Shown piece after piece: positions 1 through 35,949 of a stretch of DNA of 35,949 bases. The notes below the pieces were generated by a model, which saw nothing but the letters and a program-made list of their open reading frames with translations, made no database searches and was not told the DNA's origin. Source of the stretch: Bacteroidota bacterium. Its GTDB lineage: Bacteria; Bacteroidota; Bacteroidia; Cytophagales; Thermoflexibacteraceae. Positions within the stretch are counted from its first letter, which is position 1, and every line of letters begins with the position of its first letter. The position numbers and the translations under genes are program-made. The DNA is taken from assembly GCA_004292785.1 (NCBI GenBank), contig RDXG01000230.1, forward strand, positions 1-35,949. The letters are read 5' to 3'.

Positions 1-1
1 G

Positions 2-112
2 ATTGCTCAATGGAAAGAATTGAGAGAAGACAAACAACCTATCAGCAGACCAAGACAAATTTACACAGGCGAAAAATTACGTCCATTTGTTCCAATTACG
101 GATAGAAAATAA
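2..112 (+). CDS. C-terminal end of an unidentified protein (5' partial)
   Basis: An open frame enters from the left edge and encodes 36 residues before TAA, ending in RPFVPITDRK. It is rich in basic residues (WKELRED, SRPRQIYTGEKLRP). A good stem-loop follows at once, which supports a genuine gene end. The product cannot be identified from this tail alone. Confidence 0.6.
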   Translation: MAQWKELREDKQPISRPRQIYTGEKLRPFVPITDRK

Positions 113-124
113 TCTTTTTTTTTT

Positions 125-160
125 AAACTACGCAGTTTTCAAAAACTGTGTAGTTTTAGT
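125..160 (+). terminator. Rho-independent terminator after the partial first gene
   Basis: A 15-bp stem with one G-T pair (arms 125-139 and 142-156) is preceded by a T-rich run and followed by TTTTAGTTTC. It separates the partial first gene from the downstream phosphatase gene. Confidence 0.7.
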
Positions 161-174
161 TTCAAAATATACGT

Positions 175-182
175 TACGTTTG
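175..182 (+). promoter_or_regulatory. Candidate -7 element TACGTTTG
   Basis: TACGTTTG matches the Bacteroidota -7 consensus TAnnTTTG and lies about 80 bases before the start codon at 263. No clear TTTG lies at the usual spacing upstream; there is only a T-rich stretch at the end of the terminator. This is a moderate candidate. Confidence 0.4.
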
Positions 183-262
183 TAAAAAATAAATGTTAAT
201 TAATCATGAAATTGAAATAAAATGACGTTATTTGGAATGTTTTTAAAACATTTGGATTCGCC

Positions 263-2281
263 ATGAATTTCTTTCGGATTTTATTTCTTTCTTTACTTTT
301 TTTGGTAAATAAGCAAACTTTATTTGCTCAAACCGACTTTCGAGATCAATTAAGGATAAGATTAGAACAAGAAAAAATTGATTCGAACAAAGTAAATATC
401 ATGAACGAATTAGCCTTTAACTACATTTTTTCTATTCCAGATTCTGCCATTCGCTACGCTGATTTGGGTTTAAGACTTGCCGAAAAAATCAAATTTAAAC
501 ACGGAATTGCTGACGCACTAAACAATATTGGCATTTTGCACCGCGCCGAAGGAAGTTATAAATCTGCCATCGAATATCATTTGAAAGCCTTAGCAATCAA
601 TGAAGCAATAAATGATAAATTGGGAGTTGCAAACAATTACATCAATATTGGTTTGGTTTATTACGCTCAAGAAAATGCTGCCAAAGCTATCGAATATTAT
701 TATAAATGTCTGAAAATTAAAGAAGAACTCAATGATAAAGAAGGAGTTGCCAATGCTTTGAACGACATGGGAAATATTTATGTGAATGTTAAAAATTATG
801 AAAAAGCCTTAGAATTTTATAAAAATGCCTTAAAAATACGCTACGAACTCAACGATCCGCGAAAAACTGCTTGGACAATCAAATCGATGGGCATGGCTTT
901 GAGTCATCAAAAAAATTATGAAGAAGCCTTAAAATATTTGGATCAGGCTTTGCCTTTTTACGAACAAGCCCAAGATCAGCACGGAATAGCAGAAATTTTT
1001 AATTTGATGGCAAATGTATTTTTTTCTAAAAATGAAACTCTAAAATCTATCTTTTTTTACGAAAAATCTGTTTTGATCTCCAACAAATTCAATTACAAAT
1101 TATTGGCAAAAGACTCGTTTAAAGGGCTTTCTAATGCCTACAAAAAGCAAAATAACAAATCCAAAGCCTTCGATTATTTGGAACAATACACCATTTTGCA
1201 AGATACTTTGTTTAGTGTGGAAACCACCCAAAAAGTGGCACAAATGCAGGCAGTTTTTGAAAATAACAAAAAACAAATTGCCATCGAACTGCTTGCCAAA
1301 GACAACGAAAATCAGAAATTGCAACGCAACGCAGTCATTATTGGTTTTGCTTTACTTGCTTTACTCATTTTTGTGCTGGTCAGAAACAACAAGCGCGAAC
1401 AGCTAAACAATGCCATTCTCAAACAGCAATATGTAGAAATTAGGAAAAATAAAGAGGAAATTGGACTTAAAAATGAACAAATTGAGCTTTTTAATAAAAG
1501 TTTGGAGGAAAAAAACCGAAAAATGACCGACAGTATTCGTTATGCGCAAACCATTCAACAATCTATTTTGCCAAGAGAGGAAGAATTGAAACAAGTTTTT
1601 GAGGATTATTTTGCCATTTATTTGCCCAGAGACATTGTCTCAGGCGATTTTTATTGGCTCGATCACAGCCCAGACTACAACATGGCTTTGATTGCTTTGG
1701 CAGATTGCACAGGTCATGGCGTGCCAGGTGCTTTGATGAGTATGATTGGAGGTTCGACCTTAGACGAAATTGCACACACCGAAAAAGTTTTTGATCCTGC
1801 TTTGATTCTGGACAAATTGAACGTAAAAATTAGGCAGGTTCTCAAACAAGACAGCAAAGCATCAGACGGAATGGACATTGCCATTTGCAAAATTGAAAGA
1901 ATTGACGGAAAAAATTTACTTACTTTTGCAGGCGCAAAGCGGGCTATTTATCATTTTGATGCTTTTAATCATGAATTTAATGAAATAAAAGGAACAAAAA
2001 AATCGATTGGTGGTTTACGAAAAGAGGAAAATAAAACTTTTGTCAATGTAGAGATTTATTTGCAAAAAGATGATGTGATTTATTTGACCACAGACGGCAT
2101 GGCAGACCAAACCAATGACAAAAAAGAAAAATTTAGCTCGCAAAAAGTAAAATCTTTGTTGTTTGAAAATGCACATTTAAAAATGTCGGAGCAAAAACAA
2201 ATTTTTATGACAGCCATCAAAGCGCACATGAAAGACGAAGAACAGCGAGACGACATTTCTATTTTGGCAATAAAAATTTAA
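263..2281 (+). CDS. TPR-repeat membrane protein with C-terminal SpoIIE/PP2C phosphatase domain
   Basis: The 672-residue product has a signal peptide (1-23, ending LFAQ). Six or so TPR-like repeats follow from about 60 to 300, with typical A-G-Y-A-F-P spacing such as NNIGILHRAEGSYKSAIEYH. A transmembrane helix lies near 358-374, then a coiled coil to about 425 and a SpoIIE-type PP2C domain to the end. Metal-binding motifs are visible: DCTGHGVPGA at D481, TDG at D611 and the terminal DDISILAIKI. Known SpoIIE-family phosphatases dephosphorylate anti-sigma antagonists or other regulators. Here the TPR part should sit in the periplasm and the phosphatase in the cytoplasm. The usual late motif SDGYQDQFGG is replaced by TDGMADQTND, so this copy differs from its three relatives in the window. 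No partner gene is adjacent. A J-domain gene follows after 35 bases and may be co-transcribed. Confidence 0.9.
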   Translation: MNFFRILFLSLLFLVNKQTLFAQTDFRDQLRIRLEQEKIDSNKVNIMNELAFNYIFSIPDSAIRYADLGLRLAEKIKFKHGIADALNNIGILHRAEGSYKSAIEYHLKALAINEAINDKLGVANNYINIGLVYYAQENAAKAIEYYYKCLKIKEELNDKEGVANALNDMGNIYVNVKNYEKALEFYKNALKIRYELNDPRKTAWTIKSMGMALSHQKNYEEALKYLDQALPFYEQAQDQHGIAEIFNLMANVFFSKNETLKSIFFYEKSVLISNKFNYKLLAKDSFKGLSNAYKKQNNKSKAFDYLEQYTILQDTLFSVETTQKVAQMQAVFENNKKQIAIELLAKDNENQKLQRNAVIIGFALLALLIFVLVRNNKREQLNNAILKQQYVEIRKNKEEIGLKNEQIELFNKSLEEKNRKMTDSIRYAQTIQQSILPREEELKQVFEDYFAIYLPRDIVSGDFYWLDHSPDYNMALIALADCTGHGVPGALMSMIGGSTLDEIAHTEKVFDPALILDKLNVKIRQVLKQDSKASDGMDIAICKIERIDGKNLLTFAGAKRAIYHFDAFNHEFNEIKGTKKSIGGLRKEENKTFVNVEIYLQKDDVIYLTTDGMADQTNDKKEKFSSQKVKSLLFENAHLKMSEQKQIFMTAIKAHMKDEEQRDDISILAIKI

Positions 2282-2316
2282 TTTTTTTATAAAAAAACTC
2301 CTGATAAAAAAAATCG

Positions 2317-3378
2317 ATGTCATCTTACGAAAATTTTTATGCCATTTTGGGACTTCCAAATTTTGCTTCTTTGATTGAAGTCAAACAAGCATTCAAAAAA
2401 ATGGCGTTTTTGTATCATCCTGACAAAAATCCTGATAATTTGGAAGCAGAAGAAAAATTCAAAAAGATCAACGCAGTTTATCAAATTTTGGGAAATCCAC
2501 ACAAAAAAGCAATTTATGATCAATATTTAATTTATGGAATAACTAATCCTAATCCTACTGCACAAAATTCGGTTTACGAAACTCAAAAACATTATCACAA
2601 AATGCCTGTCAAAAAGCGAATAGATGAAAATTGGCAAGCAACAGTTTTTGCTTTTATTTTTATTTTTCATGGTTTTCTTTTCCTTGATTCTTTTTCCAAA
2701 ATCAATGCACGCATACAATTTGCCTTAGCAACAGATTTTTATAAACAAGCAAAATACGAAAAGGCATCATTGCATCTAAGTTCTTGTTTGACTTCAAACG
2801 AAAAATATGTAAGAGCGCATTATTTGCAAGGAATTATTGATTTGGAAAACCTAAAATATTATAAAGCCGCCGCCGAAAGTTTTGAAAAAGCAATTAATTA
2901 TACCGAAATTGTTCCCTTAGAATATTTTTTGAAAAGAGGCATAGCATACAGTCATTTGCAAAATAAAGAAAAAACAAAAGCCGATTTTGCTTGGGTTTAT
3001 TCCCAAATTGGAAATACCGATCACCAATTATTGACGCAAATGGCAGATGCTTATTTTGAAGCAACCGATTTTGACAACGCCATGATTTTGTACCAAAAAT
3101 TGGATAGTTTAGGTTTTGCAAACAAAGAAACGTATTTGAAAAAGTCTTTGATCGAGAAAAATAACGGAAATTATGTACGCGCTGCCCAATTTTTGACCAA
3201 AGCCATCGAACTCGATTCTTTGAAAGCAAATTTATATTACGAAAGGGCAATGTTGTATCTTCAAGCCTCTGAAATTCAAAAAACTTGCGCCGATTGGCAG
3301 AAAGCGCAAAGCCTCGATCCTTTCTTAAAAGATGCTTCGTTAGACTTTTTTTGCTTAACGGACAGCACAAAAAACTAA
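2317..3378 (+). CDS. J-domain protein with transmembrane helix and TPR repeats
   Basis: The 353-residue product starts with a J domain (about 4-72) carrying the HPD motif at residues 34-36, which stimulates DnaK ATPase. A hydrophobic helix lies at about 108-126. TPR-like repeats fill the remainder (for example VRAHYLQGIIDLENLKYYKAA and YYERAMLYLQASEIQKTCAD). It lacks the G/F region and zinc-finger of DnaJ, so it is a specialised membrane-anchored co-chaperone and not DnaJ itself. It begins 35 bases after the TPR-SpoIIE gene on the same strand, so co-transcription is likely. The client or target is unknown. Confidence 0.8.
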   Translation: MSSYENFYAILGLPNFASLIEVKQAFKKMAFLYHPDKNPDNLEAEEKFKKINAVYQILGNPHKKAIYDQYLIYGITNPNPTAQNSVYETQKHYHKMPVKKRIDENWQATVFAFIFIFHGFLFLDSFSKINARIQFALATDFYKQAKYEKASLHLSSCLTSNEKYVRAHYLQGIIDLENLKYYKAAAESFEKAINYTEIVPLEYFLKRGIAYSHLQNKEKTKADFAWVYSQIGNTDHQLLTQMADAYFEATDFDNAMILYQKLDSLGFANKETYLKKSLIEKNNGNYVRAAQFLTKAIELDSLKANLYYERAMLYLQASEIQKTCADWQKAQSLDPFLKDASLDFFCLTDSTKN

Positions 3379-3464
3379 AAAATAGCGAGAAAATTTTTTT
3401 TACTCAAAAATTATAGAATTTACAAAAAAAAGTGTTACTTTGTTAAATTAATTAAAAAAACAAA

Positions 3465-4142
3465 ATGAAAGAACTTATTTATGTTGCTTATTATAGAGTT
3501 TCCACCAAAAAACAAGGCGAAAGCGGTTTAGGATTGGAAGCACAACAGGCAGAAGTCAGAAAATTTGCGGGACAAAATTTGATTGCTGAATTTGTAGAAA
3601 TAGAATCAGGAAAGAAAAAAAATAGAAAACAACTCGAATTGGCAATTGAAGTTTGTAAAGCAAAAGGAGCAACATTGCTTACCGCCAAATTGGACAGGCT
3701 ATTGAGAAGTTTAGAAATTTTGGTTGCCTTAAGAACTGCAAAAATTGAATTTAAAGCCATCGATTGTCTGAACGACAACGCCATGATCATTAGCATCAAA
3801 GCATCTTTTGCAGAAGAAGAATTGCAAAAAATTAGCGAAAGAACCAAAAAGGCTCTACAAGCAAAAAAAGCACAAGGTTTTAAGTTGGGAAAACCAGAAA
3901 ATTTGACCAAAGCCGCACAAAAAAAAGCCATCGAAGCCAACATCAAAAAAGCAGCAAACAACCAAAATAACATTACTGCCACAGAACTTATCAGGCTTTA
4001 TTTAAAAGAAAATATATCTTATTGTCAAATTTCTAAACTTTTGAACAACAAAAATATCAAAACTTCGCAAGGCAAAATGTTTAGGTACATACAAGTAAAA
4101 CGACTTGTTTTGAGAATGGAAAAAGACTTGAAAAAGGTCTAA
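3465..4142 (+). CDS. Small serine recombinase (resolvase/invertase family)
   Basis: The 225-residue product has the serine recombinase catalytic N-terminus. The nucleophile is Ser13 in YYRVSTKKQ, followed by GLGLEAQQ and the arginine-bearing LDRLLRS. FAEEELQKISERTKKAL begins the long helix. The C-terminal part (about 170-225) looks like a short helix-turn-helix DNA-binding region with the recombinase-type phrase ISKLLNNKNIKTSQGKMF. Enzymes of this size usually resolve or invert DNA at short sites. No transposase, invertible segment or paired recombination sites were recognised next to it, so its substrate is unclear. ATG at 3465 gives the normal family N-terminus. Confidence 0.85.
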   Translation: MKELIYVAYYRVSTKKQGESGLGLEAQQAEVRKFAGQNLIAEFVEIESGKKKNRKQLELAIEVCKAKGATLLTAKLDRLLRSLEILVALRTAKIEFKAIDCLNDNAMIISIKASFAEEELQKISERTKKALQAKKAQGFKLGKPENLTKAAQKKAIEANIKKAANNQNNITATELIRLYLKENISYCQISKLLNNKNIKTSQGKMFRYIQVKRLVLRMEKDLKKV

Positions 4143-4163
4143 AAACAAAGAATGGATAGTTTT

Positions 4164-4922
4164 TTAAACCCAACCTTTTGCCCAATAAACTACAAAACCG
4201 ATCCATTCTTTGATCAACCTGTTCCAATCTTCTAGTTCTTGCGGATCAGGCAAAAAATAGGCGTTTCGGTCAGTGGAATAAAAATCACAGGCAAACATAT
4301 CCGTTTTTAGTCCTGCTTTGTCAAAACAGGCTTTTGCTCGTCGCAAATGAAAGGCAGAAGTGATGAGCAAAAAACGTTGATTTGCAAAATCTGTAGTCAA
4401 TATTTTTGTTGAAAAAATGGCATTTTCATAGGTGTTTTTAGACGAATTTTCAACCAAAATGTCTTCATTTGGAATGCCACAATCTAGCAAAACATCTTTC
4501 AAACTTCTGGTAATTTCCGATTTAACTCCGCCTTTCCAATCAAATTCAGACGCACCACTGATCATAATTTTACGAATTTTGCCCAAACGGTACAATTTTA
4601 CGGCGTGCATCAAACGATCTGCACCTTTTTCGAAATAAATTCGGTCTTTGGGACTGCGCATATCTTGTGTGAAACCTGTCAAAACAATGCCAACGTCATA
4701 ATTTTTTACTTCTTTAAGCGGAATTGGCGCAATTTCCCAAAGCGTTAGCGCTTCATTTACCAAAATAGGATTTGTAAAAAAAATCAGCATAAATAGGTTT
4801 AAAATCATCATTTTTTTACGCCTTTGTTCATTTTTGCAAAACAAAGTATAAAAACCCAAGCCAATGATCCAGTTCAAAGGCAACGCAATAAATAATAAAG
4901 ATTTGGAAAGAAGAAAAAACAT
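4164..4922 (-). CDS. DUF218 (YdcF/ElyC-like) membrane protein
   Basis: The 252-residue product has two N-terminal hydrophobic segments (about 1-25 and 38-55) followed by a DUF218 domain. Typical phrases are VGIVLTGFTQD, MISGASEF, ENSSKNTYENAIFS and LLITSAFHLRRAKACF. DUF218 proteins such as YdcF and ElyC (SanA relatives) are envelope-associated and some affect peptidoglycan metabolism; no reaction can be assigned here. The gene converges with the recombinase gene, with 21 bases between stops, and diverges from the second TPR-SpoIIE gene. Confidence 0.8.
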   Translation of the reverse strand: MFFLLSKSLLFIALPLNWIIGLGFYTLFCKNEQRRKKMMILNLFMLIFFTNPILVNEALTLWEIAPIPLKEVKNYDVGIVLTGFTQDMRSPKDRIYFEKGADRLMHAVKLYRLGKIRKIMISGASEFDWKGGVKSEITRSLKDVLLDCGIPNEDILVENSSKNTYENAIFSTKILTTDFANQRFLLITSAFHLRRAKACFDKAGLKTDMFACDFYSTDRNAYFLPDPQELEDWNRLIKEWIGFVVYWAKGWV

Positions 4923-5217
4923 AATTTTTAAGTTAAATAATTTAGATGAGTGCTAGTTTTACTTTTTTTACACAATTTGATATAATTTTTCCTACAAAGA
5001 ATTATTAAAATATTGAAAAATATGCTACGCTTTGATTCGCAGGATAATTTGATATAGAAAATTAGGTTTTGATTAGACAAATATAATTTTTTCTTTTTTT
5101 TAGCTTTGTTTAAAAGAGAAAAAAATAATAAATTTGAATTTTAAAAAATTATTACAAAAATTAAAATTCACATCCTATATTGCAATATTGAACTTTATTG
5201 AGAATTTACAAAATTCT

Positions 5218-7269
5218 ATGAAAAAATTAATACTTTTAATCTGCTTTTTAGTACCAACTTATTTTGTTTTTTCGCAAAATAAATTGGAATTGGATAATCA
5301 GCATCAATTATTACGTTCTTCTTTGCCTGATTCTGCGAGGGTTAAAGTAATGAATAAAATTGCTTACCAATATCGTTCTGCCAATACTGATTCAGTGAAG
5401 TTTTATGCTGAAATGGTAATTTCTGTAGCCCAAAACAATGATTGTTGTCATGCCGAACTATCTTTTGCACTTGGTTTGTTGTCAGGACATTATAAACGCA
5501 AACAAGATTTTGCTGTAGCCAACGATTATTTGTTACAAGCCTTAGAAATTGATGAAAAAATGAATTATAAAGAAAACCTAATTTTTGATTATATCGATAT
5601 TGGAAATTTATATGTAGAAAGTTTAGACATAGACAAAGCCTTAGAATATTATGAAAAAGCACTTCAAATAGGCAAAGCAAGCAATGACCCCAAATTATAC
5701 GCCACCACTTTGTATAATTATGGAATTACTTGTGTTAAACTCAAAAAATATAGCGAAGCCGAAAAAATTTTTAACGAAGGAATTAACATCAATTTGCCTA
5801 AAGATATTTATCGTTTGGGCACACTTTTGTACGGCTTGGGCAGAGTCTATATGCTTTCTGATAGTCTGAAAAATTCGGATTTGGCTTTGGAACATACCCA
5901 AAAATCTCTCGAAATTTTTATCAAAGAAAATAATAACTCTTGGCAATGCAATAGTTATATCCAAATTGGTGATATTCATAGGTTAAAAAAAAATTATACG
6001 CTTGCTTTACAGCACTATCAAAAAGCATTGCAAATTTCGCAGTACAAAAAATATGCAGATTTGTCTATCGAAATTTATGACGGAATAAGTAAATTGTTTT
6101 ATGACCAAAAAGACATAGTAAAGGCTTACAAATATCAATTAAAATATAGTTTGGGTAGAGATTCTTTGGAACAACAAAGAAAAATATTTTCGATCAGCCA
6201 AACGCAACGAAGTTATCAGACTCGCAAAAGAAATAAAGAAATTTTGCTTGAAAAAGAACAAAAAGAAGAACAGCGTAATTTTTTTATTGGTATTGCCAGT
6301 TTTTTGGTTTTGTCTGCTATGGGTTTGAGTTGGACTATTTATCAAAAACTTAAATCCAACCAATTGCTCAACCAACAAAAAGAAGAAATAGAGTTGCAAA
6401 CTCAAAAATTACAAAGTACCAACCAACAATTAAATTCGGCATATAGCAACATTCACAGAAAAAATGCAGATTTAACTTCCTCTATTATTTATGCTCAACG
6501 TATTCAAAAAGCCATTTTGCCTTTCAAAGAACAGTTAGAAGAGTCTTTTGGCAAAGATAATTTTTTTGTGTTGTTTCAGCCCAAAGATATTGTTTCAGGT
6601 GATTTTTATTGGTTTGAGGAAATTCAAAATCTCAAGCAAAAAATAACTTTTGTAGCCGTAGCAGATTGCACAGGTCATGGCGTTCCTGGTGCGTTTATGT
6701 CCATGATTGGCAACCAATTATTGCACGAAATTATTATCAAAAACCAAACTCATGTACCAAACCTAATTTTGAACGAATTACACAAAGAAGTTCATAGAGT
6801 TTTGCGGCAAAAAGAAACCAATACCAAAGACGGAATGGACATTTGCCTGATTGCTATTCATAAAAACCAACTTTCAGACCGTTCTGAAATACTTACAAAA
6901 ATTGAATATTCAGGTGCTATGAATTCGCTTTTTTATGTGCAAAATTCAAAATTAGAAGAAATTAAAGCCACCAAACGTTCTATTGGCGGTTCTCAATTTG
7001 AAAGTGAACGTTTTTTTGAAAATAACGAAATTCTATTGGATCAAACCCCTTTGACTCTCTATTTATGTTCTGACGGTTATCAAGACCAATTTGGTGGAAA
7101 AGAAAATAGGAAATTTATGGTTAGACAAATGAAAAGGGTTTTTGGCGAAATTTCAGAAAAACCAATGCCCGAACAAGGAAAAATTTTGCTTCAAACCATT
7201 CAGAATTGGATTGCTGAAGGAAGAGAAAGACAAATTGATGACATGACCATCATGGGTTTGAAACTCTAA
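5218..7269 (+). CDS. TPR-repeat membrane protein with C-terminal SpoIIE/PP2C phosphatase domain
   Basis: ATG at 5218 is preferred over an in-frame TTG at 5134 because it begins directly with a signal peptide (KKLILLICFLVPTYFVFSQ), giving 683 residues. TPR repeats run from about 75 to 330 and a transmembrane helix lies near 355-375. A coiled coil leads into a SpoIIE-type PP2C domain with DCTGHGVPGA (D483), DGMDICLIAI, SDGYQDQFGG and a terminal DDMTIMGLKL. The fold and order match the copies at 263 and 28072. TAGCTTTG at 5101-5108 fits the -7 consensus TAnnTTTG but lacks a well-spaced -33 element. The protein is likely a periplasmic or lipid-proximal sensor controlling a cytoplasmic phosphatase; its substrate is unknown. 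Confidence 0.9.
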   Translation: MKKLILLICFLVPTYFVFSQNKLELDNQHQLLRSSLPDSARVKVMNKIAYQYRSANTDSVKFYAEMVISVAQNNDCCHAELSFALGLLSGHYKRKQDFAVANDYLLQALEIDEKMNYKENLIFDYIDIGNLYVESLDIDKALEYYEKALQIGKASNDPKLYATTLYNYGITCVKLKKYSEAEKIFNEGININLPKDIYRLGTLLYGLGRVYMLSDSLKNSDLALEHTQKSLEIFIKENNNSWQCNSYIQIGDIHRLKKNYTLALQHYQKALQISQYKKYADLSIEIYDGISKLFYDQKDIVKAYKYQLKYSLGRDSLEQQRKIFSISQTQRSYQTRKRNKEILLEKEQKEEQRNFFIGIASFLVLSAMGLSWTIYQKLKSNQLLNQQKEEIELQTQKLQSTNQQLNSAYSNIHRKNADLTSSIIYAQRIQKAILPFKEQLEESFGKDNFFVLFQPKDIVSGDFYWFEEIQNLKQKITFVAVADCTGHGVPGAFMSMIGNQLLHEIIIKNQTHVPNLILNELHKEVHRVLRQKETNTKDGMDICLIAIHKNQLSDRSEILTKIEYSGAMNSLFYVQNSKLEEIKATKRSIGGSQFESERFFENNEILLDQTPLTLYLCSDGYQDQFGGKENRKFMVRQMKRVFGEISEKPMPEQGKILLQTIQNWIAEGRERQIDDMTIMGLKL

Positions 7270-7274
7270 AAAAT

Positions 7275-7346
7275 TTGGTAAAGGCGAAAGGACTCGAACC
7301 AATAACCACCATATTGTTGGCTTCTTCCAAAACCCTGATGGTGGTT
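7275..7346. other. Structured intergenic segment with a tRNA T-arm-like sequence
   Basis: Between the phosphatase stop and the kmo stop lie two inverted repeats. TTGGT/ACCAA (7275-7279/7298-7302) encloses a sequence whose minus strand reads GGTTCGAGTCC, the classic tRNA T-arm form. A 9-bp perfect pair AACCACCAT/ATGGTGGTT (7304-7312/7338-7346) has an inner TTGG/CCAA hairpin. No matching acceptor strand or cloverleaf could be drawn, so this is not an intact tRNA. It may be a tRNA 3'-end remnant or a convergent terminator structure. Confidence 0.35.
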
Positions 7347-7415
7347 TGAAAATACATAAAATTTATTGAATAAATAAAGAAATTGAACCTTATAAACTTA
7401 TTTATTCCGAAATGG

Positions 7416-8753
7416 TTATTTCGTTGCAAACAAAATATTTTCAAAATCAAGACTTTCCCAAGAGTTTTCGATGTCAGGAATTTGCATGATTTTTTGCATG
7501 ATTTCTTCTTGTTCAAAACCAATTTTTTGGGCTTCTGAATAAGGAATATGCGAAAAAGTGACCATACTATACAAAGGCAACCATTTTTTTGGAAATAATT
7601 GATGAATTTTTGCCTCAATTTTTTTCTGTAACAAAAACTTTGGATCGGCAGTTTTGTCTCGCATTTCAACAAAATTATTGAGTGCCAAATCGGCAATGGC
7701 TGCGCTATCTTTTATTCTAACTGCTTGATAATCAGTAAAAACTTGTTCCAAATTTTCAGAATATTTATCTAATAATTCGTTCAAAATTCGGCAATCTTCA
7801 AAACCTGCATTCATTCCTTGACCATAAAAAGGCACAATCGCATGGGCAGCATCACCAATCAATGCAAAACGATTTTCGTAAACCCAAGACGAAGCCCTAA
7901 CCGTAAGCATAGCTCCCGTAGGGTTTTGAAAAAACTGCTCGCAAAGGTTTGGAATCAAAGCAGAAATGTCTGGAAAATGGGTTTGCATAAAGTCTAAAAC
8001 GGCTTTTTCTGTGGTCAAATTGGCAAAATGATGTTCTCCTGACTCAAAAGATAAAAACAAAGTGCAAGTAAAACTTCCATCAAAATTGGGCAAAGCGATC
8101 AACATAAATTTTCCACGCGGACAGATATGTAAAGCATTTTTTTCGAGCAAAAATTCGCCATTTTTACCCGCAGGAATCAATAATTCTTTGTAACCATCAG
8201 GCAAATACGACTGCGAATAAGTGTAGCGATCTGTGCGTTGCATTGCCAAACGCAAAGCCGAAAAAGCACCATCAGCTCCAAAAGTCAAAGTATTTTCTAT
8301 TTCTTGAATTTGTTTGTTTTTCGTATTTCTGATCCAAAATTTATTGGCTTTGAGATCAACTTTTTCGCAAACAGAATCAAAAAACAGATGCACATTTTCC
8401 ATTTTTTCAGCCTCATTTAGCAAAACTCTGTTCAAATCTGACCTCGAAACCGAATAAATACATTGGTTTTCTGTGCCATAAGGCTGAAAATTTAGCGTTC
8501 CATTCAAATTATGGATCATTCTGCCGTGCATCGGAATCGCAATTTTTTTGATAGCATCTGCCACATCAACAGTTTCTAAGGCTTTCCAACCTCGATCACT
8601 TAACGCCAAATTGATCGATTTTCCTTGTAAATGCAAATTTTTTCTAAGATCGGATCGGTTTTCATAAACATTCACAGAAAAACCTCTTTTTGCCATGTAA
8701 ATAGCTAATAATGAGCCAACTAAACCTGCTCCAAGAATATTGATCGTTTTCAT
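7416..8753 (-). CDS. kmo: Kynurenine 3-monooxygenase (FAD-dependent)
   Basis: The 445-residue product matches the aromatic flavoprotein hydroxylase fold. It has an N-terminal dinucleotide motif GAGLVGSLLA (8-17) and the second FAD motif GDAAHAIVPFYGQGMNAGFED near 300. The KMO-specific stretches ENRSDLRK, GKSINLALSDRGWKAL and IPMHGRMIH are present. KMO hydroxylates L-kynurenine to 3-hydroxykynurenine using NADPH and oxygen. Family members often have a C-terminal hydrophobic helix; here the C-terminus is polar, which suggests a soluble enzyme. No other kynurenine-pathway gene is in the window. The start ATG at 8753 is well placed before the FAD motif. Confidence 0.93.
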   Translation of the reverse strand: MKTINILGAGLVGSLLAIYMAKRGFSVNVYENRSDLRKNLHLQGKSINLALSDRGWKALETVDVADAIKKIAIPMHGRMIHNLNGTLNFQPYGTENQCIYSVSRSDLNRVLLNEAEKMENVHLFFDSVCEKVDLKANKFWIRNTKNKQIQEIENTLTFGADGAFSALRLAMQRTDRYTYSQSYLPDGYKELLIPAGKNGEFLLEKNALHICPRGKFMLIALPNFDGSFTCTLFLSFESGEHHFANLTTEKAVLDFMQTHFPDISALIPNLCEQFFQNPTGAMLTVRASSWVYENRFALIGDAAHAIVPFYGQGMNAGFEDCRILNELLDKYSENLEQVFTDYQAVRIKDSAAIADLALNNFVEMRDKTADPKFLLQKKIEAKIHQLFPKKWLPLYSMVTFSHIPYSEAQKIGFEQEEIMQKIMQIPDIENSWESLDFENILFATK

Positions 8754-8952
8754 AATTTTTAATTTTTTTATGGAAGTTGTTTAGAATTATTTAACAAAAT
8801 TTAATTTGATTAGTTTTTTATGTCGGACTTATTAGCCCATTAACAGCCACCTTTTACAATAAATTGATTGTATTTTTGCGTAAATCCTAATATAATAAGC
8901 ATCTTTTAGTAATTTTTTTACGTTAAGCCGAGATAATCTTAAACTAATTTTT

Positions 8953-10080
8953 ATGATAAAAAAAATATTTTTTAGCTTTTTTATTGCTTTTATTTCTACA
9001 AGTGCTTTTGCACAAAATATTTTGGCAGACGAAAAAATTTGCATTACCAATTTGAATTGCGTTTTGTCCGTACAGGCACAGCAAAAAGTACAAGAAGAAA
9101 TTAATAAAACACTGATTGACAAAGAGTTATATTCACAATATCGACATCGAGCTGCTTTGTATTTTCCAAGTATAGAAAAAATCTTTGCACAAAAAAAAAT
9201 TTCTACAGATTTTAAATATTTGGCTTTATTGGAAACAGGTTTGCTTTTAAACACAAAAAATAAGCCCGAAAATGCAGGAATTTGGCAAATTTCAGAAGAA
9301 AATGCCCTTAAAAACAAGCTCATTGTCAATGATTCTATCGATGAACGCCTAAATTTGGTTTTAGCTACACAAACCGCCATCAATTTACAAAAGTTTTCTG
9401 AACCAATTTTTGTTTCCCAAAAAGATAGCAATTTGGTTTGTTTGGATCAAAATTTAAGTTCGTTTCAAAGCAAATTTTTAGCTTATTCACTTATTTTCAA
9501 ACAAAACCAAAGCATTGATCATTTGGAATTGATCCCCTATTTTGCAAAAAAAGGTGAACAATTGGATCAAATTGCCATCTTTTTTGACCTTGATCTCGAA
9601 AATTTATTGCGTTACAACGCTTTTATCAAAAAAACTTCTCTATTTTTTCCAAAAGATTATACTATTTTTTTACCCACTTTTCCTTCACAACGAAATCAAA
9701 TTTTAGATAAAATATTACTTGCCAATTCTGATATTTCTTTTGACAAAAATCAAGTCAAAGATAGCTTTCATGTGGTTCAACCTGACGAGAATCTGGAAAT
9801 CATTGCCAAAAAATATGATCTTAATATCAAAGATTTGATCAAATGGAATAATTTAGATAAAGACGGGATTGTGGTCGAAGAACAAAAAATATGGATTAAA
9901 ATTACCAAAAAAGCAAATAAAATCCAAACCGAACAAACTTATTTAACCAAAAACGGAGACGATATTTATACGATTGCAGAGCAATTTGGCGTAAAAATTT
10001 CGGATTTAAAATTATGGAATGATCTGCCCGCAAATGTAGATATTTTTAAAGACGGCATCAAATTGATCATCAAAAAATAA
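8953..10080 (+). CDS. Secreted lytic-transglycosylase-like protein with LysM repeats
   Basis: The 375-residue product has a signal peptide (about 1-20, SAFAQ). The N-terminal half resembles the MltD/SLT transglycosylase core: KYLALLETGL holds the expected catalytic glutamate (E94), followed by NAGIWQISEENA and the DERLN...A pattern. The C-terminal half has a degenerate LysM-like segment (about 190-235) and two clearer LysM modules (about 270-317 and 325-375). It probably binds and perhaps cleaves peptidoglycan in the periplasm. The core is shorter and more diverged than MltD, so activity is uncertain. TATTTTTG at 8871-8878 fits a -7 element 75 bases before the start, without a clear -33 partner. 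Confidence 0.75.
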   Translation: MIKKIFFSFFIAFISTSAFAQNILADEKICITNLNCVLSVQAQQKVQEEINKTLIDKELYSQYRHRAALYFPSIEKIFAQKKISTDFKYLALLETGLLLNTKNKPENAGIWQISEENALKNKLIVNDSIDERLNLVLATQTAINLQKFSEPIFVSQKDSNLVCLDQNLSSFQSKFLAYSLIFKQNQSIDHLELIPYFAKKGEQLDQIAIFFDLDLENLLRYNAFIKKTSLFFPKDYTIFLPTFPSQRNQILDKILLANSDISFDKNQVKDSFHVVQPDENLEIIAKKYDLNIKDLIKWNNLDKDGIVVEEQKIWIKITKKANKIQTEQTYLTKNGDDIYTIAEQFGVKISDLKLWNDLPANVDIFKDGIKLIIKK

Positions 10081-10116
10081 GGATTTATACCAAAATTTTA
10101 TCCATTTTTTATGTAA

Positions 10117-10794
10117 CTATTTTCTGGCAATAATGATCCAATAATTTGGAATTGATTCTATTTTTAACTGAAAAATATCTAGTTTTCCAAACATATTTCT
10201 AATTTCGTCTTCATCAAATTGATGAACACAATTTGGATTGCTGTTATTTTTGGCAACTGTCAAAACAATAAAACGTTTTGCCAAACGACAAATATCTTTT
10301 AGAAATGATTGATAATCAGGCAAATACTCGATGACCTGAATTGCAGTAACTACATCAAATTCAAAATATTGCAAAACCGCAAGATCGGTTAGTTTGTTGG
10401 GTATAATTTTCAAATGTCCAAATCCGCCTTTATAAACGGCTTGCAAATTTTGCACAAAACGGCTTTGATTTTCTACCACAGTCAAAGAAATAAAAGGAAA
10501 ATTATCCAAAAATTGCCAAACAAAAGTGCCTCTTCCGCTACCCAAATCCAACAAATTATCAGGTTGAATATTTTTGAGTAATTGAATTACTTTTGCATAC
10601 AAATTGAGTTCTTGGGCGTTGTAAAACACAGACAATTTTAAGCCATGCCGTTGCCCAATTTCTATTAACTCATTGATTTGTTGATCTTTAAGTTCAAATA
10701 AAACCTTGTTAAAAAGTTCGTTCATATCAGTGATAGTGCCTCTAACAAAGGCTGCTGCGAGGCGTTGATGCAAATGTGGCGCAAATATGGGCAT
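10117..10794 (-). CDS. Class I SAM-dependent methyltransferase
   Basis: Up to 225 residues. Motif I is LLDLGSGRGTFVWQF, the acidic strand is LTVVENQSRF, and VVTAIQVIEYLPDYQSFL lies near motif IV. The C-terminal part resembles methyltransferases that act on RNA ends or small molecules, but the substrate cannot be named. An internal ATG at 10725 (residue 24, MNELFNKV) may be the real start, because the first 23 residues look unlike a domain. The gene converges with the LysM gene with 36 bases between stops and diverges from dcd. Confidence 0.7.
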   Translation of the reverse strand: MPIFAPHLHQRLAAAFVRGTITDMNELFNKVLFELKDQQINELIEIGQRHGLKLSVFYNAQELNLYAKVIQLLKNIQPDNLLDLGSGRGTFVWQFLDNFPFISLTVVENQSRFVQNLQAVYKGGFGHLKIIPNKLTDLAVLQYFEFDVVTAIQVIEYLPDYQSFLKDICRLAKRFIVLTVAKNNSNPNCVHQFDEDEIRNMFGKLDIFQLKIESIPNYWIIIARK

Positions 10795-10973
10795 GACTTA
10801 TGAACTTATTTTTGGGTAAAAATAGTATATTTTTAGGATTGAAACATAGAAAATTTTGTTTTTTTGTTTGAATTGTTCAAAAACTTTGTCAAAAAGCATT
10901 ATATTTTAGAAAAAATAATTTTTTTGTACCAGAATTAAGAATGTTTGATTAGTTTTGAATAAAAAAAAAAAAA

Positions 10974-11510
10974 ATGATTCTTTCGGATAGTGAAATATTG
11001 AAGGCAATAGCACGAAAAACCATTGTTATCGAGCCTTTTGAGCCAAAAAATTTGGGTACAAATTCTTATGATGTCCATTTGGGAAAATATTTGGGAACGT
11101 ACAATGACGACATTATTGATGCCAAAAAACACAACCAAATCAGTATTTTTGAGATTCCTGAGCAGGGCTTTGTATTAGAACCCAATAATTTGTATTTGGG
11201 CGTAACCCAAGAATACACCGAAACCCACGAACACGTGCCTTTTTTGGAAGGAAAATCTAGTGTTGGGCGTTTAGGAATTGATATTCACGCTACCGCAGGC
11301 AAGGGTGATGTTGGTTTTTGCAATACTTGGACTCTTGAAATTTCAGTGTCCCATAAAGTAAGAATTTATGCAGGAATGCCCATCGGACAACTAATTTTTT
11401 TTAAGGTAGAAGGACAAATTCAAAATTTTTATAATGCCAAAGAGAATGCAAAATATGTCCAAATTACCGAAAAACCAGTAGAATCGATGATGTGGAAAAA
11501 TAAGTTTTAA
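10974..11510 (+). CDS. dcd: dCTP deaminase
   Basis: The 178-residue product has the normal length and motifs of Dcd. These are the N-terminal MILSDSEILKAI, the nucleotide-binding phrase VPFLEGKSSVGRLGI and the catalytic region GFCNTWTLEIS with the expected general-base glutamate near residue 122, then GMPIGQLIFF. Dcd converts dCTP to dUTP and ammonia and supplies the dUMP precursor for thymidylate synthesis. An A-run directly precedes the ATG. A strong terminator follows the stop, so the gene is probably monocistronic. Confidence 0.95.
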   Translation: MILSDSEILKAIARKTIVIEPFEPKNLGTNSYDVHLGKYLGTYNDDIIDAKKHNQISIFEIPEQGFVLEPNNLYLGVTQEYTETHEHVPFLEGKSSVGRLGIDIHATAGKGDVGFCNTWTLEISVSHKVRIYAGMPIGQLIFFKVEGQIQNFYNAKENAKYVQITEKPVESMMWKNKF

Positions 11511-11526
11511 GGTATTAATAAATTTT

Positions 11527-11555
11527 GTGCGTTGGGAGAACCACGCACTTTTTTT
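11527..11555 (+). terminator. Terminator after dcd
   Basis: GTGCGTTGG pairs with CCACGCAC (one bulged T), followed by seven T residues at 11549-11555, sixteen bases after the dcd stop. Its T-run overlaps the stop codon of the minus-strand gene remnant. Confidence 0.85.
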
Positions 11556-11748
11556 ATTCAAATGGCTTCAAACTCTCGTCTAAAATCCATTGCAAAACTT
11601 CGTGGGGTTTGGTAAAAGTCAAAGGTATATAATTTGGATTGATATAAAGATTTTTGTTTTCTAATTTCAAAAAACACCATGAAAAAGCATTGGTTACGCA
11701 ACCATAAATGGCTTTTTTGGGTAATTTTTTTGAGTCATAAAAATAAAC
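11554..11748 (-). pseudogene. C-terminal gene remnant or frameshifted small gene
   Basis: A minus-strand frame of 64 codons without a start encodes a protein-like sequence (KKAIYGCVTNAFSWCFLKLE, then NKNLYINPNYIPLTF and a hydrophobic helix to DESLKPFE). The composition and amphipathic pattern look like a real protein C-terminus, similar in style to hypothetical proteins with YGCVT...W.FLKLE; I cannot name the family with certainty. An ATG at 11738 lies in the neighbouring frame and reaches this frame only through a -1 shift. A slippery heptamer A AAA AAG (11712-11718, minus strand) sits at exactly the right phase. Simple decay after an indel is equally possible. The fragment directly follows the DUF6122 stop codon. 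Confidence 0.55.
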
Positions 11749-12087
11749 TTAGTTTTTTAGTACATTTTGTAGAAAACAATCCAAAGAATCGGTCAAAATA
11801 TGAAATAAAAAACCTACGGCAAAAGCCCTAAATTTTTCAGAAAAACTTAGCAAAACATAACCTAAAATTGCTTTTTGGGAATGTAAAAAATGAAAATTAA
11901 TCCCACAACGATCAGGATCGAAAATTGGATCGGCTAATAAATGATCCAAATCCATGAGCATGGTTGCTAAAATCATGAAATAGGCTTTTTTCCAATAATT
12001 TGGAAAAATAATTTTTGCCAAAAGGAAGGGCGCAGCAAAATGTAAAGAATAATGCAGCAAATTTTGCCCGAAACTAATCCAATTCAT
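11749..12087 (-). CDS. DUF6122-type membrane protein
   Basis: The 112-residue product has three to four hydrophobic segments and histidine/aspartate-rich phrases typical of this Bacteroidota family (LLHYSLHFAAPFLLA, MLMDLDHLLADPIFDPDRCGINFHFLHS, GFLFHILTDSLDC). These resemble metal-dependent membrane hydrolases, but no activity is known to me. ATG at 12087 is preferred over the TTG three bases upstream. Its start overlaps the end of crtZ by 14 bases, implying translational coupling in one operon. Confidence 0.75.
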   Translation of the reverse strand: MNWISFGQNLLHYSLHFAAPFLLAKIIFPNYWKKAYFMILATMLMDLDHLLADPIFDPDRCGINFHFLHSQKAILGYVLLSFSEKFRAFAVGFLFHILTDSLDCFLQNVLKN

Positions 12088-12517
12088 CAAAATATTTTTT
12101 GCTTACCCACAACAAACCAAAGGATTCAGAAGGCGATTTTTCTCTACTTTTGTGGTGCGCGCGGTGTGCTTTTGCAATTCCTGACAAATATTTGGTTTTT
12201 GGTCTGCCAAAAAATTTTATTCTTTTGTGAATCAGAACGTCATGCAAAACAAAATACAACATTCCATAAACTGCAACCGCCAAACCAATAAAAAAACGAT
12301 AGTCGAAATTGTTTGCGCCCAAAACGATCAAAACCGTTGAAATTGTGCCAAAAAACAAGGAAAAAATATCATTTAACTCAAAAAAACCTTCGTTGTGTTC
12401 GTGATGAGTTTTGTGAATATTCCACAAAAAACCGTGCATAACGTATTTGTGAATTGCCCAAGCCAAAATTTCAGTGCCAACAAAACTGACGATAAAAACA
12501 AAAATATTGAAGTACAT
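12074..12517 (-). CDS. crtZ: Beta-carotene 3-hydroxylase (fatty-acid hydroxylase superfamily)
   Basis: The 147-residue membrane protein carries the full histidine-box set of CrtZ di-iron hydroxylases: HKYVMH, HKTHHEH, HDVLIH and HRAHH. Four hydrophobic helices separate them. CrtZ hydroxylates the beta-ionone rings of beta-carotene to give cryptoxanthin and zeaxanthin. This suggests a pigmented organism, although no other carotenoid gene is present here. It overlaps the DUF6122 gene downstream and is divergent from the DNA methyltransferase gene. Confidence 0.9.
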   Translation of the reverse strand: MYFNIFVFIVSFVGTEILAWAIHKYVMHGFLWNIHKTHHEHNEGFFELNDIFSLFFGTISTVLIVLGANNFDYRFFIGLAVAVYGMLYFVLHDVLIHKRIKFFGRPKTKYLSGIAKAHRAHHKSREKSPSESFGLLWVSKKYFDELD

Positions 12518-12688
12518 TTGCGTTTAATTTTCTTTTAAAAATCTAAAATTGTATCGAATTGTTTTGAAAAATGTTTTGAAAACTGATATTTTGTATTAAT
12601 TTTCTGCTAATATTTTCAAAATGAAAACAAAATAATAGTTAATTTGCAAAAAACATTAAATTCTGATATTTCTATAAAAACCAAATAA

Positions 12689-14209
12689 ATGAAAAACCAA
12701 CTTTTTTACGGAGATAACCTCGAAAATTTGCAAAAATTTGTAGAAAATGAAAGTGTAGATTTGTGTTACATCGATCCGCCTTTCAATTCCAAACGCAATT
12801 ATAACCAAATTTATAACAATGTCGGTACAGAAGACAAGGCGCAAGCACAGGCTTTTATTGATACTTGGACTTGGAATATCATGGCAAATGAGGCTTTTTT
12901 GGAAATTACGAATAATAAAAATGGCTTTTATACGCCACAGACCGTAATTTTGATCGAAGGTTTGCAAAAATTGCTAGGAAACAGTCCTTTGATGGCGTAT
13001 TTGGTGAGCATGGCGCAAAGAATTTCAGAAATTTATAGGGTTTTGAAACCGACAGGCAGTTTTTATTTGCATTGCGACCCGACGGCGAGCCATTATTTGA
13101 AATTGATTTTGGATAGCGTTTTTTGTAGCAGAGGAGGCGTTTTTCAAAATGAAATTGCTTGGTGTTACGGTTCGGGGGGCGCAAGTAAAGAGCATTTTTC
13201 CAAAAAACATGATGTTGTACTGTTTTATACCAAAAATAAAATACACACATTTAATGTCAATGAAGTAAGAGAAAAATATTCTTCGCCTCATAAATCAATG
13301 ACTCCAAAAGTGATAGGAAATAAATCGTATGTTAAAATGAATCCATTGGGCAGAATTCCTTTTGATTGGTGGCAAATTCCTATTCTTACAAATAGCGCGA
13401 AAGAACGTTTGGGCTACCCTACCCAAAAACCCGAAGCACTTTTGGAAAAAATAATTAAAGTTAGTTCGAATGAGGGTGATGTGGTTTTAGATGCTTATTG
13501 CGGCTGTGGGACAACAGTCGCTGTAGCAGAACGTTTGAAACGATCTTGGATCGGGATCGATATTACTTATCAATCTATTTCATTGATTATCAAACGTTTA
13601 GAAGATTCTTTTGGCGAAGATTTTACAAAAGATATAGTAGATAAGGAGAGCAAACAAATCATTAAACCTGCCAATTTGAAACTTTCGGGAGTGCCACAAG
13701 ATTTTGCGGCGGCAGTAGCTTTGGCAAACAAAGAAGATGATCGGGTCAGAAAAGAGTTTGAAAAATGGTTTGTACTTAGTTTTTCGGATAACAGAGCCAT
13801 GATTAACGAAAAAAAAGGCGGTGATGATGGCATCGATGGGCTTGCTTTTATTCTTGATTTCGACGAAAAAAATCAACAAGATTTAAAGAAAATAATCTTT
13901 TCTGTGAAATCGGGCAAAACACTGTCTACAAACGTAATCAGAGATTTGGTTGGCACAATGGAGCGCGAAAAAGCCGTTATTGGCTATTTACTAACCCTTT
14001 ATCCGATGCCAAATTTGGTTAAAGATTCGGGTAGATATGGCATTTATCAAAGCAAAATGTTTGGGCATAGTTATCCTAAAATTGAGGTAATTAGTGTAGA
14101 TGATTTTTTTGCAGGCAAACGCCTTGCTTTACCAACCAATAACAGCATTGAAGTTTTGAAAAAGGCAAAAATCAAAACCAAAAATATTACAGGAAAATTG
14201 GATTTATAA
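12689..14209 (+). CDS. Beta-class DNA methyltransferase with C-terminal Mrr-like nuclease-type domain
   Basis: The 506-residue product has the amino-methyltransferase catalytic motif IV YIDPPFN at 27-33. A target-recognition region follows, then SAM-binding motif I LDAYCGCGTT near 267-276. The IV-before-I order is the beta class, and DPPF favours N6-adenine methylation. After about residue 340 comes an extra domain with GGDDGIDG (377-384), IIFSVKSGK (402-410) and RDLVGTMEREKAVIGYLLTL. This resembles the restriction-endonuclease-like (Mrr/PD-(D/E)xK) tail found on some methylases. The usual acidic or glutamine residue of (D/E/Q)xK appears as serine (S405-V-K407), so cleavage activity is uncertain. 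No separate endonuclease gene is adjacent. Confidence 0.85.
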   Translation: MKNQLFYGDNLENLQKFVENESVDLCYIDPPFNSKRNYNQIYNNVGTEDKAQAQAFIDTWTWNIMANEAFLEITNNKNGFYTPQTVILIEGLQKLLGNSPLMAYLVSMAQRISEIYRVLKPTGSFYLHCDPTASHYLKLILDSVFCSRGGVFQNEIAWCYGSGGASKEHFSKKHDVVLFYTKNKIHTFNVNEVREKYSSPHKSMTPKVIGNKSYVKMNPLGRIPFDWWQIPILTNSAKERLGYPTQKPEALLEKIIKVSSNEGDVVLDAYCGCGTTVAVAERLKRSWIGIDITYQSISLIIKRLEDSFGEDFTKDIVDKESKQIIKPANLKLSGVPQDFAAAVALANKEDDRVRKEFEKWFVLSFSDNRAMINEKKGGDDGIDGLAFILDFDEKNQQDLKKIIFSVKSGKTLSTNVIRDLVGTMEREKAVIGYLLTLYPMPNLVKDSGRYGIYQSKMFGHSYPKIEVISVDDFFAGKRLALPTNNSIEVLKKAKIKTKNITGKLDL

Positions 14210-14213
14210 AAAT

Positions 14214-14262
14214 TTGGCAACGGTCAGACGTTGGCAATGGTCGAATGAGCTTGCCAAACGTC
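14214..14262. repeat. Short direct repeat plus hairpin between methylase and crotonase genes
   Basis: TTGGCAACGGTC (14214-14225) is repeated as TTGGCAATGGTC (14231-14242). GACGTTGGCAA (14227-14237) pairs with TTGCCAAACGTC (14251-14262) with one bulged base. It may terminate the methylase transcript, but no T-run follows on the plus strand. Confidence 0.5.
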
Positions 14263-14280
14263 AAAAACAAAAAATTTAAC

Positions 14281-15090
14281 ATGGAAAACACAAGATTTTT
14301 AGTAAAAACAGAACAACATATTGCCCATGTAAGCATCAACAGAGCCGATAAAGCAAACGCTTTTGACTTACAAACATGGGCGGATATGAAACAAATTTTT
14401 CAGGATTTAGACAACAATCCAGAAGTTCGAGTGATTGTTTTGTCCGCAGAAGGCAAACATTTTTGTTCAGGCATAGATTTGACCGTTTTAATGAGTTTGC
14501 AGCAGCAACTTACTTCAACTTGCAACGGCAGAAAAGCTGAACAATTACGAAAATTTATTTTGGATTTGCAAGCCACCGTCAACGCCATCGAAGATTGCAA
14601 AAAACCTGTTTTGGCAGCCATTCATGGCGGTTGTATTGGCGGGGGAGTAGACATTATTTTGGCTTGTGATATGCGTTATTGCAGCGAAGATGCCTTTTTT
14701 TGTGTCAAAGAAATAGAAATGGGCATGGTGGCAGATTTGGGAACTTTACAAAGATTACCCAAAATTATTGCCAGCGGAATCGCTAGAGAAATGGCATTTA
14801 CAGGCAGAAATGTAGGCGGAAAAGAAGCAGAAAAAATAGGGTTGGTTAATAATTGTTATGCCGACAAAGAATTGATGTTGGAAAATGTCAAAAAAATTGC
14901 CGAGTCTATTGCCTCATATTCACCGCTTTCGGTCAGGGGAACGAAGGAAATGCTCAATTATACCAGAGATCACAGCGTGGCAGACGGTTTGAATTACATT
15001 GCTACTTGGAACGCAGGAATGCTTATTTCCGCAGATTTGACAGAAGCCATGCAAGCAAAAATGCAAAAAAGAAGTACGAAATTTGAGTAA
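14281..15090 (+). CDS. Enoyl-CoA hydratase/isomerase family protein, dienoyl-CoA isomerase-like
   Basis: ATG at 14281 gives 269 residues and the normal crotonase N-terminus; an earlier in-frame ATG at 14245 would fall inside the upstream hairpin. The CoA-binding and oxyanion-hole phrases are KHFCSGIDL and AAIHGGCIGGGVDIILACD. The stretch FFCVKEIEMGMVADLGTLQRLPK, with an aspartate after the second conserved glutamate, matches delta3,5-delta2,4-dienoyl-CoA isomerases (ECH1-like) better than simple hydratases. Those enzymes shift double bonds so that odd-position unsaturated fatty acids can enter beta-oxidation. A 2,4-dienoyl-CoA reductase-like gene lies 1.7 kb further on. Confidence 0.8.
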   Translation: MENTRFLVKTEQHIAHVSINRADKANAFDLQTWADMKQIFQDLDNNPEVRVIVLSAEGKHFCSGIDLTVLMSLQQQLTSTCNGRKAEQLRKFILDLQATVNAIEDCKKPVLAAIHGGCIGGGVDIILACDMRYCSEDAFFCVKEIEMGMVADLGTLQRLPKIIASGIAREMAFTGRNVGGKEAEKIGLVNNCYADKELMLENVKKIAESIASYSPLSVRGTKEMLNYTRDHSVADGLNYIATWNAGMLISADLTEAMQAKMQKRSTKFE

Positions 15091-15135
15091 ATTTTTACTA
15101 ATCCAAAGCAAAAAATTTGGTTAAATAAAACAAAA

Positions 15136-15180
15136 TAATTATCCGATCACCTTAAAGGTGTCGGATATTTTGATTATCAA
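15136..15180. repeat. Dispersed hairpin repeat, copy 1
   Basis: ATCCGA-T-CACCTT pairs with AAAGGTG-TCGGAT (15141-15166) and is followed by ATTTTGATTATCAA. The second arm and tail recur almost unchanged at 31309-31330, again shortly after a gene end. It could act as a terminator or be a mobile-element remnant. Confidence 0.65.
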
Positions 15181-15238
15181 TGAGTTATGGCAGTGAAATA
15201 ATGTAAATTCATTTATTTTCTCTAGTTAGTAAAAAAAA

Positions 15239-15501
15239 TAGGTATTACTGTTTACAGCCCAAATCTATTAAAAAACAAGCAATATAGAGGTCGATAAAAG
15301 CTATATCAATGGCGTGGCTATTTGCTTTTGAAAAAAAAATCTACTCATTTAGCACAGGAAAAATCCGAACCTAAAATAGAATTTTTAACGGAGGAGTTTT
15401 TCTGATAGCATTTGTTGAAAAGCTGATTTTGCGAATGTTAAATCATAAACTATTGATTTATAATGATTTAATTGATTATGATCTCTAAATAGTAATACCT
15501 A
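15239..15501. mobile_element. Decayed insertion sequence or MITE bounded by 16-bp inverted repeats
   Basis: TAGGTATTACTGTTTA (15239-15254) is matched in inverted orientation at 15486-15501 with one mismatch. The 263-bp interior has no intact gene. It does contain a short plus-strand coding-like run near 15339-15407 (STHLAQEKSEPKIEFLTEEFF then stop) and another at about 15298 (KSYINGVAICF), as expected for a heavily deleted transposase. No clear target-site duplication was seen. The rest of the 509-bp gap (15091-15599) holds only the hairpin repeat and A+T-rich sequence. Confidence 0.55.
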
Positions 15502-15599
15502 TAATTTTAAATAAATTTTTTCATTTTTTGCAATAAATCATTTAAAATTTACGAATTTTGCATTTATAATCATATATTGCACAAAACCAATTCAAAAAT

Positions 15600-16652
15600 A
15601 TGGAAAATCCTTTTGAAGCACTCAATAAAGAGTTTGTTGAAACCAGCGAAAAGTTGTCTAAAAGTTTTAAAATGTTGTCAGAAGTTGAATCTGTGGACAT
15701 TGCTACTGCCGAAAAACACTTGGTTTGGCAAGAGGACAACATGAAACTTTATCGCTATCAAAATGACAATATAACTTGCAAAGTTCCCGTTTTGATTGTC
15801 TATGCTTTGGTAAATACCTATCAAATGATGGATTTGCAGCCAGATCGCAGCTTGATTCGCAAATTGCTTTCACAGGGTTTGGACGTGTATTTAATTGATT
15901 GGGGACAAGTAAATTCGGCGCAACGTTACCTAAGTTTGAACGATTATATCAACGGTTATGTGGATAATTCGGTAGATTTTATCAGAAAAGCGCACAGCAT
16001 TCCGAAAGTAAACTTGCTAGGAGTTTGTCAAGGAGGAACTTTCTCTTTGATTTATTCTGCTTTGCATCCAGAAAAAGTAAAAAACTTATCAACTTTGGTA
16101 ACTCCTGTAGATTTTAGTGTCAATGATGGTTTGCTTTTTAGATGGTCAAAATATTTAGATGTTGATAAAATTGTAGATGGACACGGCGGCGTAATTCCTG
16201 GTAAATTCTTAGATTCTGCCTTCGATATGCTCAAACCATTAGGTAAAACTCGCAAATACAACGGAATTGCAAATGTTTTTGATGACAACGCCAAACTCAT
16301 GAACTTTTTGAGAATGGAAAAATGGGTTAGTGATACACCTAATTTGGCAGGCGAATGTTACCGACAATTTATCAAAGATTTATACCAAAATAATAAATTG
16401 ATCAAAGGCGAATTAGAACTCGACGGCGAAAAAGTAAACCTAAAAAATGTTACTATGCCTGTCATTACCATCTACGCAGCTGAAGATCACATCGTTCCGC
16501 CTTCTGCTACCAAACCAATTAATGATTATATTGGATCAGAAGATAAACAATTATACGAATTTCCCGGCGGACATATTGGCGTTTTTGTAGGCGCAAGATC
16601 GCAAAAAGAATTGAGTCCTGTCTTGGCTGAATGGTACAAAAGCCGTTCTTAA
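15600..16652 (+). CDS. phaC: Polyhydroxyalkanoate synthase, short class III/IV PhaC type
   Basis: The 350-residue length fits class III or IV PhaC, which are shorter than class I and II enzymes. The lipase-like box GVCQGG places the nucleophile at C143. The expected catalytic aspartate is D296 (AAEDHIVPP) and histidine H325 (PGGHIGV). LIDWGQ and DYINGYVD are typical. The enzyme polymerises hydroxyacyl-CoA into storage polyester. Class III and IV enzymes need a PhaE or PhaR subunit, and none was found in this window. The upstream crotonase and downstream SDR suggest a link to fatty-acid oxidation. Confidence 0.9.
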   Translation: MENPFEALNKEFVETSEKLSKSFKMLSEVESVDIATAEKHLVWQEDNMKLYRYQNDNITCKVPVLIVYALVNTYQMMDLQPDRSLIRKLLSQGLDVYLIDWGQVNSAQRYLSLNDYINGYVDNSVDFIRKAHSIPKVNLLGVCQGGTFSLIYSALHPEKVKNLSTLVTPVDFSVNDGLLFRWSKYLDVDKIVDGHGGVIPGKFLDSAFDMLKPLGKTRKYNGIANVFDDNAKLMNFLRMEKWVSDTPNLAGECYRQFIKDLYQNNKLIKGELELDGEKVNLKNVTMPVITIYAAEDHIVPPSATKPINDYIGSEDKQLYEFPGGHIGVFVGARSQKELSPVLAEWYKSRS

Positions 16653-16753
16653 ACAAAATTTAAAATTAATTTTAAAGATTTTTCATTTTCATATTTACTC
16701 GAAAAATGGTTTCGGCTTTGCTGGGACTTTTTTTTTGTGGAAAATTTATATCA

Positions 16754-16786
16754 AAACCTTCAAAGTTTTAAAAACCTTGAAGGTTT
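16754..16786. repeat. Dispersed palindrome of the AAACCTTCAA type
   Basis: AAACCTTCAAAGTTTT (16754-16769) pairs with AAAACCTTGAAGGTTT (16771-16786) with one mismatch. This style of extragenic palindrome is common in Bacteroidota genomes. It lies between the convergent ends of phaC and the SDR gene, just beyond the truncated SDR C-terminus. A degenerate half-copy appears at 26508-26529. Confidence 0.7.
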
Positions 16787-16806
16787 GAGTTATTTTTTAC
16801 TCTTTT

Positions 16807-17577
16807 TTATTCGCACTTCTCACCGATTTTTCGATCATACGAACTAAAATCAGAAACCAAATAACCCGCCAAATTTGCCAATTCTTGATGTTCACCAACT
16901 CTTTTCAAAGGTACTTTGTTGGCAGGATCGAGCTTTCCACGCAGATCTTCTGGGAAAAGTCTGTCCCATGCTCCTTTTGTTGGAAAGGGACCTGGGGCAA
17001 TGGCATTAGAACGAATCCCGTATTTTGCCCATTCTACCGCTAAAGATCGAGTCATGGCAAGTACGCCTGCTTTTGCGCAAGCCGAAGGCACAACATAAGC
17101 AGAACCTGTCCATGCGTAAGTGGTTACGATGCTCAAAATGTTTCCTTTTAGTTTTTGGTCGATCCAATATTTGCCCAAAGCAAGCGTAAAATTATACGTT
17201 CCTTGCAACACAATGCCAATCACCGTGTCAAAGGCTTTATGAGATAAACGTTCTGTTGGGCTGATAAAATTGCCTGCCGCATTGTTTAACAAGACATCGA
17301 TTTTGCCAAATTTGGCTACGCCTTGTGCAATGACGTTTTCAACTTCCTGATAATTTCTGACATCGCAAGCAACTGCCAAAATATTTCCGCCTGTGGCTTG
17401 TGCCAATTCGTCGGCTGTGGCTTGCAAAACGTCTAATTTTCGGCTGGCAATGATCACATTTGCTCCCAATTCGAGAAAATATTTGCTCATCGATTTGCCT
17501 AAACCTGTGCCGCCACCTGTAACCAAAATGGTTTTTCCTGCGAGGGCGTTGTCTTTTAACATGGGTTCGTTGTACAT
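16807..17577 (-). CDS. 2,4-dienoyl-CoA reductase-like SDR, C-terminally truncated
   Basis: The 256-residue product has the SDR nucleotide motif TGGGTGLG (20-27) and NNAAGNF. The phrases TTYAWTGSAYVVPSACAKAGVLAMTRSLAVEWAKYGIR and APGPFPTKGA resemble 2,4-dienoyl-CoA reductases (DECR), including the lysine of SACAKAGV. DECR reduces 2,4-dienoyl-CoA with NADPH during breakdown of unsaturated fatty acids. After LAGYLVSDFSSY the expected NGE...DGGEW segment is missing and is replaced by nine unrelated residues. The end therefore looks deleted or rearranged, and activity may be reduced. TACATTTG on the minus strand (17604-17611) is a good -7 match about 27 bases before the start. Confidence 0.85.
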   Translation of the reverse strand: MYNEPMLKDNALAGKTILVTGGGTGLGKSMSKYFLELGANVIIASRKLDVLQATADELAQATGGNILAVACDVRNYQEVENVIAQGVAKFGKIDVLLNNAAGNFISPTERLSHKAFDTVIGIVLQGTYNFTLALGKYWIDQKLKGNILSIVTTYAWTGSAYVVPSACAKAGVLAMTRSLAVEWAKYGIRSNAIAPGPFPTKGAWDRLFPEDLRGKLDPANKVPLKRVGEHQELANLAGYLVSDFSSYDRKIGEKCE

Positions 17578-17806
17578 GAATTTTTATGCGTTTTTGATTT
17601 GATCAAATGTAAACAAAAAAAGTAAAGGAATAAGTATTTGAAGAAATATTTTTTTTGCGAGTCAAAGTTTTTTAAATCTGTTTCGTGCAAAAGTTTACTT
17701 TATTTTTTTGGGTAGTGATAAAAATATTTAACAGCAGCTGAAAACGAAAGTACACGGTTCTGATTTGGTAAATTTTTGTGCATATAGCATAGAAATTAAT
17801 GATTTT

Positions 17807-17837
17807 TTTTGTTTTTGAGAAATTATTTTTATATTTG
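17807..17837 (+). promoter_or_regulatory. Promoter of the COG0523 GTPase gene
   Basis: TTTTG (17807-17811) and TATATTTG (17830-17837) are separated by 18 bases, close to the Bacteroidota TTTG-N19-21-TAnnTTTG pattern. The start codon lies 37 bases after the -7 element. The -7 element overlaps the palindrome at 17836-17850. Confidence 0.6.
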
Positions 17838-17850
17838 CAACATAGTTGCA
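17836..17850. promoter_or_regulatory. Operator-like palindrome TGCAACATAGTTGCA, possible Zur site
   Basis: TGCAAC-ATA-GTTGCA is a perfect inverted repeat that starts within the -7 element and extends over the expected transcription start. A bound repressor would block transcription. COG0523 GTPases of the zinc type are commonly controlled by Zur, so this is a reasonable Zur-box candidate. The assignment is inference. Confidence 0.5.
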
Positions 17851-17874
17851 TATTATAATAAAAAAAATGTAAAA

Positions 17875-19080
17875 ATGACACAAACAAAAAAATTGCCTGT
17901 AACGGTTCTTAGTGGTTTTTTGGGAGCAGGAAAAACTACTTTGCTCAATCACATATTGCATAATAAAGAAGGGCTGAAAGTAGCAGTAATTGTGAATGAT
18001 ATGTCGGAAGTGAACATAGATGCACAATTGGTCAGAAATGAAAATACGCTTTCACGCACCGAAGAAAGATTAGTAGAAATGTCGAATGGTTGTATTTGTT
18101 GCACTTTACGTGAAGATTTGATGCTTGAAGTAGAACGTTTGGCAAAGGAAAATCGCTTTGATTATTTGTTGATCGAAAGTACAGGTATTTCTGAACCTGT
18201 GCCTGTGGCACAAACTTTTTCTTTTGTAGATCAAGAAAAAAATATTGATTTGTCTAAATTTACTACTTTGGACACGATGGTTACTGTGGTTGATGCCATC
18301 AACTTTTTGAAAGATTTTTGCACACAAGACACTGTTCACAGCCGAAAATTGAATGAAGACGGGACAGATCAGCGAACCATTGTTAATTTATTAACCGACC
18401 AAGTAGAGTTTGCCAATGTAATTGTGATTAATAAAGCAGATTTGGTCAGTGGTGCGGAACTAAACGAATTAAAGGCAATTTTAAAGAAATTAAATCCTGA
18501 AGCTAAATTTATTTTGTCTTCTTTTGGGAAAGTAGAACCCTCTCAAATTTTAAATACAAAATCTTTTGATTTCAATAAGGCGGCGCGTTCAGCAGGTTGG
18601 ATTCAAGAACTCGAAAAAGGAGGACAGCACACGCCTGAAACCGAAGAATATGGTTTGAGTTCTTTTGTTTTTCGTAGTAAAAAGCCATTTCACCCTGAAC
18701 GTTTTTGGAATTATATTACCAATAGTTGGCACGCAAGCGTTATTCGTAGTAAGGGTTTGTTTTGGTTGGCTTCTCGAAAAGATGACGCTTTGAATTGGAG
18801 TCAAGCTGGAGGCTCGATGCGCGCCGAAAAAGCGGGAGTTTGGTGGGCGAGTATGCCTTTTGCAGACCGAATGATGTATGGAGCTTTTGTAGAAAATAGA
18901 GAACTCATTGAAAGCCGTTGGGACAAAGAATTTGGGGACAGAATGGTTGAAATTGTTTTGATTGGGCAACACATTGACAAAGAGCAACTTACCAAAGAAT
19001 TAGAGGCTTGTATCTGTACACAAAAAGAGTGGGGAGAAGCCAAAAAAGGTAAAAAATATAAAGATAATTTCCCTTCATAA
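17875..19080 (+). CDS. COG0523 (CobW/ZigA-like) GTP-dependent metal chaperone
   Basis: ATG at 17875 gives 401 residues starting [19 protein letters not shown]; the frame's earlier ATG at 17809 lies in the promoter and is rejected. It has Walker [10 protein letters not shown] (14-22), the metal-binding CxCC motif C73-I-C75-C76, [10 protein letters not shown] and the NKAD guanine-specificity motif. The C-terminal CobW_C domain has [21 protein letters not shown] and WDKEFGDR...LIGQHID, typical of the zinc-associated ZigA/YciC group. These GTPases deliver zinc to client enzymes when zinc is scarce. The operator-like palindrome at the promoter supports metal regulation. Confidence 0.85.
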
Positions 19081-19085
19081 AAAAG

Positions 19086-19120
19086 CATTTGTCAATTTTA
19101 TTTGACAAATGTTTTTTTTT
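19086..19120. terminator. Bidirectional terminator after the GTPase gene
   Basis: CATTTGTCAA (19086-19095) pairs perfectly with TTGACAAATG (19102-19111), followed by nine T residues. A-residues upstream give a T-run on the minus strand too, so it can also serve the response-regulator gene that ends at 19124. Confidence 0.9.
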
Positions 19121-19123
19121 ATA

Positions 19124-19729
19124 TCAAATCCAACAATTTAAAGTTGCCAAACGAATAAGTTGATTTATATTTCTGCAATTTGTTTTTTCAATCATATTTT
19201 TGCAATGATAATCGATAGTGCTAGTAGTAAGGCATAATTTGTCTGCAATTTCTTTTCCACTAAATCCTTCCATTTTTAGTTTCAAAATATCCAATTCTCT
19301 TTCAACGAGCAGCCCATTTGCCTTTGTACTTTCTCCGTGAAGAATATTAATTACCTGATCATCAAGGTAAATGTTGCCTAACATAATTGCACTAATACCT
19401 ATAATGAGTTTGTCCAATTCACTATCTTTGCAAAAATAACCACGTACTCCTGCGTCCAATAGCTTTTGAATAATGTTTTTGTCTTTAAACATGGATACAC
19501 TCAAAATTTTAAGCTCTGGAGCAACCATTTTAATATTTTTTACAGTTTCTATTCCGTTCAAATGCGGAAAACTATAATCCAACAACAAAATATCAAATTT
19601 AACTTGTTCGATCAGTACAAAAAGTTCTTGTGTATTGTACGCTTCTGCAATAAATTTGGCGTAAGGATTTAGTATCATTGCGATTGCATTCGAATAACTT
19701 TTTTGATCGTCTGCCACCAAAATATTCAT
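19124..19729 (-). CDS. NarL/LuxR-family response regulator
   Basis: The 201-residue product has a receiver domain (1-120) with acidic pair D7-D8, phospho-acceptor D51 (LLLDYSFPHLNG), the switch serine in LSVSMF and the conserved lysine in GYFCKD. A LuxR-type helix-turn-helix is at about 140-200 (ERELDILKLKMEGFSGKEIADKLCLTTSTIDYHCKNM). Such proteins activate or repress promoters after phosphorylation by a histidine kinase. No kinase is adjacent, so it is an orphan. It follows the PLP enzyme gene by 33 bases on the same strand. Confidence 0.9.
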   Translation of the reverse strand: MNILVADDQKSYSNAIAMILNPYAKFIAEAYNTQELFVLIEQVKFDILLLDYSFPHLNGIETVKNIKMVAPELKILSVSMFKDKNIIQKLLDAGVRGYFCKDSELDKLIIGISAIMLGNIYLDDQVINILHGESTKANGLLVERELDILKLKMEGFSGKEIADKLCLTTSTIDYHCKNMIEKTNCRNINQLIRLATLNCWI

Positions 19730-19762
19730 AAAATATTTTTTAAAAACTTAATAAACGGTGTA

Positions 19763-20620
19763 TTAGAAGTTATATAAAGGTTTGATGCCGCCAGAATGAA
19801 TGGCTAAAATTTTACTTTCTGCTGCAAAAAAACCTTTTTTTATTAAATCAACGATACCAAACATCATTTTTCCTGTATAAATTGGTTCTAAGGGAATATG
19901 ATGCGCCGTATAAAATTGTTCAATAAAATGCTCTAAAATGATAGTTTTTTTGGCATAACCGCCAAAATGATAGTCATAGCTAATTGTAAATTTTTTGTCT
20001 TGGTTAATATGGGCTAATTTATTTGTAATTTCTTGTTCTAAAAAATTGCCTTTTAAAGCAGAAAAACCAATAATTTTTATATTTTCTGGTAATTTTGCCC
20101 TGATTCCCGCTAACATCGTTCCTGTGCCACAAGCACAGCAAACATATTGATAATCAGCAAGTTCGCTAACCATCTGCATACAACCTTTCATTCCTAATTC
20201 GTTTGCGCCGCCTTCAGGAACAAGGTAAATATCTCCAAAATTTTGTTTTAATTTTTCTAGGAAGTCTTCGTTTTTTTTGTTTCTATACTCGCTTCGGCTG
20301 ATGTAAACCAATTTCATTCCACAATTTTGTGCGTGCGCCAAGACAGGATTTAATGGCAATGTTTTTTCGCCTCTGATGATGCCAATGGTCTGAAAACCAA
20401 ACTCTTTGCCTGCGCTTGCAGTTGCAAAAATATGATTAGAAAACGCACCGCCAAAAGTAACTAAGGTATTTTTTTGTTCTAAACGAGCTTGTGCTAAATT
20501 TGGCATCAATTTATACCATTTATTGCCTTGAATAAAAGGATGTACCAAATCGTTTCTGCTAACGTAAAGTTTTACGTTTTGTTCTAAAAAAATTTGACTA
20601 AAAACTTGTTCTATTAGCAT
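19763..20620 (-). CDS. PLP-dependent D-cysteine desulfhydrase / ACC deaminase family enzyme
   Basis: ATG at 20620 (MLIEQVFSQIFLEQ) gives 285 residues; a longer frame back to 20683 would overlap the upstream gene. Family motifs include VSRNDLVHPFIQGNKWYKLMPNL, where a lysine of NKWYKL should hold PLP. TFGGAFSNHIFATA and the phosphate-binding ACGTGTMLAGI are also present. The C-terminus has PIYTGKMMFGIVDLI and ILAIHSGG. Homologues are annotated as D-cysteine desulfhydrase or 1-aminocyclopropane-1-carboxylate deaminase. The real substrate cannot be settled here, but GNKWYKLM-type Bacteroidota proteins are rarely true ACC deaminases. Confidence 0.8.
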   Translation of the reverse strand: MLIEQVFSQIFLEQNVKLYVSRNDLVHPFIQGNKWYKLMPNLAQARLEQKNTLVTFGGAFSNHIFATASAGKEFGFQTIGIIRGEKTLPLNPVLAHAQNCGMKLVYISRSEYRNKKNEDFLEKLKQNFGDIYLVPEGGANELGMKGCMQMVSELADYQYVCCACGTGTMLAGIRAKLPENIKIIGFSALKGNFLEQEITNKLAHINQDKKFTISYDYHFGGYAKKTIILEHFIEQFYTAHHIPLEPIYTGKMMFGIVDLIKKGFFAAESKILAIHSGGIKPLYNF

Positions 20621-20657
20621 AAAATGTAAGATTTTGATGTTTTTTTGATAAAAAATG

Positions 20658-21098
20658 CTAAAAATTAAATAGTTTCTCTCCAAAAAAATGGATAAATACA
20701 GATAAAATTAATCCCCAAAAAACGGCACTTAAAAGCATATAAATCAATATTTTATGTTTTTTTTCGCCAAAACTTACCGCAATCAATGTTCCAACGATAG
20801 GACTAAACAAAAGCGGAGTAAGAAAAGCAACTCCAAAAATGCCATATTTTTGCCAAACTCTTACTATTTTTCTGTTTTTTGAAGTAAATAGCTTTTTGTT
20901 TTTTCCAAATTTTGCTTTTATTTTTTGTCTGAACTCATTTCCTAAAAAAGTTAATATGACTACGGTTGCCATCATTCCTGCTACTGTAAGCAAAGCTGTT
21001 AGCCCAATATTGAAGCCCAAAGACGTTCCTGTAAGGATTCCCAAAATAAATTTGAGCATACTTAGCCCAAAAACTGTGGCATATTTTATAATTTCCAT
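20658..21098 (-). CDS. Small integral membrane protein (possible Sm_multidrug_ex-like)
   Basis: The 146-residue product has four hydrophobic stretches (about 5-30, 35-55, 88-110 and 118-142) around a basic loop RQKIKAKFGKNKKLF. WQKYGIFGVAFLTPLLFSPIVGTLIAVSFG resembles the conserved loop of small DedA-like or COG2426-like membrane proteins. Function is unknown. It lies 37 bases upstream of the PLP enzyme gene and probably shares its transcript. Its upstream region contains the three stem-loop repeats. Confidence 0.65.
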   Translation of the reverse strand: MEIIKYATVFGLSMLKFILGILTGTSLGFNIGLTALLTVAGMMATVVILTFLGNEFRQKIKAKFGKNKKLFTSKNRKIVRVWQKYGIFGVAFLTPLLFSPIVGTLIAVSFGEKKHKILIYMLLSAVFWGLILSVFIHFFGEKLFNF

Positions 21099-21306
21099 AA
21101 GGTTAAAAATAAAATTCTTAAATATAAAACAATTTGATCAGGTTGTTCGTATGTGAACAGTTTTTTTGCTAAAAACGTACATTCATTGTTTTTGTATTTT
21201 TTGTTTATTTGCTAAAATATTAATAATCAACAGTTTACATATTTTGGCATACTGTTTGACTAAATGTTAGTGTGTCAAATTAATTAATTTTTAATAGCAT
21301 ATCATT

Positions 21307-21369
21307 TGGCAAGCCAATACTTTGTAAAACGTTCCTACCCAGAAGTTATACATCATAATAGGCTTGCCA
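21307..21369. repeat. Stem-loop repeat 1 with conserved CTACCCA core
   Basis: Outer stem TGGCAAGCC (21307-21315) pairs with GGCTTGCCA (21361-21369). The loop carries TTTGTAAAAC, then a small hairpin in which TTC (332-334) and GAA (342-344) enclose CTACCCA, extended by AAC/GTT around a bulged G. Its stem is unrelated to those of the other two copies. Confidence 0.8.
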
Positions 21370-21392
21370 GTTTTAGATAAATATTTGAATAA

Positions 21393-21447
21393 AAATCTAT
21401 TTTTTTTGTAAAACATTCCTACCCAGAAGTTTACGAAATTTAGATTT
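21393..21447. repeat. Stem-loop repeat 2 with conserved CTACCCA core
   Basis: Outer stem AAATCTA (21393-21399) pairs with TAGATTT (21441-21447). The loop again has TTTGTAAAAC followed by TTC-CTACCCA-GAA (21416-21428), and GTAAAAC pairs with GTTTAC with one bulge. The core differs from copy 1 by only a few bases. Confidence 0.8.
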
Positions 21448-21449
21448 GG

Positions 21450-21517
21450 AAATAACAAACCTAATTTAATTTGTATTTCCTACCCAGAAATGAATGTTTG
21501 AATTAGGTTTGTTATTT
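21450..21517. repeat. Stem-loop repeat 3 with conserved CTACCCA core
   Basis: A perfect 17-bp outer stem, AAATAACAAACCTAATT (21450-21466) with its complement at 21501-21517, surrounds TTTGTA and then ATTTC-CTACCCA-GAAAT (21475-21491), a perfect 5-bp inner hairpin. The inner stem bases differ from copies 1 and 2 while pairing is kept. Confidence 0.85.
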
Positions 21518-21541
21518 TAAGTTTTGAGAGAAAAATGAGAA

Positions 21542-21560
21542 CTAAACCAAATTGGTTTAG
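21542..21560. repeat. Perfect 19-base palindrome
   Basis: CTAAACCAA-A-TTGGTTTAG is a perfect inverted repeat centred on one base. It looks like a protein-binding operator more than a terminator because no T-run follows. It lies between the third stem-loop and the trmB terminator. Confidence 0.55.
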
Positions 21561-21629
21561 GGATTTTAAGATAAATTTTGAGTAAAAGAGATTACAAGTA
21601 GATTAGTTTTTTCATGTGTGATTGAGCCA

Positions 21630-21660
21630 AAAATGACATTGCATCTTGCAATGTCATTTT
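21630..21660. terminator. Bidirectional terminator at the end of trmB
   Basis: AAAATGACATTGCA (21630-21643) pairs perfectly with the 14 bases at 21647-21660 around a three-base loop, with T-runs on both sides. It ends trmB on the minus strand and could also end a plus-strand transcript from the stem-loop region. The gap 21099-21660 holds this terminator, the palindrome and three stem-loops, with no credible protein gene. Confidence 0.9.
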
Positions 21661-22317
21661 TTATTTTAAAAACCTGAAATTCAAATAGTTAATCTTAAAA
21701 CCTTTTGCCATAAAATGCTTTTCATAGCGCGTTTGAATCCCAAAATGATCGGCTAACATCACAGATTGATACAAGTCGTGAGTGTAAACCAAATCTGTTA
21801 TTTTCTGATCTTTTAAAACTTCCAAAGTATAATTAAAAAAAGGCAAATTGTCGGTTTTTAAGTGAATTTGGGCATTTTCTGTGCAAATATTTCTGTATTT
21901 TTCCAAAAAAACAGGATTGGTTAGCCTTCTGCGCACTCGGTTGGTTTGCAACTGCGGATCAGGAAAAACGATCCAAATTTGATCTACTTCGCCTTTTTCA
22001 AAGAATTTTTCAATGAAATGTATTTTGGTTCTTAAAAAACCAACATTTTTTAGATTTTTGTTCGTTGCATTTTCAATTCCTTGCCAAATTCGATCGCCTT
22101 TGATGTCGACGCCAATAAAATTTCGGTCTGGAAAAATACCGCCCAAACCTGTTGTATATTCTCCTGCGCCACAAGCCAATTCTAGCGTGATCGGTTGTTG
22201 GTTTTTGAAAAATTCTTTTTGCCAATTCCCTTTAATGGTTTCATAAATGGGTTTTTCGGGTTCAAGAATGTAAGGATTTTGTTTATTTTCCTCAAATTTT
22301 GCTAATTTTCTACGCAT
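21661..22317 (-). CDS. trmB: tRNA (guanine-N7-)-methyltransferase
   Basis: The 218-residue product has the TrmB motifs. SAM-binding motif I is LELACGAGEYTTGLG, followed by FIGVDIKGDRIWQG. IWIVFPDPQLQTNRVRRRLTNPVFL is the family signature near the active site, and IHLKTDN follows. TrmB methylates G46 in the tRNA variable loop to m7G. The length is normal for Bacteroidota TrmB. TAGGTTTG on the minus strand (22337-22344) fits a -7 element about 20 bases before the start, so it may be transcribed separately from the upstream SPOR-like gene 50 bases away. Confidence 0.95.
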   Translation of the reverse strand: MRRKLAKFEENKQNPYILEPEKPIYETIKGNWQKEFFKNQQPITLELACGAGEYTTGLGGIFPDRNFIGVDIKGDRIWQGIENATNKNLKNVGFLRTKIHFIEKFFEKGEVDQIWIVFPDPQLQTNRVRRRLTNPVFLEKYRNICTENAQIHLKTDNLPFFNYTLEVLKDQKITDLVYTHDLYQSVMLADHFGIQTRYEKHFMAKGFKINYLNFRFLK

Positions 22318-22367
22318 TTTTTTTGCTAAAAAGAGTCAAACCTAAGTCAAGTTTGAACAGATTAAAT

Positions 22368-22982
22368 TTATTCTTTTGGGGCAGCTGTTTGACTTTGATA
22401 AATTACGTCAGTAATTTCTACTTTTTTGTTGTCTTTGTAAGCAGAAACTTTTGCGTCTTTCAAACCCATTTTTCGTAATTTGCTTTTAAAATTATCAGCG
22501 TCCCAGTATTTTCTGAAATAGCCCAAAGTATAGCTATACATTCCGTTTTGGTCGGTTTCTACCATATAATTTTTAGAATTTTGTTTAAAAAATTCCTTGT
22601 TCATATTTTCATTTCCGCCAATTTGAACCTTAAAAACAACACCTTTTTCAAATTCTGAATTGTCTGCCACGTCCATTTCATCAGTTTCGGATTGCACATT
22701 TCGCCCTGTTCGTTCTGAACGAATAGAATCGGTTTGGCTAGAAAACTGTTGATTGATTTTGTCTTGTTCTTCCAAAGCCAAGCCAACTTTTTCTATTTCT
22801 CTGCTTAATTTGACCCTGATTCGGCTCAAACTGTCATATTTTTCCACTATTTTCTTAAATTCTAGCGGATGCAAGGCTTTTTTCTTTTTTTTCCATTCTT
22901 TAATTAAGGCTTTATCCTCTTTTTTCTGTCCGAAAACGGACATTGAGTAAGCAACAAATAAAAAGATCAACAAGATTTTCAT
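22368..22982 (-). CDS. Secreted SPOR-like domain protein
   Basis: ATG at 22982 begins a signal peptide (MKILLIFLFVAYSMSVFGQ) and gives 204 residues; an extended frame to 23048 lacks a sensible N-terminus. A charged coiled-coil (about 22-85) and an acidic/serine-rich linker lead to a C-terminal domain (about 122-185): GVVFKVQIGGNENM, then YSYTLGYFRKYWDADNFKSKLRKMGLKDAKV. This resembles SPOR-type peptidoglycan-binding folds seen in Bacteroidota envelope proteins. The role is unknown. TAAATTTG on the minus strand (23046-23053) is a good -7 candidate. Confidence 0.7.
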   Translation of the reverse strand: MKILLIFLFVAYSMSVFGQKKEDKALIKEWKKKKKALHPLEFKKIVEKYDSLSRIRVKLSREIEKVGLALEEQDKINQQFSSQTDSIRSERTGRNVQSETDEMDVADNSEFEKGVVFKVQIGGNENMNKEFFKQNSKNYMVETDQNGMYSYTLGYFRKYWDADNFKSKLRKMGLKDAKVSAYKDNKKVEITDVIYQSQTAAPKE

Positions 22983-23114
22983 AACATTTATGGATAAATT
23001 TTCTATTTTTATAAATGTAATAAAATAGATTTTATTTTTAAGCATCAAATTTATTAATTTTTTTTATTTTTAGAAATTATAGAAACGTATAGCGGTTTAT
23101 TGTTGTCTTTGTAA

Positions 23115-23312
23115 GTGTTCAAATTTTGCAGACAGAAATTTTTTGCTGTAAAATTGTCTGACAAAGGTCTGACTGAATGAGTTTTTTAACAGAAATTTTT
23201 TGCTGTAAAATTGTCCGACAAATGTCTGACTGAATGAGTTTTTTAAAAGTGTTCAAATTTTGCAAACAGAAATTTTTTGTTGTAAAATTGTCTGACTGAA
23301 TAAGTTTTTTTT
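23115..23312. repeat. Three tandem partial repeats in the divergent promoter region
   Basis: A unit of about 58-76 bases occurs three times (23115-23190, 23190-23247, 23249-23312). Shared blocks are AGTGTTCAAATTTTGCA (copies 1 and 3), ACAGAAATTTTTTG-TGTAAAATTGTC (all) and TGACTGAAT-AGTTTTTT (all). Within units, ACAG/CTGT and GTCCGACA/TGTCTGAC can form short hairpins. They fill the 371-base gap between the SPOR-like gene and the first paralogue at 23354. No gene is credible there. Confidence 0.8.
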
Positions 23313-23353
23313 GATTTTTATTTTGTTTCAAAATTTATAAAAAATTATCAAAT

Positions 23354-24925
23354 ATGAAAATATTTTTTGTCATTTATTTTTTTCTGTTGTCCAACTTGCT
23401 TTTTGCACAATTAGAGGTCATCAAAAAACAGGAACTGCCTGTTATAAAAGCCATTGGTTCAAATTACAAATTTGTGCATTTGTCTGAAAAAGGCTTGTTT
23501 TTGATGCTAGAAAGCGAAGAAAGTTTGCGAAATTCTAAGCGTGAAGTTTTATTTACCAAATATGATACCGCTTTAAATAGGCTTTGGTCTGGTTTTATTT
23601 CCATCAAATATGCGTCTGTAATGCAACAACATTGTTTGGATAACAACGATTTGTATTACCTCATTTACCGTGAAGAATTTGAATACGACATTTTGAAAAT
23701 CAATTTGGAAACAGGTTTGATGGAAATTGTGCCTTTCGAAAAAATCATGGATTTGAAAATCACAGGCTTCGAAGCTGCACAGGGAGTCTTGTTTTTAGGC
23801 GGAATGGTTGATAATATGCCTGTGGTTTTGCAATATGACTACAAAAATAGTTCTGTGCCAAAAGTGCTTTCTTCTATTTTTCAGGTAAAAGCAAATTTGA
23901 ACGCTTTAGTTATTGACCAAAAAAGGGAATCGGTTTGCGTGTTTATGACAGAAAAAAATAATACCAATCCCGATTTATATTTTAATGTCTATGATTTGGA
24001 AGGCAAATTGATCAACAAATGGATCAAAAAAAGTAGTGATGAACAGGCTTTTTTGACTTTCAAAATGTTTGCGCCAAATTCGCAAGAGCAATATTTGTTT
24101 GGAACTTATGCCTTAGGAAACCGAAGCAAAGCACAAGGTTTTTATGTAAATCGTTTTTTTAACAAAGAAGAAAGTTACGTTTATTTTTATGATTTTAGTT
24201 ATTTGAACAATTTTTTCAATTATTTGGGCGAAAAAAGGAAAAATAATATGTTCGAAAAAATCAAAAAAAGGCAAAATAAAGGCAAAACTTTTATTCACGA
24301 TCAGCAATTATTTTTGCACGATTTGGTATTTGGTGAGGACAAAATTTATTTGACCGCAGAGTCTTACACAAGTTCTGTTCAAGACAATAGCACAAATTCA
24401 GCTTATCCTTCTTCTTTGGCAAATTCTAACCTTATTTATCGAGGGATGTCAGGTTTAAGGTCTTATCAGCCATATTCCTCATTGTTCAGTACCCCAAGCA
24501 GACGGCAAAATTTTGTGTATCGTTACAAAAATTCGGTAGTTTGTGGCTTTGACAAGACAGGAAAGTTGCTTTGGGACAACAGTTTTGAATTTGAAAACCT
24601 AAATTATCCGCAATTAATGCCCATTTTGCAAACAGGTTTTCAACAAGATTCGATCACGATGTTGCATTTGCAAGACAAAAAAATACTTTTTAAACAAACT
24701 AAAAACAGTTTTGCAATAGATAGTTTGCAGAAATTTGAGCCAAAATTGATCGCAGAAGGCGAAGATTTGAAAGATAGTGAAGACGAAAACATTGATTTTT
24801 GGTACGGAAATTATTTTTTGATGCACGGAATCCAAGACATCAAAGACGAGGAAAAACAACAAAGGCGAAAAGTTTTTTATTTGGCAAAAATTGGAAAAAC
24901 CAATGCCAAAAAAGAAGAAAAATAA
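23354..24925 (+). CDS. Secreted protein of unknown function, paralogue A of a tandem pair
   Basis: The 523-residue product has a signal peptide (1-19, SNLLFAQ). The rest is beta-rich, with repeated patterns such as LFLGGMVDNMPVVLQYDYKN, LYFNVYDLEGKLINKWIKK and VVCGFDKTGKLLWDNSFEFE. That spacing suggests a beta-propeller-like or repeated-strand fold, but no family is recognised. It is strikingly similar to the next gene from end to end, and both finish in KIGKTNAKKEEK. The segment around 343-395 is serine/asparagine-rich and unrelated between the two. It is probably periplasmic or outer-membrane associated. Confidence 0.75.
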   Translation: MKIFFVIYFFLLSNLLFAQLEVIKKQELPVIKAIGSNYKFVHLSEKGLFLMLESEESLRNSKREVLFTKYDTALNRLWSGFISIKYASVMQQHCLDNNDLYYLIYREEFEYDILKINLETGLMEIVPFEKIMDLKITGFEAAQGVLFLGGMVDNMPVVLQYDYKNSSVPKVLSSIFQVKANLNALVIDQKRESVCVFMTEKNNTNPDLYFNVYDLEGKLINKWIKKSSDEQAFLTFKMFAPNSQEQYLFGTYALGNRSKAQGFYVNRFFNKEESYVYFYDFSYLNNFFNYLGEKRKNNMFEKIKKRQNKGKTFIHDQQLFLHDLVFGEDKIYLTAESYTSSVQDNSTNSAYPSSLANSNLIYRGMSGLRSYQPYSSLFSTPSRRQNFVYRYKNSVVCGFDKTGKLLWDNSFEFENLNYPQLMPILQTGFQQDSITMLHLQDKKILFKQTKNSFAIDSLQKFEPKLIAEGEDLKDSEDENIDFWYGNYFLMHGIQDIKDEEKQQRRKVFYLAKIGKTNAKKEEK

Positions 24926-24940
24926 AATACATAAAATACA

Positions 24941-26509
24941 ATGAAAACACTTTTTTTAATATACTTTTTTTTGTTAAATCACCTACTTTTTGCACAAATA
25001 AATATGCTAAAAAGAGCAGAAATTCCATTTTCGAAGGTCGTTGGGGCTAATTATAGCCTTGTTCATTCTTCTGAAAAAGGCATACTTTTGATGCTTGAAA
25101 GTCAAGAAACCGAACTAACTTCCACAGAAAAAGAAATTATTTTTAGCAAATACGACAGCGCGCTAAATCCAATTTGGACAGCTACTATTTCGGTTGGTTA
25201 TTTGGCGATCATGCAAAAACATTGTTTAGATGGCGATGATTTGTTTTTTTTGATCAAAAACAAGAAAAACGATTATAACATTATCAAAATCAATTTGCAA
25301 AACGGTTTGATAAGTTTGCTCAACTACAAAAAATTGCTAGAAATAGACATCAGCCATTTTGAAGTTGCCAACGGAATCTTATTTTTGGGCGGAACGGTTG
25401 ATAATATGACCGTAGTTTTGCAATATGACTACAAAAATAGCAGATCGCCCAAAGTTTTGCCTTCCATTTGGCAGGAAAAAGTTAGTTTAAACACTTTGAT
25501 AGTTGATCAAAAAAAGGAGTCGGTGCTTGTCATTACTTCCGAAAAAAGTAATTCTAATTCAGATTTATTTTTTTATAGCTACGATCTAAACGGCAAACTT
25601 CTGAACAAATGGGTAAAAAAAGGGAATAATGAACACAGTTTTTTAGCTTTTAAAACTTTTGTGCCAAATTCTGAAGAGTTATATTTATTTGGAACTTATG
25701 CTTTGGGCAAACGCGACAAGGCGCAGGGATTTTATGTAAGTCGTTTTTCGAATGCAGAAGAAAATTTTACTTATTTCTATGATTTTAGTTCTTTGAACAA
25801 TTTTTTTAACCATTTGGGCGAAAAAGGAAAGGAAAAATTGTTGGAAAAAGTCAAAAATAAAGAGCAAAAAGGCAAAGTTTTTATTCATGAAGAAGATGTA
25901 TTTTTGCACGATTTGGAAATTAAAGAGGATAGAATTTATTTGACTGCTGAACTTTATGTAACTGATCTTGCAGGCTATGAACTTAATCCTGCTCAGACGA
26001 TGCAGAGGACAATAAATGAAAGTAAAATGAGTGGCGCAGATCGTTTTTACAAAACACTAGGCATGGATCAACATCAAAAGGCTATTTATGAAGGAAAGGC
26101 TTTGTACGCCTACAAAAGTGCAGTAATTTGTGGTTTTGACAAGACAGGAAAATTGCTTTGGGATAACGATTTTGATTATCAAAAATTGAAATATGTTGAA
26201 CTTTCGCCTGTTTTACAAAATATTTTTAGCCAAGATTCTATAACCATGTTGCATTGGCAGGATCAAAATTTGTTGCTCAAACGCAGTTATGGCAATTTTA
26301 CTTTGGATAGTTTGCAAAAATTCGAGCCAAAATTGCTTGACAAACACGAAAGAGTAGAATATGCTGAACGCGAAAAAATAATTTTTTGGTACAAAAACTA
26401 CTTTTTGATATACGGATTCCACGAAATTACGGACAAAGAAAACAAAAGGCGAAAAGTTTTTTATTTGGTAAAAATTGGAAAAACCAATGCCAAAAAAGAA
26501 GAAAAATAA
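24941..26509 (+). CDS. Secreted protein of unknown function, paralogue B of a tandem pair
   Basis: The 522-residue product has a signal peptide (1-19, NHLLFAQ) and starts 15 bases after paralogue A, so the two are co-transcribed. Matching blocks include LFLGGTVDNMTVVLQYDYKN, LYLFGTYALGKRDKAQGFYV and CGFDKTGKLLWDNDFDY. The pair arose by tandem duplication and then diverged. The segment around 340-395 (DLAGYELNPAQTMQ..., FYKTLGMDQHQK) has no counterpart in A, which points to a variable surface loop or partner-binding region. Function is unknown. Confidence 0.75.
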   Translation: MKTLFLIYFFLLNHLLFAQINMLKRAEIPFSKVVGANYSLVHSSEKGILLMLESQETELTSTEKEIIFSKYDSALNPIWTATISVGYLAIMQKHCLDGDDLFFLIKNKKNDYNIIKINLQNGLISLLNYKKLLEIDISHFEVANGILFLGGTVDNMTVVLQYDYKNSRSPKVLPSIWQEKVSLNTLIVDQKKESVLVITSEKSNSNSDLFFYSYDLNGKLLNKWVKKGNNEHSFLAFKTFVPNSEELYLFGTYALGKRDKAQGFYVSRFSNAEENFTYFYDFSSLNNFFNHLGEKGKEKLLEKVKNKEQKGKVFIHEEDVFLHDLEIKEDRIYLTAELYVTDLAGYELNPAQTMQRTINESKMSGADRFYKTLGMDQHQKAIYEGKALYAYKSAVICGFDKTGKLLWDNDFDYQKLKYVELSPVLQNIFSQDSITMLHWQDQNLLLKRSYGNFTLDSLQKFEPKLLDKHERVEYAEREKIIFWYKNYFLIYGFHEITDKENKRRKVFYLVKIGKTNAKKEEK

Positions 26510-26582
26510 ACCTTGTCAAGTTTTAAAACGTGGTTATTTTTGCTAAATTTATCCAAACAAGTACATTATAAAAAATTATTCT

Positions 26583-28022
26583 ATGAGTCCGATACTGGTT
26601 TTTTCTATTTTGGCAGTTTATTTTAGTTTATTGCTCATTACGTCTTATTTTACATCAAAAAATGTAAGTAATGCCAATTTTTTTATGGCAAACCGCCAAT
26701 CTAGTTGGTATTTGGTGGCTTACGGAATGATTGGGGCATCGCTTTCTGGGGTTACTTTTATTTCTGTGCCTGCTTGGGTTAAAGAAAGTCAATTTAGTTA
26801 TATGGCGGTAGTTTTTGGCTATGTGCTTGGGTATGTAGTCATTGCAAAAGTGCTTCTGCCTTTGTATTATCGGCTAAATTTGTTGTCAATTTATACATAC
26901 CTTACACAAAGATTTGGATTTTGGTCGCATCAAACAGGAACTGCTTTTTTCTTACTTTCCAAAATGCTCGGAGCTTCGGCTCGCTTATATTTGGCAGCGG
27001 TTGTTTTGCAATTATTTCTTTTTGATGCCTTAGAAGTACCTTTTTTTGTTACAGTTGCCATTACCTTAGGCTTAATTTGGCTTTATACATTCAGAGGAGG
27101 CATACAAACCATTGTTTGGACAGATACCTTGCAAACGACTTTTATGTTGGCGGCAGTAGTGGCTACGATCTTGGTTTTAAGCCAAAAAATGGATATTTCC
27201 TATTTGGATATTCCAAAAACAATTATTGAAAGCGATTATTCACAAATATTTTTTTGGGATTGGAAAGACAGCAAATTTTTTATAAAACAATTCATTTCTG
27301 GAGCATTTATTACAATTGTCATGACAGGACTAGATCAAGACATGATGCAAAAAAACTTGACTTGCAAAACCTTAGCCGATTCGCAAAAAAATATGTTTTC
27401 TTTAAGCGTAATTATTGCTTTTGTGAATGTTATTTTCCTTTCTTTGGGGGCAATGTTGTATTTGTATGCCCAAAAAAATAGCATTGATTTGCCTCTAAAA
27501 TCCGATGAAATGTATCCCATGCTTGCCAAAGATCATTTGGGTACAATAGTGGGAATTTTGTTTGTGGTTGGTGTAGTGGCGGCGGCTTATTCGAGTGCAG
27601 ACTCGGCTTTGACGGCTTTGACAACTTCTTTTTGTGTGGATATACTCAAAATTGACGAAAAACCTGAATCAGAACAAAAAAATTTACGAATGAAAGTTCA
27701 TGTTTTCATGACTTTTGTCATGCTTTTGGTGATCGTCTTGTTTGATATTTTTAACGAAAGCAATGTAATTAAAGCTGTTTTTGTCTTGGCAAGTTATACT
27801 TATGGACCTCTTTTGGGTTTGTTTACTTTTGGACTTTATACTTCTTGGAAAGTCAAGGATCGTTTTGTGCCTTTTATTTGCATTGTTTCCCCGATTTTGT
27901 GTTTTTTCTTGGACAAATATTCTGTAGAATTATTGAACGGTTATAAATTTGGTTTTGAGTTGCTGCTGGTCAATGGTGCTTTAACTTTTTTTGGTTTATT
28001 TATTTTGAGAAAAAAATATTAA
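26583..28022 (+). CDS. Sodium:solute symporter (SSS family)
   Basis: The 479-residue product has about 13 hydrophobic helices. SSS-family phrases include NFFMANRQSSWYLVAYGMIGASLSGVTFISVPAW in helices 1-2, the loop RGGIQTIVWTDTLQ and VVAAAYSSADSALTALTTSFCVDIL near helix 8, where sodium ligands (S/S/A) usually lie. It would import a small solute using the sodium gradient. The substrate cannot be deduced: pantothenate, proline, sugar and sialic acid transporters all share this fold. It stands alone between the secreted paralogues and the third phosphatase gene. Confidence 0.88.
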   Translation: MSPILVFSILAVYFSLLLITSYFTSKNVSNANFFMANRQSSWYLVAYGMIGASLSGVTFISVPAWVKESQFSYMAVVFGYVLGYVVIAKVLLPLYYRLNLLSIYTYLTQRFGFWSHQTGTAFFLLSKMLGASARLYLAAVVLQLFLFDALEVPFFVTVAITLGLIWLYTFRGGIQTIVWTDTLQTTFMLAAVVATILVLSQKMDISYLDIPKTIIESDYSQIFFWDWKDSKFFIKQFISGAFITIVMTGLDQDMMQKNLTCKTLADSQKNMFSLSVIIAFVNVIFLSLGAMLYLYAQKNSIDLPLKSDEMYPMLAKDHLGTIVGILFVVGVVAAAYSSADSALTALTTSFCVDILKIDEKPESEQKNLRMKVHVFMTFVMLLVIVLFDIFNESNVIKAVFVLASYTYGPLLGLFTFGLYTSWKVKDRFVPFICIVSPILCFFLDKYSVELLNGYKFGFELLLVNGALTFFGLFILRKKY

Positions 28023-28071
28023 TTTTTTATTAATAAATTTGTAATAAGAAAAAAAAAAGGTATGTTTGGAA

Positions 28072-30255
28072 ATGAAAAAAATTGGTTTACTAATCTTGTT
28101 TTGTTGGTTTTATAATATGCTTTTTGCGCAGCAAAGTATTCCCAAAACCATTGACAGTTTACAAAATTTGATAAAAAAAGGAATCGAGGACAGCAATAAA
28201 GTGATGCGTTTGTCCGAACTATCCTATTTTTATCGAGGTTTTAAGCCCGATTCTTCTATGCTGTTAGCGGAGCAAAATTTGGAGCTTTCCAAAAAACTAA
28301 ATTATATAAAAGGGTTTGCTTTGTCTTTTCTTGATGTGGCGGGTGCTTTTTTGTTTTTGGATAACTATAATCAAGCCATTTATTATTGCAAACAAGCTCT
28401 TACTTATTCCGATCAAATTCCAGAAAAATATGTTAAAGGTATGATTTTGAATATGTTAGGCAGGGTTTATTTGACACAAAGCGATTACAAAAAAGCCCTA
28501 CAATATTTTTTGGAAGCCTTAAAAGTGCGCGAAAAATGTGGAGACCAGTTGGGAGTAGCACAAACTTACAATTATATTGCAACTGTTTATGACCAACAAG
28601 ACAACAAAGTTTTGGCATTAGAATATCACGAAAAAGCCTTAAAAATTAGAGAAAAATATAACGATCATCAGGGAATAGCACAAAGTTTGAACAATATTGG
28701 CAAAATGTATCGCTTTAAAAAAGAATACGAAAAAGCCTTAGAATATTTCCAAAATGCCTATAAAATGGACAATATTCTTAAATATCATTACGGCAGAGCC
28801 ATCGATTTGAACAATATTGCAAGTATTTATGTCCAACAAAATAAAAAACAAGAAGCGTTAAAAATATACGAGCAAGTGTTGGCGTTGCGAGACTCGCTTA
28901 AAGACGGCAAAGGAACAGTTTATACCTTAATTGCTTTGGCTCAATTACAATTATCTCTAAATAGTGTAGAAATAGCCAAAAAGCACGCAGAACAAGCCGA
29001 AAAACTTTCAGAAATTTATAATTTGCCCAACGAATTACAAGATATTTATTTCATTTTGTCCAAATGTTATGACTATGAAAACAATATCGCGCAGGCATTT
29101 CTGTTTCATAAAATGGGAACACAACTTAAAGATAGTTTGTTTAACATGGAAAAAAGTAAAATTTCTGCAAATTTACAATCTGCTTATGATTTAGAAAAAA
29201 AAGAAGCCCAAATAGATTTACTTTACAAAGACAAAACCATTCAAGATCAAAGCAATAGTTTTAAACTTAATATTGCCCTTCTGATATTTTTGGCTATGAG
29301 TATTATTGCTTTTCTGTTGTGGAAAAATTATCGTAAAAGTGTGATAATCAATGAACAGCTAGTGTTGCAAAAAAATCAAATTACAGAAAAAAACGAAGAA
29401 CTTTTTCAGGCAAACGAAGAACTTACCATCAATTTGGATATTATTAATAAACAAAGGCAAGAAATATTACAAAAAAATAACAATATTACCGACAGTATCA
29501 ATTATGCCAAACGAATTCAGATGGCAATTTTACCTTTGGAAGAAGATTTTGAAAACGTTTTTGGTAAAGACAATTTTTTTATTATTTATGAACCCAAAAA
29601 TATTGTTTCAGGTGATTTTTATTGGCTTCATCTTGAAGGTAACACAACCATGCTTGCAGTTGTGGATTGTACAGGTCATGGCGTTCCTGGTGCTTTGATG
29701 AGTATGATTGGCAGAGAATCTTTGGATAAAATTGTCAGTGATCAGAAAGACTTAATGCCTAATCAAATATTGACTTTGTTAGACATTCATGTACGTCAAA
29801 TTTTGAAACAAAATAGCACCAAAACCAATGACGGCATGGATATTTGTTTGGTTCAAATTGATAAAAAAGAGAACCAAATTGCATATTCTGGTGCTAAAAT
29901 ACCATTAATTTATGTACAAGACCATCAATTATTTAAAATTAAAGGAAATTCCTTTTCTATTGGTGGAAAAAAAATTGGCAAAGAAGAAAGTTTTACTACA
30001 CATATTATAGAACTAGACAAAATGGTTCAGGAAGTAGTTTTTTATATGTCTTCTGATGGTTATCAAGACCAATTTGGAGGCAAAGAAGGCAGAAAATTTA
30101 TGAGTAAAGCCTTCAAAGAACTATTAGACAATATTCACATCGATAATATGAAAGAACAAAAATATATTTTAGAAAAAACATTTGTTGAGTGGAAAAATAA
30201 AAGCGATCAAACAGATGATATCACTGTTGTTGGCATTAAAATAAACTCATTTTAA
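28072..30255 (+). CDS. TPR-repeat membrane protein with C-terminal SpoIIE/PP2C phosphatase domain
   Basis: ATG at 28072 begins the signal peptide KKIGLLILFCWFYNMLFAQ; a TTG six bases earlier is in frame but less likely. The 727 residues contain about eight TPR units (60-330). A transmembrane helix lies near 401-417, then a long coiled coil (about 425-475) and a SpoIIE-type domain. Motifs are DCTGHGVPGA (D532), DGMDICLVQI, SDGYQDQFGG and DDITVVGIKI. The architecture matches the copies at 263 and 5218. TAAATTTG at 28034-28041 fits the -7 consensus, without a well-spaced -33. A MerR-type gene follows after 105 bases. Confidence 0.9.
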   Translation: MKKIGLLILFCWFYNMLFAQQSIPKTIDSLQNLIKKGIEDSNKVMRLSELSYFYRGFKPDSSMLLAEQNLELSKKLNYIKGFALSFLDVAGAFLFLDNYNQAIYYCKQALTYSDQIPEKYVKGMILNMLGRVYLTQSDYKKALQYFLEALKVREKCGDQLGVAQTYNYIATVYDQQDNKVLALEYHEKALKIREKYNDHQGIAQSLNNIGKMYRFKKEYEKALEYFQNAYKMDNILKYHYGRAIDLNNIASIYVQQNKKQEALKIYEQVLALRDSLKDGKGTVYTLIALAQLQLSLNSVEIAKKHAEQAEKLSEIYNLPNELQDIYFILSKCYDYENNIAQAFLFHKMGTQLKDSLFNMEKSKISANLQSAYDLEKKEAQIDLLYKDKTIQDQSNSFKLNIALLIFLAMSIIAFLLWKNYRKSVIINEQLVLQKNQITEKNEELFQANEELTINLDIINKQRQEILQKNNNITDSINYAKRIQMAILPLEEDFENVFGKDNFFIIYEPKNIVSGDFYWLHLEGNTTMLAVVDCTGHGVPGALMSMIGRESLDKIVSDQKDLMPNQILTLLDIHVRQILKQNSTKTNDGMDICLVQIDKKENQIAYSGAKIPLIYVQDHQLFKIKGNSFSIGGKKIGKEESFTTHIIELDKMVQEVVFYMSSDGYQDQFGGKEGRKFMSKAFKELLDNIHIDNMKEQKYILEKTFVEWKNKSDQTDDITVVGIKINSF

Positions 30256-30360
30256 TCTTTAACAAAAAAAATGTTTAATCTTTTTTTGATTTCTTTAAAC
30301 AAAAAATCGAATTAATCATTATAGTTCATGTAATTTTAGCACACCAAAACATTTACTGAC

Positions 30361-31257
30361 ATGAGCCATTATTCGATTAAAGATTTAGAGAATTTGACAG
30401 GAATTAAAGCCCATACCATCCGAATGTGGGAGCAACGATACAACCTCATTACGCCTGAAAGAACGGACACAAACATCCGAACCTATGGAAGTGAAGATTT
30501 GAAATTGATGCTCAATGTATCTTTGCTAAACAATCATGGATACAAAATATCGAAGATAGCAAAAATGTCTTCGAATGAAGTTTGTAATTGTGTGATGGAA
30601 ACCATCGAAAAACGCAGTTCCTTTGAAGACCAAATTGGCGCTCTAACCATTGCGATGCTAGATTTGAACGAACAATATTTTGATCAAATCATGTCCAAAA
30701 ATATTACAGAATTTGGTTTCGAACAAACCATGATCAAAATTATTTATCCTTTTTTTTCTAGAGTTGGTACTTTGTGGATTGCGAATGCAGTTAATCCCGC
30801 CCAAGAACATTTCATTAGTAATCTTATTCGCCAAAAAGTTATTCAGGCAATTTCCTCTACGGATTGTCTTTCCAAAAATGCGCGCAAATTCCTACTTTTT
30901 TTGCCCGAAGGCGAACTTCATGAACTAAGTTTGTTATTTGCCTATTATTTGATCAAATCAAGAGGGCATCAAGTATTTTATTTGGGACAAAATATGCCCA
31001 TGCACGATTTGTATTCGGTTTATGAAACTCATAAAGCAGATTATTTATTTGCCATCATTACTACCACGCCTTCACAAGACCAAATCCAAAATTATGTGGA
31101 TAAACTTGCAGACTTGATCCCAAATGCAAAAATATTGCTTACAGGTCGCCAAGTGGTGGGGCAAGATATTCAAACCAAAGACAACACAACCGTAATTACG
31201 GATATTAGTATTTTAATTAATTTGATTGAGGAATTGGCAGAAAGTAATCGATCTTAA
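30361..31257 (+). CDS. MerR-family regulator with B12-binding domain, CarH/LitR-like
   Basis: The 298-residue product has an N-terminal MerR helix-turn-helix (SIKDLENLTGIKAHTIRMWEQRYNLI and RTYGSEDL). A helical cap and a cobalamin-binding Rossmann domain follow. The CarH photoreceptor signature Wx9EH is exact (W139...E149-H150). GELHELSLLFAYYLIKSRG places a histidine (H187) where CarH has its lower cobalt ligand. CarH-type proteins bind adenosylcobalamin, repress promoters in the dark and release DNA when light breaks the Co-C bond, often controlling carotenoid genes. CrtZ elsewhere in this window fits, but no carotenoid gene is adjacent. Confidence 0.85.
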   Translation: MSHYSIKDLENLTGIKAHTIRMWEQRYNLITPERTDTNIRTYGSEDLKLMLNVSLLNNHGYKISKIAKMSSNEVCNCVMETIEKRSSFEDQIGALTIAMLDLNEQYFDQIMSKNITEFGFEQTMIKIIYPFFSRVGTLWIANAVNPAQEHFISNLIRQKVIQAISSTDCLSKNARKFLLFLPEGELHELSLLFAYYLIKSRGHQVFYLGQNMPMHDLYSVYETHKADYLFAIITTTPSQDQIQNYVDKLADLIPNAKILLTGRQVVGQDIQTKDNTTVITDISILINLIEELAESNRS

Positions 31258-31286
31258 ATCTATTTGTATTTTGTAAGTAATAGAGC

Positions 31287-31331
31287 ATAACTATCAGACA
31301 CCTCAAAAGTGTCGGATAAATTGATTATCAA
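31287..31331. repeat. Dispersed hairpin repeat, copy 2
   Basis: ATCAGACAC (31293-31301) pairs with GTGTCGGAT (31309-31317) with one mismatch, followed by AAATTGATTATCAA. GTGTCGGATA...TTGATTATCAA is shared with copy 1 at 15157-15180. Both lie within 70 bases downstream of a gene end. Confidence 0.65.
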
Positions 31332-31375
31332 AAATAATCTAAACTAAATACTTATGTTCATTTATGTACAAATTG

Positions 31376-31407
31376 TTTGATTTTTTGCAAAATCATTCCT
31401 AAATTTG
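31376..31407 (+). promoter_or_regulatory. Promoter of the winged-helix/TPR gene
   Basis: TTTG (31376-31379), a 20-base spacer and TAAATTTG (31400-31407) match the Bacteroidota promoter pattern fully. The start codon follows 20 bases later, implying a very short leader. Confidence 0.7.
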
Positions 31408-31427
31408 TAAGAATCATTTGAATTTGA

Positions 31428-32258
31428 ATGAAAGCATTAGAAATAAAAAAACTTTCTCGCCAAGAAAAACAGTGTGTATTATATTTTGCTGTTCTGCCTT
31501 CAAAACCAGAACCAATACTAAATTTGTCTGAATATTTTTTGTTAGGGCGAGATTTTGTAGATGATTTGTTGGACTGTTATCAGGAAAACACTTATACAAA
31601 ATCTTTTTTTGGCAGAGTACGCAGAATGATCGGGGACTTGACGCACATCACATTCCAATTACTTGTTTATGAAAAACTAAATGCCCCCAATGGTTTGCAA
31701 AAAACCTTAGATTCTTTGGTTCAAAAAGGTTGGCTGTTAGAAGAAAATAAAATGTACCAAATGCCTGAAAACATTCAGCAAATTGCCTTAAAAAACATGA
31801 AAGTAAGGGCAAAAAATTTGGTACTTTTACTCGACGGTTTTAGCAAAAGAATCGCTTTTCATAGTTCAGTAATGCTTCATGCAAGGCTTTTTTATATGCC
31901 TTATTGCGAACATTTGCTCAAAACTTTGCATGAAGACCACGCTTTGATTGCAAAACTTTCCAACATGGTCGGCAGAATTTATATGTTTTTGGGAGATCAC
32001 GAAAAAGCAATTTATTTTCAACTCCGAGATGTCCGAATTTGCGAAAAATTGTTTCCAAACAAACATTTGGATTTGGGATTTTGCTATGCAATGATGGCAA
32101 TTTACTATTATTATTCGGCAGAATATAAAAATGCCAAATTTTATATCGAAAAGTCAGCCGACATTTTTCAAAGAAATTTGCCACAAGACAACGAGGATTT
32201 ACAAAACGCTTTGGCTTGGAAAAACGACATTTACGAAGCCTACAACAACGATAAATAA
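31428..32258 (+). CDS. Winged-helix/TPR protein resembling the C-terminal half of STAND proteins
   Basis: The 276-residue product begins LSRQEKQCVLYFAVLPSKPEPI, followed by a helical segment and a GWLLEENKMYQMPENIQQIAL phrase. This is the pattern of the winged helix that follows the NTPase in NB-ARC/NACHT STAND proteins. The C-terminal part has TPR-like repeats (SNMVGRIYMFLGDHEKAIYFQ, CYAMMAIYYYYSAEYKNAKFYI). No P-loop is present, so it would be an NTPase-less relative or an independent adaptor. The similarity is by eye and the function unknown. A small membrane-protein gene follows after 22 bases in the same transcript. Confidence 0.6.
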   Translation: MKALEIKKLSRQEKQCVLYFAVLPSKPEPILNLSEYFLLGRDFVDDLLDCYQENTYTKSFFGRVRRMIGDLTHITFQLLVYEKLNAPNGLQKTLDSLVQKGWLLEENKMYQMPENIQQIALKNMKVRAKNLVLLLDGFSKRIAFHSSVMLHARLFYMPYCEHLLKTLHEDHALIAKLSNMVGRIYMFLGDHEKAIYFQLRDVRICEKLFPNKHLDLGFCYAMMAIYYYYSAEYKNAKFYIEKSADIFQRNLPQDNEDLQNALAWKNDIYEAYNNDK

Positions 32259-32280
32259 CAAAATTTTAAACTAAAAAATC

Positions 32281-32766
32281 ATGGCAAAATTCAAAGATAC
32301 AGCAAGTTTTATCAATACGCTGAACATCATTTATTACGCAATGTTTTGCGGACATATCATTTTCTTCTTTTTTGTGTATTTAAACAAGGAAAAAGAGGCT
32401 TTTTTCGATTTCCAAAACGAAGACATATTTAGCTACGTTGTTCCTTTGGTTTGTGTTGCAGAAGTGGCGATGGCTTATTTTTTGTTCCCAATTCGCTTAA
32501 AAGATGCGATCAAACAAGAAACTTTATCCAAAAAAATGGAAGGTTTTTTGTCTGCAAGCCTGATCAAATGGGCAATTTTAGAAGGTGGAGCTTTGTTTTC
32601 TGTGGCTGTTTTTTTCATTACCGCCAACAAAATGTATGCCGCTTGGTATGGTTTTATGGCTTTGGTTTTTGTGCTAAACCGCAACGATGCTCGGCATTTG
32701 GTTAGTTTATTAAAATTGAACAAAACTGAAGAAAAAATAGTAAGAGAAAATTTGCCTTTGGAATAA
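32281..32766 (+). CDS. Small four-helix membrane protein of unknown function
   Basis: The 161-residue product has four hydrophobic helices (about 12-34, 47-67, 90-110 and 115-133). The N-terminus is polar and so is the charged C-terminal tail LKLNKTEEKIVRENLPLE. No motif is recognised. It probably shares the promoter of the upstream winged-helix/TPR gene. A separate full promoter for the next gene begins at its last codons. Confidence 0.65.
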   Translation: MAKFKDTASFINTLNIIYYAMFCGHIIFFFFVYLNKEKEAFFDFQNEDIFSYVVPLVCVAEVAMAYFLFPIRLKDAIKQETLSKKMEGFLSASLIKWAILEGGALFSVAVFFITANKMYAAWYGFMALVFVLNRNDARHLVSLLKLNKTEEKIVRENLPLE

Positions 32767-32788
32767 AATTTGGATTACTTTACTTTTG
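32757..32788 (+). promoter_or_regulatory. Promoter of the PilJ-like/SpoIIE gene
   Basis: TTTG (32757-32760), a 20-base spacer and TACTTTTG (32781-32788) match the Bacteroidota promoter pattern fully, about 60 bases before the start codon at 32849. The -33 element lies within the end of the upstream gene. Confidence 0.7.
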
Positions 32789-32848
32789 AAAATTTCCACA
32801 AAAAACATAAACCCCTGAACGCTATGTAAAATAAAAAAATCATCAGCT

Positions 32849-34393
32849 ATGATTTCTAAACCAAGTATTTTTGACCCTGCAAAAAAATTACGTAATGCTT
32901 ATCTTATTGCGCTTACTTTGCTAGGCTTATTGGTCATTTTTGGTCAATATTTTATCAAACAATTCCTAGAAGATCAAAAATCGGATGGCAGAGTGATCAA
33001 TATTGCAGGCAGACAAAGAATGTTAAGCCAACGTTTGACCAAATGTCTCCTCATTTTGAGCATTTCCACCGATTCTGTAGAAATTAAGAAAAGGCATAAA
33101 GAACTCAAAGAGGTTTTTATGCTTTGGAAAAAATCGCATATTGCTTTGCAAAAAGGCGACTCTTTGCTACAAATTCCCGCTAATTTTAACAGTGATTCGG
33201 TAAAAACTGCCTTTCAAAAAATTTCTCAAAACCATGAGATCATGTTGGAATCGGCTCGTAAAATTATCGAAAATTTTGGAAAAACTAATTTTAAAGAAAT
33301 TATTGCCCAAGAATTAACTCATATTTTAGAAAATGAAGGCATTTTTTTGAAAGGTATGAACCAAATTGTAGAAATTTATGACCAAGAGTCTGGACAAAAA
33401 GTGCTTTTTTTGGAAAAAATACAAATTGTTTTAACTATTACTACGATTCTGATCCTATTTTTGGAGGGAATGTTTATTTTTAGACCCAATGTTAAAAATT
33501 TGTCTAATTATATAAAAGTTCTCGAACAGAATGATGCGTTAAAAGCAGCAGAAGAAGAACTTAAACAAAACCTAGAAGAAATTAAACAAATCAATGAAAA
33601 AATGATTTTTTCTAAAATTCAGCTAGATAAAGTTTACAAAAATTTGATGTCAAGTATAAATTATGCCAAACGAATTCAGGACGCAATCTTGCCTTTGTCT
33701 GTCAATATAGAAGAAGGTCTTGGTGAACATTTTATCATTTTTCGCCCAAAAGATGTGGTAAGTGGCGATTTTTATTGGTTTGCAAGCCTTGATAATCAAT
33801 GTATGATTTCCGTAATTGATTGCACAGGACATGGCATACCTGGTGCTTTTATGTCTTTGATCGCCAACGATTTGCTTAACCAAATTATTTTTCTCAAAAA
33901 AATAACAGACCCCGAACAAATTTTAACACAGCTAGATACTTATTTGTCTTTGGTTTTCAAACAAGAAAATACCATTAACCACAACAGCATGGATTTGGCT
34001 TTTGCAGTGATTACAGATAGGAATTTGGTTGAAATTTCTGCGGTCAAAAGTTCTATTTTTTATGTTCAAAATAATGAATTGCAACAAATAAAAGGAAGCC
34101 CTTTTCCTATTGGAGGTGAAGGAATGAAAACAAGAACAAACAAAAATTTTACTAAACATCAAATTTTTGTGGGCGAAGGAACGACATTTTATATGTTTTC
34201 AGATGGTTTTCAGGATCAATTTGGCGGAAAATATGGCAAAAAATTTATGAAACAAAATTTTAGAAAACTTTTTACTCAAATTCATACGCAAAGTATGGAA
34301 GAGCAAAAGTTATTTTTAGAAAATAGCCTAGATTTTTGGAAACAAGATTATGCACAAACTGACGATATTACTGTTTTGGGTTTCAGAATATAA
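32849..34393 (+). CDS. Membrane sensor with PilJ-like domain and SpoIIE/PP2C phosphatase
   Basis: The 514-residue product has two transmembrane helices (about 18-36 and 192-210). They flank a periplasmic helical domain that begins GRVINIAGRQRMLSQRLTKC, the signature of the PilJ/NarX-type sensor domain. A coiled coil follows, then a SpoIIE domain with DCTGHGIPGAFMSL (D324), SDGFQDQFGG and DDITVLGFRI. The other copies read DGMDI where this one has NSMDLAF, so that loop may work differently. It replaces the TPR sensor of its three relatives. The substrate and ligand are unknown. Confidence 0.9.
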   Translation: MISKPSIFDPAKKLRNAYLIALTLLGLLVIFGQYFIKQFLEDQKSDGRVINIAGRQRMLSQRLTKCLLILSISTDSVEIKKRHKELKEVFMLWKKSHIALQKGDSLLQIPANFNSDSVKTAFQKISQNHEIMLESARKIIENFGKTNFKEIIAQELTHILENEGIFLKGMNQIVEIYDQESGQKVLFLEKIQIVLTITTILILFLEGMFIFRPNVKNLSNYIKVLEQNDALKAAEEELKQNLEEIKQINEKMIFSKIQLDKVYKNLMSSINYAKRIQDAILPLSVNIEEGLGEHFIIFRPKDVVSGDFYWFASLDNQCMISVIDCTGHGIPGAFMSLIANDLLNQIIFLKKITDPEQILTQLDTYLSLVFKQENTINHNSMDLAFAVITDRNLVEISAVKSSIFYVQNNELQQIKGSPFPIGGEGMKTRTNKNFTKHQIFVGEGTTFYMFSDGFQDQFGGKYGKKFMKQNFRKLFTQIHTQSMEEQKLFLENSLDFWKQDYAQTDDITVLGFRI

Positions 34394-34455
34394 AAAAATA
34401 TCTAAATTTGAGTAATTTCGAGCCTTTAAAACGTTTATAAATAAATTTTTTAACC

Positions 34456-35100
34456 ATGAAAAAAACAATTTTGTTATTTTTTGCTATTTTTTGCTGTTTT
34501 TCGCAAATTTTCGCACAAGACGCTGCTGCAAAGGCAATTTTAGATGCCATGAGTGACAAATACAAAAAAATGAAAGGCTACAAAGCCGATTTTACCTACC
34601 AACTAAGTAGTGATGCCGAAAAAGTAACCGACAACGTGAAAGGCACAATCTCTGTGAAAGGTGATAAATTTCGATTAAAAGTGGGAAAACAAGAGATTTT
34701 TAACAACGGAAAAACCGTTTGGACTTATCTCAAAGACGAAAACGAGGTTACGATCACCAATCCAAAAGCAGAAGACAAAGAAATGTCTAGCCCAACCGAA
34801 ATTTATTCCATGTACAAAAAAGGTTTCAAATTTCTTTTTATTGAAGAAAGTAAAGTTGGAAACACGCTTTGCGAAATCATTGATTTGACTCCAGAAAACA
34901 AAAACCTGAATTATTTTAAAGTGCGTTTGAGCATTGACAAAGCCACAAAAATGATCAAAAATTGGCGAATTTTTGAAAAAACAGGCAGAAAATATACTTA
35001 CCAAATCGAGAATTTTCAAGCAAATACAGATTTGGAAGATAGTTTTTTCAGTTTTGATAAATCCAAATATCCAAAAGTAGAAGAAGTAGATTTAAGATAA
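34456..35100 (+). CDS. lolA: LolA-like outer-membrane lipoprotein carrier
   Basis: The 214-residue product has a signal peptide (1-21, SQIFAQ). The LolA-type sequence follows: ILDAMSDKYKKMKGYKADFTYQL, then KGTISVKGDKFRLKVGKQEIFNNGKTVWTYLKDENEV and a beta-rich C-terminus. LolA ferries lipoproteins across the periplasm from LolCDE. The length and pattern are normal for Bacteroidota. TAAATTTG at 34403-34410 fits a -7 element, but the best TTTG is 24 bases upstream, slightly too far. A strong terminator follows directly. Confidence 0.9.
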   Translation: MKKTILLFFAIFCCFSQIFAQDAAAKAILDAMSDKYKKMKGYKADFTYQLSSDAEKVTDNVKGTISVKGDKFRLKVGKQEIFNNGKTVWTYLKDENEVTITNPKAEDKEMSSPTEIYSMYKKGFKFLFIEESKVGNTLCEIIDLTPENKNLNYFKVRLSIDKATKMIKNWRIFEKTGRKYTYQIENFQANTDLEDSFFSFDKSKYPKVEEVDLR

Positions 35101-35145
35101 ATAGATCAGACAAACCTAAAAAATTTGTCTAATCTATTTTTTTTT
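35101..35145 (+). terminator. Terminator after lolA
   Basis: ATAGATCAGACAAA (35101-35114) pairs with TTTGTCTAATCTAT (35124-35137) with one C-A mismatch and is followed by eight T residues. It begins right after the lolA stop. Confidence 0.9.
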
Positions 35146-35190
35146 GTATCATTGTACGTTTTTTATCCATTGATCTAAGATTTTTATTTT

Positions 35191-35826
35191 ATGAACGACC
35201 AAAATGCAGCTTTTTACAGACGCATCGACCTCATTCGTTTTCAAGAATTTGCCCGCCTAATTGGTTTAGACAAAGGTGCAGATATTGATTGTTTTTATGA
35301 ACGCATCAAAAATGCCAAAATTTTGCTCGAATTAGGAGCAGGTTATGGCAGAGTGATCAATGGTTTGTTAAAAAAAGGTTTTCAAGGAAAAATTATTGCT
35401 CTGGAACGCAGCCCCGAATTGCTTGCTTACCTAAAAATGCACATTCCAAACATTGTTTTGCTGAAAGAACAAGACCTAAAAAAATTTCAGATCAACGAAA
35501 AACCCGAAGTGGTGCTTTGGATGTGGTCGGGAATTTTGGAATATTCGCCTTTGGAACAAATAGAAACCATGCAACATATTGCCAGCCAAATGCAAGAAAA
35601 CGGCATTTTGATCGTAGAAATTCCCAAACAAGTGCGTTATGTTGGGCAGCAAATGGGCAACCAAATTATTGAAGTAAACATGGAATGGGGAAATTTGCAA
35701 GCCTATTTGCCAACCGAAAAAGAAATGTCAAATTTTTGCTCATTGGCAGGTTTTTCAGATTTAGAAATATTGAATTACAAAACGGCAACGCATTTGGAAA
35801 GGACTTTGTTTATTTATAAAAAATAG
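35191..35826 (+). CDS. Class I SAM-dependent methyltransferase
   Basis: The 211-residue product has motif I ILLELGAGYGRVINGL, the acidic strand IIALERSPELLAYL, VVLWMWSGILEYSPLEQ near motif IV, and GILIVEIPKQ. It has the ordinary seven-strand methyltransferase fold without a substrate-specific insert that I recognise. It is separated from lolA by a terminator and seems to stand alone. The last 123 bases of the window hold no recognisable gene. Confidence 0.75.
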   Translation: MNDQNAAFYRRIDLIRFQEFARLIGLDKGADIDCFYERIKNAKILLELGAGYGRVINGLLKKGFQGKIIALERSPELLAYLKMHIPNIVLLKEQDLKKFQINEKPEVVLWMWSGILEYSPLEQIETMQHIASQMQENGILIVEIPKQVRYVGQQMGNQIIEVNMEWGNLQAYLPTEKEMSNFCSLAGFSDLEILNYKTATHLERTLFIYKK

Positions 35827-35949
35827 CTAGAAATTAGGAAATATTATTGCTAACAGATTTATTGCATATTCTGTCTTAACATTTATTTATTTTTATAACT
35901 AAACTATCTTTTTGAAATTAATCAAAAATTAATCCAATAAATAGCTAAA

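Follow-up and report, generated by a model that had tools for sequence, protein, structure and literature searches.

What does a perfect inverted repeat do when it lies across the promoter of a predicted zinc gene? The question is raised by a contig of 35,949 nucleotides from a Bacteroidota bacterium of the family Thermoflexibacteraceae (GC content 32.5%), which is called the window over its whole length below. Bacteroidota rank among the major members of communities in the gut, in soil and in water, and a shortage of zinc is a basic form of stress. Our results suggested that the palindrome is very probably the operator of a zinc-sensing repressor of the Fur family (Zur-type), in the host's own genome most likely the FurB protein encoded on contig C307.

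The gene downstream of the palindrome encodes a COG0523 GTPase (Table 1), in which GFLGAGKTT is presumably the Walker A motif and the role of GCICC is likewise presumed. Both the cobW domain (PF02492, E=8e-58) and the CobW_C domain (PF07683, E=1.2e-25) were found in its product. The best NCBIfam model was NF038288 (ZigA), which aligned over its full length and scored 566.6 bits where the cut-off is 600; the next model reached 183.6 bits. The two domains and the ZigA model bear out the first-pass annotation, which had predicted a ZigA/YciC-like COG0523 GTPase at this place. The score is below the equivalog cut-off, so the product is described here as ZigA-like and is not filed as a ZigA equivalog. 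The left neighbour of zigA diverges from it and the right neighbour converges on it; since a hairpin with nine T also follows the gene, zigA is probably transcribed alone. A start-stop pair (ATG then TAA) occurs in its leader at 17867-17872, two bases 5' of the start codon.

A Bacteroidota promoter follows the pattern TTTG ... TAnnTTTG. Upstream of zigA, TATATTTG is taken by us to be the -7 element on the basis of this consensus; a promoter of this type falls outside the coverage of the generic sigma-70 promoter scan. The palindrome TGCAACATAGTTGCA (TGCAAC-ATA-GTTGCA, an exact match) has perfect arms and an ATA spacer that is not self-complementary, and, after a single mismatch, two further pairs extend the repeat outside the arms. 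T17836 and G17837 belong both to the -7 element and to the left arm, and 24 nt separate the palindrome from the zigA ATG (17875). The perfect palindrome before a zinc-type GTPase gene and its merging with the -7 element, both claimed from the first look at the sequence, thus held. Transcription is expected to begin a few bases past the -7 element, at about 17841-17845, and the start would therefore lie inside the palindrome. No second box was found near it in 17736-17950 with up to four mismatches allowed.

Table 1. Features of the zigA promoter region and gene in the window
Feature	Position	Strand	Remarks
Possible -33 element TTTG	17808-17811	+	Sequence and promoter consensus; 18 nt 5' of the -7 element
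Alternative -33 element TTTG	17814-17817		
-7 element TATATTTG	17830-17837	+	Two-base overlap with the operator
Candidate operator, 15-bp inverted repeat	17836-17850	+	Proposed site for one FurB (Zur-type) dimer
zigA-like COG0523 GTPase gene	17875-19080	+	401 aa; Walker A GFLGAGKTT, GCICC motif
Hairpin followed by nine T	19086-19120	+	Read by eye as terminator; in the scan, the stem appears on the - strand alone

Other features of the window were noted as well. Four long proteins (263-2281, 5134-7269, 28066-30255 and 32849-34393) carry VSGDFYW and DCTGHG(V/I)PGA near their ends; they look like PP2C/SpoIIE-type phosphatases, three of them with TPR-like N-termini by eye. Another inverted repeat, AAACCTTGAAGGTTT (16772-16786), lies in the gap between 16652 and 16807 and is possibly a terminator or a repeat.

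Repeats of the 6-3-6 type are common in AT-rich DNA, which speaks for a chance origin of the palindrome. The window contains 40 perfect ones (mean of 20 Markov-1 shuffles, 30.5), and two whose arms each have three or more G/C (shuffle mean, 1.8); taken alone, the palindrome is no more than chance. Its surroundings were compared in the best 80 of 365 ZigA relatives, a set that is 66-75% identical and biased to close relatives, and that comes from Bacteroidota groups except for one locus of Candidatus Marinimicrobia (L055). Within 300 bp 5' of zigA, TGCAACNNNGTTGCA occurred exactly in 24 of the 80 loci and with at most one mismatch in 39; anywhere in the upstream flank (up to 4 kb), these numbers rose to 37 and 71. 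The reversed pattern, used as a control, was found upstream of zigA in 0/80 loci at one mismatch and in 3/80 at two, and Markov-1 shuffles of the 300-bp upstream stretches gave 0.1 matches on average. Nine loci had no box in the upstream flank, which was a full 4 kb in five of them, about 1.6-1.8 kb in two and about 0.2 kb in two. That the palindrome arose by chance is practically negligible in view of the 39 loci against none for the reversed pattern, and the comparison indicates that the sequence class TGCAACNNNGTTGCA goes beyond chance.

The association with the promoter also recurs. Because the 40 boxes nearest to zigA, the window's own included, were picked by their arms, it is the flanks alone that are informative. 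At the six positions preceding these boxes the sequence was TATATT, with frequencies of 0.75-0.85, and TAnnTTTG in the register of the window was present at 23/40 on the gene strand versus 6/40 on the opposite strand. The palindrome overlaps zinc-gene promoters and is conserved across relatives. Among 46 pairs of neighbouring boxes at 15-120 bp, 34 are 36-40 bp apart; paired boxes are found at L208:1900-1952, at L211:357-410 and in the FurB promoters of L049, L062, L083, L188 and L190. This fixed spacing suggests that two dimers bind. Over the genomes of the order, 248 exact TGCAACNNNGTTGCA sites were counted in 86/146, and 18 sites of the reversed pattern in 18/146. In a class sample of 197 genomes, 73 had the box and 11 the reversed pattern. 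The locus and genome sets overlap and are not independent (L004 corresponds to G011:C268, with the same ZigA position, and L006 to G010:C40).

In the host's own genome (3.70 Mb, 89.9% complete) the exact TGCAACNNNGTTGCA has one occurrence, and 11 places match with at most one mismatch versus 4 for the reversed pattern. One of the one-mismatch boxes precedes a MerC-family gene (L209:2241-2612) and another a TonB receptor (L210:2733 on). A third, followed 38 bp further on by a box with two mismatches, stands before a pair of ABC ATPase and TonB receptor genes (L208), and two more, 39 bp apart, have a DUF4625 lipoprotein gene on one side and an aminotransferase-like gene on the other (L211). The five remaining boxes are inside frames in three cases (L132, L133, L137), in a doubtful frame in one (L134) and between genes that look unrelated in the last (L136).

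The same genome encodes two Fur-family proteins, FurA on contig C61, whose best NCBIfam models are Fur, and FurB on contig C307. FurB contains the Fur-family domain (PF01475, 36.9 bits, cut-off 23.1). It scored 34.0 bits with Zur, 33.5 with Fur and 32.2 with PerR in NCBIfam, all far below the cut-offs. The Zur model PRK11639, which presumably describes the E. coli type of Zur, was thus the best of six, yet level with Fur and PerR and short of its cut-off of 167. Among solved structures, the FurB profile has a Fur as its best relative. Structures and NCBIfam models therefore do not separate Zur from Fur or PerR for this protein. FurB has the CxxC pairs C97xxC100 and C133xxC136, and in 13 aligned rows C97, C100 and C136 are invariant and C133 nearly so; two such pairs of a structural zinc site occur in Fur and PerR too.

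FurB is linked to the box both by gene neighbourhood and by its own promoters. All 15 Fur-family genes in the flanks of the 80 ZigA loci matched FurB and not FurA (two phmmer queries, E 1e-6). A box with at most one mismatch lies within 250 bp 5' of 9 of the 14 distinct ZigA-linked FurB genes, several of which have two. With the host's own locus set aside, four of the order's 29 best FurB loci (L159-L187) have a box (L167, L174, L186, L187); one of them is a ZigA-linked protein, since the Fur protein of L167 (G075) is identical to that of L028. In these counts identical Fur proteins were taken once; L115 and L188-L192 were found or chosen for a nearby box, so 9/14 and 4/29 are the less biased figures. 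FurB genes also stand directly behind a box elsewhere in the class (for example G159:C2, G313:C1, G314:C17, G207:C161 and G173:C394). The host's own furB (L003) has no box with at most one mismatch in the 250 bp upstream. Autoregulation of furB appears to be scattered over the FurB tree. A single clade of box-bearing FurB genes was considered and rejected: the box label required 4 changes against a shuffled mean of 4.6, with 156/500 shuffles as low. In this test the label took in L197, which has a two-mismatch box, and long branches make the tree unsafe.

Genomes were scored as FurB-positive when the best match had E ≤1e-17. In the order, the exact box was present in 82/112 FurB-positive versus 4/34 FurB-negative genomes, uncorrected for relatedness; 30/112 FurB-positive genomes lacked it, and 4/21 FurB-negative ones had it once genomes under 2.5 Mb were set aside. 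In the rest of the class the box occurred in 55/72 FurB-positive versus 14/117 FurB-negative genomes, again uncorrected. Eight of the 197 genomes (G000 and seven of the host's own order) were left out of this count, and 13 with E values from 1e-15 to 5e-12 were counted as FurB-negative, one of which has a site. Three genomes of the host's own family (G002, G003 and G011) carry 3-4 exact boxes with two Fur matches counted, one among those listed; the second is absent among the matches listed, so it should be weaker than 2.6e-11, in the FurA range. This pattern would therefore make a FurB of the C307 type the natural reader of the box there and in the host's own genome.

To which genes does the box belong in relatives? 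In the order, 6/51 sites lie inside an ORF versus 14/18 sites of the reversed pattern; L095, which overlaps L085, was left out, and for three of the six (L089, L091, L114) the frame is doubtful. Forty neighbour proteins were picked by hand, one per site or site cluster, with in-frame sites omitted. Where genes lay on both sides the likelier target was taken, so that in L085, L104, L105, L109 and L110 some sites have another frame closer to them than the one chosen. Pfam matched nine of them to MerC, six to TonB plug, three to Pyr_redox_2, two each to Cation_efflux and MerT, and one each to FolE, cobW, FUR, PCO_ADO and Fasciclin. NCBIfam matched five to the zinc chaperone AztD and six, weakly, to ZnuD. 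The AztD-like proteins scored 78.8-103 bits against a cut-off of 400, with alignments over nearly the whole model, and the haem-receptor models scored at least as well as ZnuD for its six matches. No non-zinc ribosomal protein gene is among the families listed for these 40 neighbours, which for NCBIfam are 25 of 113 families. The PCO_ADO, Pyr_redox, Fasciclin and Cation_efflux neighbours are unclear as zinc-starvation genes and count against zinc.

Less familiar genes recur behind the box as well. In L097, L098 and L099, from the host's own family, the box is followed by a small membrane-protein gene, whose product in L097 has no Pfam match, and then by a His-rich lipoprotein gene. These lipoproteins (L097:1923-2414, L098:1910-2407, L099:614-1105) contain HHHHHEG-like stretches. 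In our reading, L213 and L216 hold ABC-2-like permeases, an ABC ATPase and ZigA on one boxed stretch. A small lipoprotein family with the pattern ELITT...F.DLDG.GG also lies behind the box (L107:230-799, L110:1605-2177, L118:846-1421, L214:3162-3731). Its L107 member has no Pfam match, and the family is possibly a new zinc protein. In L127:662-1456 and L128:1559-2353 a Cation_efflux gene stands in tandem after a FurB gene, with a box between the two. If a Zur-type box did control an efflux gene, this would suggest activation or another signal. The first-pass annotation had proposed to look for the palindrome near zinc genes and had held that its occurrence near unrelated genes only would speak against a Zur-type repressor site. 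The palindrome is found before zigA across Bacteroidota and also, in relatives, beside AztD-like, MerC-like, TonB receptor, folE and Fur-family genes, so it is not confined to unrelated genes. This recurrence near zinc genes supports the reading of a Zur-type site before the zinc GTPase.

A simple mechanism may be proposed from these comparisons. When zinc is plentiful, a metal-loaded FurB dimer would occupy TGCAAC-N3-GTTGCA and thereby hide the -7 element together with the expected transcription start, and zigA would be blocked. When zinc falls, the dimer would leave and the GTPase would be made. Supply of zinc to client enzymes belongs to what is known of the ZigA family, and the product may hand scarce zinc to such clients here. 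Zinc as the signal of FurB is presumed from the neighbouring genes.

Other readers of the site have to be weighed against FurB. The host also has FurA with its Fur-like models, and the boxed TonB receptors could serve iron or haem, as their haem-receptor scores remind us; an iron-responsive FurA at this site is nevertheless unlikely. Order genomes with a weak match only (E >1e-10, the FurA range) have the exact site in 4/21 cases, far fewer than those with FurB, the Fur genes beside zigA match FurB rather than FurA, and zinc is suggested by neighbours such as ZigA and the AztD-like proteins. FurB might instead sense peroxide or manganese in the manner of PerR and control a stress response, in keeping with PerR scores near those of Zur and with three neighbours that match thioredoxin-reductase and AhpF models and one that matches PCO_ADO. 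We regard this as quite improbable, given that the recurrent neighbours handle metals (MerC, TonB and AztD-like proteins) and that the Pfam list of the 40 picked neighbours has no catalase or peroxidase family.

It is very doubtful that a regulator of another family binds the palindrome while FurB merely accompanies the zinc genes. The exact sites in FurB-negative genomes of the order and the class would fit such a regulator; set against them are the boxes, several in pairs, before most of the distinct ZigA-linked FurB genes, and a 15-bp repeat of the same size as the 7-1-7 Zur boxes in the available part of PMC6103462. FurB acting as a Zur-type repressor thus remains our preferred reading.

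Extended to relatives, this reading leads to a broader proposal, which we consider rather likely. Much of the class would have its own Zur branch (FurB) and a private TGCAAC-N3-GTTGCA operator, fused to the -7 element and often paired at 36-40 bp. These would control an undescribed zinc-starvation regulon of ZigA, AztD-like chaperones, MerC-like membrane proteins, ABC-2 transporters, TonB receptors, His-rich lipoproteins and, in many genomes, FurB itself. As a Zur-type operator, the site would explain how zinc rationing is switched on at low zinc. A defined operator would give a candidate list of zinc genes from any genome of the group and name the likely sensor, and it suggests functions for the MerC-like, ABC-2 and His-rich lipoprotein genes.

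A Bacteroidota Zur operator was not found in the literature searched, which excluded subscription papers and RegPrecise, and may still be in print. The passages available from PMC2770081, PMC6103462, PMC8000910, PMC3087516, PMC6613475, PMC11960050 and PMC9976891 contain none. In a term search of the available text of the Zur reviews PMC6103462 and PMC8000910, no word beginning with bacteroid or flavobact was present, and therefore neither text gives a box for the phylum by name. The available part of PMC2770081 describes COG0523 genes of Firmicutes, Proteobacteria and cyanobacteria as candidates for control by Zur, and that of PMC6103462 describes Zur boxes of the 7-1-7 or 9-1-9 type. Zur control of COG0523 genes is thus known and the principle itself unsurprising; what appears to be new is the operator instance for Bacteroidota.

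Compared with known systems, the locus resembles the Zur-regulated COG0523 genes yciC and zigA of Bacillus and Proteobacteria in placing such a gene under a candidate palindromic operator. Unlike there, the operator is TGCAAC-N3-GTTGCA and is joined to a TAnnTTTG -7 element, and the candidate regulator belongs to the FurB group, far below the cut-off of the Zur model. With the Zur boxes in the available text of PMC6103462 the site shares an inverted repeat of about 15 bp, the overlap with the promoter and, in some promoters, two boxes. Proteins like AztD and, weakly, ZnuD, known parts of zinc import, adjoin the same box in relatives. Because they are far below the curated cut-offs, and ZnuD is no better than the haem receptors, these proteins are relatives rather than members of the AztD and ZnuD families.

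Follow-up and report, generated by a model that had tools for sequence, protein, structure and literature searches.

A structured, non-coding element that belongs to no known family was identified in the genome of a Bacteroidota bacterium, where three hairpins carry one common module on outer stems that pair and are unrelated in sequence. The array lies in the window (the whole stretch of DNA that was analysed, 35,949 nt), and a strong intrinsic terminator comes after it on the + strand. Read in the simplest way, the element is an sRNA of ~360 nt that offers CUACCCA three times, probably one that is specific to this species, belongs to a known general kind and carries a new module. The best explanation of its anatomy, which is put forward tentatively, is that of a multivalent decoy RNA that may be RsmZ-like in logic.

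Anatomy of the three hairpins

A sequence-only reading of this DNA had described three stem-loops with unrelated outer stems of 9, 7 and 17 bp and a common CTACCCA core, and all three were confirmed in the positions given to them. The core is the centre of a 13-mer, TTCCTACCCAGAA (TTC-CTACCCA-GAA), which is present in three exact copies, each with TTTGTA on its 5' side. The features of the array are:

21307..21369, + strand: hairpin 1, with a 9-bp outer stem, an asymmetric internal loop with TTTGTA, an inner stem of TGTA/TACA, AAC/GTT and TTC/GAA, and the loop CTACCCA (fold, arm shuffle)
21321..21326, + strand: TTTGTA before core 1, 5-nt spacer to the core
21332..21344, + strand: core copy 1, TTCCTACCCAGAA, exact match
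21393..21447, + strand: hairpin 2, with a 7-bp outer stem, an inner stem of GTA/TAC, AAC/GTT and TTC/GAA, and the loop CTACCCA (fold, arm shuffle)
21405..21410, + strand: TTTGTA before core 2, 5-nt spacer to the core
21416..21428, + strand: core copy 2, TTCCTACCCAGAA, exact match
21449..21518, + strand: hairpin 3, with a 17-bp outer stem (21 pairs with wobbles), a short inner stem ATTTC/GAAAT and the loop CTACCCA (fold, arm shuffle)
21470..21475, + strand: TTTGTA before core 3, 1-nt spacer to the core
21477..21489, + strand: core copy 3, TTCCTACCCAGAA, exact match

The outer stems are Watson-Crick paired and mutually unrelated in sequence, namely TGGCAAGCC/GGCTTGCCA in hairpin 1 (21307-21315/21361-21369, a perfect 9 bp), AAATCTA/TAGATTT in hairpin 2 (21393-21399/21441-21447, a perfect 7 bp) and AAATAACAAACCTAATT/AATTAGGTTTGTTATTT in hairpin 3 (21450-21466/21501-21517, a perfect 17 bp). 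The unit runs from an outer-stem arm whose sequence is free through 3-5 nt, TTTGTA, 1-5 nt, TTC, CTACCCA, GAA and 11-16 nt to the other arm of the outer stem.

The innermost three pairs (TTC/GAA) are invariant across the three copies, and beneath them are AAC/GTT and a bulged purine in copies 1 and 2, and UA/UG without a bulge in copy 3. The earlier statement that the inner stem bases change while pairing is kept is therefore correct below TTC/GAA but not for TTC/GAA itself. Furthermore, because copies 1 and 2 share 96% identity over 27 nt, the inner stems amount to effectively two independent ones, and the three units are partly dependent evidence. In copy 3 the 13-mer and TTTGTA are exactly preserved, while all the surrounding sequence is different.

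The copies are spaced 84 and 61 nt apart, and stop codons are present in every frame of the array. A spacing of 61 nt is indivisible by three, and together with the stops this rules out a protein-coding repeat; the array is non-coding.

Fold energies and chance controls

Folding as + strand RNA gave -20.7 kcal/mol for hairpin 1 (z -5.55), -10.7 kcal/mol for hairpin 2, the weakest of the three (z -2.66), and -26.4 kcal/mol for hairpin 3 (z -7.09). When the arms were shuffled and the cores held fixed, the native energy was reached in 0/1000, 12/1000 and 0/1000 cases for hairpins 1, 2 and 3, respectively. Swapping arms between copies gave -4.6 to -12.1 kcal/mol, compared with -19.9, -9.6 and -25.3 kcal/mol for the native arms, and no 5' arm paired well with any 3' arm but its own. 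Because swapped arms wreck the folds, pairing has been kept while the stem sequence differs, and both controls support the earlier suggestion of selection on structure.

Stems of 9 bp or more within 45 nt occur at 2% of random places in the window, and a 17-bp stem occurred at 0 of 3000 such places. In copy 2, the outer stem of 7 bp would not be significant alone (23% of random places), and this copy leans on its inner helix. The whole 381-nt stretch had an RNA fold z of -6.7, and the hairpins form under DNA parameters too (z -6.9).

In the 3.7 Mb genome, the exact 13-mer occurs three times, all in the array. A complex 13-mer with three spaced copies was found at two further places in 1.17 Mb of this genome, codon-periodic repeats excluded, and both are near-identical tandem repeats. 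No second array of hairpins with unrelated stems was detected in this 1.17 Mb, where the other hairpin arrays proved to be either leucine-rich-repeat-like coding sequence or tandem repeats whose stems are identical.

Several other repeats were observed in this genome. An interspersed, partly tandem and near-palindromic repeat with an element like TGTCCGACAAA(T/G)GTCTGAC is present at 23132-23290 of the window, at 227-400 of L109 and near position 1528 (approximate) of L066; its unit is 57 nt in the window and 53-54 nt in L109, and it recurs at several places in the genome. L093 (G000:C49) contains, at 10344-10470, a tandem repeat of ~40-42 nt in three copies, with GGCAAACAG(G/A)AAT(G/A)TTTGC hairpins that have identical stems. 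A long run of 66-nt (22-residue) repeats at 4440-5480 of L119 (G000:C180) is leucine-rich-repeat-like coding sequence.

Genomic location, strand and terminator

The array is located in a 562-nt gap between two genes that are both on the - strand, which leaves + as the orphan strand at this place. The neighbouring features are:

20658..21098, - strand: flanking gene for a putative small multi-drug export-like protein (PF06695, profile match just below the cut-off)
21542..21560, strand not assigned: extra short hairpin CTAAACCAAATTGGTTTAG, without the common core (fold)
21629..21665, + strand: intrinsic terminator with a 15-bp stem, a 3-nt loop and a T-rich tail, the proposed 3' end of a + strand RNA (terminator scan)
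21661..22317, - strand: flanking gene for a TrmB-type tRNA methyltransferase (PF02390, 98 bits)

The hairpins (21307-21518) are ~210-420 nt upstream of the export-like gene, which is kept in all 13 of the 13 family genomes. Elsewhere in the 36 kb window there are four SpoIIE-type phosphatase proteins (263-2281, 5134-7269, 28066-30255 and 32849-34393), three of which have TPR repeats and the fourth a PilJ-type domain, and two adjacent proteins of 523 and 522 aa (23354-26509, +) that had no Pfam matches.

The + strand is favoured, although not proven, by the folding predictions and the terminator. Terminator-like sites number three in the region, compared with 0.2 expected. Helix 3 has 27 pairs on + and 23 on -, as G-U wobbles lengthen the + form, and copy 2 folds better than its shuffles on + only (z -2.66, compared with -0.58 on -). 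All three predicted loops are open and of 7 nt on +, whereas extra pairs reduce them to 5 nt on -. Hairpin 1 alone is stabler on - (-25.8, compared with -20.9 on +), and the whole stretch, compared with shuffles, folds equally on either strand or as DNA. Promoters of Bacteroidota carry the boxes TTTG and TAnnTTTG (PMC7366714); the promoter scan found no clear promoter of this type upstream of the array on +, and the - strand has a TAnnTTTG box at 21463.

The sequence-only reading had left the choice between an RNA motif, a single-stranded-DNA recombination site and a protein-binding array. The RNA motif is the best supported of these, because the terminator is on +, wobbles lengthen helix 3 on + and the open 7-nt loops are predicted only on +, while neither single-stranded-DNA recombination nor a protein array on double-stranded DNA gained support.

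Searches for homologues

A covariance model built from the three inner modules recovered the three copies in their own genome and nothing besides them in 195 genomes of the order (E <= 0.05) or in 395 genomes of the class (E <= 0.02). These large searches used strict filters, which diverged forms could escape, and genome sets with no second member of the same genus. The sole match in 391 order genomes (G753, 33.2 bits) is inside a 552-aa reading frame and is attributed to chance, since 391 genomes should by chance yield a match at E 0.02 per genome. Three weak matches in the 13 family genomes at E <= 5 (22.8-23.6 bits, one of them in the array's own genome) were rejected, as none has the full core. 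Among GTDB contigs the exact pattern was matched five times, never with the hairpin architecture: four of these matches resemble protein-coding repeats, and the fifth is archaeal and has no hairpins. The pattern had no match in viral contigs, plasmid records or phage records, and BLAST of the intergenic region against relatives returned short AT-rich matches only.

No CTACCCA hairpins were found beside the flanking genes in family members. The sequence-only reading had named homologous regions without the core as evidence that would count against it, and these family loci come close to that, but their gene order is not conserved and they are not strictly homologous. Since the family, order, class, GTDB, viral, plasmid and phage searches yielded no homologue, the element appears restricted to one genome, as far as these searches reach.

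Proposed role and alternative explanations

As a tentative best explanation, the region would encode a + strand non-coding RNA of ~340-370 nt, with its 3' end at the terminator at 21629-21665. This RNA would fold into three independent hairpins, each of them a pedestal whose sequence-free outer stem lifts an identical recognition module, UUUGUA...UUC-CUACCCA-GAA. One kind of partner may bind the module, and the three copies would then act as a multivalent decoy that titrates it. The invariance extends from the loop to its three closing pairs and to UUUGUA, which favours a protein partner somewhat over simple antisense pairing with UGGGUAG in target mRNAs; judged from anatomy, a decoy role with such a partner is tentatively preferred. 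CsrA/RsmE (PF02599), RRM proteins and Hfq were not detected in this 89.9%-complete genome, in which the positive controls of the CsrA/RsmE search were detected, and none of the three provides a candidate RNA-binding partner.

Three open C-rich loops of 7 nt would also suit a base-pairing sRNA of the LhrC type, with CUACCCA as redundant seeds for UGGGUAG near the start codons of target mRNAs, and they resemble the redundant UCCC motifs of LhrC (PMC4132741). Of 748 start regions, 2 contain UGGGUAG, compared with an anagram average of 0.5, but because 11 of the 105 anagrams are found at least as often, such sites are not clearly enriched near starts. Such a seed would be short at 7 nt and would not need the invariant closing pairs or UUUGUA, and with Hfq not detected this reading is considered unlikely. 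Alternatively, the array might act in cis as a leader or processing element, with UGGGUAG loops, of a - strand transcript, between trmB and the export-like gene. The orientation of both neighbours, the distance of the array from the export-like gene, the - strand box at 21463 and the good folding of two of the three hairpins on - are consistent with this possibility, which is nevertheless quite unlikely, given that relatives keep the export-like gene without such an array beside it, that copy 2 on - is no better than its shuffles, and that terminator-like sites separate trmB from the array.

Conserved elements on variable paired stems are a known layout of single-stranded-DNA hairpin sites. 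The array has this layout and its hairpins form with DNA parameters, so its loop might be a recognition or nick site in recombination, replication or transposition; however, no recombinase, relaxase, Rep or transposase was found among the 20 window proteins examined, and there are no further core copies in the genome and no plasmid, phage or viral-contig matches, which makes a DNA site highly improbable. It is also possible, but very unlikely, that the array is a lineage-specific relic without present function, in which duplicated cores happen to sit in AT-rich inverted repeats. Its presence in one genome only and the near identity of copies 1 and 2, as a recent duplication predicts, point in this direction, whereas three different and perfectly pairing outer stems are not obtainable by simple duplication, and copy 3 retains the exact 13-mer and TTTGTA amid wholly different surroundings.

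Comparison with known systems

The sequence-only reading had not recognised in the core any known riboswitch, ribozyme, attC or REP element, and a search of the whole window against Rfam 15 gave no match above the gathering cut-off. Sub-threshold matches to the array were at chance level, and a below-cut-off match to rli61 (21581-21666) consists of the terminator and AT-rich sequence.

Elements such as attC and REP/BIME form imperfect hairpins with stems that differ in sequence yet still pair, as in the array. The array differs from them in being a single locus, in having its conserved part in the loop and in that neither an integrase nor a RAYT is among the examined proteins; for attC or IS200/IS605-like elements, no cognate enzyme was found among the 20 window proteins and no copy of the exact core elsewhere in the genome. 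Mimicry of an anticodon loop was also considered, as the loop has 7 nt with U at its second position, but it has C at position 37. A complementarity of 7 nt to a conserved part of 23S rRNA lies within chance.

RNA-based regulation in Bacteroidota is poorly charted, and Bacteroides is without obvious Hfq or ProQ (PMC7366714). GibS of Bacteroides thetaiotaomicron is an intergenic sRNA that is largely unfolded and conserved in the genus (PMC7366714). The array shares with GibS-like Bacteroidota sRNAs an AT-rich intergenic position, an intrinsic terminator and a lineage in which neither Hfq nor ProQ is obvious (PMC7366714), but it is strongly folded and was found in one genome. The LhrC sRNAs of Listeria have redundant C-rich motifs, CUCCC...UUUU in two loops and a linker, and are encoded by five gene copies (PMC4132741). 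Their three redundant target-binding motifs per sRNA are matched here by three identical 7-nt loops that are predicted to be unpaired on +, whereas the array is a single locus with CUACCCA in three hairpin loops.

The array is not a member of the Csr/Rsm family, as it has no GGA loops and CsrA was not detected; its + loops are CUACCCA rather than A(N)GGA, the sole GGA on - straddles loop and stem, and a CsrA sponge on the - strand (AGGA) was ruled out because CsrA was not detected. Long sequence-free outer stems and the lack of a homologue further distinguish it. A few identical loop motifs on stems, followed by a rho-independent terminator, are the established layout of RsmZ (PMC4005645), and the array resembles RsmZ/CsrB in having several hairpins with one motif each, stems closed by C-G and then U-A, a subsequent intrinsic terminator and a multivalent design (PMC4005645).

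It is doubtful, although conceivable, that the array represents a multivalent decoy RNA of a new class, from a Bacteroidota lineage without detected CsrA or Hfq, and that its sequence-free stems would display UUUGUA/UUC-CUACCCA-GAA and titrate an undescribed RNA-binding regulator. One recognition module on three unrelated stems is a ready-made bait for a partner pull-down. If the partner is not a new RNA-binding regulator, the element would be one more species-specific sRNA; if it is, the element would be a Csr-like titration system made from different parts.
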